DNA of 64,000 nucleotides. Source: Archangium violaceum. Lineage in GTDB: Bacteria > Myxococcota > Myxococcia > Myxococcales > Myxococcaceae. The DNA lies in the NCBI RefSeq assembly GCF_016887565.1, contig NZ_CP069396.1, forward strand, positions 2,073,001 through 2,137,000. The letters are read 5' to 3'. The notes beneath the pieces are model-generated. The model was given only the letters and a program-made list of their open reading frames with translations, was not told where the DNA came from and made no database searches. This document shows, piece after piece, positions 1 through 64,000 of the stretch; position 1 is the first letter of the stretch; every line of letters starts with the position of its first letter. The position numbers and the translations under genes are program-made.

Positions 1-972
1 CAGCGCCCCAAGGCGGAGCACTGGAAGGCGGCGCGGGTGGACCTCTCCGGTATGTTGACGCCGCCCAGCGCCCCGGAGATCGAGGCCCGTCACTGCGACA
101 CGCCGCAGACCAAGGACGTGTCGGAGCACCTGGACCACGACATCCTCCAGCGCGCGAAGGCCACGCTGGAGGGCGGAGCGCCCACGCTGCTGGTCCGCCC
201 GGTGAGCAACACGCACCGCGCCGTGGGAGCCATGCTGTCGGGTGAGATCGCCCGGCGCTATGGAGCGCGAGGGCTGCCGGACGGGCAGCTCCGCGTCCGG
301 CTTCAGGGCTCGGCGGGACAGAGCTTCGGGGCGTTCCTCACCAGCGGCGTGACGCTGGAGCTGGAGGGGGATGCCAACGACTACCTCGGCAAGGGCCTGT
401 CCGGCGGGCGCGTCATCGTCTACCCGCCCGAGGGCAGCCGCTTCCTCCCCGAGGAGAACGTGCTGGTGGGCAACACCGTCCTCTATGGCGCCACGGCCGG
501 CGAGGTGTACCTGCGCGGGCTCGCGGGCGAGCGCTTCGCGGTGCGCAACAGCGGCGCCCAGGCCGTCGTCGAGGGCGTGGGCGACCACGGCTGCGAGTAC
601 ATGACGGGCGGTGTGGTGGTGGTGCTCGGGCCCACCGGGCGCAACTTCGCCGCGGGCATGAGTGGCGGTATCGCCTTCGTGCTCGACCGCGAGCGCTCCT
701 TCCGCGAGCGCTGCAACCTGGAGATGGTGGAGCTGGAGTCGCTGGTGGACGAGTCGGAGATCTGGCTCGTGCACGGGATGATCGAACGGCACCTGCACCA
801 CACGCGCAGCACGCTGGCGCAGCGGGTGCTCGACAACTGGGAGCTGATGGTGCCGCAGTTCGTGAAGGTGATGCCCACCGATTACAAGCGCGTGCTTCAG
901 GCGCGCCGGGCGGCCCGCAAGCCGCCTTCGGCCGCCATGCCGCGTCTCCAGGTCGTGGGAGGGGAGCGCTGA
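1..972 (+). CDS. gltB: Glutamate synthase large subunit, C-terminal part (gene cut by window edge)
   Basis: This is the C-terminal GXGXG (beta-helix) domain of the NADPH-dependent glutamate synthase alpha subunit. The reading frame is open from base 1, so the amidotransferase and FMN domains lie upstream of the window. The Gly-rich repeats typical of this domain are visible (LSGGRVIVYPPEG, GATAGEVYLRG and similar), followed by the usual short helical tail ending in an Arg/Ala-rich stretch. The enzyme transfers the glutamine amide to 2-oxoglutarate in the cytoplasm and pairs with the small subunit GltD. gltD begins 4 nt after this stop codon, so the two form an operon. The GTG at 37 is not a real start, because coding sequence continues upstream of it. 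Confidence 0.93.
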   Translation, partial: QRPKAEHWKAARVDLSGMLTPPSAPEIEARHCDTPQTKDVSEHLDHDILQRAKATLEGGAPTLLVRPVSNTHRAVGAMLSGEIARRYGARGLPDGQLRVRLQGSAGQSFGAFLTSGVTLELEGDANDYLGKGLSGGRVIVYPPEGSRFLPEENVLVGNTVLYGATAGEVYLRGLAGERFAVRNSGAQAVVEGVGDHGCEYMTGGVVVVLGPTGRNFAAGMSGGIAFVLDRERSFRERCNLEMVELESLVDESEIWLVHGMIERHLHHTRSTLAQRVLDNWELMVPQFVKVMPTDYKRVLQARRAARKPPSAAMPRLQVVGGER

Positions 973-975
973 GCC

Positions 976-2439
<1,464 letters not shown>

Positions 2440-2457
2440 CCCCGTCGGGTCGAACCC

Positions 2458-2976
2458 ATGTCCAAGCCCCTCTCTCCCGCCGTCAGCTCCTCACCGGGCC
2501 CCGCTTCCGGGGCGGCCATGGCCGCCCAGGACGAGGCCTGGATGCGGCTGGCCATCGAGCTCGGCGAGCAGGCCAAGGGCCACACCGGCGACAATCCCTA
2601 CGTGGGGTGCGTCATCGTCGTGGACGGGCGCGTCGTGGGTTCCGGGTACACGCAGCCTCCCTACCAGCCGCACGCCGAGGCCTCCGCCTTCCTGGACGCG
2701 GAGCGCCGCGGTCATGAGGTGCGGGGGGGCACCCTGTACACGACCGTGGAGCCGTGCTGCTTCTTCGGACGCACGCCGCCCTGCTCACAGGCCATCATTG
2801 AGCGGGGACTGGCCCGCGTCGTCGTCGGCATCCGGGACCCCCACCCGCGCGTCAACGGCCAGGGCATCGCCCAGCTGCGCGCCGCGGGCATCGAGGTCAC
2901 GGAGCACGTCTGCCGCGAGGAGGTGCGCTCCTATCTCTCGGGGTGGCTCTCCGGCTTTGGACCGGACGCCGGGTAG
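2458..2976 (+). CDS. Stand-alone RibD-type zinc deaminase (riboflavin pathway deaminase domain)
   Basis: A 172-aa protein made of one cytidine/deoxycytidylate-deaminase fold of the RibD type. The zinc site is complete: PHAEA (His72, Glu74) and the pair EPCC...PPC (Cys100 and Cys109, with the same nine-residue spacing as RibD). NPYVGCVIV is the typical substrate-pocket segment. The family deaminates 2,5-diamino-6-ribosylamino-pyrimidinone 5'-phosphate. Bifunctional RibD has a C-terminal reductase domain, which is absent here, so either the reductase is encoded elsewhere or this is a related deaminase. It follows gltD by 18 nt and may be co-transcribed. A second in-frame ATG at 2518 (MAAQDEAW) would remove a low-complexity N-terminus and is an equally plausible start. 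Confidence 0.82.
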   Translation: MSKPLSPAVSSSPGPASGAAMAAQDEAWMRLAIELGEQAKGHTGDNPYVGCVIVVDGRVVGSGYTQPPYQPHAEASAFLDAERRGHEVRGGTLYTTVEPCCFFGRTPPCSQAIIERGLARVVVGIRDPHPRVNGQGIAQLRAAGIEVTEHVCREEVRSYLSGWLSGFGPDAG

Positions 2977-2978
2977 GT

Positions 2979-4934
2979 CTACCGGCGGATGCTCCGCCGC
3001 GTCACGATGAGGTCCACGACGGGCGCGGGGCTCCCCCCAGCGCCCACCGCCGAGGCCCTGCGCACCCCGAGCACCAACCGGCTGCCCTCGGGGCCCCGGA
3101 TGCGTTGCACCGCCTCCGCGAAGCCCATCTCCACCACGGGGCGCCCGTCGATGCGCACGATGCCGTCCCCCGTGACGAGCCCCGCCTCGGCCGCGCCTCC
3201 GCCGGGCATGACCTCTCCCAGCACCAGTGCGTCCTCGCGCGCGGCGAGCACCGCTCCGATTCCCACCAGCTCCACTTGCGGCTCCTCGCCCTCCGCCGTC
3301 TTCCGCAGCTCGATGGTCCGCGGAGGCGTGGCCCCGGGGCGCACCGTGATGCCCGAGAGGACCCGGCTGTGGTGCTTGTCGGCGGAGACGAACAGGGACA
3401 CCTCGCCCGTTGGCAGTCCGTCGAGCGTGAAGTTCCCCCGCGCATCCGTGAGGGCGTCGTAGCGCAGCGACAGCGCGCCACCGCCCGTCCCCAGTCCCTC
3501 GACCGAGATGCGTGCGCGCTCCAGGGGGAGGTTCGTGTCCGCCTCCACCACGCGTCCCGTCATCGTCGCGCCAGGCGACAAGGCGAAGTCCGTCGTCAAC
3601 GGCCCGGACGCCCCCTTCGGCACCTCCACGCTGGCCTCGGAGGGCGCGTAGCCGTGCGCGGCCACCTCCACGACGTAGCTCCCGGCCGGGACGCCAGCCA
3701 CCTCGTAGCGGCCCTGTGCGTCGATGAACGAGAGCTGCGCGAAGGCATCCCGCTGGAGCGGGCCTCGCTTCGTGAACACGGCCAGGGTGAAGGAGGGGAG
3801 GGGTTTGCCGGAGGCCGCGTCGCGCACCGTGCCCCCCAGCTTCGCCCCCCGCGCCAGCGTCAGCACCAGGTCCTTCCGGCCCGCCGCCACGTCCCGGAGC
3901 TCTCCGGGCGCGAGCCCCATCAGCCTCGCGGTGACGTCGTAGGTGCCCGTCTCCAGGCCCTCGACCGAGAAGCGCCCCTCCGCGTCCGTCACCGTCTCGT
4001 AGCCGAGCTCGTCCCCGTACCTGCGGGGCCAGGCGCTCGCGGCGGACGCCACCGACACCAGGGCCCCGGCCACCGCCGTTCCTCCTCCGTCCACCACGCG
4101 CCCCGCCAGGGTCTCGCCCAGGGCGGCGGCCGAGGCGCTCTCGCGCTTGCCCAGGACCAGCACCAGCTTGCGCGACAGCACCACCGAGGGCGTCACCTCG
4201 GCCCGGGCGGAGGCGTACGCGGGGTGGCGCGCCTCCACGGTGGCTCCCTCGGGGGCATGGAAGCGGAGCTCCCCGCGCACATCGCTCGTGTAGCGGTCCG
4301 ACGTGGGGAAGAGCACCGACTCACCGCCTCGCCCCGTGAGGACGCGCACCTGTGCGCCGGCCACGGGCTTCCCCTCCACATCCAGCACCGTGCCCAGCAG
4401 CTCCGCCTCGGGCGTCAGCGCGAGCACGATGTCCGAGATGCGCTGGCCGGGCACGGCCGTGAGGCGGATGGGGCTCTGTCCCCACTCGGGGCCGAAGGGC
4501 AGGTAGCCTCGCGCCGTCACCACCGCGAGCTGCCACGTGCCCGGCGTGTGGGGCACGAAGCGGAACCGGCCACTCGCCTCCGTGCGTGCCGACGTGGCAC
4601 CTGCCTCCGCCGCGAAGGTCAGCTCGGCGCCCTCCACGCCCTCGCCCGTGGTGGCCGAGATGACACGGCCCTCGAAGGCGCCCAGTGGCTCGGCCGAGTC
4701 CTCGGCGCGCGTGGCGGGCACGAGCCGCGAGGGCAGGGCGGACGCGGCGTGGGCCGGCTCCCGTCCCGGTGACGTTCGTGTATCGGGACTCGCCGGAGCG
4801 GGCTTCGCGGCGGGGGTCCCCGCCGGGGCCCGTGCCTCCTGGGGCTCCTTCCTTCCACCGCTCAGGAGGAAGAGGGCGCCCCCCAGGAGCACCAGCACGG
4901 CGACGAGCAGCCCGATTGTGCGCTTCCGATCCAT
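2979..4934 (-). CDS. Exported/anchored protein with carboxypeptidase-regulatory-like repeats and a PDZ domain
   Basis: A 651-aa protein whose function is not known. The N-terminus is MDRKRT followed by one hydrophobic helix (about residues 8-25), giving a signal anchor or signal peptide, and then a Pro/Ala-rich linker to about residue 85. Several Ig-like carboxypeptidase regulatory repeats follow. Each has the pattern G.V.d...g.pv.gA.V, a T.a.GrF segment, and G.Y.v.v.a.G at its end (for example GRVISATTGEGVEGA and GRVVDGGGTAVAGA). The last ~90 residues look like a PDZ domain (GGGAAEAGLVTGDGIVRIDG). Such proteins are common in myxobacterial envelopes, and a structural or peptide-binding role is likely. 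It converges with the deaminase gene, separated by 2 nt, and is divergent from the glutathione transferase gene. Confidence 0.8.
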   Translation of the reverse strand: MDRKRTIGLLVAVLVLLGGALFLLSGGRKEPQEARAPAGTPAAKPAPASPDTRTSPGREPAHAASALPSRLVPATRAEDSAEPLGAFEGRVISATTGEGVEGAELTFAAEAGATSARTEASGRFRFVPHTPGTWQLAVVTARGYLPFGPEWGQSPIRLTAVPGQRISDIVLALTPEAELLGTVLDVEGKPVAGAQVRVLTGRGGESVLFPTSDRYTSDVRGELRFHAPEGATVEARHPAYASARAEVTPSVVLSRKLVLVLGKRESASAAALGETLAGRVVDGGGTAVAGALVSVASAASAWPRRYGDELGYETVTDAEGRFSVEGLETGTYDVTARLMGLAPGELRDVAAGRKDLVLTLARGAKLGGTVRDAASGKPLPSFTLAVFTKRGPLQRDAFAQLSFIDAQGRYEVAGVPAGSYVVEVAAHGYAPSEASVEVPKGASGPLTTDFALSPGATMTGRVVEADTNLPLERARISVEGLGTGGGALSLRYDALTDARGNFTLDGLPTGEVSLFVSADKHHSRVLSGITVRPGATPPRTIELRKTAEGEEPQVELVGIGAVLAAREDALVLGEVMPGGGAAEAGLVTGDGIVRIDGRPVVEMGFAEAVQRIRGPEGSRLVLGVRRASAVGAGGSPAPVVDLIVTRRSIRR

Positions 4935-5013
4935 GGTGTGGAAGGCTAGCGCAACGCCGGGGCCACTCTTATACCCTCGCGCCGCTCCAAACCCCCACTG
5001 GGAGGAATCGCGT

Positions 5014-5634
5014 ATGAAGGTCTACGGTCACCCGATGAGCACCTGTACCCGGAAGGTCCTCACCACCCTCGCCGAGAAGGGGCACGAGGCCCAGTTCGAG
5101 CTGGTGGACCTGTCGAAGGGTCAGCAGAAGTCGCCCGCGTACATGGCGAAACACCCCTTCGGTGTCATCCCCTTCCTCGAGGATGACGGCTTCACGATGT
5201 ACGAGTCCCGCGCCATCATCCGCTACCTCGACGCGAAGCTGCCGGGCCCCAAGCTCACCCCGGGCGATACCGCCTCGCTCGGCCGCATGGAGCAGTGGCT
5301 CAGCGTCGAGCAGTCCTATTTCACGCCCCACTGCATGGCCATCGTCATGGAGCTCGTCTTCAAGGCCATGCGCGGCGGCGGCAAGCCGGACATGGACAAG
5401 GTGAACAAGGGCCGGGACGAGAGCGCCAGGGCGCTCGACGTCGTCGACCGCGCCCTCATGTCGCAGGCCTACCTCGCGGGCGACACGTTCTCGCTCGCGG
5501 AGATCTCCTGGCTGCCGTACCTGCAGTACCTGTCGGCCACGCCCTACGGCACCCTCATCACCGAGCGTCCGCACGTGAAGTCGTGGTGGCAGCGCATCAG
5601 CACCCGGCCCTCGTGGAAGAAGGTGAACGGCTAG
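5014..5634 (+). CDS. Glutathione S-transferase family protein
   Basis: A 206-aa cytosolic glutathione S-transferase with phi/theta-like sequence. The thioredoxin-fold N-terminal domain (about 1-80) shows YGHPMSTCTRKVL, the cis-Pro glutathione-binding segment FGVIPFLEDD, and the ESRAIIRYL motif that contacts glutathione. The all-helical C-terminal domain ends with PHVKSWWQRISTRPSWKK, typical of the phi class. It probably conjugates glutathione to electrophiles or has peroxidase activity; the substrate cannot be read from sequence. The start ATG at 5014 has a strong ribosome-binding site (GGAGGA at 5001-5006). The open frame extends upstream antisense to the neighbouring gene, but that part is not coding. 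It is monocistronic, with a long stem-loop at 5654-5691. Confidence 0.92.
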   Translation: MKVYGHPMSTCTRKVLTTLAEKGHEAQFELVDLSKGQQKSPAYMAKHPFGVIPFLEDDGFTMYESRAIIRYLDAKLPGPKLTPGDTASLGRMEQWLSVEQSYFTPHCMAIVMELVFKAMRGGGKPDMDKVNKGRDESARALDVVDRALMSQAYLAGDTFSLAEISWLPYLQYLSATPYGTLITERPHVKSWWQRISTRPSWKKVNG

Positions 5635-5653
5635 TCGTTCCCGTCTCCCGCGC

Positions 5654-5691
5654 GCGGGTCCGGTCGAGCGCCTGTCGTCTCCCGGACCCGC
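5654..5691 (+). terminator. Stem-loop after the glutathione transferase gene
   Basis: A perfect 10-bp stem (GCGGGTCCGG at 5654-5663 pairing with CCGGACCCGC at 5682-5691) around an 18-nt loop, 20 nt after the stop codon. No clean T-tract follows (only CCTTT), so this may be a weak or factor-dependent terminator, or a stabilising 3' structure. Confidence 0.4.
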
Positions 5692-5806
5692 CGCGTCCTT
5701 TCCGTCCACCAGACGGGACTCCTTCCCGCTCGGCTGCAAGCCCGGTCTGCGCGAGAGCCGCGCGCGGATGCGGACAAGTGCGTGCCTGGGGGTTATCTTC
5801 CAGGTC

Positions 5807-8800
5807 ATGTCGAAGGAACAACCGCAGAAGTCATCCCCGCACGCCAGCCAGTGGTTGGTGAAGTGGCTCACGGGTCCCGAGCTCCTCGAGATGGCGGGCG
5901 CGGAGCTGCACTCCCGGGGCGAGGCCCTGGCGCGGAAGGGCCGCGTGCTGACATGGGGCGTGGAGGCCAACACCCTCAGCGGTCTGGTGCGCGGGCGCAG
6001 TGGCGTCCGCCACGAGGTGCGGCTCGTGGCGGAAGAAGACAGCCTGGAGGCCGAGTGCCAGTGTTCCCGCTACCACCAGGAGGGCGTCTGCGAGCACGTG
6101 GTGGCGCTCGGCCTGGTCTGGCTCGCGGCCATGGCTTCCCAGGAGGACGTGTCCCGGCCTCCGTCCACGGATGTGGACCTGCCGTGGACCCCCGAGGGGG
6201 TGGGGGAATGGCTGGAGGCGCACCATGTCACCCATCTGCGGCGCGTCCCCCTCCTGGCGCTGGAGGCCCTCCTTCCCAAGGGCTTTGGTGCCACCCACGG
6301 GCTGTACCGGATCGCCGAGGAGCCCCTCACCTCGCTGTTGGATGGGACGCTGGAGCTGCCCACCACCTATTCGGCCAAGGCCCGGTCCCTGCTCGTGCAG
6401 GCCGCCTGGGCCCGGGCCGAGAGCGAGGCCCACATCGTTCGCCAGGGCGTCGAATACGAGCGCCAGCACCCCGAGCCTCCGTCTCCGACGGACGCGCGTC
6501 TGGTGCCGCTCGTCCAGGCGCTCCAGCAGGTGCGCGCGCGCGTGCGGGCACACGCCGTCCCGCGCCTGTTGAGCCTGGTCCGCTGCGAGCTCAACTTCAC
6601 GGACAAGCCCCTGGTCGCCCACGTCCACGAGCCCATCTACCTGTTCGGCTCGCGCTCCATCCTCGATGCCAGCCTGCACCAGCGCTGCGTGCAGGTGGAC
6701 CTGCTCCCGCTGCTCGAGGGCGAGGACGCCGTCACCTGCTCGGTCTGCGCGCCGGTGCCTCCCGCCCTCTGTCTGCATGCCCTGACCGCGTTGGATTCGC
6801 TGCTCGTGTCCCTGGGAGAATCGCGGCGGGTGAAGGAGAACGCGTGGCTCGCCGAGCGACTCTTCGAGGCGCCGGGCCGGCAACTGCTCTCGGCGCTGGA
6901 CAAGGCCAGCCTCCTGGCGAGGACCCGGCAGGAGACCCGATCTCCCGTCCAGGTCAGCTTCCGGCTGGAGGGCGTCGCGCACGGGACTCCCCACCTGCGG
7001 GCGTACCTCCACAGGCCCTTGAAACGAGGGGGGCTGTCCAAGGGGACACCGGTGGCGCCTCGCGACGAAGCGGAAGCGCTCGCCACCCTCGTGTCTCCCG
7101 AGGAGGTGGAGGCCTTCGAGCTGTGCCGGCTCATCCCCGAGCAGTACGACGCGGGTGCTCGCCACCGGATGTTGGTGCATGCGCTGAAGCTGCTCGCGCA
7201 CAGCTCCCGGCTCGTTCTCGAGTCCCGGTTGGAGGTCCCGCTGCGGGTGCGCTCCGTGACGATCGGCTTCACCTTCGAGGAGATGGGGGAAGGGGAGGCC
7301 GGGTTGCGGGTGCGGCCCTCCGTGGCGGGCACTCCGGTACCGCCCTGGGTCTGGAGGGGACAGCTTCACCGCAGCGCCCCCCAGCCGTGGTTGTACGTGG
7401 AGCGCGAGGTGCCGCGGGTGTCTCTGGTGTCCGTGCCGCCCGAGGCGCTGGCCGTGTTGGGCTCCGTGGTGGAATACGGAGGGCGGCTGCCCGCTCCGGC
7501 GCGCGCGGAGGTGCTGCGGCGGCTCGGCGGGGTGGAGTCGGCCTTCCCGGTGTCCCTGCCGCCGTCGTTGGAGGCGCGCGAGGTGCCGGCCGAGCCCGGG
7601 TTGCTGCTGCGGCTGCGGCCCACGGGGGCGGAGTCCCTGGAGGGCTCGCTGCTCGTGCGACCGCTGCCCGAGGCTCCGCCGCTGGTGCCAGGGGAGGGCG
7701 CGGAGATCGTCCGGGGCGTGCGCGGGGGTGAGCGGGTGCGGGTGCGGAGGGCGCTGGAGGCCGAGCGCTCCGAGGCGGCCGCGCTGTTGGAGCGGCTGGA
7801 GTTGTCGTTGGAGGAGCACGGGCACTTCACCCTGGAGGGGCCGGAGGCGGCGCTCGGCTTCCTCGAGAGGTTGGAGCCCCTGACGGGCCCCGGTGTGCGC
7901 GTGGAGTGGGAGGAGCGTCCCTGGAGCGTGGTGCGCTCGCCGGACGCGCGGGGCCTCCAGGTGGCGGTGCGCCGCGAGCGGGACTGGTTTGGCGTGGAGG
8001 GGGGCGTCCAGCTGGAGGGCGATCGGGTGGAGCTGGCCGTGCTGCTGGACGCGATGCGGCGCGGGCACCGCTACGTGCCGCTGGCGCCGGGCCGGTGGAT
8101 GCGGCTCACCGAGCAACTGCGGGAGCAGCTCTCCCCCCTGGCGGACCTGGCGCACGCCTCCCATGGCAAGTGGGAGGTGAGCGCGGCGGCGGCGCCCGTG
8201 CTGGACGGACTGTCCGAGGCGGGGGCCGAGGTGGCGGCTCCCCCGGACTGGCGCCAGCTGGCCGGACGCATCCGCGAGGCCCAGCGGATGAAGGTGCCGG
8301 TGCCCACGGGGCTGAAGGCCGAGCTGCGCGACTACCAGCGCGAGGGCTTCCAGTGGATGGCGCGGCTGGCGGAGTGGGGCGGGGGCGGGTGCCTGGCGGA
8401 CGACATGGGGTTGGGCAAGACGCTGCAGGCGCTCGCGCTGCTGCTGCACCGCGCGAAGGCCGGCCCGGCGTTGGTGGTGGCGCCCACCTCGGTGTGCTTC
8501 AACTGGGTGCGCGAGGCGGCGCGCTTCGCCCCCTCGCTGAAGGTGCAGGCCTATCGGGAGGCGGAGCGGGAGTCGCTGCTCTCCGGCCTGGGTGCCAGGG
8601 ACGTGGTGGTGGTGAGCTACACGCTGCTCACTCGCGACGTGGCACGCTTCTCCGAGGTGTCCTTCGCCACGCTGGTGCTGGACGAGGCCCAGGCGGTGAA
8701 GAACCCGGACACCGCGCGGGCCAAGGCGGTGCGGGCGCTGAATGCCGAGGCGCGCATGGCCCTGTCGGGCACGCCGGTGGAGAACCGGCTGTCGGAGTTG

Positions 8801-9778
8801 TGGAGCCTCTTCCGGCTCGTCTTCCCGGGGCTGCTGGGCAGCCGCGAGTCCTTCCGGGAGCGCTTCGCCGCTCCCATCGAGCGCACGAAGGACCCGAGGG
8901 CCCGCGCGGCGCTGGCGCGGGTGGTGCGGCCCTTCATGTTGCGGCGCACCAAGGGAGAGGTGGCGCGCGAGCTGCCGCCGCGCCTGGAGACGGTGGTGCC
9001 CATCACCCTCTCCGAGGGCGAGCGCCGCCTGTACGAGGACACGCGGCTGGCGGCCCTGGCGCGGTTGAAGGACGCGGAGGGGCCGCGCAAGCGCTTCGAG
9101 GTGCTGGCGGCGTTGACGCGGCTGCGGCTGGCGGCCTGTCACCCGAGGCTGGTGGACTCGGACTCGCCCCTGTCGTCCTCGAAGCTGGAGCGCCTGCTGG
9201 AGGTGGTGGACACGCTGCGGAGCGAGGGGAGCCGGGCACTCGTCTTCAGCCAGTTCGTCAAGCACCTGGCGCTGGTGCGCGAGGCCTTGGAGGCGCGGGG
9301 CGTGTCGTTGCAGTACCTGGACGGGCAGACGCCCGCGGCCGAGCGCGAGACGCGGGTGGCGGCCTTCCAGCGGGGCGAGGGGGAGGTCTTCCTCATCTCC
9401 CTCAAGGCGGGCGGGACGGGCCTCAACCTCACCGCGGCGGACCATGTCCTGCACCTGGACCCCTGGTGGAATCCGGCGGCGGAGGATCAGGCCACGGATC
9501 GGGCGCACCGCATCGGGCAGACGAAGCCCGTCACGGTGACACGGCTCATCTCCGAGGGGACCATCGAGGAGGCCATCCTCGCGTTGCACGAGGAGAAGCG
9601 GGACCTGGCCAGCAGCCTGCTGTCCGAGGCGGACGGGGCGGCGGCGCTCTCCACCGAGCAGCTCCTCGCACTCCTGCGCTACGGGCCCGAGGCGGAGTCC
9701 ACCACCACTTCCGGAGGCATGCTCCCCGCGCGCCGTGCCAGTGTGGGCCTGGAGTCCAGTGGCCCCTCACCGGCTTGA
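5807..9778 (+). CDS. SWIM-domain SNF2-family DEAD/DEAH-box helicase
   Basis: A 1323-aa SWI2/SNF2-type ATPase. A SWIM zinc finger lies near residues 78-105 (CQCSRYHQEGVCEH). A long, poorly conserved middle region of the bacterial SNF2-associated type follows. The C-terminal motor carries helicase motif I (DDMGLGKT near residue 865), motif Ia (VVAPTSVCFNW), motif II (DEAQ near 958), motif III (ALSGTPVEN) and, in the second RecA-like lobe, SLKAGGTGLNL, DPWWNPAAEDQATDRAHRIGQ and a C-terminal brace. Bacterial members (RapA/HepA relatives) remodel protein-DNA or RNA polymerase complexes; the specific partner is unknown. The ATG at 5807 is preferred over 5768, which would add 13 residues unlike the family. 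It converges with the Cys-repeat lipoprotein gene. Confidence 0.93.
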   Translation: MSKEQPQKSSPHASQWLVKWLTGPELLEMAGAELHSRGEALARKGRVLTWGVEANTLSGLVRGRSGVRHEVRLVAEEDSLEAECQCSRYHQEGVCEHVVALGLVWLAAMASQEDVSRPPSTDVDLPWTPEGVGEWLEAHHVTHLRRVPLLALEALLPKGFGATHGLYRIAEEPLTSLLDGTLELPTTYSAKARSLLVQAAWARAESEAHIVRQGVEYERQHPEPPSPTDARLVPLVQALQQVRARVRAHAVPRLLSLVRCELNFTDKPLVAHVHEPIYLFGSRSILDASLHQRCVQVDLLPLLEGEDAVTCSVCAPVPPALCLHALTALDSLLVSLGESRRVKENAWLAERLFEAPGRQLLSALDKASLLARTRQETRSPVQVSFRLEGVAHGTPHLRAYLHRPLKRGGLSKGTPVAPRDEAEALATLVSPEEVEAFELCRLIPEQYDAGARHRMLVHALKLLAHSSRLVLESRLEVPLRVRSVTIGFTFEEMGEGEAGLRVRPSVAGTPVPPWVWRGQLHRSAPQPWLYVEREVPRVSLVSVPPEALAVLGSVVEYGGRLPAPARAEVLRRLGGVESAFPVSLPPSLEAREVPAEPGLLLRLRPTGAESLEGSLLVRPLPEAPPLVPGEGAEIVRGVRGGERVRVRRALEAERSEAAALLERLELSLEEHGHFTLEGPEAALGFLERLEPLTGPGVRVEWEERPWSVVRSPDARGLQVAVRRERDWFGVEGGVQLEGDRVELAVLLDAMRRGHRYVPLAPGRWMRLTEQLREQLSPLADLAHASHGKWEVSAAAAPVLDGLSEAGAEVAAPPDWRQLAGRIREAQRMKVPVPTGLKAELRDYQREGFQWMARLAEWGGGGCLADDMGLGKTLQALALLLHRAKAGPALVVAPTSVCFNWVREAARFAPSLKVQAYREAERESLLSGLGARDVVVVSYTLLTRDVARFSEVSFATLVLDEAQAVKNPDTARAKAVRALNAEARMALSGTPVENRLSELWSLFRLVFPGLLGSRESFRERFAAPIERTKDPRARAALARVVRPFMLRRTKGEVARELPPRLETVVPITLSEGERRLYEDTRLAALARLKDAEGPRKRFEVLAALTRLRLAACHPRLVDSDSPLSSSKLERLLEVVDTLRSEGSRALVFSQFVKHLALVREALEARGVSLQYLDGQTPAAERETRVAAFQRGEGEVFLISLKAGGTGLNLTAADHVLHLDPWWNPAAEDQATDRAHRIGQTKPVTVTRLISEGTIEEAILALHEEKRDLASSLLSEADGAAALSTEQLLALLRYGPEAESTTTSGGMLPARRASVGLESSGPSPA

Positions 9779-9800
9779 GGCGGGGAGCGCGCCGGGGTGA

Positions 9801-10088
9801 CTACTTGGGCTTGGAGGCGCCGCCGCAGCCCGCGGCACCGCAACCGGCCGCGCCGCAGCCCGCCGCGCCGCCCTTCTCCGGGGTGGCCGAGGCCTTGGTG
9901 TCACCGGAGGGCTGGCCCTCCTGGGTCTTCGCGGCGCCACAGGAGGCCTCGCCGCCCTTGGCGGCGCCACAGGAGCCCTGCGCGCCCTTCTCGGCGGTGG
10001 GAGCGGCGGAGGAGGTGGTGGCGCAGCCGGTGACGAGCGAGCCGAGGGACAGGGTGCCAACGAGAGCGGCCAGGGTCTTGACGTTCAT
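9801..10088 (-). CDS. Small Cys-repeat lipoprotein, low complexity
   Basis: A 95-aa protein of unknown function. The N-terminus MNVKTLAALVG...LVTGCATT is a lipoprotein signal peptide with the modified Cys at residue 22. The mature part is a low-complexity Ala/Gly/Lys/Glu chain in which five Cys residues recur: two SCGAAK units and then GCGAAGCGAAGCGG near the C-terminus. The ribosome-binding site AGAGGA stands 7-8 nt before the ATG at 10088; longer in-frame starts would run into the upstream deacetylase gene. Such regularly spaced single Cys in CG-A/K repeats recall multi-Cys metal-binding RiPP precursors (bufferin/HvfA type). However, no DUF692 or other maturase gene is in the window, so that link is only a suggestion. 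Confidence 0.72.
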   Translation of the reverse strand: MNVKTLAALVGTLSLGSLVTGCATTSSAAPTAEKGAQGSCGAAKGGEASCGAAKTQEGQPSGDTKASATPEKGGAAGCGAAGCGAAGCGGASKPK

Positions 10089-10159
10089 GGGGTTTCCTCT
10101 GGGTGAAGTGTGTGTGTCCGAGGTGGAACGGACTTTAATACGCGGCGCGGGGAGAAGGG

Positions 10160-10918
10160 TTACACGCCGGTGTTTTTCGCCCCCGTGAGGACGCGGAAGC
10201 TGGTGGGCTTCAGCCCGAGGCGCGCGAGGGCCATGTGGGCCCGGGGGTGGAGGAAGGTGGCCAGCTCCACCTCGCGCTGGTGCGCGTAGCCGCTCTTCAC
10301 CGCCTCGGGCGTGTAGCCCGGGTGGCACATCAGCTCGATGACGCCCTGCTCGGGCAATGTGTCGAGCTGTTGCTCCAGGCGCTCCAGCGTCCAGTAGGCC
10401 TCGGCCCCCGTGTCTCCGAGCAAGTGGTCGTTGGTGGCCACGCCGTGGGCCCGCAGCGCGCGGCGCATGTTCGCGTGGATGGAGCGCACCGGCAGGCGGG
10501 CCACGCGGGCGGCTCGCACCAGGCCCTCGAAGACGCCGGGATGCTGGTGCAGGTGCTTGTGCACGTCCACGTGGGTGGCGGGCTGGCCGAGCAACAGGTC
10601 CAACCGCTCCAGCTGGGCGAGTGTCTCCGCCTCCACCACGTCCGGTGGGAGGTGCTGGACGAGCGCCTCCGAGAAGGCGCCGAGCTGGAGGAATTCACTG
10701 GGGAAGGCGGCCCACACGGGCAGGCCGCGGGCGAGGTTGAGGTGCAGGCCGATGGACAGGCCCCGGGCCTCGTCGGCGGCCGTGTCCGCGTAGGGCGTGT
10801 TCACCATGAAGGTGGCCGAGGAGACGATGCCCTCGTGCATGGAGCGGAGGATGCCGCGGGTGATGGCCGGGTCGTATCCCAGGTCATCGGCGTTGATGAT
10901 GAGGGCGCGCGCGGACAC
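10160..10918 (-). CDS. ChbG/YdjC-family carbohydrate deacetylase
   Basis: A 252-aa member of the YdjC/ChbG family, which removes acetyl groups from chito-oligosaccharides or related N-acetyl sugars with a divalent metal. Visible signatures are the N-terminal IINADDLGYDPAITRGI (metal-binding Asp pair), SIGLHLNLARG (catalytic/metal His), THVDVHKHLHQHP (second His cluster) and ELMCHPGYTP near the C-terminus. The length matches the family. No signal peptide is seen, so the protein is probably cytoplasmic. It is followed at 71 nt by the Cys-repeat lipoprotein gene, which may share its transcript or use its own promoter. Confidence 0.9.
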   Translation of the reverse strand: MSARALIINADDLGYDPAITRGILRSMHEGIVSSATFMVNTPYADTAADEARGLSIGLHLNLARGLPVWAAFPSEFLQLGAFSEALVQHLPPDVVEAETLAQLERLDLLLGQPATHVDVHKHLHQHPGVFEGLVRAARVARLPVRSIHANMRRALRAHGVATNDHLLGDTGAEAYWTLERLEQQLDTLPEQGVIELMCHPGYTPEAVKSGYAHQREVELATFLHPRAHMALARLGLKPTSFRVLTGAKNTGV

Positions 10919-10999
10919 AGCGGGGCTCCTGGGCTCGGCAATGCGACGTCATGCGTACTCCATTCCACCCGCTGGGAGTAGCCTCGGGGCCGTGGAGGC

Positions 11000-13030
11000 T
11001 CAGCGGGCCGGAGCACACCCGGTCGCGAGCGCCCTGGCCTGCTCCGGGAAGCGGGCCTCCAGTGAACGCTTGACCACCTCGACATCGTCCACCCGGCCCG
11101 CGTGGGCGAGCACCTGACAGAGGGAGACGAGGGCGCGCGGGTCCTTGGGCGCGAGCCGATCCGCCTCGCGGTAGGCCCGCTCGGCGCCGGAGATGTTGTC
11201 CTGACGGAAGAGGACCGCCCCCAGGTAGGAGTGGGCGAGCGCGAGCTCCGGCTCCTTGCGCAGCGCGCGCCGCAGCAGGGAGGCGGCCTCGTCCAGCTTG
11301 TCCTGGCGGTAGCGCACGAAGCCCAGCTCCGCGAGCGCCCGGGCGTCCTCGGCGCGGCGCGTCCAGGCCCCCAGCACCTCCGCGGCCTGGTCGAGCTGGC
11401 CGGTGCTCGACAGCAGCAGGCCGTAGCGCGGGGCCACCCGGGCGTCGCGCGGGTGCTTCTCGTACGCCTGGGCGAGGGCCGAGACGGCCCCGGACACGTC
11501 TCCCTGGCGCTCACGCAGCTCGGCGAGGGCCAGGGACGGGCGGACATCCTTGGGGGAGGCGAGCGCGGTGGCCTGTTCGATGGCGCGCTCGGCGCGGCGG
11601 CCCATGCGCAGCTCGGTGCTGGCACGTGCGGCGAGCAGGTGGGCCTCCACGTCCTGGGGGAAGCGCGCGACGAAGGCCTCGGCGACGTCCAGCGCCTCGG
11701 CGGGAGCGCCCGCGGCGAGCAGCAGCGCGCCGGCCCGGGCGAGCTGGGCCGCGGTGGCGCGCTCGTCCTGCCCGAGTCCCTCGAGGGCGGAGACGCGGGC
11801 CTTGGGGGCGGTGGTGGCCTCGGCGGTGGCGAGTCTCTGCGCGGGGGGAGGAGCCTGACGCAGGACCAGGGTGGCCCCACCCCCGAGGGCGAGCAGTCCC
11901 CCGAGCATCGCCACCACGAGGACGAGCTTCCGCTTCCTCGCGGGCGGCGGTGGGGGGGCCGCCTGCACGGCGGGCGCCTCCTGGGGTGGGGCCAGGGCGG
12001 GCGTGTTCACCGGTTGGCGCGCGGGGGCGTTGGTGGCGGAGGGCTGGGAGGGATCGGCGAGCCGGGCGCTGCGGAGGGCCTGCCGCTTCGGGTCGCTGTC
12101 GAGCGGGAAGAGCGACTCCACATAGTCGGCGACCTGCTCGGGGGAGGCCACCTCGGCGGAGCCGCCCACGCGCGCGATGGCCTCGGTGAAGAGCTGGAGG
12201 CTCTCGAAGCGCTCCTGGGGGTCGCGCGCGAGCGCCGTGAGGCAGATGTGCTCCAGGGCGGGAGGCACGGACGGGTCGAGCTCGGTGGGAGGACGAGGGC
12301 GCTCCGTGGCGATGCGGTGGAGGACGACCTCGGTGCTGGGGCCGGAGAAGGGCCGGCGGCCACAGAGCTGCTCGTAGAGCATCACCCCGGCGGCGAAGAT
12401 GTCGGCGCGGTGGTCCACGGCGTTGCCGATGATCATCTCCGGCGACATGTAGAAGAACTTGCCCTTGAGGGTGCCGGGCTCGGTGCCGGAGCCGATGGAC
12501 TCGGCGCGGGCGATACCGAAGTCGATGACCTTCACCGTGCCGCTGACGCCCACGTGGATGTTGTCGGGGGTGAAGTCGCGGTGGACGATGCGCAGCGGGC
12601 GGCCCTCCTCGTCCACGGCGCGGTGGGCGGCATCGAGCCCCCGGCACGCGTCCACGAGGATGCGCAGGGTGATGCCCAGGGGCACGTGCTGGCCGCGCTC
12701 GGCGGCCGCCTGGCGCACCTCGGCGAAGGAGCGGCCCTCGAGCAGCTCCATGGCGATGAAGGGCTCGTTGCCCTCGACGCCGAGCTCCAGGATGGAGACG
12801 ACGTTGGGGTGCTGTATCTGCGCGGTGATGCGGGCCTCGTTGAGGAACATCTGCACCACGCGCCGGTCGGTGAGCATGTGGGGCAGCAGCCGCTTCACGG
12901 CCACGGCCGGACCACGCGAGCCGTCTTCTTCGATGCGACGTCCAAGATACACCTCGGCCATGCCGCCCGTCGCGATGCGCGAGCTCAGGCGGTAGCGGCC
13001 GAACCAGGAAGGATTGCTGTCGGGAACCAC
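11000..13030 (-). CDS. Eukaryote-like Ser/Thr protein kinase with transmembrane segment and TPR repeats
   Basis: A 676-aa membrane kinase. The N-terminal Hanks-type kinase domain (about 10-285) has a Gly loop ATGGMAEVYLG (21-30), the ATP-binding Lys46 (VAVK), catalytic HRD at 150-152 followed by FTPDN, the DFG motif at 170-172, and an SPE-type activation segment (YMSPEM), so it should be active. A Pro/Ala linker and one transmembrane helix (KLVLVVAMLGGLLALGGG, about 364-386) follow. The extracytoplasmic C-terminal half is built of TPR-like 34-residue repeats (ALAELGFVRYRQDKLDEAA, ALAHSYLGAVLFRQDNISGA). This architecture is common in myxobacteria; the TPR domain may sense or recruit an envelope partner. 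No linked substrate gene is evident. Confidence 0.93.
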   Translation of the reverse strand: MVPDSNPSWFGRYRLSSRIATGGMAEVYLGRRIEEDGSRGPAVAVKRLLPHMLTDRRVVQMFLNEARITAQIQHPNVVSILELGVEGNEPFIAMELLEGRSFAEVRQAAAERGQHVPLGITLRILVDACRGLDAAHRAVDEEGRPLRIVHRDFTPDNIHVGVSGTVKVIDFGIARAESIGSGTEPGTLKGKFFYMSPEMIIGNAVDHRADIFAAGVMLYEQLCGRRPFSGPSTEVVLHRIATERPRPPTELDPSVPPALEHICLTALARDPQERFESLQLFTEAIARVGGSAEVASPEQVADYVESLFPLDSDPKRQALRSARLADPSQPSATNAPARQPVNTPALAPPQEAPAVQAAPPPPPARKRKLVLVVAMLGGLLALGGGATLVLRQAPPPAQRLATAEATTAPKARVSALEGLGQDERATAAQLARAGALLLAAGAPAEALDVAEAFVARFPQDVEAHLLAARASTELRMGRRAERAIEQATALASPKDVRPSLALAELRERQGDVSGAVSALAQAYEKHPRDARVAPRYGLLLSSTGQLDQAAEVLGAWTRRAEDARALAELGFVRYRQDKLDEAASLLRRALRKEPELALAHSYLGAVLFRQDNISGAERAYREADRLAPKDPRALVSLCQVLAHAGRVDDVEVVKRSLEARFPEQARALATGCAPAR

Positions 13031-13052
13031 GATGTCCGCAGTCTACGAGGAG

Positions 13053-13496
13053 CTAGGCGTCGTGCAAACCGGCCAGGAAGTCGTTGAAGTTGTCAGCGAC
13101 GGGGTAGATGTCCATTTCCACCGTCACCAGGACGATGCTGGGCTCGTCCGGTGAGTCCCTGTAATCGAAGCACAGGTGCTCGCTGCCCGGTGTCATCGCG
13201 AAGGGATAGATACGGGAAGGGATGTGTGGTTGCAAAATACCGTACGAGTCCCTGACGGCGTATGCCCTCTTGTCTGGATCCGAGGTGATGGTCAAGAGAA
13301 CGCTCATCACATCCCTGACCTTGCCAGCGGAGAAGACGCACGGGGTGGGAGTCATCCCTTGATTCGTCGAGACGAGCTTCTTGTACTCCGCGGGAAGCTC
13401 CGCGCTCCATTCCTGCTCCAGGAGGGCGATCTCTCGCGGAGTGGTTGGGCGAGGTGCATCCCAGACATAGGGCTTCCATCGGATGTCTTGTGTCAT
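13053..13496 (-). CDS. SMI1/KNR4-family immunity protein (predicted antitoxin for the adjacent lipoprotein toxin)
   Basis: A 147-aa SMI1/KNR4-fold protein. Typical features are the N-terminal helix with ELPAEYKKLVSTNQG, a central strand region, IYPFAMTPGSEHLCFDYR, and the closing VADNFNDFLAGL helix. Proteins of this fold are the commonest immunity proteins of bacterial polymorphic toxins and bind the toxin tip. Its ATG overlaps the toxin stop codon by 4 nt (13493-13496), which supports a toxin-immunity pair. The base composition is visibly less GC-rich than the neighbouring kinase gene, as expected for a horizontally shuffled tip/immunity unit. Confidence 0.87.
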   Translation of the reverse strand: MTQDIRWKPYVWDAPRPTTPREIALLEQEWSAELPAEYKKLVSTNQGMTPTPCVFSAGKVRDVMSVLLTITSDPDKRAYAVRDSYGILQPHIPSRIYPFAMTPGSEHLCFDYRDSPDEPSIVLVTVEMDIYPVADNFNDFLAGLHDA

Positions 13497-14998
13497 TGAC
13501 CTCCTCCCCAGATGGCCATCCCTCCTGTGTGCGGAGCGGCGAGCTTATGCTCTCCAAGAAGGATGAGCTGCATCCGACCCACATCCTGGTGGTGATGCCA
13601 GGAGTAGCCGCGTGGTGGAACCATTGACGTCGGTAGTTCTGCGATCATTTCGCGAGTGAGCCCGAGTTCCCTGGCCAGAGCGGGCTCTTGCTCGATTGTC
13701 TGGAAGAGCTTCTGGTTTGCCGCCCTGTAGTGCGCGAAGCGGTTTCCACTCCCAATATGGCTGTCATCTAGAATCGTCTCGAACTTTGTCTCGAACCGGG
13801 GGAACCCATCCTTGTCGAAGTGGATGGTGTTCTCGCCATTCGTGACGGTCTGTCCGGCCCGGTTGCGGCCCAGGTTCTGGATGGGCTTGGGCGGGCTCCT
13901 CGTGCCCTTGTAGGGGAGGATCTTCCCGTCCTCGGTGAGCGTGGGCTTCCGCCACGACTCGATGAATTTCAGTCGGTACCTGCCTGGAGCGCTGGCCTGG
14001 GCCGCCTGGCCAGGGGCGGCCTTGTTTCCGCCGCCATTCGTGCCCTGGGAGGCCATGGCCAGGGCGCCTGGGGCCAGCGTCAGGGTGAGGCTGGCCTGTC
14101 CCACCGCCACCTGCCGCACCTGCCCGACCGCCGCCAGCCGCACTCCCAGTTGCAGCTCGGCCGTGACGCCCGCCTGCGCGGCGCCCGGCAGTCCCGGTGG
14201 CCCCATCATCTGGTTCGCCGTGGAGCCCAGGGCCAGCGTCGCCAGCATCACCAGCAGGCGGCCCGCCTGTGCCCCCATCACCCGGCCGAAGCGCTCTCCG
14301 GCCTCACGCACCTCGGTGAAGGTACGAGCCTGCTCCGTCTCCCGCTCCAGCCGTGCCCAGCCCTCCAGCAGGCCCCACACCGTGTCCAGCCCCAGGTACG
14401 CCACCATGAGGCAGGTGAAGGAGAGGGCAGCGGCCTGTGTGACGGGATTGGGAAACACCAGCATCGCCAGGTAGCCGGCCATCGCGGACGTCACCAGGGA
14501 CTGCAGGGCGACCGGGTCCACCATGTCCATCCACACCCCCACCGCTCCCTCCCACACCGAGCCCAGGGAGAGGGTCAGAGCCAGGGTACGCCGTGCCTCG
14601 GGTCCCAGGTAGAGGCCCTTGCCCAGCAGGGACAGGCAGTCGCCCGGAGTGCTCCGGCGCTCGCACCAGCGGTAGTAGCCGTGCGTCAGCGCCGCCCGCG
14701 CGTCCTCCTGTCCGGCCGGTCCCCAGGAGAGGAGCGCCAGCCGCTGCGGGGGAGGGGAGGGCAGGTCCAACCGGACCACCAGCCGGGCCATGGTGGCATC
14801 GAACTGAGCCTGGGTGAGCTCCACCGGGGCCCTGCGCGCGGGGATGAAGGTGCGTGAAGGGCCTTCCTCCGTTTCCAGGTGGAGCTGGATGCGGCTGAGC
14901 GGGTCTCGCGCGGAGGTGGGGACCGCGGCGGCCCGCCCTCCGCCCGTCGCGCACGCGGCCAGCAGCAGGCCCGCCATCACCAGCAGCAGGCGCATCAT
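13493..14998 (-). CDS. SitA-like polymorphic lipoprotein toxin with C-terminal WHH nuclease domain
   Basis: A 501-aa protein with a lipoprotein signal (MMRLLLVMAGLLLAAC, lipidated Cys16). The trunk (about 30-330) has hydrophobic helices (WMDMVDPVALQSLVTSA, AGYLAMLVFPNPVTQAA) and a REAGERFGRVMG helix. The C-terminal ~130 residues are an HNH/EndoVII-superfamily nuclease with the conserved WHHHQD motif near residue 468, MQLIL, and a terminal HTGG. The trunk resembles the SitA5-type toxins of Myxococcus xanthus, which pass between kin cells by TraA/TraB outer-membrane exchange. That assignment is from recollection of the family and is inference. The downstream overlapping SMI1 gene is the likely immunity partner. 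The frame stays open upstream to 16447, antisense to the amidohydrolase gene; 14998 gives the lipoprotein start. Confidence 0.82.
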   Translation of the reverse strand: MMRLLLVMAGLLLAACATGGGRAAAVPTSARDPLSRIQLHLETEEGPSRTFIPARRAPVELTQAQFDATMARLVVRLDLPSPPPQRLALLSWGPAGQEDARAALTHGYYRWCERRSTPGDCLSLLGKGLYLGPEARRTLALTLSLGSVWEGAVGVWMDMVDPVALQSLVTSAMAGYLAMLVFPNPVTQAAALSFTCLMVAYLGLDTVWGLLEGWARLERETEQARTFTEVREAGERFGRVMGAQAGRLLVMLATLALGSTANQMMGPPGLPGAAQAGVTAELQLGVRLAAVGQVRQVAVGQASLTLTLAPGALAMASQGTNGGGNKAAPGQAAQASAPGRYRLKFIESWRKPTLTEDGKILPYKGTRSPPKPIQNLGRNRAGQTVTNGENTIHFDKDGFPRFETKFETILDDSHIGSGNRFAHYRAANQKLFQTIEQEPALARELGLTREMIAELPTSMVPPRGYSWHHHQDVGRMQLILLGEHKLAAPHTGGMAIWGGGQ

Positions 14999-15298
14999 GT
15001 GGGCCTCGGGGACGGAGCGTTGTCGTGAACCACGATGCCGCGAGTCTACGAGGCGCGCCGCCTGGCACCACCCCCACCTACCCGGGGTGAAGCCCGTGGT
15101 TCTCCGGGTGGGACCGGGCACGTCACACGTCCGTGTCGCGCCGCGTCGTGGATCGGACGTGGAGGACCGGTTTCTCATCCGTTGAGATGCTGTGGCGCGC
15201 CATGACGCGAGGGGAATGCTAACGTGGGCCGGTCGGCGCCCGGGGGCGGGGCGCGCCGACGTCGATTGGTGACGCGAACTGGGACAACCGGAGGGACG
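14999..15298. other. Divergent intergenic region between the toxin and amidohydrolase genes
   Basis: A 300-bp region with no supported gene. It should hold the promoters of both divergent genes. A 12-bp interrupted palindrome (ACACG-TC-CGTGT, 15125-15136) lies near the middle and could be an operator; no clear -35/-10 pair was found. Confidence 0.4.
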
Positions 15299-16579
15299 GT
15301 GGGCACGCTCCTGAAAGGTGGAATCGTCGTCGAGCTCGAACCCGCGTGTGTCGAGCGGGTCGATCTGCGTATCGAGGGCGAGCGCATCGTGGCCCGGGGC
15401 CCGGATCTGCCGGCGGCGCCGGACGACGAGGTCATCGCGCTCTCGGGCAAGCTGGTCTTCCCCGGGCTGGTGAGCGCGCACCAGCGGCTCCACGCGAGCC
15501 TGGGGCGCGGCATGCCCCGGCCGAAGTTGGACGGCTACCAGGACCTGCTGGAGCAGGTGCGCTGGCGCTATGAGGATGCGCTCGACCTGGACGCGGTGCA
15601 GGTGGCCGCGACCGCGGGTGGCCTCGAAGCGCTCCAGTGCGGCACCACCACGCTCTTCGACCTGCACTCCTCGCCCCAGGCGATTCAAGGCTCGCTGCTG
15701 CGGCTGGGGCGGGGGCTGCACGAGGTGGGCGTGCGCGGGGTGCTCTCCTACGCGGTGACGGACCGCAGGGGCGCGGTGGGGCGCGAGGAGGGGCTGGAGG
15801 AGACGGTGTCCTTCACGCGCAAGGCGCGCGGGCGGCTGCGGGGGCAGGTGGGCGCGGCGCCGCTCTTCACCGTCAGCAATGAGGCCCTGGAGGGGCTGGG
15901 CGAGGCGGTGCGGAGCACCAACACCGGGCTGCACGTGCCGCTGGCGGAGGATCCGCTGGACGAGAAGCTGTCGGTGGAGCGCTATGGCTCCTCGCCGGTG
16001 ACGCGGCTGGTGGAGGGCGGGATGCTGTCGCCACAGGCGCTGCTGGCGTACGTGGGGCACCTGTCCTGGCCGGAGCTGGCGCAGCTGTTGCCCTCGGGCG
16101 CGTGGCTGGCGCACACGCCGCGCTCCAACATGGAGAGCGAGGTGGGGTACGCACCGGCGCTCAAGTTCGGCCACCGGGCCACGCTGGGCGCGGACGGGGT
16201 GAGCGCGGACATGTTCGCCGAGGCCCAGGCGGCCTGGTTGCGCTCGCGCGACGCGGGACAGCCCATCGACGTGCTGCGCTACCTGGCCAACGGGCAGCGC
16301 CTGGCCTCGCAGGTGTTCGGCTCGCAGATGGGGCTGATGCGCGAGGGCTCGGTGGCGGACCTGCTCCTCATGGACTACCAGCCCGCCACGCCGCTGACGG
16401 CGGAGAACCTGGCGTGGCACGTGGTGTTCGGCCTGGGCTCGCGCCACGTGGAGTCGGTGATGGTGGACGGCGTGTGGCGCGTCTGGGCGCGCCGGCCCCT
16501 GTCGGTGAACCCGTCGGTGGTGGCGGAGCAGGCGCGCGAGGCCGCCGCGGCCGTCTGGGCGCGCATGGGCCAGAAGTGA
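15299..16579 (+). CDS. SsnA-like amidohydrolase with a degenerate metal site
   Basis: A 426-aa amidohydrolase-superfamily protein, collinear with E. coli SsnA over its length. It keeps scaffold motifs such as GKLVFPGLVSAH, AHTPRSNMESEVGY, LGADGVSADMF, and the C-terminal ADLLLMDYQPATPL and FGLGSRHVESVMVDGVW. The metal ligands are mostly missing. The first H-x-H is HQR (AHQRLHASLGRG), the second H-x-H is HVP (GLHVPLAED), and the HG..LS His appears to be replaced (AYVGHLS). The late Asp (GADG) is kept. It may therefore be non-hydrolytic or bind metal differently. The start is GTG at 15299, with GGAGGGAC just upstream. The peroxiredoxin gene follows 12 nt downstream. Confidence 0.84.
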   Translation: MGTLLKGGIVVELEPACVERVDLRIEGERIVARGPDLPAAPDDEVIALSGKLVFPGLVSAHQRLHASLGRGMPRPKLDGYQDLLEQVRWRYEDALDLDAVQVAATAGGLEALQCGTTTLFDLHSSPQAIQGSLLRLGRGLHEVGVRGVLSYAVTDRRGAVGREEGLEETVSFTRKARGRLRGQVGAAPLFTVSNEALEGLGEAVRSTNTGLHVPLAEDPLDEKLSVERYGSSPVTRLVEGGMLSPQALLAYVGHLSWPELAQLLPSGAWLAHTPRSNMESEVGYAPALKFGHRATLGADGVSADMFAEAQAAWLRSRDAGQPIDVLRYLANGQRLASQVFGSQMGLMREGSVADLLLMDYQPATPLTAENLAWHVVFGLGSRHVESVMVDGVWRVWARRPLSVNPSVVAEQAREAAAAVWARMGQK

Positions 16580-16591
16580 TAAGCCGCGAGC

Positions 16592-17152
16592 ATGCTCATT
16601 CCCATGCTCGTGGCGGGCCTCCTCGTGGGAGCCACGCCCCAGGTCGGAGAAGTCGCTCCTGAGTTCACGGTGGAGGACACCACCGGCAAGACGTACACGC
16701 TGTCCCAGATGGTGAAGAACGGGCCGGTCATCCTGGCCTTCTTCCCCAAGGCCTTCACCAGCGGGTGCACGCGGGAGCTCACGGCGTACCGCGAGCGGTA
16801 CGCGGACATCGAGAAGCTCAGCGGCCAGGTGCTCGCCGTCAGCATGGACGACAAGGAGACGCTGACGAAGTTCAAGGAGTCGCTGAAGGCGCCGTTCGCG
16901 TTCATCCCGGATCCGGAAGGGAAGCTGGCGAGCCTCTACGACGTGAAGACGTCCGACGAGGCGCGGATGCCGGGAATGAAGTTCGCCAACCGCTTCACGT
17001 TCGTGATTGGCGAGGACGGCAAGGTCCTGAAGGTGGAGTCCGGTAAGGACGCCATCGACCCGACCGAGGCGATCGCGTCCTGCCCGCTGCGCAAGAAGGC
17101 GGACACGGCGAAGGGCTCGGACGCGAAGCAGGCCCAGCCCCAGAAGAAGTAG
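16592..17152 (+). CDS. Peroxiredoxin (AhpC/TSA family), probably exported
   Basis: A 186-aa thioredoxin-fold peroxidase that reduces hydroperoxides through a peroxidatic Cys. The active-site motif is [12 protein letters not shown] (P52, T56, Cys59), matching the PxxxT/SxxC rule of Prx/BCP-like proteins. A second Cys near residue 164 (ASCPL) could serve as resolving Cys, though its position is unusual. The N-terminus [16 protein letters not shown] is hydrophobic and looks like a short signal peptide, suggesting a periplasmic site. The C-terminus is a Lys/Gln/Ala-rich tail. It follows the amidohydrolase gene by 12 nt and probably shares its mRNA. It ends 3 nt before the convergent ppc stop codon. 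Confidence 0.88.
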
Positions 17153-17155
17153 TCC

Positions 17156-19915
17156 CTACCCGGTCGTCCGCAGACCACCGGCGATGGCGTTGACCGTGAG
17201 CAGGAGCTGGGGCAGCAGCTGCTCGGCCTCGGCCTGTCTCTCGCTCTTGCGCAGCGCGCGCCACGTGCGCAGCAGCTCCCGCTGCTGGTGGTGCAGCACG
17301 CCCAGCCACGGCTGGCGCATGCTCAAGGTCCGATGGATGTGGGGCCGGCTCTCCTCCAGCGGGCCGCCCCAGATGGCCTCCAGCATGCGCCGCGTCCGCG
17401 CGTACTCGTCCTGGATCATCCCCATCACCCGCTCGCGGACGGCCCCATCCTCGACCAGGGCCGAGTACTCCCGCATCTCCTCCACGTCCGCCGAGAGGAT
17501 CGTCGTACTGACATTGGTGAGCACATACTTACTCGGGTACCAGTCCAGGGCCTGCTGCTTCAGCGTGGCGAACGCCTCGGGCTGATCGCGCCGCAGGGCT
17601 TCCAGGGCGCTGCCCACGCCATACCAGCCGGAGAGGAAGAAGCGGGCCTGGCTCCAGCTGAAGACCCAGGGAATGGCCCGCAGGTCCGCCAGGGTTCTCT
17701 TGCCGGTGCGCCGCGCCGGGCGTGAGCCGATCTTGCTGGATTCGATGACATCGATGGGCGTCGCCTGGGCGAAGAAGCCGATGAAGCCCTCGCCCTGCAC
17801 CAGCGCCTCGTAGGCCCGGCGGCTCGTCTCCGCCAGCGTATCCATGAGGGGCTCGAGCGGGTGGGCCCGCCGCGCGCCATGCCGGGCCAGGAGCGCGGCC
17901 TCGGTCGCGCCCGCCAGGAGCAGCTCCAGGTTGTACACGGCGCTGATGAGGTTGGCGTACTTCTGGGAGATCGTCTCTCCCTGCTCGGTCATGCGCAGGT
18001 CGCCCTGGAACGAGGACGGCGGCAGCGCGCTGAGAAAGCGGTGGGTGGGACCGGCGCCACGGCTGATGGTGCCGCCGCGGCCATGGAAGAAGCGGAGGCG
18101 TACTCCGTTGCGCTGACCCACCGCGGCCAGCGCTTCCTGCGCGCGGTAGAGACCCCACTGGCTGGCCAGGATGCCTCCGTCCTTGTTGCTGTCGCTGTAG
18201 CCGATCATCACCTGCTGCACCGGCTGTCCCTCGCCCGAGGCCTTCTGTTGCCAGGCCAGGCTGCGCCTCGTCAGCGGGTGCTCCAGGTAGGCGGAGAGGA
18301 TCTCCGGGCTGCGCTTCAGGTCGTCGATGGTCTCGAAGAGAGGCACCACCTGCAGGTGGCACACCAACCCCTCGGGCGTGTGGAAGACCAGCCCCGCCTC
18401 GCGCGCCAGCAGGTAGACGACGAGCAGGTCCGACAGGCTGCGCGTCATGCTGACGATCAACGAGCCCAGGCCGGCGGGGCCATAGGCCTTCAGGTGTCCG
18501 GCCAGGACGCGGTAGCACTCCAGCACCGCATCCGCATGCGGGCCGATGGGCGCTCCCGTCAGCGCGAAGGGGCGAGGCGAGGCCAGCTCCCGCTCGAGGA
18601 AGGCGAGACGCCGCGCCTCGTCCCAGTCGACGAAGTCCGTCTCCTCCTGGCCGGCCGCGGCGAGCAGCTCCCCCACGGCCAGGTCGTGGAAGTGGCTGTT
18701 CTGCCGGATGTCCAGGGCCGCCAGGTGGAAGCCGAAGGACTGCACCGTGCGGAGGAGGGGCTGCACCTCGCTCCCGGCGAGCCGGCCCGCGCCGATGGCC
18801 AGCAGCGACTCGCGCAGCAGGCCCAGGTCCGCGGCCAGCTCGGAGGCTTCGCGGTAGCGGCCCGGCTCGTCGTCGAGCCGAGCGGCCTCGGTGCGGCTCA
18901 TGTCCAGCGGCAGCCGCGCCACCATGAGGTTGAGGAACTGCCGCCAGGGCTCGTCCGGGTTGCGCTGGATGGCCCGCTGGCCGCGCTCGCCCAGCGGCCC
19001 CGCCATCTCGGTGATACGGGCCGTGAGCGCGGGGGGCACGGGCTGTAGCCGGTTGGAGAGGCTCAGCCGGGCGCTCAACCCGGTCAGCCGCTGGTGCAGC
19101 AACGCGAGCGCGTTGAGCCGCAACTCACCGAGCGTGTGGTGGGTCACCTGCGCGGTGACGAACGGGTGCCCGTCCCGATCTCCGCCCACCCAATCACCAA
19201 AGGACAGGCGTGGCAGACTCGAAGGCTCCTTCAGCGGCTCGAAGCCCACCGCCTCCCAGGCCTGCTGCAGCCGCCGGTCCAGCATGGGCAGTGCCTCGGG
19301 GAAGACGTTGCGCAGGTAGTGGATGACATTGCGCAGCTCGGAGGGCACGTCTGGCTTCTCGAGGAAGATTTCCCCGGTACGCCACAGCAGCTCCAGCACC
19401 CGCTTGCAGTCCTGACGGATGGCCTGCTGCTCCAGCGGCGTCCACATCTGGTTCTCGCGCTTGACGAGCAGCAGGTAGAGGGCGCGGTGGTGCTCCAGCA
19501 CGCTGGCGCGCCTCGCCTCGGTGGGGTGGGCGGTGAGCACCGGTTCGACACGCACCTGGGGAAGCACCTCGGCGAGCTGCCGCGCCTCCAGGCCCAGCTC
19601 CTTCAAATGATGCAGCACGTGACCCCACAGCCCTGGCTCGGCGGTCACTCCCTCGGTGGACTCGCGGGCCCTGCGCTGCTGGGCCGCCGTGTTCTCCTCG
19701 GCCATGTTGAGCAGATGGAAGGCCATGGAGTACGCCTGCACCATGTGCGCGGGTAGACGCGCTGGCGTGGCCCTCGTCTCGCCACGACCGGGGAGGCTCC
19801 GGGCGACCTCCTGCTCGCCCAGTTCCTCCAGCACCTCCCTGAAGCAGTCGAGCAGGAAGTCGAGGTCACGCTCCACTTTCGGCAGGTGGGCTGTCGAGGG
19901 GTCAGGGGTCTTCAT
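17156..19915 (-). CDS. ppc: Phosphoenolpyruvate carboxylase
   Basis: A 919-aa enzyme that carboxylates PEP with bicarbonate to oxaloacetate, replenishing the TCA cycle. Catalytic signatures are present: VLTAHPTEARR (catalytic His near 131), GDWVGGDRDGHPFVT, the MIGYSDSNKDGG loop, and the FFHGRGGTISRG motif with essential Arg residues. The C-terminus ends in AIAGGLRTTG, which fits the conserved hydrophobic/aspartate-binding tail of bacterial enzymes. The length is normal. It appears monocistronic, convergent with the peroxiredoxin gene; the downstream membrane-protein gene is separate. Confidence 0.97.
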   Translation of the reverse strand: MKTPDPSTAHLPKVERDLDFLLDCFREVLEELGEQEVARSLPGRGETRATPARLPAHMVQAYSMAFHLLNMAEENTAAQQRRARESTEGVTAEPGLWGHVLHHLKELGLEARQLAEVLPQVRVEPVLTAHPTEARRASVLEHHRALYLLLVKRENQMWTPLEQQAIRQDCKRVLELLWRTGEIFLEKPDVPSELRNVIHYLRNVFPEALPMLDRRLQQAWEAVGFEPLKEPSSLPRLSFGDWVGGDRDGHPFVTAQVTHHTLGELRLNALALLHQRLTGLSARLSLSNRLQPVPPALTARITEMAGPLGERGQRAIQRNPDEPWRQFLNLMVARLPLDMSRTEAARLDDEPGRYREASELAADLGLLRESLLAIGAGRLAGSEVQPLLRTVQSFGFHLAALDIRQNSHFHDLAVGELLAAAGQEETDFVDWDEARRLAFLERELASPRPFALTGAPIGPHADAVLECYRVLAGHLKAYGPAGLGSLIVSMTRSLSDLLVVYLLAREAGLVFHTPEGLVCHLQVVPLFETIDDLKRSPEILSAYLEHPLTRRSLAWQQKASGEGQPVQQVMIGYSDSNKDGGILASQWGLYRAQEALAAVGQRNGVRLRFFHGRGGTISRGAGPTHRFLSALPPSSFQGDLRMTEQGETISQKYANLISAVYNLELLLAGATEAALLARHGARRAHPLEPLMDTLAETSRRAYEALVQGEGFIGFFAQATPIDVIESSKIGSRPARRTGKRTLADLRAIPWVFSWSQARFFLSGWYGVGSALEALRRDQPEAFATLKQQALDWYPSKYVLTNVSTTILSADVEEMREYSALVEDGAVRERVMGMIQDEYARTRRMLEAIWGGPLEESRPHIHRTLSMRQPWLGVLHHQQRELLRTWRALRKSERQAEAEQLLPQLLLTVNAIAGGLRTTG

Positions 19916-19991
19916 GTCTTCGAGTCCTCTGGGGGCGACTCGAACATAGACACGGCCCCTGGACGGAGGCCGAAGATTCAGCGGACCGCCC

Positions 19992-21524
19992 TCAAATGCT
20001 CAGATGCAGGGGGCCGGCAAGGCCCTTCCCGCGACGGAGGATCTCGAGCACATCCGCTACGTCGGCCCCCTCCGACACACGCAGGAATCGAGGGCCCGCC
20101 TCGTCGAGACGCTGGGCGTCGTACCGCAGATCCAGAACCTCCACCGCCCCGGAGGGGAAGCGTGTGAGCGTGACCCGGTGAGCGGGACCGATGTCCGCGG
20201 TCCACCAGTCCTCCGGGGGCTCGGCGCAGGAAGAAGAGGAGCCACACTCCAGCAACAGGCTCACCGCTGGTGGGGGCGTCGATGCCACGCTTTCCAGCGA
20301 GGGATGGATGGAGCTCAATGCCTTGCGTGTCGGCTCGGACAACGGGTACGTCGGCTTGCCGACGAGCACCAACTTCCCCAGGCTGGAATGCGCCGCGACC
20401 TCGAACAGACGTCGCAAGTGTTTCGTCTCGAGCCTGGCGTGCATCGCCACGGTGACCGTATCGGGTTTGGCCTCGTAGGGGGTCATGCGCGCGGTCCGTT
20501 GCGCCTCCTCGAGGAGCACGAGGGCCATGTGCGTGTCTTCCACCTCCCAGGGAAGCAGGCCACCGGCGTGACGCAACCCCTCTGGAGTCGCGAGCAGCGC
20601 TGGCTCGACATGGGGACCGTCAGTGAAACCCGGGATGGGCATCCAGTCCGCCATGTGGGAACTGTCTCCCACTGCCCAAGCAGACTGGGGGATGTACCAG
20701 AACGTCTGGTCGAAGAGCCGTGCGTCGAGCAGCAACGTGACGGCCGCGCAGACCGCCAGGACGGTCGGCCAGAGTACCACGGGACGTCGGGCCCGTGCGT
20801 TCACGGAAGACCGAACCCCCAGCACGAGCGCGCCCAGTATGATCAGGCCCGTGCCCACTCCGTAGAGCCTGTGCGCCAGGAGCCACTCATGCACCCACTG
20901 GTCGAACTCCAGGAAGTCCGGATGTGGTAGCCGCCTCGCGAACTCCCCGACAGGTTGGATGGTCCACCACGCGTCGAGTATCGCCAGGAGGCAGAGACAG
21001 AGGGCGGATGCGGCAATCACGGTGGCTGTCTTCGGGTGCCAGCGACCGGGCCTGTTCGGCTCGGGACTCGGCCGCCGGCGCTGGACGAGCGTCTCCACCA
21101 GCAGCACCAGCACCGTGGCCAACAGCAGACTGGCCGTATGGAGCAATGCGGTCAGCCGAGCACTCTGGAGCTCCGCGGAAAACGACAGGAAGAACTCCAA
21201 GCCCCCCCTGTAGTCAGGATTGTACGCATCCAAGATGGGCTTCCAGAGCCCGAGCCCGGTGCCGATCACGGCGAACCACGGCGCACACCCCGCGAGAAGA
21301 ATGGGAACGAGAGGGATCGCTCTCCCGGTTCCGAGCCGCGCCAGACATGCGGCGAGGACGATGGCTCCCAGGAGTGCGCTCGACGAGACCGCCCCCGTGA
21401 TCACGGGAAGGGCGTCCAAGCAGCCCCCCTGGTACCAGGGAGCCGGTATCCGCCGCGAGGCGATGACGAGCACCACGGGTAATGCCGCGTACAGCACGGG
21501 GCGCGACTTTCCGAGCAGGGTCAC
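19992..21524 (-). CDS. Unrecognised polytopic membrane protein with a C-terminal soluble domain
   Basis: A 510-aa protein that I do not recognise. The first half contains about seven hydrophobic segments (near 10-27, 40-62, 70-94, 125-147, 168-190, 222-240, 252-270). The second half is soluble and includes DTVTVAMHARLETKHLRRLFEVAA, a Ser/Cys stretch (ECGSSSSCAEPPEDWW) and a closing VLEILRRGKGL helix. Segments of this half are loosely like the ExbD-type domain in size and pattern, but no diagnostic motif is present. It begins 12 nt after the predicted immunity gene on the same strand, so it may be the third gene of the toxin-immunity transcript. Confidence 0.6.
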   Translation of the reverse strand: MTLLGKSRPVLYAALPVVLVIASRRIPAPWYQGGCLDALPVITGAVSSSALLGAIVLAACLARLGTGRAIPLVPILLAGCAPWFAVIGTGLGLWKPILDAYNPDYRGGLEFFLSFSAELQSARLTALLHTASLLLATVLVLLVETLVQRRRPSPEPNRPGRWHPKTATVIAASALCLCLLAILDAWWTIQPVGEFARRLPHPDFLEFDQWVHEWLLAHRLYGVGTGLIILGALVLGVRSSVNARARRPVVLWPTVLAVCAAVTLLLDARLFDQTFWYIPQSAWAVGDSSHMADWMPIPGFTDGPHVEPALLATPEGLRHAGGLLPWEVEDTHMALVLLEEAQRTARMTPYEAKPDTVTVAMHARLETKHLRRLFEVAAHSSLGKLVLVGKPTYPLSEPTRKALSSIHPSLESVASTPPPAVSLLLECGSSSSCAEPPEDWWTADIGPAHRVTLTRFPSGAVEVLDLRYDAQRLDEAGPRFLRVSEGADVADVLEILRRGKGLAGPLHLSI

Positions 21525-21536
21525 GTGCGGAGTCTA

Positions 21537-22883
21537 TCACGGCCAGCCCTGGTGCCGTTCTGCCACGCGGTAGAGCTGGGTGAGAGAGGAGTCCAGCAGT
21601 GATTGGCACGAGCGCATGTAGTGCCAGGCCCGGACGAAGGGAAACCAGACGCGAGTGCCCACGAGCACCTGTGTCTCCTCGAGCTTCTGGCGCGGTATCC
21701 ACTGGCCGCCCAGGTTTCGCACCAGCACCTGGCCCAGGTACGCGCCGATGGCGGGCACCGCATGCGCGTCGATCTCGTGCCGCTCGAAGACTCTCGGGAA
21801 GTCCTCGTGCCAGAACTGGTAGTCGACATCCGTGAGTGACTCGGGGGTCGCCTCGAAGACGGAGGGCACCTTCGAGTGCATCAGCGCCACCAGATGCTTG
21901 GCGAGAAGGCTGTAATGCTCGAGAGCGCGCTCCGGGTCCTGCACGTCGGAAGGCAGGGCGGAGTTGGCGGGGCGCCACTCCTCGGGCTCGGGTGGTTTCC
22001 AGTCGTTGAATTCGGCGATCTTCCGCTGGCGCTCGTGAATGGCGACGCTGTCCACCACGCGCGAGAGGAGCGGGGCCACGTCGGGGTGGAAGTGGGGCTC
22101 CACGGGGGCGAGCGTGGCACTGCGCTCGCGCAGGGTGCGCAGCACGGTGTCGAAGTCCAGGTCCGGGCGGAGGTGGACGTGGGCACGGGCCTGGGCCTGG
22201 CGCGCCTCGTCACTGGCGAAGTCCGCGGCGATGGGCCATGTCACCAGGAGGATGGAGCCGTTGGGGAGCGCCTCGACCTGATGGGCCGGTGTGGACAACA
22301 TGCGCTCGCGGCCGACGGTCTCCACCAGCTTCGGGCCGAAGACGTTGAGCCAGCACACCTCGTAGATTTTGTCGAATCCGTCTCTGCGTCGAGTCTCCTC
22401 GTCGCGGCCAAAGTCGGGAGCCCCAGACAACTGATCGTCAGCCAGACTGTGGGCCGCCGCGTAGGAGACCGGATAGCGTGAGGCCCAGACACGTACCATG
22501 TCCACGAACCGGCGGCAGTGCTCAGTCTCCGCGAAGAAGGATAGCGGCTTTACGCGCATGAAGATGTCCAGCTCGGGAGGAACAGGTGGGAGCCAGAGAC
22601 CGAGCGACATGTCCAAGGCGGGCCACTTCGTGCGATGAAACCCGCTGTGGGTGTAGCGGTCGCTGCCCCGCTCCTCCAGGGCCTTCAAGAGGGCATCGCG
22701 GGAGTATTTCCGTTTCCGCTTGCCACTGACGACGTCCGGCATCCACTCGCCCGCGTACTCCTCGAGCGCTTGGAGGAAGGGCGCCAGTTCTCTCTCCCGT
22801 TCAGCCTGTGGGTCGTAAGCACCTTTGAAAGTGAGCAGGAGGCAGTCCTCTTCCTCCAGGTCGGCGAACTCAAGCACCTTCAT
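21537..22883 (-). CDS. Predicted two-domain immunity protein for the adjacent REase-fold lipoprotein toxin
   Basis: A 448-aa cytosolic protein without a signal peptide or transmembrane helix. The N-terminal ~270 residues include LGLWLPPVPPELD, FFAETEHCRRFVDMV, CWLNVFGPKLVE and ARAHVHLRPDLDFDTVL. This pattern recalls large myxobacterial immunity proteins (Imm52 or DUF3396 type), but I cannot assign the family. The C-terminal part has LGQVLVRNLGGQWIPRQKLEETQVLVGTRVWF-like segments, suggesting a second fused domain. The ATG overlaps the toxin stop codon by 4 nt (22880-22883), the standard arrangement of a toxin-immunity pair. The immunity function is inferred from this coupling. Confidence 0.66.
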   Translation of the reverse strand: MKVLEFADLEEEDCLLLTFKGAYDPQAERERELAPFLQALEEYAGEWMPDVVSGKRKRKYSRDALLKALEERGSDRYTHSGFHRTKWPALDMSLGLWLPPVPPELDIFMRVKPLSFFAETEHCRRFVDMVRVWASRYPVSYAAAHSLADDQLSGAPDFGRDEETRRRDGFDKIYEVCWLNVFGPKLVETVGRERMLSTPAHQVEALPNGSILLVTWPIAADFASDEARQAQARAHVHLRPDLDFDTVLRTLRERSATLAPVEPHFHPDVAPLLSRVVDSVAIHERQRKIAEFNDWKPPEPEEWRPANSALPSDVQDPERALEHYSLLAKHLVALMHSKVPSVFEATPESLTDVDYQFWHEDFPRVFERHEIDAHAVPAIGAYLGQVLVRNLGGQWIPRQKLEETQVLVGTRVWFPFVRAWHYMRSCQSLLDSSLTQLYRVAERHQGWP

Positions 22884-25135
22884 TGGAAGAGCACCTCCAC
22901 TCCCGGGGTCATTGCCCTGGCTCGGTCCACGGCTGCCTGCTGCAGTCTTGGATCCTTGGGTTTGAGCTTGCCGCCTTCATAGATGAGGCTGACTCTCTGG
23001 ACCTGCGCGTGACGCTCGAGGCCAGGGCGGCGGATATTCAGTGCCTCGCCGTAGAACTCGAGGGCCTGGCTCGCATCGGCAATCATTCGCGCTATCAGGG
23101 TGTCCGCCCCCAGCCCCGAGAAGTCTCGGCTCTTGAAGCTGAACGTCTCCACGCGAGAAGGTTGTCCGGGGAGTGGCTTCTGCTCGATGACGAGCACGTC
23201 CGCGTAGCGCAGACCGCTCCTGGGTTTTCGTACTCCCACGTACGTTTCGACACGGGGCTCGTTGAAGGCCTGAAGGTAGCGTCGCTGCGCCCGGGGGAGG
23301 GCCGCATCTTCGCGCAGCAGCTTCGCCATGTTGCGTTCGAAGGCCAGTCCACGGGTCACCAGCCTGCGCATCTTCTGGTAATCCTCCCATTTGAGGGGCG
23401 GCTCGATCGTCCTCCCGTGCTTTACCTTCGTGCCCCGTTCGAGCTCCGCGACGCGCTGCCTGCCGTATTCGAGGTAATCGCTCCAGAGCGGGTGGTCCGT
23501 GGCTCCGGCAGGCGGAGTCTTCTCCAGCGCCGCCAGTTGCTTCTCCAGCACTGCGACGTCTCTAGATAGGCGCGGGCCCAGGACGTCGAGTTCCACCTCC
23601 AGCAGCTTGGTGTCCAGCACCTCCCGGGGGAGGCCCGTCGCTTCGTCCGCGAGGAGGGTCACGCCTTCCGGACTCTTTCCGACCCTGCTCCTCGTCTGGG
23701 TGGAACTGGAACGATCGGACTTCGCCTGAGACAACCAGGCCTGCGCCTTCGGCACGTTGCCTCGGGCCTCGTAGAGGGCCGCCGCGCCGGCCTCTCCTCC
23801 TTCAATGACGAGGAGGGCTGCTTCTGGGTCGGCTCGGAGGTAGCGGGCCAACTCCTGAATGCCCTCACCTCCCAGCTGCTCTCGGAGACGCCCCGCCGTT
23901 GTCGTCAACTCCTTCAGGCGCAGCTCCAGCCCTTGGCGCACCCGCGCGGCTCCCGTCGGGGTGTCCGGGGCTCCACGGGCCTCGGAGAGGTATCGACTGC
24001 CCCTGCCGCCCGCGCACAGGGCCACCATGAGTGCCGCGGGCGCCAGCTCGCGCGTGGCCTGCTCGTACTGGCCCTGAGAGAGCGAGTACGCCCCATGGCC
24101 CGTGCCGGCCGCCAGGTAGTAGAAGCCCAGCGGCACGCCAAACGTCATCGCGTCGAAGGTGCCTACCGCCACGCTGCCCGCGGAGAAGTGCCGCAGCGCC
24201 AGCGCCCGCTCCACCTCGTGTAGCGCTTGCTGGTACGGTGGCGGCAACTGCGCCCGCCGCGCGGACAACTCCGTGTACCGGGAGCCGTCGCTGCCCAGGC
24301 TGGTGGAGAGAGCGTCCCTGGCGGCGCGGCCCAGGCCTCGCCGTACGTCAGCGGCCCGCTCGGCCCGGTCCGGGTAGTTCGAGAGAGAGAGACCTCGCGC
24401 CTCCAACTCCTCGTGCACGGCTGGCATGAGGGCCAGCGTTTGTCCCAGCTGCTTGTCCCGTGCCAGCAGCTGCAACATCTCGTCCACTTCGCCGTCGTAG
24501 GCCGAGTGCAGCACGAAGAGAGCGAACACCTCGGCGTGGAAGAGGCCGTAGCGCTCGGTGGCGGTGAGAAGGAAGGCAGCGCGCTTGCGCTGGAGGAGGT
24601 GGGCGGCGTCCTCGCGCACGGGCCCCAGGGCGCCCAGCCGTACCGCACGCCAGTCATCCAAGGACTCCACCAACCGGGGCATGTCCACGCGCTGCTGCAA
24701 GGCGACGAATTCGGCGGGCGAGGTGCACGAAAGGAAGGGGGCGAGGAGCGCCTCCTTTCCAGAGGAGAAGTCAGGCCAGCCCCGGGGCACGGCCTGGCCT
24801 CCGCAGGTGGGAGGGGCCTGGGGGGCGGCCTCCCCACTGGCCACCTCGCGCGGGGCCGCTTCGTCCGAGCCCATCCTGGCAAGGTCCGAGCCTGGTCCGC
24901 GGGCGCTCCGTTGGCGGTGCGGCCGCTCCTGCGCGCCTGCTTCCATGAAGGAGATGGAGGCGGGTGTCTGGAGAAGGGGCGTACCCGTCGCCGTCTCTCG
25001 CAACGTGGACAGGGCGCGCGGGCCCGGGGAACTGCTCCCGCCGGGTCGTGGTACCGGTGTGACGCAACCCGTGGTGAGCAGGACGCTCCCCAGCAGTAGC
25101 GCCGCCCGGTTTCTCAGCAAGGCCCCGGCGCGCAT
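22880..25135 (-). CDS. Polymorphic lipoprotein toxin with a restriction-endonuclease-like C-terminal domain
   Basis: A 751-aa protein. From the ATG at 25135 the N-terminus (MRAGALLRNRAALLLGSVLLTTGC) is a lipoprotein signal with Cys24, then a Pro/Ser-rich linker. A long helical trunk follows (segments such as FLLTATERYGLFHAEVFALF and FGVPLGFYYLAAGTGHGAY, the latter partly hydrophobic). The last ~170 residues look like a PD-(D/E)xK nuclease of the Tox-REase type: RYADVLVIE supplies an acidic residue and VETFSFKSRDFS the E...K pair. The overlapping downstream gene is the likely immunity partner. Layout parallels SitA toxins of Myxococcus, but the trunk differs from the toxin at 13.5 kb. In-frame starts at 25162 and 25285 are possible but would lengthen the signal peptide. 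Confidence 0.74.
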   Translation of the reverse strand: MRAGALLRNRAALLLGSVLLTTGCVTPVPRPGGSSSPGPRALSTLRETATGTPLLQTPASISFMEAGAQERPHRQRSARGPGSDLARMGSDEAAPREVASGEAAPQAPPTCGGQAVPRGWPDFSSGKEALLAPFLSCTSPAEFVALQQRVDMPRLVESLDDWRAVRLGALGPVREDAAHLLQRKRAAFLLTATERYGLFHAEVFALFVLHSAYDGEVDEMLQLLARDKQLGQTLALMPAVHEELEARGLSLSNYPDRAERAADVRRGLGRAARDALSTSLGSDGSRYTELSARRAQLPPPYQQALHEVERALALRHFSAGSVAVGTFDAMTFGVPLGFYYLAAGTGHGAYSLSQGQYEQATRELAPAALMVALCAGGRGSRYLSEARGAPDTPTGAARVRQGLELRLKELTTTAGRLREQLGGEGIQELARYLRADPEAALLVIEGGEAGAAALYEARGNVPKAQAWLSQAKSDRSSSTQTRSRVGKSPEGVTLLADEATGLPREVLDTKLLEVELDVLGPRLSRDVAVLEKQLAALEKTPPAGATDHPLWSDYLEYGRQRVAELERGTKVKHGRTIEPPLKWEDYQKMRRLVTRGLAFERNMAKLLREDAALPRAQRRYLQAFNEPRVETYVGVRKPRSGLRYADVLVIEQKPLPGQPSRVETFSFKSRDFSGLGADTLIARMIADASQALEFYGEALNIRRPGLERHAQVQRVSLIYEGGKLKPKDPRLQQAAVDRARAMTPGVEVLFQ

Positions 25136-25318
25136 CGTCCACCCCATCCCCAGGGTGGCCATTCCCCCCCGGACGCCGCGTCCCGTCCGCCTTCGGGAAC
25201 CGTCGCGTGCCGCCCTGTGCCAGTCCTGGGTGTGGACCACCTCTCGCGGTTCCCGCATGGACAGCTTCTCTGCCGCCATCTCCACCTCGTCAAGAAGCTG
25301 CCTCGGCGATCTTCCAAC

Positions 25319-27376
25319 CTACCAGATGCGGACGCGGGCATCGGGTGCAAGATAGAGCTTCTGATCCGGCTCTACCTTGTACGCGGCATACCAGGCATCG
25401 AGGTTGCGGACGGTCCATACTCGCTCGCGCCCCGGAGCGTGCGCATCCGAGAGAAGCTGCGACCGGAGCGCGGGCTCGCGATACTTGATTCGCCAGCCCT
25501 GGGCATAGCCCAGGAAGAAGCGCTGGTCGCCGGTGGTGTCATCGAGCTCCGGGGCGGGCTCGTCCCGGAGCGCTCGATGATAGGCATCATACGCCACCGC
25601 GAGCCCGGCCAGATCGGCGATGTTCTCGCCCAGCGTCAGCGCGCCCTGGATCCGCTGTCCGGGGATTGGTTCATAGGCGTCATATTGTGCGACCAGCTTG
25701 TCGGTGAGCGCGGTGAATCGCTTGGCGTCCTGTGGCGTCCACCAGTCGGTGAGCCGACCCGAAGCGTCGAACTTGCGACCCTGGTCGTCGAACAGGTGAC
25801 TGAGCTCATGGCCAATCGTGGTGCCAATGCCGCCGTAATTGACGGCCGGATCGGCGTTCGGGTCGAAAAAGGGCGGCTGCAGGATGGCGGCGGGAAGGAT
25901 CAGCTCGTTCGCGGTCATGTTGGCGAAGGCGTTCGCCGCCGTTACCGGTGACAGCCACTCGTCGCGATCGACCGGCCGGCCGAGGCGGCCGATGATTCGC
26001 TGGTATTCGAAGGCGTTGGCGCGCGCCACGTTGCCGACCAAGTCGTCTGGTTTGATCTCGAGCGCGGTGTAATCACGCCAGGTGTTCGGATACCCGATCT
26101 TCACCCGGACATGGGCGAGTTTGGCGCGCGCCTTCGATTTCGTCTCCGGCGCCATCCAGTCGAGCCGCTCCAACCGGTCACCCATCGCGGCGATCACGTT
26201 CTGGACCATCGTCTCGACCTCGGCCCTGGCTCGCGGTGGGAAGTAGCGCGCGACGTATTCCCTGCCCACGGCGTCGCCCATGCAGTTGCCGACGAGCATC
26301 ACGGCGCGCCTGGCGCGAGGCTGCTGTTCGGGCGTTCCGGCGAGTGCCGTGCCGTAGAAGGCGAAGCGCGCCTCCTCGAAGGGCTTGGAGAGATAACGCG
26401 CGTAGCTGCTCAGCATCCTGAGCGTCAGATAATCCTTGAGCACGGGCAGCGGCGTGCTGGCGTAGACCCGCGCCTCGCCGATGAAGGCGCTCGGCTGCAT
26501 CGCGATGTAGGCTGGCTGGTGCTGGATCTCCAGCGCGGTGAAATAGTCGCGCCATGGGAAGCCTGGCGCCTTCTCCTCGAAATCGGCAAGCGACCATTTG
26601 TTGTAGGTCTTCTCCGCGTCGCGCGTGTCCGCGCGCGTCCAGTGAGCCTCCGCGAGTGCTTTCTCGAACGCGAACACGGCCACCGCGCGGGCGTCCGCAT
26701 CACGCTCCCCCGCGAGTGTCAGCATCTTCGCCAGATAGGCTTGATAGGCGGTCCGGATCGACGCGAGCCGCGCGTCGTCCATGAGGTACAGATCGCGGTC
26801 TGGCAGCCCCAGTCCCGACTGGCGCAGGCTCGCGATATAGGCATCAGGCTCCTTGTCGTCCTGTCCGACGTTGGGTACGAAGAGGCCGCCGATGTCATGG
26901 CGCACGAGCTTCGCCATCTCGACCGCGAGCTCCTCGCGGGTGGTGGCGCCCGAGATCGCCCTCATCCACGGCTCGACCGGCGCGAGGCCTTTCGCCTGGA
27001 GTGTGGTTTCGTCCATGAAGCTCGCGTAGAAGTCGCCCAGCTTGGACCCTCGAAGCTTCGCGGCATCCTCGATGATCAGGCGGGTACGCTCGGTCGACAG
27101 CTCCTGGAGCACATGGTGCATGCCGTAGGAGGCGCGATTCACTGGGAGCGGCGTGTCCCTCAGCCAGCCGCCGTTGGCATGAGCGTAGAAGTCGTCGCCT
27201 GGAGCCACGCTCCTGTCCATGCCTGACCAATCGAGCCCGATGTCGTCTGTCCGCGGCTTCGATGCTCGAGCGGCGACGAAGGCGTTGCCTGCCGTCGCGC
27301 CACACGCGAGCACGGAGGTGGCAACTCCTCCAAGGAGGGTGGTCAGCAGGCACGCCGTGAGCAAAGGGACCTTCAT
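25319..27376 (-). CDS. M13-family zinc metallopeptidase (neprilysin/PepO-like), exported
   Basis: A 685-aa secreted peptidase. The N-terminus (MKVPLLTACLLTTLLGGVATSVLACG) is a signal peptide, possibly lipoprotein-type. The M13 N-terminal domain starts with GDDFYAHANGGWL. The catalytic domain has the zinc motif HELSH near residue 525 (IGHELSHLFDDQGRKFD), the third ligand in ENIADLAGL, NAFAN and the upstream substrate-binding NAxAN-like stretch, and it ends in a DPR.RIW-like C-terminus (DARVRIW). Members cleave small oligopeptides in the periplasm or outside the cell. The sequence resembles sphingomonad M13 peptidases more than I would expect for this genome, so horizontal origin is possible. 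It sits between the toxin gene and a divergent glycosyltransferase gene. Confidence 0.93.
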   Translation of the reverse strand: MKVPLLTACLLTTLLGGVATSVLACGATAGNAFVAARASKPRTDDIGLDWSGMDRSVAPGDDFYAHANGGWLRDTPLPVNRASYGMHHVLQELSTERTRLIIEDAAKLRGSKLGDFYASFMDETTLQAKGLAPVEPWMRAISGATTREELAVEMAKLVRHDIGGLFVPNVGQDDKEPDAYIASLRQSGLGLPDRDLYLMDDARLASIRTAYQAYLAKMLTLAGERDADARAVAVFAFEKALAEAHWTRADTRDAEKTYNKWSLADFEEKAPGFPWRDYFTALEIQHQPAYIAMQPSAFIGEARVYASTPLPVLKDYLTLRMLSSYARYLSKPFEEARFAFYGTALAGTPEQQPRARRAVMLVGNCMGDAVGREYVARYFPPRARAEVETMVQNVIAAMGDRLERLDWMAPETKSKARAKLAHVRVKIGYPNTWRDYTALEIKPDDLVGNVARANAFEYQRIIGRLGRPVDRDEWLSPVTAANAFANMTANELILPAAILQPPFFDPNADPAVNYGGIGTTIGHELSHLFDDQGRKFDASGRLTDWWTPQDAKRFTALTDKLVAQYDAYEPIPGQRIQGALTLGENIADLAGLAVAYDAYHRALRDEPAPELDDTTGDQRFFLGYAQGWRIKYREPALRSQLLSDAHAPGRERVWTVRNLDAWYAAYKVEPDQKLYLAPDARVRIW

Positions 27377-27690
27377 GAAGGGATTCCTTCCGTTGGTTCT
27401 GTTGACGTCAGGACTCCCGAGCCCGGCACCTTGGATTCAAAGGCGGATTTTTTTCGGGCGTCTCGGGGGGCGTACGGCGGGACGGTGTGATTCGAATTCT
27501 CCGCCCGCGTCTCCCCCGAGACGTGACGAGGACTGACAAGTTCGTTTTCAGGGCCCTCTGTCCGATGTCTGGTTCTGGGTGTTGGTGGAGTTCACAAACC
27601 CATACTGGAGGCGGTGCTCCGTTCACCAATCACTGCCCGCGGGGTGGGCGGATCTGTCGCGGAGACAGGGGCGTGTGTTACCGCCTGTCC
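27377..27690. other. Divergent intergenic region between the M13 peptidase and glycosyltransferase genes
   Basis: A 314-bp region with no supported gene. It should contain promoters for both flanking genes. A possible in-frame GTG start for the glycosyltransferase lies at 27673, with GGAG at 27661-27664. No convincing promoter hexamers or repeats were identified. Confidence 0.4.
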
Positions 27691-28875
27691 ATGCGCGATC
27701 TCACCTCACTCCCTCCCTCCGTGCCCGCGCGCCTGAGCGCGCCCGGGAAGGTGCGTCGCGTGTTGATGACCGCGAGCACCGCCAGCGCTGGCGGTGTATG
27801 GACGTACGCACTGGAATTGAGCCGGGCACTGGGCCGCCGGGGTGTGGCGGTGACGCTGGCCACCCAGGGCGAGCCCCTCACCGCGGCCCAGTGGGCCGAG
27901 GTCCACGCCGTGCCGGGCCTCACCGTCGAGCAGAGCACCTGGAAGGTGGAGGGGACACAGGACTGCTGGGAGGACGTGGCGGCCGCGGGGCGGTGGCTGC
28001 TGGAGCTGGAGTCGCGCCTCCGGCCGGACGCGGTGCACCTCAATGGTTATTGCCATGGCGCGTTGCCGTGGCGGCGCAGGCCGCTGGTGGTGGGCCATAC
28101 ATGCCCCCTCGCGTGGTGGGAGGCGGTGACGGGGGAGCCCGCCCTGGAGCGGGACGTGCGCCAGCGCTGGGAGGTGACGCGCGGCCTGCGCGCCGCCGGT
28201 CACGTCGTCACCCCCACCGCCAGCATGCTGGAGGGCCTCGAGCGCCACTACGGACCGCTGCCCCGGGCCACCGTCATCCCCCATGCGCGCCGGTGCGAGG
28301 ACTTCCTCCCCGCCTCCGTACGCGAGCCCTTCATCCTCTCCACGGGCCGGCTGTGGGACTCGGCGAGGAACCTGGAGGTGCTGGAGACGGTGGCTCCGAG
28401 GCTGGACTGGCCGGTGTTCGTCGCCGGTGACTGTCGACATCCCGACGGGGGCGAGGTGCGCGCGCGCTACGTGCGCGCGTTGGGACGGCTGCCTTCGAAG
28501 GAGCTCGCCCGGTACATGGGCCGCGCCTCCATCTTCGCGCTGCCCGCGCGCTACTCGCCCTTCGGCCTGCCCGTGCTGGAGGCCGCGCTCGCCGGGTGTG
28601 CGCTGGTGTTGGGAGACATCCCCTCCTTGCGTGAGGTGTGGGAGGGCGCGGCCGTCTTCGTTCCACCAGATGACACCGACATGCTCGCGCGAGCGTTGAG
28701 CAGACTCGTTTCCGAGCCCGTGCTTCGCAACCGGATGTCAACCCTTGCACGGACGCGTGCATTGGAGTTCTCCCCAGAGCGCATGGTGGATGCCTACCTT
28801 GCGGTCTATGCCGACCTGGACCGTGCGTCCTCGTTGGCGCCTCCCGCCCATCCCCAGCTGGCGCGGGCGACGTGA
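27691..28875 (+). CDS. GT4-family glycosyltransferase
   Basis: A 394-aa GT-B glycosyltransferase. The N-terminal half starts with VRRVLMTASTASAGGVWTYALELSRAL, the acceptor-side Gly-rich loop. The C-terminal half carries FILSTGRLWDSARNLEVLE and the nucleotide-sugar-binding EX7E-type segment PARYSPFGLPVLEAALAGCALV. It transfers a hexose from a nucleotide sugar; the acceptor is unknown. The ATG at 27691 has no clear ribosome-binding site. GTG at 27673 with GGAG eight nt upstream is an alternative start that would add six residues. The CgeB-type gene follows after 84 nt, suggesting a shared role in a surface glycan or glycosylated product. Confidence 0.88.
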   Translation: MRDLTSLPPSVPARLSAPGKVRRVLMTASTASAGGVWTYALELSRALGRRGVAVTLATQGEPLTAAQWAEVHAVPGLTVEQSTWKVEGTQDCWEDVAAAGRWLLELESRLRPDAVHLNGYCHGALPWRRRPLVVGHTCPLAWWEAVTGEPALERDVRQRWEVTRGLRAAGHVVTPTASMLEGLERHYGPLPRATVIPHARRCEDFLPASVREPFILSTGRLWDSARNLEVLETVAPRLDWPVFVAGDCRHPDGGEVRARYVRALGRLPSKELARYMGRASIFALPARYSPFGLPVLEAALAGCALVLGDIPSLREVWEGAAVFVPPDDTDMLARALSRLVSEPVLRNRMSTLARTRALEFSPERMVDAYLAVYADLDRASSLAPPAHPQLARAT

Positions 28876-28959
28876 CCGGGACTTCTGAACGATGCGCATC
28901 CTCGAGGGAACTGGGCGTCGGGACCGGATGGCTGGGGCCGGTCAAGGAAAGGGTGACAC

Positions 28960-30078
28960 ATGAGCAGCCACGGACTTCGGATCGCCTTCTTCGGCTCGAG
29001 CCTCGTCTCGGCCTGGTGGAACGGGGCGGCCATGTACTACCGGGGCATCCTCCGCGCCCTCCACGCGCGGGGCCACCGCGTCACCTTCTATGAGCCGGAC
29101 CTGCCCGGCTCCCAGGGCCACCGCGACCTGCCGGTGGCTCCGGACTGGGCGCGCGTGGTGGTGTACTCCGTCGAGGGCACGGACGGGCTGGAGCGGTGTC
29201 TGGAGGAGGCCCGGAGCGCCGACGTGGTGGTGAAGGCCAGCGGTGTGGGCGTCTTCGACGAGCTGCTGGAGGCGCGCGTGCTGGAGCTCCAGTCCGGCCA
29301 CACCCAGGTCGTCTTCTGGGACCTGGACGCCCCGGTGACGCTGGAGCGGGTGACGAGGAATCCGGAAGATCCCTTCCGGGCCCTCATCCCGCGCTACGAC
29401 CGCATCCTCACCCAGGGCGGTGGGGATCCGGTGGTGCTGGCCTACCGCGACCTCGGGGCTCGCGACTGCATTCCCGTGTACAGCGCGGTGGATCCGGACG
29501 TGCACCACCCGGTGCTCCCGGACGTGCGCTTCGACTGTGACATGGCCTTCCTCGACGAGCGGCTGCCGGACCTCGAGCGGCGCGTGGAATCCTTCTTCCT
29601 GCGCGCGGCGGATCTGCTGCCCGACAAGCAATTCCTGCTCGGAGGTGACGGGTGGAGCGGGCGACAGCGGCCCTCCAACATCCGGTACGTGGGCCACCTC
29701 GCCCCGGGGGAGCGCAACGTGGTGCGCAGCACGGCGCGCACGGTGCTCGACGTGAGCCGCGATGGCATGGCGCGCTTCGGTTTCTCGCCGGCCCCGCGTC
29801 TCTTCGAGGCCGCCAGCGCGGGGGCTTGTCTCATCACCGACGCCTGGGAGGGCATCGAGCTCTTCCTGGAGCCGGGCCGCGAGTGTCTCGTCGCCCAGGA
29901 CGGTCTGGAGGTCGCCGAGGCGGTGCTGTGTCTCACGGATGACGGGGTGCGCGAGCTGGGTGCCGCGGCGCGCCGTCGCGTGCTGGCCGAGCACACGTAC
30001 GCACACCGGGCGGTGCAGGTGGAGCAGGCCCTGGGCTACACGTCGCGCCCTGGTTCCCTCCGCGAGTTCGTGGCCTGA
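28960..30078 (+). CDS. CgeB-family glycosyltransferase-like protein
   Basis: A 372-aa protein of the CgeB / DUF3880-type glycosyltransferase group. The N-terminus has RIAFFGSSLVSAWWNGAAMYYRGIL, the middle includes VVFWDLDAPVTLERV and the C-terminal glycosyltransferase-1 domain has FGFSPAPRLFEAASAGACLITDAWEGIELFLEPG. Relatives act in spore-coat maturation and protein or glycan decoration. It has a good ribosome-binding site (GGAAAGG, 28946-28952). It lies downstream of the GT4 gene and probably functions with it. Confidence 0.88.
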   Translation: MSSHGLRIAFFGSSLVSAWWNGAAMYYRGILRALHARGHRVTFYEPDLPGSQGHRDLPVAPDWARVVVYSVEGTDGLERCLEEARSADVVVKASGVGVFDELLEARVLELQSGHTQVVFWDLDAPVTLERVTRNPEDPFRALIPRYDRILTQGGGDPVVLAYRDLGARDCIPVYSAVDPDVHHPVLPDVRFDCDMAFLDERLPDLERRVESFFLRAADLLPDKQFLLGGDGWSGRQRPSNIRYVGHLAPGERNVVRSTARTVLDVSRDGMARFGFSPAPRLFEAASAGACLITDAWEGIELFLEPGRECLVAQDGLEVAEAVLCLTDDGVRELGAAARRRVLAEHTYAHRAVQVEQALGYTSRPGSLREFVA

Positions 30079-30232
30079 CACGCCAATCGGCAGGATCTTG
30101 CCGGTAGATTCCTGCCCGCGAAGGTCTCGACGCGGTGCGATGTCTGTCTTCTCCCGAGCGGGGACCCTGCCCGCATGGAAGGGCATGTCCATTGCTTGAC
30201 AGTGGTTCGTGCCATCGAACCTCGTTCAAGCA

Positions 30233-30811
30233 ATGCCGCTCCCGGAGAGGGAGGGCCGGTTCCTCCTCCAGGCCGGATTGGTGGAGGCCGAAGGAAAGAA
30301 GAGGGCCCTCTTCCTGAAGCTCTGGGAACAACACCGTGAGTACCTCCACGGGCTCTGTCGCAGGCATCTGGGCAGCGCCTCGGACGCGGAGGAGGCCATG
30401 AGCGAGCTGGCCATGAAGCTGTGGCGGAAGCTGCCCTGGCCGGAGGCCCTCATCCACCCGAAGGGGTGGCTGCGGCGGATGGCGCTCAACGTCTGCATCG
30501 ACCTGCGGCGTGGCAGGCGTTCCGGGGACTGGCTCGTCGAGCTGGAGGAGCTGGAGAACGAGGAGGGGGGCCTCTCCTCCTGTACTCGCACCCCCGAGCA
30601 GGTGCTCCTCGGGCGCGAGATGTGGGGAGAGACGCGCGAGCAGCTCGAGGCCCTGTCCCCCGGACTGCGGCAGGTGGCGCAGCTCCACTTCGTGGAGGAG
30701 CTGTCCTACGCGGTCATCGCGGCTCAGCTGGGCCTGAGCCAGGTCAACGTGCGCAAGCGCATCGAGCGGGCTCGCACCCAGCTCCGCCACGCGCGCCTGT
30801 CGGCCCGCTAG
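30233..30811 (+). CDS. Sigma-70 family (ECF-type) RNA polymerase sigma factor
   Basis: A 192-aa sigma factor with region 2 (LFLKLWEQHREYLHGLCRRHLGSASDAEEAMSELAMKL, then WLRRMALNVCIDLRR for -10 recognition) and region 4 (LSPGLRQVAQLHFVEELSYAVIAAQLGLSQVNVRKRIERAR), a helix-turn-helix for -35 recognition. No anti-sigma gene is adjacent, so its control is unclear. GTG at 30209 is an alternative start adding eight residues; neither has a strong ribosome-binding site. A TTGACA hexamer occurs at 30196-30201, but no matching -10 was seen. Confidence 0.87.
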   Translation: MPLPEREGRFLLQAGLVEAEGKKRALFLKLWEQHREYLHGLCRRHLGSASDAEEAMSELAMKLWRKLPWPEALIHPKGWLRRMALNVCIDLRRGRRSGDWLVELEELENEEGGLSSCTRTPEQVLLGREMWGETREQLEALSPGLRQVAQLHFVEELSYAVIAAQLGLSQVNVRKRIERARTQLRHARLSAR

Positions 30812-31035
30812 GTTCTGGCTTCACGGAAATCTTCCAGGGCGTGAGTGTGGGAGGGACCAACCGATCCACGCAGGCGAGGAGCCGTGTGTGATCCAACTGG
30901 TCGGGTGTCCAGGTGTCTTGTGGGGGAGCAAGCGTCAACGCGTCTGATCCTGAGCCGGGGCCGTCATGTCAGTCCCGGTTGGTACGGTGGGCCTTGTTGA
31001 ATGAGTGACACTGAGCGCCTTTGAAAATCCCTCCC

Positions 31036-32181
31036 ATGGACTCCCAGCATCAGGTCGACCGCAAGGCTCCGCGCGGCATCGCGAGAAGCGGCTCTCCTTC
31101 AGAGGGGCTCGCGGAGTCGGAGGTTGTCTCGAGTGGAACTGCTGGCCAGGTCGTGCCCAGCGGGAGCCAGCGTGAAGTGGGCGATGAGCAGGGGCTCGTC
31201 GCTGGCGTGAAGATGCGTGAGGCACTGGAGGCGGCCCGCTGTGTGGCGGACGCCCGTGTCCCTGTCGTCTTGCATGGAGAAACCGGCACGGGCAAGGAGG
31301 TGCTGGCGTGGTTCATCCACCAGCACAGCCCCCGTCGCGACAAGCGCATGACGCAGGTCAACTGCGGCGCCATTCCCAAGGAGCTCATCGAGAGCACCTT
31401 CTTCGGCCACGAACGGGGGGCCTTCACCGGAGCCGTCCAGCAGCAGAAGGGCGTCTTCGAGGACGCGGATGGCGGGACGCTCTTCCTCGACGAGCTGGGG
31501 GAGCTTCCCCTGGCGGCCCAGGCCTCGCTGCTGCGCGTGCTCGAGACGGGGACCTTCTGCCGCGTCGGTTCGAGCCGGGAGATCGCCGTCGACGTGCGGC
31601 TCATCGCCGCCACGCACAAGCATCTCGAGGCCATGGTCGAGGCGGGCACCTTTCGCGCGGACCTCTACTACCGCCTGAGCACCATCGTGGTGGAGATCCC
31701 CCCGCTGCGCGAGCGGCTCGATGAGATAGACCTCTTCGCACAGCACTTCCTCGGCCTCGCCAACAAGGCCAATGGCCGGAGCGTCCAGGGGCTCGTCCCC
31801 GAGGCGTTCGCGCTGCTCCGGGCCTACCCCTGGCCGGGGAACGTGCGCGAGCTCAAGAACGCCATCGAGCGTGCCGTCGTGATGGCGCGGGGCACGATGA
31901 TCTCCCCTGGAGATCTGCCGGAGCGCGTCCGGCTCTTCCAGGCGGGGATGCCGCGGGAGCCCTCCCCGGGCATGGGCCTGCCGCCCGCGGTGACCCCGCC
32001 GCCCATCGCGAGGGGCGAGGGCGCCCGGGAGCGCCTCCAGCAGTACGAGGTGCAGCTGCTGAGCGAGGCGCTGGAAGGCGTCGGCTGGAACCGGACCGAG
32101 GCCGCGAAGCGGCTGGGAATTCCCGTGCGGACGCTGGCCTACCGGATGAAGGTGCTGGGGCTTAGCAAGCCCGTGCGGTGA
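31036..32181 (+). CDS. Sigma-54-dependent transcriptional activator without a sensor domain
   Basis: A 381-aa bacterial enhancer-binding protein. After a ~55-residue unstructured N-terminus comes the AAA+ domain: Walker A GETGTGKE, the sigma-54 contact loop GAFTGA, Walker B GGTLFLDELGE, an arginine-finger region (FRADLYYRL) and the WPGNVRELKNAIERAV sensor II segment. The C-terminus is a Fis-type helix-turn-helix (NRTEAAKRLGIPVRTLAYRMKVLGL). It lacks FHA, receiver, GAF or PAS input domains, so it may be controlled by abundance or by a partner protein. Its 3' end overlaps the convergent glycosyltransferase gene by 43 nt. TTG at 31021 is an alternative start. Confidence 0.92.
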   Translation: MDSQHQVDRKAPRGIARSGSPSEGLAESEVVSSGTAGQVVPSGSQREVGDEQGLVAGVKMREALEAARCVADARVPVVLHGETGTGKEVLAWFIHQHSPRRDKRMTQVNCGAIPKELIESTFFGHERGAFTGAVQQQKGVFEDADGGTLFLDELGELPLAAQASLLRVLETGTFCRVGSSREIAVDVRLIAATHKHLEAMVEAGTFRADLYYRLSTIVVEIPPLRERLDEIDLFAQHFLGLANKANGRSVQGLVPEAFALLRAYPWPGNVRELKNAIERAVVMARGTMISPGDLPERVRLFQAGMPREPSPGMGLPPAVTPPPIARGEGARERLQQYEVQLLSEALEGVGWNRTEAAKRLGIPVRTLAYRMKVLGLSKPVR

Positions 32182-33623
32182 GGTCGGCCGTCGGTCATCA
32201 TCAGCCGCTCCACCTGGGTGGCCGGGATGGGGCGCCATCTCGAACCCGCGCGCGGCCTGGCGCTCGTGTTCTTCGTGTGCAGGTAGGCGACGTACTTGTC
32301 CCAGTGGGAGTGGGCGATGATCTTCTTCGGCTCGGGGCCGTGGAGGAAGAGCACGTCCTCGCCGTGGCTCGTATCCGGGAACGGGTTCCGCCGCCAGAGC
32401 GACCGGGTGTAGCAGAGCGTGCCGCCATGGACCCAGGGGCGCTCGTGCCGCGGGTACTCGTAGCGCCAGGCCTCCCGGCGCACCGGGTTGTAGAACAGGG
32501 GCCTGCTCAGCCCGCACACGTCCGCGAGCTCGCCGAGGAGGGCGCGGGCCTGCAGCTCGATCCAGTCCGACGCCATCCAGTCGTCGTCATCCCAGTGCAG
32601 GAGGAGCTCCCCGGTCGCGCGCTCGCAGGCCAGGTTGCGCTTGTGGCCGATGGAGCTCCGTCTCCCTTCGCGCAGGTAGTGGATGCGGGCATCGTCCGGA
32701 ATCAGCTCCTCCACGGGGCGCGAGCCATCGTCCACGATGATGAGCTCGGTGTCGGGATGGCTTTGCCGCAGGAAGTGCCGGATCGCCCGGGGCACGAACT
32801 CCTCGCGGTCGAAGGTCGGCATGATGCACGAGACCCGAGGGCGCGCCGGGGGGCTCACGGCCACATCCGGGGTGGAGGGCCGGTTGCGCTGCGCGAGGTA
32901 GAACGCCCGGTCCGCTCCGAAGCTCGCGGGCTCCAGTACCTTCCACCACTCCCGGGGGTCCAGGAGCTGACCGGGTGCGAACCGCCAGGTGTTGCGCCCG
33001 TGGCGCACGTAGAGGAAGAGGTCCCTCGCGGAAACCCTGGCGAGGCGGGCCCCTCGTTGCATGGCCGCGACCAGGAAGTCCGCGTCCTCGCGGAGATTGG
33101 CCGGAGGGTAGCGCACGCCCTCGCGCCACAGGTCGCGGCGGTAGACGAGCGTGCCGCCAATCACGTCCTTCAAGAACATGCGCGCGTGGAGCCGGGGGCT
33201 GCACGCCCAGAAGTTCCAGGAGTCGAGCTCGAAGACCAATGCCCCCTGGAGCGCCGTGATGTCGGCGGTCCCCGCGAGCAGGGGCGCGAGCTGGTGACTC
33301 AGGCGCTGGGGGCCGTACCAGTCGTCATCGTCCCACTGCGCGACGATGCCGCCCCGCGCCAGGGCCACGCCGGCATTGCGCTTCGCGCCGAGCGACAGTC
33401 CGCGCGGGACGCGCTCCACGCGGATGCCCGCTCCCTCCGGGAGGGTGGGAGGCAGGTCTCCCTCCTCCTCGTGGATGATGATGAGCTCCTTGCGCGCGAC
33501 GTCCTGCGCCAGGAAGTAGCGGATGGACTGCTCGACGAAGCGTGCCCGCCCGGCGGTGATCATCACACAGCTCACGAGCGGGGGTTCGCCCTCCAGGCCT
33601 GGGCACGAGGGCGGCGCGTCCAT
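32139..33623 (-). CDS. Two-domain GT2-family glycosyltransferase
   Basis: A 494-aa protein made of two fused GT-A (family 2) domains. Domain 1 (about 14-250) starts PLVSCVMITAGRARFVEQSI and has QWDDDDWYG near residue 98; domain 2 (about 265-490) starts RVSCIMPTFDREEFVPRAI and has HWDDDDWMASDW near 345. Both retain acidic DxD-like clusters for metal and nucleotide-sugar binding, so both may be active. There is no signal or transmembrane segment. It starts 1 nt after the collar-protein stop codon and is the last gene of a five-gene minus-strand unit, suggesting that it glycosylates a product of that unit. Confidence 0.86.
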   Translation of the reverse strand: MDAPPSCPGLEGEPPLVSCVMITAGRARFVEQSIRYFLAQDVARKELIIIHEEEGDLPPTLPEGAGIRVERVPRGLSLGAKRNAGVALARGGIVAQWDDDDWYGPQRLSHQLAPLLAGTADITALQGALVFELDSWNFWACSPRLHARMFLKDVIGGTLVYRRDLWREGVRYPPANLREDADFLVAAMQRGARLARVSARDLFLYVRHGRNTWRFAPGQLLDPREWWKVLEPASFGADRAFYLAQRNRPSTPDVAVSPPARPRVSCIMPTFDREEFVPRAIRHFLRQSHPDTELIIVDDGSRPVEELIPDDARIHYLREGRRSSIGHKRNLACERATGELLLHWDDDDWMASDWIELQARALLGELADVCGLSRPLFYNPVRREAWRYEYPRHERPWVHGGTLCYTRSLWRRNPFPDTSHGEDVLFLHGPEPKKIIAHSHWDKYVAYLHTKNTSARPRAGSRWRPIPATQVERLMMTDGRPHRTGLLSPSTFIR

Positions 33624-33624
33624 C

Positions 33625-34251
33625 TCACACCCTGACGAAGTTCGTGAACCGGATGATGAAGTACATGGCGATGTTCATGGGGCGCGTCTCGGCCGGGGAG
33701 GTGAAGAGCGGCTGCTGGGAGCCCGGCTCCTGGACGACGCTGTCCGTGGGCGCCGTCATGGTCTCGACGAGACTGGCCGCATCCGCCGTGGGGCCCGCCC
33801 CGGCGGGACTGGCCACGGGCTTGGTGTAGTCGTGCTCGTGGAGCTGCAGCGCGCAGTCCTGGAGGGAGCCGACGCCGGGGGAGGAGTCTCCGTTGGTCAT
33901 CTTCCGCTTGCCGGCGTCGGGATCCTTCCCGGAGCCCCCGTCGACCCCGCGCAGGAAGTAGCCGCGGAGGTCGGGGAGTTGGAACGTGTCTCCCCCGGAG
34001 GTCTTCGAGTAGAGATAGCCGATCGCCGCGAACAGCTCGGGGTACTCGGAGACCTTCAGCTCGCGCCCGTCGCAGACCAGCCAGCCCTGTCTCCACAGGA
34101 GCGTGGCGTGCTCCGGGGGGTCTCCCCCCGTGTCGCCGGGGAAGGGCACGACGGCTCCGGCGAAGGACACCACGCTCCCCACCGGCAGGCCCGGGGCCGC
34201 CAGGGGCATGGGGCCTGGGATGGGAGGAATCGGCGGGAGGGGAGGTCGCAT
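33625..34251 (-). CDS. Phage-tail-collar-domain protein (microcystin-dependent-protein-like)
   Basis: A 208-aa protein with a Pro-rich start (MRPPLPPIPPIPGPMPL) and then a tail collar fold: PVGSVVSFAGAVVPF, GWLVCDGRELKVSEYPELFAAIGYLY, FQLPDLRGYFLRGVD, and an HEHDY motif typical of tail-fibre metal-binding tips. The C-terminal strand is MNIAMYFIIRFTNFVRV. Collar domains cap phage fibres and are also found in chromosomal structural or adhesive proteins. It begins 1 nt after the 976-aa gene's stop codon and ends 1 nt before the glycosyltransferase start. No other phage morphogenesis genes are nearby. Confidence 0.86.
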   Translation of the reverse strand: MRPPLPPIPPIPGPMPLAAPGLPVGSVVSFAGAVVPFPGDTGGDPPEHATLLWRQGWLVCDGRELKVSEYPELFAAIGYLYSKTSGGDTFQLPDLRGYFLRGVDGGSGKDPDAGKRKMTNGDSSPGVGSLQDCALQLHEHDYTKPVASPAGAGPTADAASLVETMTAPTDSVVQEPGSQQPLFTSPAETRPMNIAMYFIIRFTNFVRV

Positions 34252-34252
34252 G

Positions 34253-37183
34253 TCAGGGCCCCTTGTTCGAGGAGCCCTGAGTGTGCCTGGGTGCGTGGGT
34301 GGGCTCGAGCCTCCGCAGCCCCTCGATGGGGAACTCCTGGAGGACGGTGATGGTGGTCGGGACGGTGAACTCCCAGGGCTCGCTCATGGGGCGCACCTCG
34401 CTCGCGCCCGGGCCGAGCTTCTTGAGCTCGTTGGCGAGCGCGAGGTCGGACTCGTGCACCGCCACCCGGTCCGCGCGCCCTTCCCAGAGCATGCCCGAGG
34501 CGAGGAAGAACAGGACGGAGAGGGCCTCGGGCGGTGTGACGGGGATGAGCAGGCGCGCGTAGGCGGCCTCGAGGAAGTCGAGGAAGCGCTCGTCTCCCGC
34601 GGACATGAGCGAGGTCCGGGTGCGCCGTGCCCCTCGTCCCCGGGGGGACATGATGAAGCTGTAGCTGCTCTCGTCCCACTCGAAGGCCCGCTCGAAGAAC
34701 TGGAGGTAGCGGGGATAGGCGATGTCCAGCTCGCTCGGGATACCCGGCGGTGGGGAGCCGCCGGGCTCGCCGACGTGCTCCTGGAGGGTCTGGAACAGGA
34801 GATCGAACGACTTGCGCTTGAGCTCCTTGCGCTCGGTGGTGCGGTAGTTCTGGCGCGAGTGGGGCGCCTCCTCGGGGGGCATGCCACCGCGAGGCAGCCC
34901 CTCATAGGCGGAGAGCTGCGCGGCGTAGGACTGGTGGATGGCGCGGAACGTCTCCAGGCGCCACTCGTCCATCAGCCCGCGGCTCGGTGCCGCCTCGAGC
35001 TCCACCGTGAGCTGGGCGGGCTCGAGGTCCACGGGCGGCGAGGCCAGCGGCCCGGAGGTGAGGAGCAGCACCTGCACCGTTCCCTCGTCCTGGTTCATCT
35101 TCACCGTCACCAGGTCGGTGGCGGTGGCCTGGAGGGAGACCCGGGCCTGCCCGACGAGCCCCTCGAGCTGGAAGGGTTCCTGGCCCGGCGGCAGCACGTA
35201 GCCGACCCGGGCCGTGGTGGCCTGGTAGCCCTTGGGCAGCGAGAGCGCGAGCACCTGTCCGCTCCGGACGAGTCCCGTCACCACGTGCCTCGGGTCCGGA
35301 GGCATGCGCAGGTCCTCGCTCGGGTAGCGCGCGGCCAGCATCGGGAAGCCCTGGGGCGTGATGTCCTCGAAGGACTCGATGCCGAGCGCCGCGGGGGGCA
35401 CGGGAGGCGTCGAGTTCCCGGGGAGATCATCCTCCTCGGCGAGGTAGTTCTCGGCGGGCGAGGGGACGAGGAACTCCAGCACCATGCGGTTGCCGTAGTT
35501 GACCACGCAGGCGCGGTGGACCTCGTTGAGCCAGCGGTAGACGCCGTGCCGGCCATGCGCATTGCCCGTGTTGTCGAGGACGCTGGTGGTGGCCTCCACG
35601 CTCTCGCGGGTGGTGCTGGTGCGCCGGGCCTCCAGCACCTGGCGGGTGATGCGCTCGCTGGCCTTCTCGAGGACGCTCTTGGCGAAGCGCTGCAGGTCGC
35701 TGCGCCCCGGACCCCCACTGCCCGGGGCGGTCTCGACGCTCCAGCTTCCGTTCAGCGTGGCGGTGGTGGGCGGGCCGTAGTTGGTGCTGAAGTCGTTGTA
35801 CGAGGTCTTCTCGATGATGTCCGCGAGGGTGCTCTTCACCTCGCTCGTCAGGGAGGTCGACCCGCCCAACGCCTCGCGTCCGTTGGCGTTCTCGTCGGAG
35901 TGGAGCCGGGTGGAGGTCTGCGTCTCCTGGCTCGTCTTGCGGCGCACCGACTCGCGCCGCTCGCCGGCCATGAGGCTCTCCACGTAGGCCAGGTCGCCCA
36001 GCGCGTAGCCGACGAGCTCCTGCCGCACCATCTGCAGGTCCCCGATGGCGTAGGCGATGATGCGCGAGCCCTCCCGGGGTGGGCTCTCCATGGGGGAGGC
36101 GGCCTCGGGCGGGAGGGGAAAGAGCCGGGCGGGCAGGACGGGCGAGGCGTTGGCGAGTGAGTCCAGCTCCCGCCGCTTGGGTGGCTGGGAGTGCTCGAGG
36201 AGCCAGCGCAGCAGGTGGTCCACCACGAGGTACTTCGCCAGCGTGTCGCGCAGGTGCGGCTGGTAGCCGAGCTCGATGACGAGGGCGAAGTAGCTCTGCC
36301 AGAGGTTGACCAGGACCGAGGTGTAGGCCTCGGAGTCGAGCTGCTCGCGCAGTTGCTCGGGCGTCGTCTTCAGCAGCTTCCAGAGGAGGGCGATCGTCTC
36401 CTCGGGGGGCAGCTCGCGCGCCGCGTGGAGCAGCTCGGCGAGCGCCGGGTACACGTCGAAAGGGGCGCCGAGCTCCCACGGTTTCGACACGAAGGTGGAG
36501 CCAACGCCGCCCTCGATGTACGAGACGGCGAGCCGCTCCATGCGCTCTCGTGCGTCCACGCCGCCCTGGTCGCGGATGCCGCACAGCTGGATGAGGAACT
36601 CGCCGGAGGGTGGCTGGTCCAGCGGATAGGGGTAGCGGACGAAGTGGAGCTCCAGCTCCGAGGAGGAGGGCTCCGGCCACGTGCGCATGTACACATAGGG
36701 GAAGAGCTCTCCGCCGCGCGTGACCGGCGTGATGATGACGGCGGGGGGCTCCTCGGAGGGCGCCGGGGAGGGGCCCGGTGGAGGAGGCGGCGGGGGGTCG
36801 GGCCACGACGGCGTCGGGGCCGGGGCCGTGAACTCGACCATCCCGCCTGCGTACTCGTGGACATCATGGGAGAAGCCGTAGTCGAGATCCTCGGCCCAGA
36901 CGAGCCATACCCGGCCGTCGTGCTGGCAGCGCAACTTCCCAAGGACCCGGAGCCCACACGGAAAGGTGGTCTCGAAGGCGATGACGTCCGGTGGCTGCCC
37001 ACTCTCCCGCTCGTAGGCGGGTTGGACGGGCTGACCCCGGGAGGAGGGCTGAAGCGTCATCTTCCACGACGCGAGCTGCCTGTCCGGGCCCAACGTGAAT
37101 TCGAAGATGAAGCCGAGACGCCAGCGGCGCCTCTCGAGGTCGGACAGCTCGAGGTGGAAGTGCTTGGGTGGGATGGACCGCAT
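34253..37183 (-). CDS. Unrecognised 976-aa protein of the collar/glycosyltransferase operon
   Basis: I do not recognise this protein. Residues 1-118 are a beta-rich domain (FHLELSDLERRRWRLGFIFEF). Residues 121-147 are a Pro-rich linker. The middle (about 370-560) is helical and polar, with the conserved-looking VGYALGDLAYVESLMAGERRES, probably coiled coil. It is followed by HGVYRWLNEVHRACVVNYGNRMVLEFLVPSPAENYL. The C-terminal third is mixed alpha/beta with a basic patch (RGRGARRTRTS). There is no signal peptide. AGGAG six nt before ATG 37183 fixes the start; the frame upstream is antisense noise. It sits between the 208-aa gene and the collar gene. Size and tight coupling to a collar protein suggest a structural or scaffold role; this is inference. 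Confidence 0.75.
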   Translation of the reverse strand: MRSIPPKHFHLELSDLERRRWRLGFIFEFTLGPDRQLASWKMTLQPSSRGQPVQPAYERESGQPPDVIAFETTFPCGLRVLGKLRCQHDGRVWLVWAEDLDYGFSHDVHEYAGGMVEFTAPAPTPSWPDPPPPPPPGPSPAPSEEPPAVIITPVTRGGELFPYVYMRTWPEPSSSELELHFVRYPYPLDQPPSGEFLIQLCGIRDQGGVDARERMERLAVSYIEGGVGSTFVSKPWELGAPFDVYPALAELLHAARELPPEETIALLWKLLKTTPEQLREQLDSEAYTSVLVNLWQSYFALVIELGYQPHLRDTLAKYLVVDHLLRWLLEHSQPPKRRELDSLANASPVLPARLFPLPPEAASPMESPPREGSRIIAYAIGDLQMVRQELVGYALGDLAYVESLMAGERRESVRRKTSQETQTSTRLHSDENANGREALGGSTSLTSEVKSTLADIIEKTSYNDFSTNYGPPTTATLNGSWSVETAPGSGGPGRSDLQRFAKSVLEKASERITRQVLEARRTSTTRESVEATTSVLDNTGNAHGRHGVYRWLNEVHRACVVNYGNRMVLEFLVPSPAENYLAEEDDLPGNSTPPVPPAALGIESFEDITPQGFPMLAARYPSEDLRMPPDPRHVVTGLVRSGQVLALSLPKGYQATTARVGYVLPPGQEPFQLEGLVGQARVSLQATATDLVTVKMNQDEGTVQVLLLTSGPLASPPVDLEPAQLTVELEAAPSRGLMDEWRLETFRAIHQSYAAQLSAYEGLPRGGMPPEEAPHSRQNYRTTERKELKRKSFDLLFQTLQEHVGEPGGSPPPGIPSELDIAYPRYLQFFERAFEWDESSYSFIMSPRGRGARRTRTSLMSAGDERFLDFLEAAYARLLIPVTPPEALSVLFFLASGMLWEGRADRVAVHESDLALANELKKLGPGASEVRPMSEPWEFTVPTTITVLQEFPIEGLRRLEPTHAPRHTQGSSNKGP

Positions 37184-37287
37184 ACGTGGCTCCTGGAATC
37201 TCCTGGCGCCCGGAGGCGGAGCGCCAAGGGGGCGAGCGCACCTGGGACGGCGGGGGCGCTCACCCCCTGGCGGTGCACGGCGACGGA

Positions 37288-37914
37288 CTACAACCGCGTC
37301 ACGTTCTGGAGCGTGAAGTGGAAGGGCGTGGAGCTGGTGCCGGGGCCACCGCCCGACATCACGATGTCCGCGCTCTTGATGCCCAGCAGCGAAATCTCCG
37401 TGTTGATGTCGGAGATGATCGCCGAGTCCATCACCTTGCCCTGCTGAATCTGCGAGGCCACGCCGATGAAGATGGTCGGCTTGAACTTGAACACGGCCTT
37501 CTGGCCCGGCGCGATGGAGGTCTTGGTGGCGAGCAGCAGGTTGTCGCGGAAGACGTTGGCGTCGATGGCGCCCTGGGGAAGGGCGTTGCGCACCTGCACT
37601 TCCTCGGGGCTGGTGGCCGGCGAGGTGGAGAGCTGGAGCTCGTTGCCGGAGGAGGTGAGCGACATGTCCCAGAGCTCGCCGGGGGACGCGTCGAAGGTCG
37701 GGGTGAAGTTGTTCCAGCTGTCGTTGGCGGACACGTCCAGCGCCAGCGAGTACGTGAACGGGTGGTAGTTGCCGCGCCCGAGGTTCTGGATCACCCGCCA
37801 CGCGATGGACAGCTCGTCGAAGTCCGTCGCCACGTTCTTCTGGAAGATGACGATCTGCGAGTTGTTCTTGTCATTGGACTGGTTGTAGAGCTTGAGGCTG
37901 ACGACCTGCGACAT
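37288..37914 (-). CDS. Unrecognised 208-aa protein, beta-rich
   Basis: A 208-aa protein of unknown function, rich in Ser, Asn, Thr and Val with alternating hydrophobic patterns that suggest an all-beta fold (VVSLKLYNQSNDKNNSQIVIF, KAVFKFKPTIFIGV). It has no signal peptide, no Cys and no transmembrane helix. AGGAG six nt before the ATG at 37914 supports this start. The codon and amino-acid make-up is less GC-rich than neighbours. It is flanked by gaps of 184 nt (upstream, with two stem-loops) and 104 nt (downstream), unlike the 1-nt gaps later in the operon, so it may be expressed at a different level. A subunit-like role is a guess. Confidence 0.7.
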   Translation of the reverse strand: MSQVVSLKLYNQSNDKNNSQIVIFQKNVATDFDELSIAWRVIQNLGRGNYHPFTYSLALDVSANDSWNNFTPTFDASPGELWDMSLTSSGNELQLSTSPATSPEEVQVRNALPQGAIDANVFRDNLLLATKTSIAPGQKAVFKFKPTIFIGVASQIQQGKVMDSAIISDINTEISLLGIKSADIVMSGGGPGTSSTPFHFTLQNVTRL

Positions 37915-37931
37915 GTGTTGCTCCTGGTTGG

Positions 37932-37994
37932 CGAGCCCATGAGGTCGGGCTCGTTGTTTCTGGTATTGAGCAAACGCGGTGCCACGGTACCGCG
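37932..37994 (-). promoter_or_regulatory. Two stem-loops in the leader of the 208-aa protein gene
   Basis: Two inverted repeats lie in the 184-nt gap before the gene. The first is CGAGCCC (37932-37938) with GGGCTCG (37947-37953), a 7-bp stem with an 8-nt loop. The second is CGCGGT (37975-37980) with ACCGCG (37989-37994), a 6-bp stem with an 8-nt loop. No T-tract follows, so RNA processing or mRNA stabilisation is likelier than termination. Confidence 0.4.
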
Positions 37995-38098
37995 CGGTTG
38001 TCTTCACTGGGAGGAGAGCGATTGACGCTTGAGCCGGAGCAAGGAGTGGCTGGCAATGAATTGCTCGCGGCTGGGAGGATGGCAGGATCCTGCCGGGC

Positions 38099-39874
38099 TC
38101 AGCCGACCACCTTGGGAAGGATCGGCTTCTGCTGCATCGGGAGGTACCTCTCGAACGCCGAGCAGAGCGCCATCTCCTCCGCGTTGATGAGCCACTGGAT
38201 CATCTTCGCCTTGTCATCCGCCGCGCCGAGGAGGTCCGTGCTCTGCTTGCGGATGGACGCCGCGAGCATCAGCTCCTTGCCTTTGTACTTCTCCTGGAAG
38301 GCCTCGGCCTCCTGCTTCGTATAGGCCCCACGCGGGTAGCTGAACTTCTTCCCGATCTCCTCCACCAGGTCAGCGGAGACGTCCATGTCCTCCTGTGAGT
38401 CATAGGAGAAGTTGGGATCCTGCGGATAGAACTTCGCGAGCGTCGTGGAGAAGAAGTCCCGGTACCCGTCCAGGAGGCCCTGCGCGAGCTGGAGCACCTG
38501 CTGCTCCGTCCAGGTGCGCAGCTTCACCAGCGCATCGTCGAAGCCGTGGGTGATGACCGAGTGCGCGGCGATCCGCACCAGGTGCGGGGGCGGGTAGCTG
38601 CCACCACTGTTCTCGTGCAGCAGGAGGTAGTGCCGGCTCCTCCTCTCGGCGGCCAGGATGCCCCCTTTGTTGTCCTGGTAGACGGACGGGTACTGATTGC
38701 CGAGCGTCCCCTCGACGTAGCCGTTGTGCCAGTAGGTATCCCCGATGTCGCGCAGGATGATCGCCTTGAGGCGCGTGAGCTTGTTCTGGTCGAAGACGAG
38801 GAGGAAGTTCTGGGCATTGGCCGACTCGTGGATCAGCCCGTACTCGAGGAACAGCTTCGCCTTGGCCCTTCCGACGGGCCTGGCGAAGTTGGTCAACCAG
38901 AACGCGAAGTCCTCCTGGACGTCATCGCTCTGCGAGAACACCTTGTCGCTGTACGGCACGCAGAGCCCGGGGAGGTAGACCTCGCCGTCGCGCATGCAGG
39001 AGAGATCTCTCACCTGGAACCCATCGTAATCGTCGCTATCGGCGATGGGCGCCGTGACCGTCAAGAGCTCGAGCTGCGTGCGGAAGGTGTCATCGACGAA
39101 GTTGTTCTCGTCCGGCTTTCGCAGTGCCTCCACCCGCTTGATGATGGTGGAGCGGGTGATCGCCAGCGCGCTGTTGACCTCGAGCCGGTTCTTCCCGGCG
39201 GGTGCCTCGAACTTGCTGCCGACGTAGGACACGCCCGTCTTGATGGAATAGAGCCTCGACGCGACGTTGTCTCCATTCGCCTGATGGCCGTCGGCGCTGG
39301 TGAACTCGCCGAGGTTCGGTCCGATGACGGTGTAGAAGCGGTTGGTGTCACGGGCGGGGTCGGCCCACTCGTCTTGATTCACACACGCCTGGTTGATGTT
39401 GACGGTGGGACTGCGCTGGTCCTCCCACTTGGGATCCTGCTGTGGCTGGGGGTCCCCATTGGGCACGAGCGCCAGGGAGCTGCGCGAGGCCGTGCTCCAG
39501 CGGCGCATCTTCCAGAACGCATCCAGTTTGACATTCACCCGGGTGCTGTCCACGAGGTTGGGAGAGAGGCTCGAGAACAGCTCGCTGTCTCCCGAGTTGA
39601 AGGGGAAGCGCACGCGCAGGTGCCCCTCCTGTGTGGGTTCGGGCAGGAAGAACGCGTAGAGCCACGGGTGGTCGTCCTTCAACCCGTCGATCATCTGGAC
39701 CCCGAACGTCTCGCGCTCCTTCTCCTCGGCCTCCCAGAGGATGAACTGCTTCTCGGCGTCAGGCTTGGTGTAGGTCGGATCGTTCGCCAGACATTCGTAG
39801 GCGCACCAATCCAACCCCGCCGACGTGCGTAGCTGAGGCAACCATTGCTCGATGTCATCCAGTGTGATGGGCAT
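38099..39874 (-). CDS. Unrecognised 591-aa protein, first gene of the collar/glycosyltransferase operon
   Basis: A 591-aa cytosolic protein without signal or transmembrane segments. One segment near residues 345-385 (YGLIHESANAQNFLLVF, then AIILRDIGDTYWH) resembles the E-A-H-x-Q-N / R-D-F-G signature of IucA/IucC-type siderophore synthetases, which condense carboxylates with amines using ATP. The N-terminal half does not show the rest of that family's motifs, so this is at best a distant relative. The start ATG 39874 has AAGGAG nine nt upstream. It is the first of five co-directional genes. The residue composition (many Asp, Asn, Lys) differs from neighbouring genes and suggests acquisition. 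Confidence 0.72.
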   Translation of the reverse strand: MPITLDDIEQWLPQLRTSAGLDWCAYECLANDPTYTKPDAEKQFILWEAEEKERETFGVQMIDGLKDDHPWLYAFFLPEPTQEGHLRVRFPFNSGDSELFSSLSPNLVDSTRVNVKLDAFWKMRRWSTASRSSLALVPNGDPQPQQDPKWEDQRSPTVNINQACVNQDEWADPARDTNRFYTVIGPNLGEFTSADGHQANGDNVASRLYSIKTGVSYVGSKFEAPAGKNRLEVNSALAITRSTIIKRVEALRKPDENNFVDDTFRTQLELLTVTAPIADSDDYDGFQVRDLSCMRDGEVYLPGLCVPYSDKVFSQSDDVQEDFAFWLTNFARPVGRAKAKLFLEYGLIHESANAQNFLLVFDQNKLTRLKAIILRDIGDTYWHNGYVEGTLGNQYPSVYQDNKGGILAAERRSRHYLLLHENSGGSYPPPHLVRIAAHSVITHGFDDALVKLRTWTEQQVLQLAQGLLDGYRDFFSTTLAKFYPQDPNFSYDSQEDMDVSADLVEEIGKKFSYPRGAYTKQEAEAFQEKYKGKELMLAASIRKQSTDLLGAADDKAKMIQWLINAEEMALCSAFERYLPMQQKPILPKVVG

Positions 39875-40048
39875 GTCCGTGGGCTCCTTGTGGGAGCCCC
39901 TGCGGACAGCAACGCCCGTACCAGCCGCGGACCCCGGGAGGCGGAGTCGCCGCGGACGGCAACATCTTGCCGCTTTCCCGGCCACGAGCCATCCCTTGCC
40001 CGCCAGTTCTTGCCCGGCCTCTCCGTTCTCGAGCCCGGTGGGGCGGAC

Positions 40049-42106
40049 TCAGTTCGTGGCTTCGGTGGGCGCCACGATGTGCTCCCCGTGGGCGTGCTGT
40101 CGCGCGTGGCGCGCGGAGAGGAACCTGCGCACGAGCGCTCGCGTCAGCAGCCCATGGGTCTGGCTCCCCGGTGCTCCCTGCACGGGCAGGGCGTCCACGT
40201 CCTCCTGGTCCATCAGGCGCAGCGCCTGGGCCAGGTCCGTGTCGGGCGTGAGCAGGGGCACCTTGCGCGCGACATCGCTGGCGACGAGCGCCGGGTGCAG
40301 GGCCTCGTCGCGCCAGATCTCCCGGAACTGGTCCACCTGGACGATGCCGTACAGCTTCCCGTCTCCGTCGAGCACGGGCAGCACGCCGCTCTCGGTGGTG
40401 AGCACCTGGTCCATCAGGGGACGCAGATGCATGTCGGCCGGCACGGGCTCCAGCTCACGCATCAGCGCGCGCACCGGGGTGGTGGCCAGCAGCTCCTCGT
40501 CCGTCTGGACCTTGGGCGCCTTGCGCTCGGAGAGGTAGTGGCAGAGCGCCGAGGCGATGGTGCACGTCACCATGAGCGGCAGGATGATGGAGTGATTGCC
40601 GCTCAGCTCGTAGAGCATCATCATCCCGGTGAGCGGCCCGCGGGTGAGCGCGGCCATGGCGCCCCCCATGCCCACCACGGCGTAGGCCCCGCTGGGTCCG
40701 GTGCCGTGGGGGAACAAGTAGTGCACCAGGGTGCCGAAGGCGCCGCCGGCCATGGCCCCCATCACCGCCGAGGGGAAGAAGGTGCCTCCCGAGCCGCCCG
40801 AGCCCAGGGTGATGGCGGTGGCCACCAGCTTCACTCCGCAGGCGGTGACGAGGAAGAAGAAGCCCAGCTGCCCGATGGCGGCCAGGTTGATGTAGTCGTG
40901 CCCGCTGCCCCACACGGTGGGGCTGAGGAAGGCGAGCAGCCCCGCGCACAGCCCGCCGAGGGCCGCGCGCAGCGACAGCGGACGCCCTCCCAGCCACGCC
41001 GACAGCCGCCCCCGCCCCCGCCCGCCGAAGAAGTCCTCCGTGTGGTGCAGCAGCCGCACGAAGGCGTACGCGATGAGCCCGCAGATGAGCCCCAGCACCG
41101 CGTAGAAGACGACCTCGCCGCCGCTCACCAGCTTGTAGTCGAGCCGGTTGATCATCGGCGCCGCCCCCATGGTGCCCCGGCTCACCAGCGTGCCCGCCAC
41201 ACTGGAGAGGATGATGGGCGAGAAGACCTTCAGCTCGAACTCGCGCAGGATGATCTCCATCGCGAAGACGGCTCCGGCGATGGGGGCGTTGAAGGAGGCG
41301 GAGATGCCCGCGCCGGCCCCGCACGCCAGCAGGATGGCCAGCTCGCGCCGGGAGAAGCCCAGCGTGTGGCCCACGGTGCCGGCGAAGGCCGCGCCTCCGT
41401 AGACGATGGGGCCCTCGCGTCCCGCCGAGCCTCCGCTGCCGATGGTGATGGCGCTGGCGATCAGCTTCAGCAGGCCCCGCTCTCCGGACAGCTCCTGGTT
41501 GCTCTTCACCGCGCGCACCACCTCGGGCACGCCGTGGCCATGGATGTCCGGGTAGTCGCGCAGCAGCCGTCCCACCACCAGGCCCCCCAAGGGGGGGGCC
41601 ACGAGGAAGAGCCACCAGGGCAGATGGGGCAGGGTCTCGGTGATGCTGTGGGCGTGGCCGAAGGCGCGGTTGAGCGCGGTGAGCGCCACCAGCGGGTAGT
41701 AGAGGGCGAGCGCGCCCAGCACCAGCAGGGCCAGCAGGCGCAGCCGGCGCTTCACCTCGTCACGAGGGCCACCGGGCTCGATGACGCGCGAGAGCAGCAG
41801 CGCGCCCAGGGCCAGCGGGGCGCCGGTGATGGCGTGCTCGAGGTGCCAGTTCGTCTGGGACAGCGCGTCCCACACGTTGGCCAGCGGATGCGGGCCCGAG
41901 TACCGCGGGTTGCCCAGGCGCGCGATGCTGAAGGAGATGCCGTTCATCACCCCGATGAGGTTGGAGAAGATGCCCGCCGCCAGCCCGCTGTAGAGGCCCA
42001 CCACCGCGCCGGCCACCGGCAGCACCGAGGGGCCCGGGAGGTGGATCCGATTGAGGGTTTGTAGGCAGACCTGCACCAGACGCCGAAGCGGGGGATCACC
42101 ACTCAT
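40049..42106 (-). CDS. ClC-family chloride channel/transporter with C-terminal CBS domains
   Basis: A 685-aa membrane protein. The ClC core (about 25-530) shows the ion-pathway motifs HGHGVPEVV, GSGGSAGREGP (with the gating Glu), FNAPIAGAVFAMEII (containing the proton-glutamate position) and GSGGSGGTFFP. The C-terminal ~130 residues are a CBS pair (VLTTESGVLPVLDGDGKLYGIV and the later DVDALPVQG), which usually bind adenine nucleotides and tune transport. Because both glutamates are kept, a Cl-/H+ antiporter is more likely than a channel. The ATG at 42106 was chosen because the upstream extension lacks membrane-protein character. It is transcribed away from the sigma/anti-sigma pair. Confidence 0.93.
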   Translation of the reverse strand: MSGDPPLRRLVQVCLQTLNRIHLPGPSVLPVAGAVVGLYSGLAAGIFSNLIGVMNGISFSIARLGNPRYSGPHPLANVWDALSQTNWHLEHAITGAPLALGALLLSRVIEPGGPRDEVKRRLRLLALLVLGALALYYPLVALTALNRAFGHAHSITETLPHLPWWLFLVAPPLGGLVVGRLLRDYPDIHGHGVPEVVRAVKSNQELSGERGLLKLIASAITIGSGGSAGREGPIVYGGAAFAGTVGHTLGFSRRELAILLACGAGAGISASFNAPIAGAVFAMEIILREFELKVFSPIILSSVAGTLVSRGTMGAAPMINRLDYKLVSGGEVVFYAVLGLICGLIAYAFVRLLHHTEDFFGGRGRGRLSAWLGGRPLSLRAALGGLCAGLLAFLSPTVWGSGHDYINLAAIGQLGFFFLVTACGVKLVATAITLGSGGSGGTFFPSAVMGAMAGGAFGTLVHYLFPHGTGPSGAYAVVGMGGAMAALTRGPLTGMMMLYELSGNHSIILPLMVTCTIASALCHYLSERKAPKVQTDEELLATTPVRALMRELEPVPADMHLRPLMDQVLTTESGVLPVLDGDGKLYGIVQVDQFREIWRDEALHPALVASDVARKVPLLTPDTDLAQALRLMDQEDVDALPVQGAPGSQTHGLLTRALVRRFLSARHARQHAHGEHIVAPTEATN

Positions 42107-42212
42107 TGGAGCCCATACTAAGCGTCCCCCGCCCGGGAGTTTCAAGGTGCTCGTGGGCTCGACAGTGGGGCTGCATGCGGGAGAGGAGGCGGGGGCCTCC
42201 GTGGCTGGCAGG

Positions 42213-42983
42213 TCAGGGGGCGTGATTCTGGTTGGGGAGACGGGCCCGCACCAGCAGGGCGAGGACTCCCAGCAGCAACCAGGGCCCCACGTGTGAGGTG
42301 ACCAGGTGGGGGGCACTGCCGTCCGAACAGTGCACGTGCAGCAGCAGCAGGCCCACCGCTCCGGCGGAGAGCCCCGCGGCCACTGACCGGGCCGGGTTGT
42401 ACGCCGAGCGCCGCAGCACCACCAGGGCCGCCAGCAGCGGCAGCGCCGACAGCAGCAGGTGCATCCGCATACACCCGATGCTCCCGGCGAGGAAGTCTCT
42501 CACCGCGAGCCCCGAGCCCCCCAGCACCACGGACAGCGCCACCACCGCCGCGCTCGTCCCCACCAGGCCCCAGGCCACCCGCCGTGTCGGCGCCAGTGCC
42601 ACCACCGCTCCACCCACCATCGTCAGCAGCACGAGCACGGCCAGCCCCAGGATCACCCACGGGGACGCCGCATTGCGGAACAGGCCCGCCGGGGTCCGGG
42701 TGAGCCCCAGTGCTCCGAGCACCGTCATCCCCACGTACACGCCCGCCAGCACCAGCACCTCGTGCCACCAGGGGGTCGCCTTGGGGTGGGCCTTCAGCTC
42801 CTCCAGCACCTGCGCGCGTGTCGACTCCAGCGCCGGAGCCTTCAGGGGGGGCGTCATGGCCTCCAGTGCGCCGAAGCCCTCCTGGAGCGCGCGGCACTCG
42901 GCGCACGTGTCCACGTGAGCGGTCAGCTCCGGAGGGAGCGGCTGTCCCAGACTGTCCAGGACGCGTGTGCACTCGGGGGTCAT
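42213..42983 (-). CDS. Zinc-finger membrane anti-sigma factor (NrsF/DUF1109-like)
   Basis: A 256-aa protein. The N-terminal ~45 residues form an anti-sigma zinc-binding motif (HVDTCAECRAL). About six transmembrane helices follow. The last three with IGCMRMHLLL, LLLLHVHCSDG and HVGPWLLLGVLALL match the NrsF/DUF1109 membrane domain. It likely holds the cognate ECF sigma factor at the inner membrane until a signal releases it. Its ATG overlaps the sigma gene's stop codon by 4 nt (42980-42983), a classic coupled sigma/anti-sigma layout. Confidence 0.88.
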   Translation of the reverse strand: MTPECTRVLDSLGQPLPPELTAHVDTCAECRALQEGFGALEAMTPPLKAPALESTRAQVLEELKAHPKATPWWHEVLVLAGVYVGMTVLGALGLTRTPAGLFRNAASPWVILGLAVLVLLTMVGGAVVALAPTRRVAWGLVGTSAAVVALSVVLGGSGLAVRDFLAGSIGCMRMHLLLSALPLLAALVVLRRSAYNPARSVAAGLSAGAVGLLLLHVHCSDGSAPHLVTSHVGPWLLLGVLALLVRARLPNQNHAP

Positions 42984-43600
42984 CCGCTCGTCTCCTCGCG
43001 CAGGGCGGCCAGCAGCTCGCGCAGCCGCGCGTAGCCCCGGTGGGCCCGCACCTTCACCGCCGACTCCGTCAGTCCCATCGACTCGGCGATCTCCGCGAAG
43101 CTCATCCCCTCGAAGCGGTGCAGGACGATGGGGACGCGCTGGCCCTCGGGCAGCTCCGCCAGGGCCCGCTGCACCACGCGCTCGAGCCCCGCGTCCCGGG
43201 GGGCCGGCTCCTCCACGGGCACGCTGGAGGGCAGCTCGCCTTCGTCCGTCAGGTCCTCGGGCCGCTTGCGCCGCTGCCAGTCCCGGGCCGCGTTGGTGGC
43301 GATGGCGTACAGCCACGGCTTCACCCGCGAGCCCTCCTGGAAGCGTCCTCGCGCCTTCACCAGCGAGAGGAACGTCTGCTGGGACAGGTCCTCCGCCGCG
43401 GCGGCGCTGCCCGTCAACCGCGCCAGGTAGCCGTGGATCGGCCTCGCGTAGCGCTGGAAGAGGGCATCGAAGGCCCGTGCGTCGCCCTGGGAGAAGCGCG
43501 TCATCAATACCTCGTCCGACTCACCGGCGGCCGGAAGGGGCGCCGGTTCATCAGCGGTACGCGCGGGGGCGGTAACGGGTTTCAGCGAAGGGGGTGGCAC
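42980..43600 (-). CDS. ECF RNA polymerase sigma factor
   Basis: A 206-aa sigma factor with region 2 (DALFQRYARPIHGYLARLTGSAAAAEDLSQQTFL, PWLYAIATNAARDWQRR) and region 4 (LPEGQRVPIVLHRFEGMSFAEIAESMGLTESAVKVRAHRGY). The N-terminal 25 residues are Pro/Ala-rich and not part of the fold. It is co-translated with the membrane anti-sigma factor, so activity is probably set by an envelope signal. Its target promoters cannot be identified here; autoregulation is usual for such pairs. Confidence 0.94.
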   Translation of the reverse strand: MPPPSLKPVTAPARTADEPAPLPAAGESDEVLMTRFSQGDARAFDALFQRYARPIHGYLARLTGSAAAAEDLSQQTFLSLVKARGRFQEGSRVKPWLYAIATNAARDWQRRKRPEDLTDEGELPSSVPVEEPAPRDAGLERVVQRALAELPEGQRVPIVLHRFEGMSFAEIAESMGLTESAVKVRAHRGYARLRELLAALREETSG

Positions 43601-43660
43601 GGTTCTTCCGGGGGAGGGCCACTCTACTCCAACCCGGAAGCTTCCCGGCCACCCCGGAGA

Positions 43661-44692
<1,032 letters not shown>

Positions 44693-44774
44693 GGGAGCCT
44701 CGGGCTGGAAGCAGACCGAGCGGGAAGTTGCTCAGCCTCGTCCCGCATCAACACCCCCTCATGTCATGGCAGTG

Positions 44775-46247
44775 TCAGGCGGACGCGGATTTGTGCAGGC
44801 CCATGAGCCACTGCTCGAAATCCAGGTGGCCGTGCAGAGGAGCGAGGTCCTCGTCGGAGGCCGCGTAGTCGGCATCCTGGAAACCCAGCGAGGTGGCGCG
44901 GTGCAGCATGCGCATTGCGTCATCCTTGTGACGTGCACGGGCATGAGCACACGCCGCGTCGTAGGCCAGGCGGGCGACGGGGGCGTGGAGGAGGCCCTCC
45001 TCGGCGATGCGGGCCGCCTCCGAGTAGGCCCCGCGGATGAAGAGGGTGCGCCCCGCGCAGGTGAAGGCCGCCTCCGGGTCCACGCCCGGAAGCCGCAGCG
45101 CCTGCTGCACGCGCCCGGCGCGGATGAGCGAGCCGGCGAACTCGTGCAGGACGGTCCTGTCCCGCGTCTCCTGCCAGGCCAGCTCCCACAGGGAGAGTGC
45201 CCGCGGCTCATCGCCCAGCAGGGAGAAGGCGGCCGCCAGGGCGTGGGTCTCCACCGGCCGGCGCTGCACCTGGGCGAAGTGGTCCAGCGACGTGCGGCCC
45301 TGTCCGTTCTTGAGGGCCACCCAGCCCAGCAGGTGGTGGGCGCGCGAGGCCAGGTCCAGGGTGCACGCCTCCGCCTCCAGCACGGCGAGTCCGTGCTGGC
45401 GCGCCTCGTCCAGCCGTCCCTGGGCCAGTGCCTCCTGGGCCTGTTGCAGCTCCCGCACCAGCGGCTCCGGCGCCACGCCCGAGGACACCTTGAGCTCTCC
45501 GCGCGAGGTGGCCATCAGCAGCCGCAGCGCCTGGTATCCATAGATACCGAAGAGCAGGCCGAGCACGGGGGCCGGTTGGACCACGGCGAAGGCCACCACC
45601 GCGACGCACACCACGAGCGCCAGCAGCTGCGCCCCCATGAAGCCCATCTTCCCGAGGAACCGGGTGGCCAGGGTGCTCACGATGGTGCCCCCATCCAATG
45701 TCGGGACGGGGATGAGGTTGAAGATCGTCCAGAAGAGGTTGGCCACGAAGAACCAGGCGAGCAGGAAGCGCGCCACCTGCGCGTCCGGGGACACCCCATA
45801 TTGTCGGAGGAGCAGCGCCACCACGCCCAGCGCCAGCCCGGACAGGGGCCCCGCCGCGGTGACGACCACCAGCCTGTTCCAGGGGATGGGGGCGGAGGCG
45901 TTGGGCCGGGTGGCGCCGCCCAGCCAGACCAGCTCGATGCTCGGCCGGTAGCCGAACACCCGGAGCGCCAGCGCGTGGCCGGACTCGTGGACGAGCGCCG
46001 ACACGAAGATGATGAGCATCCACGAGAGGGCGACCCCCATCGCGGTCCGGCCATACCCGGGGCCTCCGGGCGACTGGAGCTGGTGGTAGGGCCAGACGCT
46101 CGGGTCCAGCATCCAGGTGCTCGGATCCAACGTCGTCGGGTTCAACGCCGGCATGTCCCGCACCATGAGGACGCCCAGCAGGGCGGAGAAGAGCAGGTGT
46201 GAGAGGTGGACGTCGACGGGGATGCCCCCGAGCCGGAAGCGCAGCAT
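44775..46247 (-). CDS. Site-2-type membrane metalloprotease with TPR-like C-terminal domain
   Basis: A 490-aa intramembrane protease of the M50 family. The N-terminal membrane domain has the zinc motif HESGH (SALVHESGHALALRVFGY) and the third-ligand motif NLIPVPTLDGG, with GGIPVDVHLSHLLFSALLG at the start. The C-terminal ~230 residues are alpha-helical repeats of TPR type (EALAQGRLDEARQHGLAV, AYDAACAHARARHKDDAM). S2P-type proteases cleave membrane-bound regulators such as anti-sigma factors; its substrate is unknown, although an anti-sigma gene lies about 2 kb away. The ATG 46247 is chosen over an upstream in-frame start because the family begins with the MLRFRLGGIPV segment. It is divergent from dusB. 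Confidence 0.88.
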   Translation of the reverse strand: MLRFRLGGIPVDVHLSHLLFSALLGVLMVRDMPALNPTTLDPSTWMLDPSVWPYHQLQSPGGPGYGRTAMGVALSWMLIIFVSALVHESGHALALRVFGYRPSIELVWLGGATRPNASAPIPWNRLVVVTAAGPLSGLALGVVALLLRQYGVSPDAQVARFLLAWFFVANLFWTIFNLIPVPTLDGGTIVSTLATRFLGKMGFMGAQLLALVVCVAVVAFAVVQPAPVLGLLFGIYGYQALRLLMATSRGELKVSSGVAPEPLVRELQQAQEALAQGRLDEARQHGLAVLEAEACTLDLASRAHHLLGWVALKNGQGRTSLDHFAQVQRRPVETHALAAAFSLLGDEPRALSLWELAWQETRDRTVLHEFAGSLIRAGRVQQALRLPGVDPEAAFTCAGRTLFIRGAYSEAARIAEEGLLHAPVARLAYDAACAHARARHKDDAMRMLHRATSLGFQDADYAASDEDLAPLHGHLDFEQWLMGLHKSASA

Positions 46248-46338
46248 GGGGCGGACCTTAACCAAAGGAGGGCGGGCGCGCAGGCCATCGCCCGCGCCCT
46301 GGAACAATCCCTCTAATCCGCTAGGTTCCCCCGCCTCC

Positions 46339-47352
46339 ATGCTCCGCATCGGTCCCTACACGCTGCCCAACCCCTTCATCCTCGCCCCCATGGCCGGGGT
46401 GAGCGAGCGGCCCTTCCGTGTCATCGCCTTCCGCATGGGGGCCGCCCTCTGCCCCACCGAGCTGGTGAGCGCCCAGGGCCTCATGCGCACCAACCAGCGC
46501 ACCCTGAAGTACCTGCGCTTCGACCCCGAGGTGGAGCGGCCCTACAGCCTCCAGATTTTCGGAGGCGACCCGGAGTCCATGGCGCGCGCCGCGGTCATCG
46601 GCAAGCAGTACGGGGCGCAGATGATCGACATCAACATGGGCTGCCCGGTGAAGAAGGTGACGAAGAACGGCGCCGGCAGCGCCCTGCTGTGCGAGCCGGA
46701 CCGGGGCGCGGCCCTCGTGCGGGAGATCCACGCGGCCACCGGCCTGCCCGTCACCTGTAAAATCCGCTCGGGCTGGGACGAGCACACCCGCAACTACCTC
46801 CAGGTGGCCGGGAAGCTCTTCGAGGCCGGCTGCGCCGCGCTCGCCATCCACCCGCGCACCCGCGCCCAGGGCTACTCGGGCCAGGCGGACTGGAGCGTCA
46901 TCGCCGACCTCAAGCGTCATTTCCCGGACAGGCCCATCATCGGCAATGGCGACGTGAAGACGCCCGCCGACGCGCGCCGGATGCTGGAGACCACCGGGTG
47001 CGACTTCGTGATGATTGGCCGCGGCGCGCTGGGCAACCCGTGGATCTTCCGCGAGCTGCACGGGGGCCCGCCCCCCACGCCGGAGGAGCGGTGCGAGCTG
47101 GTGCTCGAGCACCTCGCCGCGCACATGGAGTTCGTGGGCGATGCGCTCGGCGCGGTGCGCTCCTTCCGCAAGCACCTGGCCTGGTATGCCCACGGCCTGC
47201 GCGGGGCCGCCACCTTCCGCTCCGAGGTCAACCAGCTCGACTCCCCCGAGGCGGTGCGCGACTCGGTGCGGCGCTTCTTCGTCTCCGCCGCGTTCGACCC
47301 GAGTGCCCCGGAGGAGGAGCAGGACGTCGACTACCGCGCGGCGCTCGGCTGA
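46339..47352 (+). CDS. dusB: tRNA-dihydrouridine synthase
   Basis: A 337-aa FMN enzyme that reduces uridines in the tRNA D-loop with NADPH. The TIM-barrel signatures are clear: LAPMAGVSERPFR, LQIFGGDPE, DINMGCPVKKVTKNGAGSALL with catalytic Cys, IHPRTRAQGYSGQADW, and IGNGDVKTPADARRML followed by IGRGALGNPWIF. The sequence fits the DusB subgroup best. The open frame extends upstream, but the ATG at 46339 matches the family N-terminus (MLRIGPYTLPNPFILAP). It overlaps the convergent GH1 gene by 22 nt. Confidence 0.95.
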   Translation: MLRIGPYTLPNPFILAPMAGVSERPFRVIAFRMGAALCPTELVSAQGLMRTNQRTLKYLRFDPEVERPYSLQIFGGDPESMARAAVIGKQYGAQMIDINMGCPVKKVTKNGAGSALLCEPDRGAALVREIHAATGLPVTCKIRSGWDEHTRNYLQVAGKLFEAGCAALAIHPRTRAQGYSGQADWSVIADLKRHFPDRPIIGNGDVKTPADARRMLETTGCDFVMIGRGALGNPWIFRELHGGPPPTPEERCELVLEHLAAHMEFVGDALGAVRSFRKHLAWYAHGLRGAATFRSEVNQLDSPEAVRDSVRRFFVSAAFDPSAPEEEQDVDYRAALG

Positions 47353-48644
47353 GCCACGGCCTCGGGTGGGACGAGCCGCCGGGTGGTGGCGATCTCCTTG
47401 AAGTAGCGGCAGGCCGGAGTGGGGCGGCGCTCCAGCGTCTCGAAGTCGACGTGGTAGAGGCCGAAGCGCGGCCCCCAGCCCTCCAGCCACTCGAAGTTGT
47501 CCAGGAGGCTCCAATAGAGGTAGCCGCGCACGTCCAGGCCCCGGGCTCGCGCGGCGAGTACCTGTTGCAGGTGGGTGTGCAGGTAGGACGGCCGTCGCTG
47601 CCCGTCGCGGTCGTCGACGCCGTTCTCCGTCACCCACACCGGCAGCCCGTAGCGCCCGAGCTCGCCGAGAATCTGGCCGAAGCCCTCGGGCCACAGCTCC
47701 CAGCCGATGTCGGTGAGGCCCCGGCCCCGCGTGTCCCGGTACTTGAAGTCGATGAAGGGAGGGCGCGGGATGAAGCGCAGGTGAGCGCGGGTGTAATAGT
47801 TCATCCCGATGAACTCGCAGGAGTCGCGCGCGCCGGGGACGTCCACCCGGGTGGAGCCGATGCCGGGCATGTTCACCCGGAGCCGGCCGGACACCAGGGC
47901 CTCGTGGAAGGCGTGGTTGTAGGCCTGGGCGCCCAGCCGGACGAGCGCACGGTCCATCGGGTGCCACCAGCGGTCCGGCGCGAAGGCCAGCATGTTCTGC
48001 GAGATGCCCAGCTCCACCCGGCCGAGCACCGCGAGCAGCTCCTCGCGCGCGGCCACGTGGGCGCGCACCATGTTCTCCAGGGCGGCCATCGTCTTCGGCC
48101 CGTCCGCGATGCCCGGGGGGATGAGGCCCTGCAGGTAGCCGCCCAGCAGCAGCACCATGGGCTCGTTCAGGGAGATGACGAGTGCATCCAACCCCTTGAA
48201 GAGAGGGGCGCAGACGCGTGCGTAGGCGCGGAAGGCCTCCACGCTCTCGGGCCGGTGCCAGGGCGTGTCGCGGTGGAACCAGGTGGGGTGGGTGAAGTGG
48301 TGCAGCGTCACCACGGGGCGCAGGCCGCGCGCCTTCATCCGCAGCAGCCGCTCGCGGTAGGCCTCGAGCACCGCGCCATCCACGCGCCCGCGCTCCGGCT
48401 CGATGCGGGCCCACTCGAGCGACACGCGGAAGGCGGTGGCCCCCACGTCCAGCGCCAGGCCGTAGTCCTCCTCGTAGCGGTTCCAGTGGTCCACGGCCCG
48501 GTCGCAGCGCTGGTGCGGGTCCTTCAGCTTCCCCGCGCGCTCCCACTCGGCCCAGTCGTTCTCGATGCCACCCTCCACCTGGTACGCGGCGGTGGCCACG
48601 CCGAAGGTGAAGTCCGGCGGGAAGGTCGTCTCGTGAGCACTCAT
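47331..48644 (-). CDS. Glycoside hydrolase family 1 beta-glucosidase/beta-glycosidase
   Basis: A 437-aa TIM-barrel retaining glycosidase. The N-terminus has the family motif FPPDFTFGVATAAYQVEGG. The acid/base Glu is in SLNEPM (NEP motif) and the nucleophile Glu in VTENGV (TENG motif). GYLYWSLLDNFEWLEGWGPRFGLYHVD is also typical. It hydrolyses beta-linked glucosides, galactosides or related disaccharides; specificity cannot be read from sequence. There is no signal peptide. The ATG 48644 is preferred to a start 39 nt upstream. Confidence 0.95.
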   Translation of the reverse strand: MSAHETTFPPDFTFGVATAAYQVEGGIENDWAEWERAGKLKDPHQRCDRAVDHWNRYEEDYGLALDVGATAFRVSLEWARIEPERGRVDGAVLEAYRERLLRMKARGLRPVVTLHHFTHPTWFHRDTPWHRPESVEAFRAYARVCAPLFKGLDALVISLNEPMVLLLGGYLQGLIPPGIADGPKTMAALENMVRAHVAAREELLAVLGRVELGISQNMLAFAPDRWWHPMDRALVRLGAQAYNHAFHEALVSGRLRVNMPGIGSTRVDVPGARDSCEFIGMNYYTRAHLRFIPRPPFIDFKYRDTRGRGLTDIGWELWPEGFGQILGELGRYGLPVWVTENGVDDRDGQRRPSYLHTHLQQVLAARARGLDVRGYLYWSLLDNFEWLEGWGPRFGLYHVDFETLERRPTPACRYFKEIATTRRLVPPEAVAQPSAAR

Positions 48645-49009
48645 CGCGGGCGCGCAAGGTAGGCGCTGCGCTGGCGCGCGCAAAGCGCCCCGTGCGCGTG
48701 TCGGCCGGGTGTCGAGTGCGCGCGAGCCGACATTCGCGCCCGCATCCGAAGGACGGAAACGCGGCGGAGGCCGGAAAATCGGCCTCCGCGCATGGTGGGC
48801 AGGTGGCCGCGGAGGTGCGAGTGGAGGTGCGTTTCGCGGTCCCGAACGCGCGCGATGCCGAAAAATCGGCGCGCCACGCGTTGCACTACATCACCATGCG
48901 TTGACACACTGGCACGGCATCTCTACCATTCATGACAAGCACTCCTCATGCGAGTGCAGGCCCCACTCGGATGGAGTGGTGGTGGAGTCGAACCTACCGG
49001 AGGCTTTAG
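48645..49009 (+). other. Upstream region of the histone-H1-like gene
   Basis: A 365-bp GC-rich region between the divergent GH1 and H1-like genes. Apart from the promoter at 48901-48929 it holds repeated GCGC/CGCG tracts and two similar AAATCGGC segments (near 48777 and 48862). No gene is supported. Confidence 0.45.
48901..48929 (+). promoter_or_regulatory. Sigma-70-type promoter for the histone-H1-like gene
   Basis: TTGACA at 48901-48906, a 17-bp spacer, and TACCAT at 48924-48929. The -35 is a perfect consensus and the -10 has four of six consensus bases. The predicted transcript start is near 48936, leaving a ~75-nt leader before the ATG at 49010 with GGAGG at 48999-49003. Confidence 0.65.
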
Positions 49010-49210
49010 ATGGCCGCGAAGAAGAAGACCGCGAAGAAGGCCGCGACGAAGAAGACCGCTGCGAAGAAGACCACCCGCAAGGCCGCTGCTCCTCGGACGG
49101 CGAAGAAGGCCACGGCGAAGAAGGCCGCTGGCAAGAAGACCGCCGCCAAGAAGACCAGCCGTCGCAAGAGCCCGGCGAAGGCCTCCGAGGCTGCCCCCAC
49201 CGAGGGCTAG
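49010..49210 (+). CDS. Histone-H1-like Lys/Ala-rich DNA-binding protein
   Basis: A 66-aa basic protein made almost entirely of AKKTA/AAKK repeats (MAAKKKTAKKAATKKTAAKK and so on). It resembles the C-terminal tail of histone H1 and the bacterial Hc1/AlgP-type proteins that coat DNA. The strong ribosome-binding site, a consensus promoter and a clean intrinsic terminator suggest a highly expressed, independent small gene. The acidic tail end (SEAAPTEG) is a minor difference. The repetitive codons (AAG/GCC) also give DNA-level repeats. Confidence 0.86.
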   Translation: MAAKKKTAKKAATKKTAAKKTTRKAAAPRTAKKATAKKAAGKKTAAKKTSRRKSPAKASEAAPTEG

Positions 49211-49238
49211 ACGTCAGCCTGGAACTTCGAGCAGTTTG

Positions 49239-49278
49239 AACGGCTCGGCGGACTTCCGCCGGGCCGTTTTCTTTTTTC
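49239..49278 (+). terminator. Intrinsic terminator of the histone-H1-like gene
   Basis: A GC-rich hairpin (AACGGCTCGGCGGA pairing with TCCGCCGGGCCGTT, one small mismatch) is followed by TTTTCTTTTTT. It lies 30 nt after the stop codon and just before the ribosome-binding site of the next gene. Confidence 0.9.
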
Positions 49279-49293
49279 GTCCAGGAGGACAGC

Positions 49294-50754
49294 GTGTCTC
49301 TGCGTCCCTCGGAGTTGGAGCAGGTGGTGGCGGAGGTGGGCTCGCGGCTGGCCGGCGCGGTGGTGCAGAAGGCCTGGTGCCCGCTGCCGCGCCTCGCCTA
49401 CCTGGAGATGCGGGTGCCCGGCAGATCCTTCCTCCTGTGCCTGTGCGCGGAGGGGGAGCTCGCCCGGCTCTCGGTGGCCGAGGAGCGCTTTCCCACACCC
49501 GGAGAGCCGGCGCCCTTCCAGCGCTGGCTGCGGCAGGAGCTGGTGGGCCTCAAGCTGGCCGGCGCCACGTGGGCGGAGGCCGAGCGCGTGGTGACGCTGG
49601 ACTTCCAGAGCGAGGACACCCGGCGGCGGCTGGTGCTGGAGCTGGGCGCGCCGGGGGGGTTGCTGCTGCTGACGGAGAACGGCCGGGTGCTGATGCTCTC
49701 GGGGGAGGGGCTGGCGCAGCGGCGATCGCTGCACCCGGGGGCGCAGTGGACGTCGCCGGAGCCGCTGCCCGCCGATGCGCTCCTCCGGGCGAAGGCCGCC
49801 GCGTCGCGCCTCTCGCCCCTTCCCACGGACTTCGCTCCCTACGCGGAGGCGGCCGAGCGCGTCCTGGGACCGAAGGACAAGACGAGTCGCGCGGAGGCCA
49901 TCCGCCGGAGGCTGGCGCTGCCGTACCGGGCGCGCCTCAAGCGCTCGGGGCGCACGTTGGAGAAGGTGCGCGCGGAGGCGGCGCGGGGCCCGGAGGCCGA
50001 GAAGCACCGGCAGCTGGGCGAGCTGCTCACCCAGAACCTCTACCGTCTGAAGCGGGGCGCCACGGAGGTGACGCTCACCGCGTATACCGAGTCGGGCATG
50101 GAGGAGGTCCAGGTGAAGCTGGACCCGAAGCGGACGCCGAAGGAGGAGGCGGACTGGCACTTCCACCAGTACCGGCGCCTGCTGAGGGGAGTGGAGCACG
50201 CGCGGCAGCGCGAGGCGGAGCTGGCGCGGGAGGTGGGGCACGCGGAGGCGGCGCTCAAGCAGCTCGAGGCGCTGGACGAGGCCTCGTTGCTGGCGCAGGC
50301 GGAGGTGCTGCACCTGGCGGCCGGAGAGGAGGGCCCGCCCGAGGCCCGGCCCTTCAAGGAGTACGTGGGGCACGGGGGCCACCGCATCTGGGTGGGGAAG
50401 GGGGGCGAGGACAACGACACGCTCACCTTCAAGGTGGCGAGGCCCTACCACCTGTGGCTGCACGCGCGGGGGCTGCCGGGCAGCCATGTGGTGGTCCCCC
50501 TGGAGAAGAGCGCGGAGGTCTCGCAGGAGGTGCTATTGGACGCGGCGCACCTGGCGCTGCACCACTCGGGCGCGAAGGGCGAGCCGCGCGGCGAGGTGAG
50601 CTGGGTGCCGGTGAAGTTCGTGAAGAAGGTGAAGGGTGGGGCGCACGGCCAGGTGCTCTACACCCGGGAGAAGACGCTGGTGGTGCGCGTGGAGCCGGAG
50701 CGGTTGGAGCGGCTGTTGAAGACACGTGGGGGCGAGGCGCCGCCCGGCACATGA
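49294..50754 (+). CDS. NFACT-family (RqcH/NEMF/fibronectin-binding-like) protein
   Basis: A 486-aa NFACT protein. The N-terminal NFACT-N domain is followed by a central helical coiled-coil region (about 290-345: AREVGHAEAALKQLEAL) and the C-terminal NFACT-R RNA-binding domain (FKEYVGHGGHRIWVGKGGEDNDTLTFK, then LWLHARGLPGSHVVV). Relatives act on stalled 50S ribosomes, recruiting tRNA-Ala to add Ala tails to incomplete proteins. Whether this member keeps that activity cannot be decided, and it is somewhat shorter than typical RqcH. The GTG start has AGGAGG six nt upstream. It overlaps the next gene by 4 nt. Confidence 0.86.
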   Translation: MSLRPSELEQVVAEVGSRLAGAVVQKAWCPLPRLAYLEMRVPGRSFLLCLCAEGELARLSVAEERFPTPGEPAPFQRWLRQELVGLKLAGATWAEAERVVTLDFQSEDTRRRLVLELGAPGGLLLLTENGRVLMLSGEGLAQRRSLHPGAQWTSPEPLPADALLRAKAAASRLSPLPTDFAPYAEAAERVLGPKDKTSRAEAIRRRLALPYRARLKRSGRTLEKVRAEAARGPEAEKHRQLGELLTQNLYRLKRGATEVTLTAYTESGMEEVQVKLDPKRTPKEEADWHFHQYRRLLRGVEHARQREAELAREVGHAEAALKQLEALDEASLLAQAEVLHLAAGEEGPPEARPFKEYVGHGGHRIWVGKGGEDNDTLTFKVARPYHLWLHARGLPGSHVVVPLEKSAEVSQEVLLDAAHLALHHSGAKGEPRGEVSWVPVKFVKKVKGGAHGQVLYTREKTLVVRVEPERLERLLKTRGGEAPPGT

Positions 50755-51314
50755 GCGGACCGTCTCCCCAGGGCCCGGTGTGTGCCCGCTGTCCGGTGGT
50801 GCTGGGCACCTCGTGCTGCGAGGTGAAGGAGGGTGAGCATCTGGCCACCCTCACGCGGGCGGACGTGGAGCGCATCACCGCGCACACGGGGCTCGCGCCC
50901 CGGCGCTTCCTGGCCGAGGAGTACCTCTCCGAGGTGGAAGCGGCGGACTACGAGGCGCGCCGGCCCCTGTACCGCGGCTACTTCCGCCGGGGCCCGGTGC
51001 GGCTGACGCTGGCCACGCGCGCGGGGGCATGCGTCTTCCATGAGAAGGGGCGGGGGTGTGGGCTGCCCGCGGACGTGCGGCCGGTGGCCTGCCGGCTCTA
51101 CCCCTTCGAGCGCTGGCCCGACGGGAGCTGGAGCGTGCAGATGGGGCGCTACGGTGACCTGGCCGAGGCCCGAGCGGGCGGAGGGGCGTGCCTCGCGGTG
51201 GAGGAGGCCGAGGGGATGGAGGAGGTGCTGGCCGCCTTCGGGACGAACCGGGAGGCGGTGGAGCGGCTCGGCGAGCAGCTGACGGAGGAGACGAGGGCAC
51301 ACGGGCGGGGTTGA
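50751..51314 (+). CDS. YkgJ-type cysteine-cluster protein
   Basis: A 187-aa protein with Cys motifs of the YkgJ/Fe-S-cluster family: CARCP near the N-terminus, TSCCEVKEGE, GACVFHEKGRGCGL and RPVACRLYPFERW. These proteins are thought to bind a zinc or iron-sulphur cluster; function is unclear. The start ATG overlaps the stop codon of the NFACT gene (ATGA, 50751-50754), so the two are co-translated. Confidence 0.84.
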   Translation: MSGPSPQGPVCARCPVVLGTSCCEVKEGEHLATLTRADVERITAHTGLAPRRFLAEEYLSEVEAADYEARRPLYRGYFRRGPVRLTLATRAGACVFHEKGRGCGLPADVRPVACRLYPFERWPDGSWSVQMGRYGDLAEARAGGGACLAVEEAEGMEEVLAAFGTNREAVERLGEQLTEETRAHGRG

Positions 51315-51389
51315 CGGGCAGACGGTGGGCAGGCGGGCGGGTTCCGCCGGCCTTGAGTCCCGGGGGCTGGCGGGTACGATGCCCCCCGC

Positions 51390-52280
51390 GTGCCGTCCCT
51401 TCCGTCACATCAGCTCTACCTGTTCCCGCGCGCTCCCACTCGCGAGGGCGCTGCCTCCTTGCCCGTGCGCAGCCGGGTGCCGGAGTCCTCCAACCGCCTG
51501 TCCACCGCCCTCCGAGAGGAGGAGGTGCCAGTCGCGGAGAACTTCCACCAGGATGCCGAAGCGCGGGACATGCACTCCCACGTCTCGGTGGCGACCCGGG
51601 AGGAGCTGTGGGCCCGGGCCGAGGCGCTCGCCTTCCGGCTGTCGGCGGAGCTGCGGCTGCCGGTGCGGCTGGCGGTGACGGACAACCGTTCGACGATGGT
51701 GTCCTTCCGGCGCAGCGCCAACGTGCTGCAGCTGCGGCTGCACCACATGTTCCTCGACGCGCCGGAGCCGGTGGTGCGCGCGGTGGCGGACTACGCGGGG
51801 CGGGGGAACCGCCTGGCGGGTGGAGTGCTGGACGACTACATCCGGGGTCAGCAGCCGCGCATCCGCCAGGAGCGCCACGCGGCCGAGGCGGACCTCGAGT
51901 CGCGGGGCCGCTGCTTCGACCTGCAGGTCCTCTTCGATCAGATCAACCGCATCTATTTCCAGGGGGGCATCCAGGCGCGCATCGGCTGGGGCCGCATGCC
52001 TCCCCGGCGGCGGCGCAAGTCCATCCGTTTGGGTGTCTACGACCACCAGACGCGGGAGATCCGCATCCACCCCGGGTTGGACAGGCCGGAAGTTCCGTCC
52101 TACTTCGTGGAGTTCATCATCTTCCACGAGATGCTCCACCAGCTCTTCCCCAGCTCGAATGGCAACGGTCGCCGGGTGCACCACCCGAGGGCATTCCGAG
52201 ACCGGGAGAAGGCCTTTCCTCTCTACGCTGCCGCACTGCGTTGGGAGCGAGAGAACCTGAACCTGCTGCTGCGGGGCTGA
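51390..52280 (+). CDS. SprT-like putative zinc metallopeptidase-domain protein
   Basis: A 296-aa protein with a C-terminal SprT-like region: FDLQVLFDQINRIYFQGGIQARIGWGR and the zinc motif HEMLH (IIFHEMLHQLFP) near residue 248. SprT-like domains occur in DNA-protein crosslink proteases, but no other DNA-repair motif is visible here. The N-terminal ~60 residues are poorly ordered. The GTG at 51390 is the annotated start; an ATG at residue 61 (MHSHVSVATREEL) is a possible shorter one. It lies upstream of pyk. Confidence 0.8.
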   Translation: MPSLPSHQLYLFPRAPTREGAASLPVRSRVPESSNRLSTALREEEVPVAENFHQDAEARDMHSHVSVATREELWARAEALAFRLSAELRLPVRLAVTDNRSTMVSFRRSANVLQLRLHHMFLDAPEPVVRAVADYAGRGNRLAGGVLDDYIRGQQPRIRQERHAAEADLESRGRCFDLQVLFDQINRIYFQGGIQARIGWGRMPPRRRRKSIRLGVYDHQTREIRIHPGLDRPEVPSYFVEFIIFHEMLHQLFPSSNGNGRRVHHPRAFRDREKAFPLYAAALRWERENLNLLLRG

Positions 52281-52381
52281 GTTCGGCCCCGCTGCCCGCT
52301 GCTTTACCAATTTACCGATCGACGGCCTCGTGCGGACGTTGCTTGACCCTGCGCGTGCCTCGACCCAATTCTCCTTTGCCC

Positions 52382-53812
52382 ATGCGACGCGCGAAGATTG
52401 TTTGCACCCTTGGTCCCGCCAGCCAGAGCCAGGAAATGCTGGAGGCCCTGATCGAAGCCGGGATGGACGTGGCCCGGCTCAACTTCTCTCACGGCAGCCA
52501 CGAGCAGCACGCCGAGAACATCGCCAAGCTGCGAGCGGCCTCCCTGAAGGTCCGCAAGGCGGTGGGTATCCTGGGAGACCTCCAGGGCCCGAAGATCCGC
52601 ACCGGCCGCTTCATCACCGGCAGCACGGAGCTGAAGGAAGGTGGCGAGTTCCACATCACCACGGACGAGACCGTGAAGGGCACGGATGAGATCGTGTCCA
52701 CCACGTACCCGCTCCTGGCGGCGGACGTGAACCCGGGAGACCGGATCCTGCTGGATGACGGCCTGTTGGAGCTGAAGGTCCTCGAGACGGACAAGAAGCA
52801 GCTGATCCGCACGAAGGTCATCCACGGCGGCATCCTGAAGAACAACAAGGGCATCAATCTGCCGGGAGTGGCGGTGCGCGCGGACGCGCTGACGCCGAAG
52901 GACCGGGAGGATCTGGTGTTCGGCATCAAGGCGGGGGTGGACTTCATCGCCCTGTCCTTCGTGCGCCAGCCGGCGGATCTGGACATGGCGCGCGCGGCGA
53001 TGGCGGAGGTGGGCCGGACGGTGCCCATCATCGCGAAGCTGGAGAAGCCGGAGGCGATCGCGCGGCTGGACGCCATCCTGGACAAGACGGACGGCGTGAT
53101 GGTGGCGCGCGGAGACCTGGGCGTGGAGATTCCGCCCGAGGAGGTGCCGTCGGTCCAGAAGGACATCGTGCGCCGGTGCAACATGCGAGGCCTGCCGGTC
53201 ATCGTGGCCACGCAGATGCTGAACTCGATGATCGACAACCCGCGGCCCACGCGAGCGGAGGCCAGCGACGTGGCCAACGCGGTGTTCGACGGGGCGGACG
53301 CGGTGATGCTGTCGGGAGAGACGGCGAGTGGCAAGTTCCCCATCGAGTCGGTGCAGATGATGGAGCGCATCGTGCTCGCGGCCGAGTCGACGGTGAGGGC
53401 GCAGGGCCTGCTGTCGCCGCAGCAGTCGCCGGTGGGACTGCCGACGCACTTCCCGGACGTGATCGCGGCGAGCGCGTGCTACGCGGCGAAGCAGGCGGGG
53501 GCGTCGCTGATCGCGGCGTTCACGCTGTCGGGTGTGACGGCGCGGCTGCTGGCGCACTACCGGCCGCCGGTGCCGATCGTGGCGTTCAGCCCGAACCAGG
53601 AAGTGCGCCGTCGACTGGCGCTCTTGTGGGGCGTGGTGCCGCGGGTGCTGGAGCCCATCCAGGAGACGGAGGCGATGGTGCACCGCGTGGAAGAGGAGCT
53701 GGTGTCGCGGGGTCTGGCGCGCAAGGGTGACCGAGTGGTCATCGTCTACGGAGCGCCGGTGGGACAGCCGGGCAAGATCAACAGCCTGCGGCTGCACATC
53801 ATCGGCGGCTGA
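52382..53812 (+). CDS. pyk: Pyruvate kinase
   Basis: A 476-aa glycolytic enzyme that transfers phosphate from PEP to ADP, giving pyruvate and ATP. Signatures include KIVCTLGPASQS, ARLNFSHGSHEQH, GDLQGPKIRTGRF, the active-site KLEKPEAI with catalytic Lys, MVARGDLGVEI and TQMLNSMIDNPRPTRAEASDVANAV. The C-terminal allosteric domain ends in KINSLRLHIIGG. The ATG at 52382 lacks a clear ribosome-binding site (CTCCTTTGCC precedes it). A TTGACC...CAATTC pair at 52343-52371 would make the transcript nearly leaderless; this is weak evidence only. The open frame extends far upstream but is not coding there. Confidence 0.97.
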   Translation: MRRAKIVCTLGPASQSQEMLEALIEAGMDVARLNFSHGSHEQHAENIAKLRAASLKVRKAVGILGDLQGPKIRTGRFITGSTELKEGGEFHITTDETVKGTDEIVSTTYPLLAADVNPGDRILLDDGLLELKVLETDKKQLIRTKVIHGGILKNNKGINLPGVAVRADALTPKDREDLVFGIKAGVDFIALSFVRQPADLDMARAAMAEVGRTVPIIAKLEKPEAIARLDAILDKTDGVMVARGDLGVEIPPEEVPSVQKDIVRRCNMRGLPVIVATQMLNSMIDNPRPTRAEASDVANAVFDGADAVMLSGETASGKFPIESVQMMERIVLAAESTVRAQGLLSPQQSPVGLPTHFPDVIAASACYAAKQAGASLIAAFTLSGVTARLLAHYRPPVPIVAFSPNQEVRRRLALLWGVVPRVLEPIQETEAMVHRVEEELVSRGLARKGDRVVIVYGAPVGQPGKINSLRLHIIGG

Positions 53813-53826
53813 GGAACAGGGGAAAA

Positions 53827-53920
53827 CCCTCACCCCGACCCTCTCCCAGAGGGAGAGGGCCAGACCTGGTTCTCGACCGTGTAGGTCCCCTCTCCCTCTG
53901 GGAGAGGGCTAGGGTGAGGG
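53827..53920. repeat. 94-bp imperfect palindrome (REP/MITE-like), acting between convergent genes
   Basis: The two arms (53827-53859 and 53887-53920) are near-perfect inverted copies of a CCCTCACCC...CCCTCTCCC unit, each also containing its own smaller palindrome (CCCTCTCCCAGAGGGAGAGGG). The ~27-bp centre is unrelated. Elements with this CTCTCCC/GGGAGAG palindrome recur in many GC-rich genomes. It sits between the pyk and HD-GYP stop codons, so it could end transcription from both sides. Confidence 0.85.
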
Positions 53921-53932
53921 TCTACCGCGCTC

Positions 53933-55480
53933 CTACCCGCGGAAATCCGGCAGGGCCCGCTTGGGAATCTCGGCCTCGACGAAGATGCGGTACAGCTCGA
54001 CGTCGAGCTGGCCGCTCTGGGCCTCGCGCTTGAGGATGTCGAGCGCGAGCTGGTGGGGCACGGCCTTCTTGTAGGGCCGATCGCTGGCGGTGAGTGCGTC
54101 GTAGATGTCGGCGATGGACATCATCCGGGACTGCACGGGGATGGTGGGCTCGGGGATGGCGCGGGGGTATCCAGTGCCGTCGAGCTTCTCGTGGTGCGCG
54201 TAGGCGATCTCCGGGACGCGGCGCAGGGTGCGCGTCCAGGGAATCTGGGACAGGAAGCGGTAGGTGTGCTCCACGTGGCTCTCGATCTCCCGGCGCTCCT
54301 CCTCGGAGAGGGTGCCCTTGGCGATGGAGAGCGACTGGATCTCCCGGTCGAGCAGCAGGGGGCGCTCCTGGTCGAAGGAATCCTGGAAGCGCAGATGCCG
54401 CAGCTCATGGAGCCGCTCGAAATTCCCCTGGGCGAGCACGGTGGGCCGGTTGCAGGTGAGGACGAACTCGAGCACCTCGTCGAGCTGCTTGAGCTCCTTG
54501 GCGAGGCGCTCGTCCTCCTCGGCGTCGATCTCCGCCAGGTGGTGCGTACCGCGCAGCTTCGCGGCGGAGAGCCGGCGGCGGTAGCTCTGGAGCTGCAGGT
54601 CCTTGCGAGCCAGCTGGAAGCGGGCGCGCAGTCCCTCCATCTCGTGGGGGTAGAGCTTCTCGGCCTTGACGAGCACGGGCTCGCGCACACCCACCTTGCC
54701 GAAGTCGTGCAGGAGCGAGGCGTAGCGCAGCTCCTGGAGCTCGGTGACGCTGAAGCGCGTGTGGGCGTACAAGCCGGTGTGGACGTGCTCGAGGGCGCGG
54801 GCCATGGCCACGGTGAGGTCGGCCACGCGGCCGGAGTGACCGGCGGTGGTCGGGTCGCGGGACTCGATGGCGACCACGGAGGCGGAGACGAAGCCCTCGA
54901 AGAGCCTGTTGATCTCCTCGTGGAGGAGGGCGTTCTCGATGGCGCCAGCGGCCTGGGCGCCGAGGGCGAGCAGCAGCTCCTCGTCCTCGGAGTCGAAGGG
55001 GTTGCCGCTGAGCTTGTTGAGGGCCTGGATGACGCCGGTGACGTCGCCGTTGGCGTCGCGCATGGGGACGCACAGGACGCTCTGGGTGCGGTAGCCGCTG
55101 AGGTTGTCGAAGGTGCGGTTGAAACGCTCGTCGGCGTAGGCGTCCGGGAGGTTGATGACCTCGCCCGTCTGGGCGACCTGGCCGGCGATGCCGCTGCCCA
55201 CGGGGAGACGGATCTCACTCTTGGAGCCCTGGGCCACCTTGCTCCACAGCTCGTTGCGCTCGCGGTCCAGCACGAAGAGGGAGCAGCGGTCGGCCTCGAC
55301 GACCTTGCTGGCCTCGTAGAGGATGAGGGGGAGCAGCAGGTCCAGGTCGCGCTCGGCGCTCATGGCCTTGGTGACGTCCAGGATGGACGTGAGCTTCTTG
55401 AGGCGCCGGTTGAGGTCTGGAGGTTCGGGCAGCTGGGTCTGTGGAAGCACCGGGAGTGGCTCCGTCGAGGTACGGCGCAC
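53933..55480 (-). CDS. GAF - HD-GYP domain protein (predicted cyclic-di-GMP phosphodiesterase)
   Basis: A 515-aa protein. A GAF sensor domain (about 45-190: ADRCSLFVLDRERNELWSKV, SVLCVPMRD, IQALNKLSG) is followed by an HD-GYP domain. The HD is in LLHDFGKVGV near residue 257 and the GYP in HHEKLDGTGYP near residue 433. Between them lies an insert of about 130 residues, largely helical and charged, which is unusual since the HD and GYP motifs are normally closer. All ligand residues recognisable by eye (H, HD, HH, D) are kept, so activity against c-di-GMP is likely. No transmembrane segment is seen. It converges with pyk. Confidence 0.9.
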   Translation of the reverse strand: MRRTSTEPLPVLPQTQLPEPPDLNRRLKKLTSILDVTKAMSAERDLDLLLPLILYEASKVVEADRCSLFVLDRERNELWSKVAQGSKSEIRLPVGSGIAGQVAQTGEVINLPDAYADERFNRTFDNLSGYRTQSVLCVPMRDANGDVTGVIQALNKLSGNPFDSEDEELLLALGAQAAGAIENALLHEEINRLFEGFVSASVVAIESRDPTTAGHSGRVADLTVAMARALEHVHTGLYAHTRFSVTELQELRYASLLHDFGKVGVREPVLVKAEKLYPHEMEGLRARFQLARKDLQLQSYRRRLSAAKLRGTHHLAEIDAEEDERLAKELKQLDEVLEFVLTCNRPTVLAQGNFERLHELRHLRFQDSFDQERPLLLDREIQSLSIAKGTLSEEERREIESHVEHTYRFLSQIPWTRTLRRVPEIAYAHHEKLDGTGYPRAIPEPTIPVQSRMMSIADIYDALTASDRPYKKAVPHQLALDILKREAQSGQLDVELYRIFVEAEIPKRALPDFRG

Positions 55481-55637
55481 GGCCTGGGAGGACCCTTCTT
55501 AGCACGGGAGGTGGAGGCGCCGCCCCCCGGGGGGGTCCCCGGGGACGAGTCCATGGAAAGGCCGACAGTCGGGAAGCCCGCCTTGCGTGCAATCAGGCGG
55601 TACCACCCCCGGGCGGAAGTGGGTATGAAGCGGCCCC

Positions 55638-56291
55638 ATGAATCGCCGCGTGCTCGTCTCTCCCTCGCTCCTGTCCTCTGATTTCGGCCGGTTGTCCGAG
55701 GAGGTGCGGGCCGTGGAGGCCGCTGGGGCGGATTGGATCCACGTGGACGTGATGGACGGGCGTTTCGTGCCCAACATCACGCTCGGGCCGGTGATCGTGC
55801 AGGCGATCAGACGCTCGGCGACCCGGCCGCTGGACGTGCACCTGATGATCGTCGAGCCCGAGAAGTACGTGGACGCGTTCGCGGAGGCGGGGGCGGACAT
55901 CCTCACGGTGCACGTGGAGGCGTGTACGCACCTGCACCGGGTGCTGCAGCAGATCCGCCATGCGGGGGCGAAGCCGGCGGTGGTGCTCAACCCGGCCACG
56001 CCGCTGTCGGCGGTGGAGGAGGTGTTGGGCGAGGTGGAGATGGTGCTGCTGATGAGCGTGAACCCCGGTTTCGGGGGGCAGGTCTTCATCGAGCGGACGG
56101 TGGACAGGGTGCGTCGGCTGCGCGCCATGATGGATGCGCGGGGGCTGACCACGGACATCCAGGTGGACGGCGGCATCAACGCCGAGACGGCGCGGCGGGT
56201 GGTGGAAGCCGGGGCCACGGTGCTGGTGGCGGGCTCGTACGTCTTCGGCTCGAAGGACTACGCGGCGGCCATCCGCTCGCTGCGCCCCTGA
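55638..56291 (+). CDS. rpe: Ribulose-phosphate 3-epimerase
   Basis: A 217-aa TIM-barrel epimerase of the pentose phosphate pathway, interconverting ribulose 5-phosphate and xylulose 5-phosphate. Signatures: VSPSLLSSDFGRL, DWIHVDVMDGRFVPNITLGP with metal/catalytic Asp and His, LDVHLMI, VNPGFGGQ and QVDGGINAETA, plus the phosphate-binding AGSYVFG. The length is normal. The gene ends 8 nt before the convergent response-regulator gene. Confidence 0.97.
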   Translation: MNRRVLVSPSLLSSDFGRLSEEVRAVEAAGADWIHVDVMDGRFVPNITLGPVIVQAIRRSATRPLDVHLMIVEPEKYVDAFAEAGADILTVHVEACTHLHRVLQQIRHAGAKPAVVLNPATPLSAVEEVLGEVEMVLLMSVNPGFGGQVFIERTVDRVRRLRAMMDARGLTTDIQVDGGINAETARRVVEAGATVLVAGSYVFGSKDYAAAIRSLRP

Positions 56292-56299
56292 GCATACAC

Positions 56300-56683
56300 T
56301 CAGGCGTCGAGGGTCTCCTTCACCCCGGCCATCCGAGCCACCCGGGTCATGAAGGTGTGGTCGAAGGGCTTCACCTCGTAGGCGTCGGCGCCGAGCTCGA
56401 AGCAGACGTGGCGGGTGAACTGGTCCTCCACGCCACTGAGGATGATGACCTTGCAGTCGCGCGTCTCGGGGTCCTGCTTGAGGCGGGCGAGCAGGTCGCG
56501 TCCATCCTGGCTCTGGTGGATGTCGAGGATGATGACGGCTGGCCGGTGTTTCCGAGCCAGCTCCAGGACCTTCTGGGACGTGGTGTCCGCCACCGAGGAG
56601 AGGCCGGAGCGGCGGGCCTCTCGGGTGAGAGCGGACACGACGAGCGGCTCATCATCGGAGATGAGGACGACCGGAGAAAGCAT
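56300..56683 (-). CDS. Single-domain response regulator
   Basis: A 127-aa receiver (CheY-like) domain with no output domain. The acidic pocket is in VVLISDDEP, the phospho-acceptor Asp in VIILDIHQ near residue 49, the Thr/Ser in ILSGVEDQ and the conserved Lys in EVKPFDHTF. It may relay phosphate from one of the many histidine kinases, possibly including the hybrid kinase that starts about 7 kb away. There is no partner kinase directly adjacent. Confidence 0.93.
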   Translation of the reverse strand: MLSPVVLISDDEPLVVSALTREARRSGLSSVADTTSQKVLELARKHRPAVIILDIHQSQDGRDLLARLKQDPETRDCKVIILSGVEDQFTRHVCFELGADAYEVKPFDHTFMTRVARMAGVKETLDA

Positions 56684-56940
56684 GGGACCCCGGGGAGGCT
56701 GCGCTGTGCGTTCGATGAGAATCCAAGCAAGCAGTGTTCCTGATGGACGCCCTCGCGAAATGCATGGGTTACGAGCGCGGAACCCGGGTTTTCCAGGCCC
56801 TCTGGGTCATGGGTGACCCTGGGTCGGGGTGCGAGGAATGAAAAGATGATCCAGGGCCGTTGACTAGGCCGGACGGCTCTTGTACATGACCGCCCACTTC
56901 GACGGCCCGAGAGCAGTTCCGGCGGAGGACAGTGACGTAT

Positions 56941-57017
56941 CGGGGAGTGGCTCAGCCTGGTAGAGCACTTGGTTCGGGACCAAGGGGTCGCAGGTTCAAA
57001 TCCTGTCTCCCCGACCA
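56941..57017 (+). tRNA. tRNA-Pro (anticodon CGG)
   Basis: A full cloverleaf: acceptor CGGGGAG (56941-56947) with CTCCCCG (57007-57013), D-arm GCTC...GAGC, anticodon stem CTTGG/CCAAG around loop TTCGGGA (anticodon CGG, reading CCG), T-arm GCAGG TTCAAAT CCTGT, and encoded CCA at the 3' end. No integrase or duplicated 3' end is near, so it is not an obvious integration site. Confidence 0.97.
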
Positions 57018-57020
57018 TCT

Positions 57021-57071
57021 GAAGGGCGCGGAATCCTTGGAGAAATCCTCGGGTCCGCGCCCTTCGTTTTT
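57021..57071 (+). terminator. Intrinsic terminator after tRNA-Pro
   Basis: A 12-bp perfect stem (GAAGGGCGCGGA with TCCGCGCCCTTC) and a 21-nt loop, followed by GTTTTT. It begins 3 nt after the tRNA. Confidence 0.88.
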
Positions 57072-57212
57072 CCGGAGCCAAGAGGCCAGCAGCAACCTCG
57101 CGGCAAGCGGCGAGGGTTCACCTCCGGCGGCCCCTGGGATTACTCGGCTGGGGCTGGCTCGGGCGCTGCGAAGTCGAGCCGATCGAGGCCCTTGCGCATG
57201 TCCTCCACGGAT

Positions 57213-60200
57213 TCATGAGTGCTCTGCGGCAGCTTGAGAGCGGCTCGTGGAATCAGTCCCGGCGGGCGTCGGCGGCAACTCCTGCCGCTGCCCGCAGAAG
57301 CTTCGAGGGAGCTCGACGAAGAACGTCGACCCCTTCCCGGGCTCGCTTTCCACCCAGATTCGCCCGACGTGCGCCTGGACGATCTGCCGCGCGATGAAGA
57401 GCCCGAGGCCGAGGCCGCCGTAATTGTGCGAGGCCGCGCGCGCGAAGCGCTCGAAGATCCTCGCCTGGTCTTCCCTGGGAATGCCTATCCCGTGGTCCTC
57501 GAGCCGCAGCATCGCCCTGTCTCCCTCGCTACACACCTTCATCCGGATGGGACGATGGGCCCCGTACTTGATGGCATTCGTGAGCAGGTTCATCACGACC
57601 TGCTCGATACGGAGCCTGTCCCACGCCCCGATGACGGGGCCCTCGAGCTCCAACGCGAGAGTGCAACCCGCTCTCTCGAGCTGCTCGGTGAGGCGGTCCG
57701 CGACCCCCCGCGCGACGGCGGCGAGATCGACCTCTTCCAGGCGCAGCTCGAGCCGCCCCATGTCGATGCGGGAGACATCGAGGAGTTGCTCGACCAGCTG
57801 CGCCAACCGCTGCAGCTGGTCACCGAACGTCTCGAGCATTCTCGAAACCGTGCCGCCGAGCTGCGGCTCCAGGGGCTGGCGCGCGAGGGTGAGCTCCAGA
57901 TGACGGGCGCGCAGCTTCATGGAGGTGAGGGGCGTCTTGAGCTCGTGCGAAGCGATTGACAGGAATTCGTCCCTGACCCGAATGGACTCCTGGGCTTCGC
58001 GGTAGAGCAGGGCATTGTCGAGGGAGAACGCCGCTCGACGTCCCAGCTCCTCCGCCAGTGCCAACTCGGCCGGGCCATATCCATGGTTCCTCCGCGTGGA
58101 GAGCAGCGACAGCACTCCGAGGCAGCGCCCCCTCGCCCGGAGCGGAATGCAGAGGGAGGGCTTCCACTCCAGCTCTCTCAGTGCGTTCCATCGGTCCTCC
58201 TCCGGGATGGGCTGCCCCAGGAGCCCGGGCCTCCCGGGGTAGCTCTCCGGCTGGTCGGTGCTGAGCACCCGGTGCGGGCCGGCCGAGGCGCTGGCGGCCA
58301 GCGGATGGCGCTGGAGGAACTCGCGCACGTGCTGGGCTCGAGACGGGAGGACATCGGCTACCGCCACCGGTTGGTGCTGCCCACTCTCGTCGGGTTCGAA
58401 GACGATGCACAGGTCCGCCAGCTCGGGGACCGCGAGCCCGGCGATTCGCTGGAACGTGGTCTCGTAGTCGAGCGAGGTCACCAGCTCCCGGCTGGCATTG
58501 GCCAGGAAGCGCTCCGCCATCTCCAGCCGCTTGCGCTCGGTGATGTCCGTGGAGATGCTGCAGAGCGCGTAGGAGGTCACGGTCGCCTCTCCGAGGGGAA
58601 ACTTGACGGAGAGGTACGTATGAAGGCCGTCGCAATGGGGCATTGCCTCCTCCCATTCCAGCGGCCTGCCAGCCTCGAGCACTGCGTGGTCATGGGCTCG
58701 GAATTCCTCCGCCTGCTCCTGGGGGAAGACCTCGTCGTCTGTCTTGCCGATGAGCTGTTCCGCCTTGACCCCGAAGAGGCTCTCGAAGCGCCGGTTGACC
58801 AGGAGGAAACGTCCCTGGGCATCCTTGATGGAGACGAGCGCGGGGGTGTTGTCGATGATCGACTGGAGCTGGCGCTGGCTTCTGCGCAGCGTCTCCTCCG
58901 CCTCCTTGACGTCGGTCACGTCACTGATGACGGCGACCCCTCCCCGGAGGATGCCGAGGTCGTCCTTGAGCGGGCGCGCGGTCACGAGCAACCACACCCC
59001 CTTCGGCCTCGAGGGGTGACGCATGAAGAGCTCCGCCCTGTCCACTGGCTCGCCCCGGATGGCCCGGACGAGCGGCAGAGCCTCGGATGGGTAGGGCGTG
59101 ACCTGGTCTTGCAGGTAGAAGCCATAGCGCCCCGGCCATTGCCCGGGGGTCGCGTCCGTCACACCGATTCCCACGATCTGTTCCGCCACCGGATTGACGA
59201 GCACGAGCCGCCCACTCTCGTCTGCCACCGCCACGCCTTCGCCCATGCTCGCGACGATGGACTCGAGGAGCTGGCTCTTGGCATGGAGCGCATGCTCCGA
59301 ACGGGCCAGCGCCGCCGCCCGCTCCGAGGCGGCCGCCTCCGCCTGCTTGCGCTCGCGGATCTCCTCCTTCACCTCGGAATAGAGCCTGGCATTCTCGAGG
59401 GAGATGGCGGCCTGGGAGGCCAGGAGGTCGAGCGTCGCCATCCGGTCCGAGGAGAAGGCGTTCCGCGCCAGGTTGTTTTCCAGGTACAGGATCGCCACCA
59501 GCTCGCCCTGCCTCAAGATGGGCAGGCACAGAGCGGAGCGGGGCCTCCTCGGCGCGGCGGGGCCGTCCGAGCCAGACAGCCCCGGGGCGGACGCATCCCC
59601 CAGGATGACTCGCTCCCGGGTCCGCTTCACGTAGTTGATGAGGGATTGGGGCGGAACCAGGGCCGAGGGCTCCGCGGGAAAGAGCCGGACCACGACATTC
59701 CCCCTCTCGAGCCACGCCTCGGCGCTGATGGACAGCTCCTCTCCACGGCGCAACATCAGGACGCCCGTCTGGGCGCCAGCCTGCTCGAGGAGGACGCACA
59801 TCAGGGTTTTCAGGAGCCGCTCCAAGACGATCTCCCCGGAGATGGCCTGAGAGGCCTTCATCACCGAGAGCAGGTCCAGCTGCTCCGGGCGAGCCATGAC
59901 CGTGGAGGACATGGGGAGCACGGGCCGCTCCACCAGCTCCGGGTAGCGCTCGTCGAGCTGCCGGACCTTCCCGTCGGCCCCCCAACGCTCGTAGCAGGCT
60001 CGGGCTCTCCGGAGATAGGTGCGGGCGAAGTCCTCGAATCCCCGCTGGAGGTAGAACCGGGCGGCCACCTCGTAGGAGAGGCCCTCGTTCTGGACGAAGC
60101 CGTTCTCCTGCGCTGACCGGATCGCCGCCTCGTACAGCTTCATGGCCTCCTGGTCTCTCCCCTGGATGCGGGCGAGCTCCGCCGAAACCAGCGCGGAGGT

Positions 60201-63200
60201 GTTGAAGAACGTCTCGGGACAGGTCCCCGCCCACTCCTGGAGCTGCCGCTGATGGGCGGTGAGCGTCTCCAGAAGGCTCGCACGCTCATCTGGTGGAACC
60301 TTGTCATGAACGGCGGCCAGGGTGAGCGCGTCGTAGACATGGTAATCATGCATCAGGAGGTGGGAAAGAATTGTCCACAGGAACTCTCTCGCCCGGGACG
60401 CCGCCGCGAGCGCCTCCTCGTAATCGCCTGACATGAAGCGGGCCCGAAGCTTGAGGATATTGTATAGACAGGCCATCGCGGTCCCCCGACTCTCGGCCAG
60501 CCGGGCCTCGAATTCCTCCTGGCTGAACCTCTCGTCGGTGAAGGTCGAGAAGGTCCGGGTGAACCCTCGCATGTTCTGGATGAAGCGTTGGGTGCTGACG
60601 ATGATATCGCCGATACCCTGGTATTTGGCCTTGCGCACGAAGTCCAGCCGCACCTCGGACTCGCGGTAGACCTCGCTCAGAGGGTCTCCCTGGGTGAGCA
60701 GGGTCATGAGGAGGGCGTTGCTGCAGTAACAGGCGTGGGCCAGGTCACCCGTTTCGATGCTGACCTGGAATGCGGTCTTGTAATAACCGAGCGCCTCGGG
60801 GAGTGGCCGATTCCAGAAGGCGACCCTCCCCATGAAGAAAAGAACCCTGGCCTTGACGGCGAGGTAGTGGTGCTTTTCGACGAGGTCGCGGGCCAGCCTC
60901 ACGAAGCGATAGCCGTCCTGGTAGCAGTGGAAGGTGGGGCCGAGAATGGAGCCGAAACCGGCGTAGCCATGGGGCGTGGCGTCGGAGATGCCATGCCGGA
61001 GGCTGAGGTTCACCATGTGGCAGAGGAGGAGGTGGAACAGGTTGTGGTCCGTGAAGGATGCCGGGGGCAACAGAGCCGCCAGCACCCTCACGGCAACCTG
61101 TATCTCGAGGTCCGTCATGAGGGGGAGCTCGAGGAGCTCCTCGATGCAACGGTCGCCCAGACTCGCCCAGATCCTCCCATATTCCACCTCGACCTCACTC
61201 CAGCCGGGGTGGGGTGACATGCGGATACCGAAGAGCTCGAGGCATTCCAGGGCGGTGCCGACGGCTCTCTCGTTCTCCGATTTCGTGACATGGAGATTGA
61301 TCAGGCCGCAATAGGCCGCGGCTTTGTCGACCCGCATCCTGGCCCGTTTGATGACCTGGGTGAACAGCCGCTCCGCCTCTTCAGTGCCGCCGCTGAGGTA
61401 CTCGCACTCCGCCAGCTCCTCGTGCAGCGCATACGCCAGAGCGTACTGCTCTTCCCAGCAGCCCTCGGTGAGCAGCGTCACGCCGGCGGACAGATACTTG
61501 ACGGCGGAGCGGTACGCGGTGGAGGCCTTGGCCTTCCTCCCGGCCAGGAGATCGAGGCTCGCGATCCTCTCCTTCTCCTCGGGGGAGATGACGGCGGAGG
61601 CACCGCGGTTGAGTTGGTCCACCACGGCGAAGACCCTCTCCTCGAGCTCCGCTGGCGAGAGATGGGACAGCAGGAGACGGCCGCTTCGCAGGTGCACCTC
61701 GCTTCGCTGGTCCTCGGGGAGCAGGGAATAGGCCGCCTGCTGGACCCGGTCGTGAAGGAATTGATAGGTCTCCCCCATCCTCAGCATCAATCCTTCCCGG
61801 ACTGCCTCCCACATCTCCCGGTGGATCTCCTCTTCCGGCATGTCGCGAATCACCGCGAGCAGCCTGGAGTCGATGCGCTCGCCGACACTGGCGGCGAGCA
61901 TCAACGCGTTCCGGGTCGAGTCCGGGAGGCGCTTGAGCCTCTCCACCAGCAACTCGACGACGTTGTCCGTATAGCGCTTGGTTCGGATCTGGTTGATGTC
62001 CCACCGCCATGCCGCCGCCGTCCGATCGAACTCGATCAACCCCTCCTGATAAATCATTGTCAGGAATTGGGTGGCGAAGAAGGGGTTTCCCTGCGTCTTC
62101 TCCTGGATGAGCTGGGCCAGGGAACAGGTATGGCGAGGCTCCTGGTGCAGGGTGTCGGCGATGAGCAGGTTGAGGTGCTCGACGGAGAGCGGCGAGAGGA
62201 CGCGCTCGTTCACCGCCGCTCCCGCCTGACGGAGCTCGCTCAGGGTCAGCATCAAGGGGTGGGAAGGGCTGACCTCGTTGTTCCGGTAGGCGCCAATCAC
62301 CAGGAGGTACCGGGTCTCCGGTTGGGTGAGAAGGTAATGGATCAGCCGCAGGCTGGCGGCATCGGCCCACTGGAGGTCATCGAGGAAGAGGGCCAGAGGG
62401 TGTTCCTTGCGGGTGAACACCTTCAAGAACTGCTGGAAGACCCGATGGAAGCGGTGCTGCGCCTCGAGCGGCGGCAGCTCCTGCAGGGGCGGCTGCTTGC
62501 CGATGATGAGCTCGAGCTGGGGAACGACCTCGATGAGGAGCTGTCCGTTGAGCCCCACGGCGCCCTGGATTCGCCGCTTCCATTCCGCGATCCTCTCTTC
62601 GTCCTCGGTGAGGAGTTGCTGCACGAACTCACGGAGGGCCTGAGCGATCGTGGCGTAGGGGGTGTCACGCTTGAACTGTTCGAACTTGCCCGAGAGGAAG
62701 AACCCTCTCGCCCTTACGATGGGTCTGTGCAGCTCGCGGACCAGAAAGGATTTTCCGATGCCGGAGTATCCGGAGACGAGCAGGAGCTCGGGGGCGCCGT
62801 GGGAGACGACCCGCGCGAAGGCGTCCATCAGGGAGGCGACCTCCTCCTCGCGGCCGTAGAGCTTCTGCGGAATCTGGAAGAGTTCCGAGACGTCATGAGC
62901 CCCGAGAGGGAAGCTCGCGATGGACCCGTGCGCTGTCCACTGCTCGAGACACCTCTCCAGGTCGAACCTCAGGCCAGGCGCGCTCTGGTAGCGCTCCTCG
63001 GCCATCTTGGACAGCAGCTTGAGGACGACCGACGAGAGCGCCTCGGGAATCTCGGGGATGATGCTGGAGGGACTCGGCGGAGGCCGGGCGATGTGGCAGT
63101 GGATCCACCCCAGGGGATCCGAGGCCTGGAAGGGCAGGGTCCCGGTGAGCATCTCGAAGAGGATGACGCCGAGCGAGTACAGGTCGCTGCGGTAGTCGAC

Positions 63201-63764
63201 GGCCCGATTCATCCTCCCCGTCTGCTCGGGAGACAGGTAGGGGAGAGAGCCTTCGATGAGCCGAGGATTCAGCACCTCCTGATATTCCCGGGGGAGGAGT
63301 GAAGCGCTCCCGAAGCCCGTGAGCTTCACTTCGCCCGTTTCGGGGTGGACGAGGACGTTCTGGGGCTTGAGGTCCCTGTGAGCGACGCCGTGTCGATGGA
63401 CCTCCGAGAGGGCTCGAGTGATTTGGATGGCGAGCTGGAGGAAGCGCCCGGGCTCCATGGGGGGGCCGAGGAGTTGAGAGAGGGGACGGCCGCCAAGATC
63501 TTCCAGGACCAGGACCAGCCGGTCCCGGCTGCGCTCCAGGGCATACGGTCTCACCGCTGCCGGGCCCCCCACCTTCTTCCCAACCTCGTACTCATTCTTC
63601 AGTCGCTCGAGCTCCCGGAGGGCTGGGTGCTCGGAGAGGGGCATCTTGAGCGTGACCGGCCGCCCATCCAGCTCCCTCAACGCGCGGTAGACGAGGGTCG
63701 AGGCCCCTGTCTGAAGCGCTTCGGTAGCGGTGTATCCCAGGAGGACAGGCAGACCGACAGGCAT
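57213..63764 (-). CDS. Giant hybrid: Ser/Thr kinase - AAA/ATPase - TPR-like - GAF - PAS - PAS - GAF - histidine kinase
   Basis: A 2183-aa signalling protein of the HstK type known from cyanobacteria and myxobacteria. In order: a Hanks-type kinase domain (about 8-280; Lys40, HRDLKPQN at 129-136, but the DFG motif reads GFG at 150-152); an AAA-like ATPase (Walker A GYSGIGKS near 332, Walker B ALFLDDLQWAD near 470); a long helical-repeat region (about 700-1290); GAF (about 1300-1450), PAS (about 1500-1620), PAS (about 1640-1740) and GAF (about 1765-1920) sensors; then HisKA with IASHELKTPLTS near 1940 and a HATPase with NAIKYGAHRP and GLGLGLFIARQ. No receiver or transmembrane segment is present. 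With Asp replaced in DFG, Mg-ATP handling by the kinase domain is doubtful, while the histidine kinase looks intact. Confidence 0.94.
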   Translation of the reverse strand: MPVGLPVLLGYTATEALQTGASTLVYRALRELDGRPVTLKMPLSEHPALRELERLKNEYEVGKKVGGPAAVRPYALERSRDRLVLVLEDLGGRPLSQLLGPPMEPGRFLQLAIQITRALSEVHRHGVAHRDLKPQNVLVHPETGEVKLTGFGSASLLPREYQEVLNPRLIEGSLPYLSPEQTGRMNRAVDYRSDLYSLGVILFEMLTGTLPFQASDPLGWIHCHIARPPPSPSSIIPEIPEALSSVVLKLLSKMAEERYQSAPGLRFDLERCLEQWTAHGSIASFPLGAHDVSELFQIPQKLYGREEEVASLMDAFARVVSHGAPELLLVSGYSGIGKSFLVRELHRPIVRARGFFLSGKFEQFKRDTPYATIAQALREFVQQLLTEDEERIAEWKRRIQGAVGLNGQLLIEVVPQLELIIGKQPPLQELPPLEAQHRFHRVFQQFLKVFTRKEHPLALFLDDLQWADAASLRLIHYLLTQPETRYLLVIGAYRNNEVSPSHPLMLTLSELRQAGAAVNERVLSPLSVEHLNLLIADTLHQEPRHTCSLAQLIQEKTQGNPFFATQFLTMIYQEGLIEFDRTAAAWRWDINQIRTKRYTDNVVELLVERLKRLPDSTRNALMLAASVGERIDSRLLAVIRDMPEEEIHREMWEAVREGLMLRMGETYQFLHDRVQQAAYSLLPEDQRSEVHLRSGRLLLSHLSPAELEERVFAVVDQLNRGASAVISPEEKERIASLDLLAGRKAKASTAYRSAVKYLSAGVTLLTEGCWEEQYALAYALHEELAECEYLSGGTEEAERLFTQVIKRARMRVDKAAAYCGLINLHVTKSENERAVGTALECLELFGIRMSPHPGWSEVEVEYGRIWASLGDRCIEELLELPLMTDLEIQVAVRVLAALLPPASFTDHNLFHLLLCHMVNLSLRHGISDATPHGYAGFGSILGPTFHCYQDGYRFVRLARDLVEKHHYLAVKARVLFFMGRVAFWNRPLPEALGYYKTAFQVSIETGDLAHACYCSNALLMTLLTQGDPLSEVYRESEVRLDFVRKAKYQGIGDIIVSTQRFIQNMRGFTRTFSTFTDERFSQEEFEARLAESRGTAMACLYNILKLRARFMSGDYEEALAAASRAREFLWTILSHLLMHDYHVYDALTLAAVHDKVPPDERASLLETLTAHQRQLQEWAGTCPETFFNTSALVSAELARIQGRDQEAMKLYEAAIRSAQENGFVQNEGLSYEVAARFYLQRGFEDFARTYLRRARACYERWGADGKVRQLDERYPELVERPVLPMSSTVMARPEQLDLLSVMKASQAISGEIVLERLLKTLMCVLLEQAGAQTGVLMLRRGEELSISAEAWLERGNVVVRLFPAEPSALVPPQSLINYVKRTRERVILGDASAPGLSGSDGPAAPRRPRSALCLPILRQGELVAILYLENNLARNAFSSDRMATLDLLASQAAISLENARLYSEVKEEIRERKQAEAAASERAAALARSEHALHAKSQLLESIVASMGEGVAVADESGRLVLVNPVAEQIVGIGVTDATPGQWPGRYGFYLQDQVTPYPSEALPLVRAIRGEPVDRAELFMRHPSRPKGVWLLVTARPLKDDLGILRGGVAVISDVTDVKEAEETLRRSQRQLQSIIDNTPALVSIKDAQGRFLLVNRRFESLFGVKAEQLIGKTDDEVFPQEQAEEFRAHDHAVLEAGRPLEWEEAMPHCDGLHTYLSVKFPLGEATVTSYALCSISTDITERKRLEMAERFLANASRELVTSLDYETTFQRIAGLAVPELADLCIVFEPDESGQHQPVAVADVLPSRAQHVREFLQRHPLAASASAGPHRVLSTDQPESYPGRPGLLGQPIPEEDRWNALRELEWKPSLCIPLRARGRCLGVLSLLSTRRNHGYGPAELALAEELGRRAAFSLDNALLYREAQESIRVRDEFLSIASHELKTPLTSMKLRARHLELTLARQPLEPQLGGTVSRMLETFGDQLQRLAQLVEQLLDVSRIDMGRLELRLEEVDLAAVARGVADRLTEQLERAGCTLALELEGPVIGAWDRLRIEQVVMNLLTNAIKYGAHRPIRMKVCSEGDRAMLRLEDHGIGIPREDQARIFERFARAASHNYGGLGLGLFIARQIVQAHVGRIWVESEPGKGSTFFVELPRSFCGQRQELPPTPAGTDSTSRSQAAAEHS

Positions 63765-64000
63765 ACCGAAACGGTAATAACTGTCGCAACACGACGCCTA
63801 CATCATCGAGCGTTGCCTGAAGCAGGGCATCGAGACCATCGAAGCGACGGAGCAGGCGCAGCTGTTCGAGCTCTCCTCTCCGCGAAGAAGGTCAGGCCCT
63901 CGCCGCTCGCGACACCTCCAGCACGGGTGACGCGGGCGCGGCTCCGCCGACCTTCGGGCCGACCTCCGCCGCGGTGGATCGGGGGGGAGAACGTGGGCCT
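63765..64000. other. Upstream region of the hybrid kinase gene (window end)
   Basis: No complete gene is supported here. A plus-strand frame is open from 63781 to a TGA at 63928-63930 (text like AYIIERCLKQGIETIEATEQ), which could be a fragment of a broken gene, but it has no start signal and I cannot assign it. Confidence 0.35.

Follow-up and report, generated by a model that had tools for sequence, protein, structure and literature searches.

Deaminases of the TRZ/ATZ type hold a single metal through an HxH motif, a His and an Asp. The amidohydrolase superfamily to which they belong also has members that kept the fold after losing their metal ligands, such as the catalytically dead CRMP/DPYSL proteins, and its pseudoenzymes are known in general.

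A further amidohydrolase, SsnA, is described in the available text of two papers as the ring-opening hydrolase of reductive urate degradation (PMC12507026, PMC12990295), acting after YgfK has reduced yanthine (PMC12507026; commentary in PMC12990295). The same text of PMC12507026 reports that neither YgfK nor SsnA alone has detectable activity on yanthine, and terms SsnA a robust marker for uricolytic gene clusters. Peroxiredoxins with a TxxU motif, containing Sec, are likewise presented as a known selenoprotein family in the available text of PMC1794560, PMC9312934 and PMC13188914; a table of PMC1794560 lists peroxiredoxins among the selenoproteins of Anaeromyxobacter, and the string ‘Myxococc’ appears in none of the three main texts. 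Within the titles and abstracts of the open-access literature searched, we found nothing on an SsnA pseudoenzyme, a myxobacterial SsnA or the SsnA-like clade described here, and no printed account of an SsnA clade that degenerated repeatedly and is linked to a (seleno)peroxiredoxin. Here we describe an SsnA-like protein encoded in a 64,000-nucleotide stretch (the window) of the Archangium violaceum genome, which is a single contig of 13.2 Mb.

Family assignment and active-site residues

The ssnA-like open reading frame starts with GTG, and its orthologues start at the corresponding residue; the closest named ones, from Archangium, are 93 and 91% identical. Amidohydro_1 (PF01979) is the sole Pfam match of the protein at E <= 0.001 (77.6 bits, cut-off 25). 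Its top NCBIfam matches are the two SsnA models NF005540 (317.8 bits) and TIGR03314 (309.3 bits), with the next family clearly behind at 116 bits. Both scores fall below the respective SsnA cut-offs of 444 and 455.5; the control, E. coli SsnA, reached 709.6 bits for NF005540 and 737.9 bits for TIGR03314. The AlphaFold2 model is a confident barrel (mean pLDDT 91.3, pTM 0.92), and the top Foldseek matches to it are metal-dependent deaminases and chlorohydrolases of the same superfamily, with TM-scores (query length) of 0.85 for isocytosine deaminase 7ww2, 0.85 for MTA/SAH deaminase 4f0r and 0.83 for TM0936 (1p1m). The protein is an amidohydrolase closest to SsnA: E. coli SsnA (b2879) represents its best family match over the full length and the same fold class, and common descent is seen in its position on the tree beside intact Myxococcaceae proteins. 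It differs from SsnA in its replaced zinc-site residues and its scores below cut-off. With the TRZ/ATZ-type deaminases 7ww2, 4f0r and 1p1m it shares the TIM-barrel fold but, set against their familiar ligand set, it lacks two of the four metal ligands. The CRMP/DPYSL proteins differ from it in belonging to the dihydropyrimidinase subfamily and in their animal neuronal role.

Active-site positions were compared in an alignment of 93 rows, comprising the window protein, E. coli SsnA (L049) as anchor and 91 other distinct SsnA-like sequences. Before alignment, 25 loci were excluded by hand as fragments (L043, L045, L071 and others), shorter duplicates or other amidohydrolases of the window’s genome, including a degenerate one (L015, the same as L180); 6 exact duplicates were also removed. 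Six key positions were defined in window numbering, 61, 63, 214, 217, 251 and 299. From TM0936-type and TRZ/ATZ enzymes we take 61, 63, 214 and 299 to be metal ligands and 217 and 251 to be catalytic; these roles combine what is known of those enzymes with conservation, and it is conservation alone that the alignment itself displays. Outside the Myxococcaceae clade the six positions read HHHEHD in 31 of 32 rows. The remaining row (L095, genome G155) has Glu at the strand-8 Asp position and reads HHHEHE.

At the same positions the window protein reads HRPEYD (Table 1), so that two of the four expected direct ligands (63 and 214) and the catalytic-type His251 are replaced. His212, the other member of its HxH pair, is retained as it is in intact proteins. 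The first-pass annotation had read the first HxH as HxR, the second as HxP and a further His as replaced, and the alignment recovers all three, the last as Tyr251 at the strand-6 His in the window protein and L103. Its view that the scaffold and the late Asp are conserved agrees with the confident barrel and with Asp299. Its wording that ‘most’ metal ligands are gone is slightly strong for two of four, although the loss itself stands.

Table 1. Features of the ssnA-like locus in the window, and residues at the six key positions (61, 63, 214, 217, 251, 299) in the rows compared.
Feature	Coordinates	Strand	Key letters	Evidence
ssnA-like gene, 426 aa, amidohydrolase fold, degenerate zinc site	15299..16579	+	HRPEYD	ORF, profiles, alignment, model
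First metal motif HxH = H61-Q62-R63	15479..15487	+		sequence, alignment
HxHxxE motif = H212-V-P214-L-A-E217; Pro in place of the ligand His, Glu retained	15932..15949	+		sequence, alignment
Tyr251, replacing the strand-6 His kept by other crown orthologues	16049..16051	+		sequence, alignment
Asp299, conserved strand-8 Asp	16193..16195	+		sequence, alignment
Peroxiredoxin gene, AhpC/TSA PF00578, 186 aa, conserved downstream partner	16592..17152	+		ORF, profile, neighbourhood
Peroxidatic Cys59 codon TGC (FTSGC); TGA (Sec) in many orthologues	16766..16768	+		sequence
Crown			HRPEHD or HRPEYD	
L044			DHTEHS	
L096			HEEEHA	
L080 and L087			HHHEQD	
Six rows of the degenerate clade			HHNEQD	
Single rows			HYAEQD, HHTEQD, HQAQHG, HQTEHD, WRSEHD, WQPEQD, HRMEQD	

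Losses and constraint across the Myxococcaceae clade

A maximum-likelihood tree was built from 59 of the 93 rows after removal of the six motif columns. Myxococcaceae sequences of the SsnA-like kind form one clade of 39 rows (support 100/99). Within it lies a degenerate subclade of 37 rows (100/99), each without at least one of the six key residues, and the intact L119 and L120 fall just outside this subclade. The well-supported crown of the subclade comprises the Archangium, Myxococcus and Corallococcus types, and Arg63 and Pro214 are present in all 20 of its tree rows, as are Glu217 and Asp299, across several genera. Of the 25 named Myxococcaceae loci in which both sites are covered, 24 also have Arg63 and Pro214, and only L044 does not. 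His is found at 251 in 26 of 26 named Myxococcaceae loci, and Tyr251 only in the window protein and L103, which are 99% identical. To the question raised by the first-pass annotation, whether the substitutions are fixed across myxobacteria, the answer is therefore yes within the crown for Arg63 and Pro214 and no for Tyr251, which is not general. These counts from tree rows and from named and outside-clade rows are independent of any choice of rows by motif. Two further sets, of 31 ‘intact’ and 42 ‘crown’ rows, were chosen by motif letters, so that constancy there holds by definition at all six positions in the former and at the first three in the latter; L099 and L133, more distant relatives whose letters are identical, are not among the 31 intact rows.

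The sister lineages lost other residues independently. The minimum number of kept/lost changes on the tree is 3 for H61, 4 for H63, 2 for H214, 1 for E217, 5 for H251 and 4 for D299, which gives a total of 19, counted without distinction between loss and regain and with one D299 change belonging to L095 outside the clade. In L080 and L087 all four ligands are still present and position 251 alone is altered, which indicates that the order of loss differed among lineages. Eight residue types occur at position 214 among the 17 degenerate rows outside the crown; of the columns invariant in intact rows, only position 191 is more varied (11 types). His212 is lost in 13 of these 17 rows, H61 in 3 and H123 in 3, and some sister lineages also lose Asp299 or Glu217.

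The degenerate genes are open and under purifying selection. No stop lies inside the TIGR03314 matches, among the matches listed, and median pairwise dN/dS is 0.157 for the Archangium type (21 pairs), 0.143 for the Myxococcus/Pyxidicoccus type (28 pairs), 0.169 for the Corallococcus type (45 pairs) and 0.173 for the HHNEQD group (15 pairs); the corresponding median for intact SsnA, from three pairs only, is 0.203. Together with the confident predicted barrel, these ratios indicate that the fold is kept under selection and the zinc site is not. Change is not confined to the zinc site, since 17 of the 27 other columns invariant in intact rows are also altered in the 17 non-crown degenerate rows, in 5.2 rows on average, the six key sites averaging 6.8. 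In the crown, 5 of the 6 key positions are constant, but so are 200 of 426 columns overall; the constancy of Arg63 and Pro214 is accordingly unremarkable, and constant key sites, which could mean a maintained new active site, say little either way.

The peroxiredoxin partner and the urate-pathway genes

The peroxiredoxin frame begins 12 nt past the stop codon of the ssnA-like gene, and its product matches PF00578 with 108.2 bits and carries the TxxC/U motif as FTSGC, with Cys59. The linkage noticed in the first-pass annotation extends well beyond the window: of 83 genomes that have a clade member (the intact G102 and G107 being counted among them), 75 carry the peroxiredoxin downstream in the same orientation, and in 73 of these 75 it lies at most 300 nt from the end of the SsnA-like match, with a median of 64 nt between match ends. 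The 83 genomes were taken from among the TIGR03314 matches listed, a peroxiredoxin was required to match at E <= 1e-25, and the count omits fragments, weak members (such as G139 and G071), G155, separate paralogues and the second copies in G156 and G157. In three genomes the peroxiredoxin is elsewhere, namely G060, G108 and G085, in the last of which a contig end truncates the SsnA-like gene. No close match at this threshold was found in the other five of the 83, namely G102, whose SsnA is intact, G109, G110, G106, which is 78% complete, and G153, where the locus is at a contig edge. In L119 an intact SsnA adjoins a peroxiredoxin with TGA; the linkage can therefore exist with a complete site, and is older than, or independent of, ligand loss. 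Conversely, the peroxiredoxin is independent of the SsnA-like gene, as peroxiredoxins of this kind also occur in other families of the order without an SsnA-like neighbour, among the matches listed. At the N-terminus of the peroxiredoxin orthologues is a short hydrophobic stretch that may direct export; if exported, the peroxiredoxin would not directly meet a cytoplasmic SsnA-like protein, and the link would then be one of shared regulation. No RNA family reached its gathering score between 13000 and 20000 of the window, around the ssnA-like gene.

From their codons, many peroxiredoxin orthologues are predicted to be selenoproteins; the window’s copy shares the TxxC/U motif of the Sec-containing TxxU family but has Cys and is not one. 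Among 54 distinct 60-nt stretches starting at the peroxidatic codon, which include three distant peroxiredoxins (L156-L158), 20 have TGA and 34 a Cys codon. An 8-bp stem with at least 7 pairs, at +18 from the first base of the codon, is present in 19 of the 20 TGA stretches against 8 of the 34 Cys stretches, and its loop is GGAC in 14 of those 19. Shuffling gives a mean z of -1.22 for the TGA and +0.16 for the Cys stretches, a descriptive comparison based on mononucleotide shuffles of related sequences. Cys copies that keep the TGA-type stem include the window’s own, L021, L140 and L103, where the stem is perhaps a relic of a recent Sec-to-Cys change. The window’s genome has SelB, two tRNA-Sec matches above cut-off and a second peroxiredoxin copy (G000:C1:2408055-2408576; L159:5056-5571), 75% identical and with a TGA inside. 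Most genomes checked have SelB, and 13 of 15 have a tRNA-Sec above cut-off, although 5 of 14 control genomes pass that cut-off too. G094 (2 contigs, 100% complete) has Cys, no SelB at E <= 1e-60 and no tRNA-Sec above cut-off; G107 (90% complete) has TGA and SelB with no tRNA-Sec above cut-off, and G066 has TGA without a SelB match.

Unlike SsnA in its described setting, the SsnA-like loci have the peroxiredoxin as neighbour, and neither YgfK nor XdhD was found in their flanks; YgfK alone was sought genome-wide. A YgfK-profile search of 29 chosen genomes gave matches above cut-off in two, G157 and G107, both with intact SsnA, and an N-terminal-half form in G182, G102, G017, G107, G070 and G150. 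This search found no full-length or N-terminal-half YgfK in 17 of the 19 degenerate genomes, the window’s included, where the best match (198.7 bits) covers only positions 439-839. The matches in these 17 genomes cover only the later part of the protein, which is probably common to other oxidoreductases. G070 and G150, the remaining two, each carry a further SsnA-like gene that is intact (HHHEHD) and lies on a different contig, where an XdhD-like gene adjoins it and a YgfK-like one is close by. The same kind of intact gene lies beside XdhD in G068, and G105 has an intact SsnA-like paralogue with no XdhD within the 6 kb read; a degenerate copy was shown in neither of these two genomes. Because the separate intact paralogues match TIGR03314 only in part and below cut-off, the name SsnA is given to them by motif and context. 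In G102, which carries the intact L120, YgfK-, YgeW- and YgeY-like genes occur together elsewhere (L166). A clade drawn in by the SsnA profile below its cut-off, without the zinc site and mostly without YgfK, would thus be wrongly counted as uricolytic.

In L164, L165 and L169 an intact SsnA-like paralogue adjoins an XdhD-like gene, and the first two also have a shortened YgfK-like gene close by; these loci, in genomes of the window’s family, are possible reductive urate clusters. None of the eleven TIGR03314 matches in the window’s genome is an intact SsnA. The three further full-length matches were considered as candidates and rejected: L178, which other TRZ/ATZ models fit better (386 vs 192 bits), L179, which exceeds the cut-off for 5'-deoxyadenosine deaminase, and L180 (G000:C1:4166468-4167757), for which SsnA is the best model at 124 bits and which is itself degenerate. 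This second degenerate SsnA-like amidohydrolase reads HHHEYG, keeping the HxH and losing the strand-6 His and the strand-8 Asp. Two strong matches in crown genomes, L170 and L171, read HHHEHD and have only 28% identity to E. coli SsnA.

Explanations for the altered site, and the upstream genes

We consider it probable that the SsnA-like protein is a retained SsnA-family pseudoenzyme with a non-hydrolytic role tied to the putative (seleno)peroxiredoxin operon. Its ancestor would have been an ordinary SsnA, probably already adjoining a Sec-containing peroxiredoxin. In Myxococcaceae the urate-pathway role would have been lost or would now fall to a separate paralogue, whereas the copy linked to the peroxiredoxin would have been retained for a task other than hydrolysis. 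Judging from the residues present, the barrel fold is kept and the mononuclear zinc site needed for hydrolysis could no longer be built; zinc and hydrolytic activity would both have been lost. In the mechanism that we find likeliest, the closed pocket would bind a small ligand or a partner, and the protein would serve as a sensor or scaffold for its putative peroxide-defence operon. Our guess is that Arg63 of the crown replaces the positive charge of zinc beside Asp299 and Glu217 and so keeps the pocket folded. A more detailed scenario, in which the SsnA branch in myxobacteria became a zinc-free component of the (seleno)peroxiredoxin system, with the crown Arg in place of the metal, and binds an oxidised purine or related ligand to sense it or pass it to the peroxidase, seems to us rather unlikely as a whole.

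The first-pass annotation had proposed a pseudoenzyme, a changed metal or cofactor, or a new reaction; of these, the pseudoenzyme has the strongest support. The new reaction would be that of a metal-independent enzyme, with H61, Arg63, H123, Glu217, Asp299 and the PRSN loop as a rebuilt active site of the crown. Such an enzyme has a precedent in LigI, a metal-free member of the amidohydrolase superfamily, and would account for the presence of Arg63, Pro214, Glu217 and Asp299 throughout the crown tree and for the constancy of H123, H272 and N277 in crown rows. Set against it are the drift of the sister lineages at position 214 and at several other key residues, most of these lineages sharing the peroxiredoxin operon all the same, and the replacement in the window protein and L103 of the His251 that their crown relatives keep; on balance we find it doubtful. 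We give still less credence to the view that the protein still binds a metal, either another metal or through ligands that have moved (H61, H123, H212 and Asp299, for example): H61, H123, H212 and H272 are constant in crown rows, the first by definition in the set chosen by letters, and H254 is invariant in a 19-row alignment, but the non-crown degenerate rows lose H212 in most cases and at times H61 or H123.

A gene merely decaying toward loss, with no present function, might be expected from the many lineages and many different substitutions, yet the lack of stops among the matches listed, dN/dS near 0.15 in three crown groups and the sister group, the conserved operon and the confident predicted fold make this very improbable. 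As to ligands present nearby and hidden by misalignment, the first-pass annotation had itself allowed that the His ligands might be shifted by a few residues. The motif blocks are gap-free in many distinct orthologues and intact homologues align through the same blocks, which rules out misaligned His ligands; fixed Arg63 and Pro214 with independent losses in the sisters likewise point to lost zinc hydrolysis rather than to misalignment or an error in the sequence, a combined alternative in favour of which nothing was found and to which we assign almost no weight. On the pseudoenzyme reading, the clade offers a natural series in which an active site was lost step by step while the genes stayed under purifying selection, with intact relatives alongside, so that the reason for keeping a dead hydrolase can be tested directly in myxobacteria that are tractable. 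For the role of the SsnA-like protein, the conserved link to a Sec/Cys peroxiredoxin offers a concrete starting place.

Upstream of the ssnA-like gene, on the minus strand at 13053-14998, are genes for a 501-residue protein that has a colicin-DNase/WHH nuclease domain and, by eye, a lipoprotein-like start, and then for a SUKH/SMI1-KNR4 protein, likely a toxin-immunity pair. The pair lies between a Ser/Thr kinase gene and the ssnA-like gene; L103 and L102 have it too, but it was not found in the remaining loci searched, although for several of these no upstream DNA is present. The kinase gene (11000-13030, minus strand), which encodes TPR repeats as well, is oriented away from the ssnA-like gene; many loci of the Myxococcus and Corallococcus types have a similar Ser/Thr kinase gene upstream.
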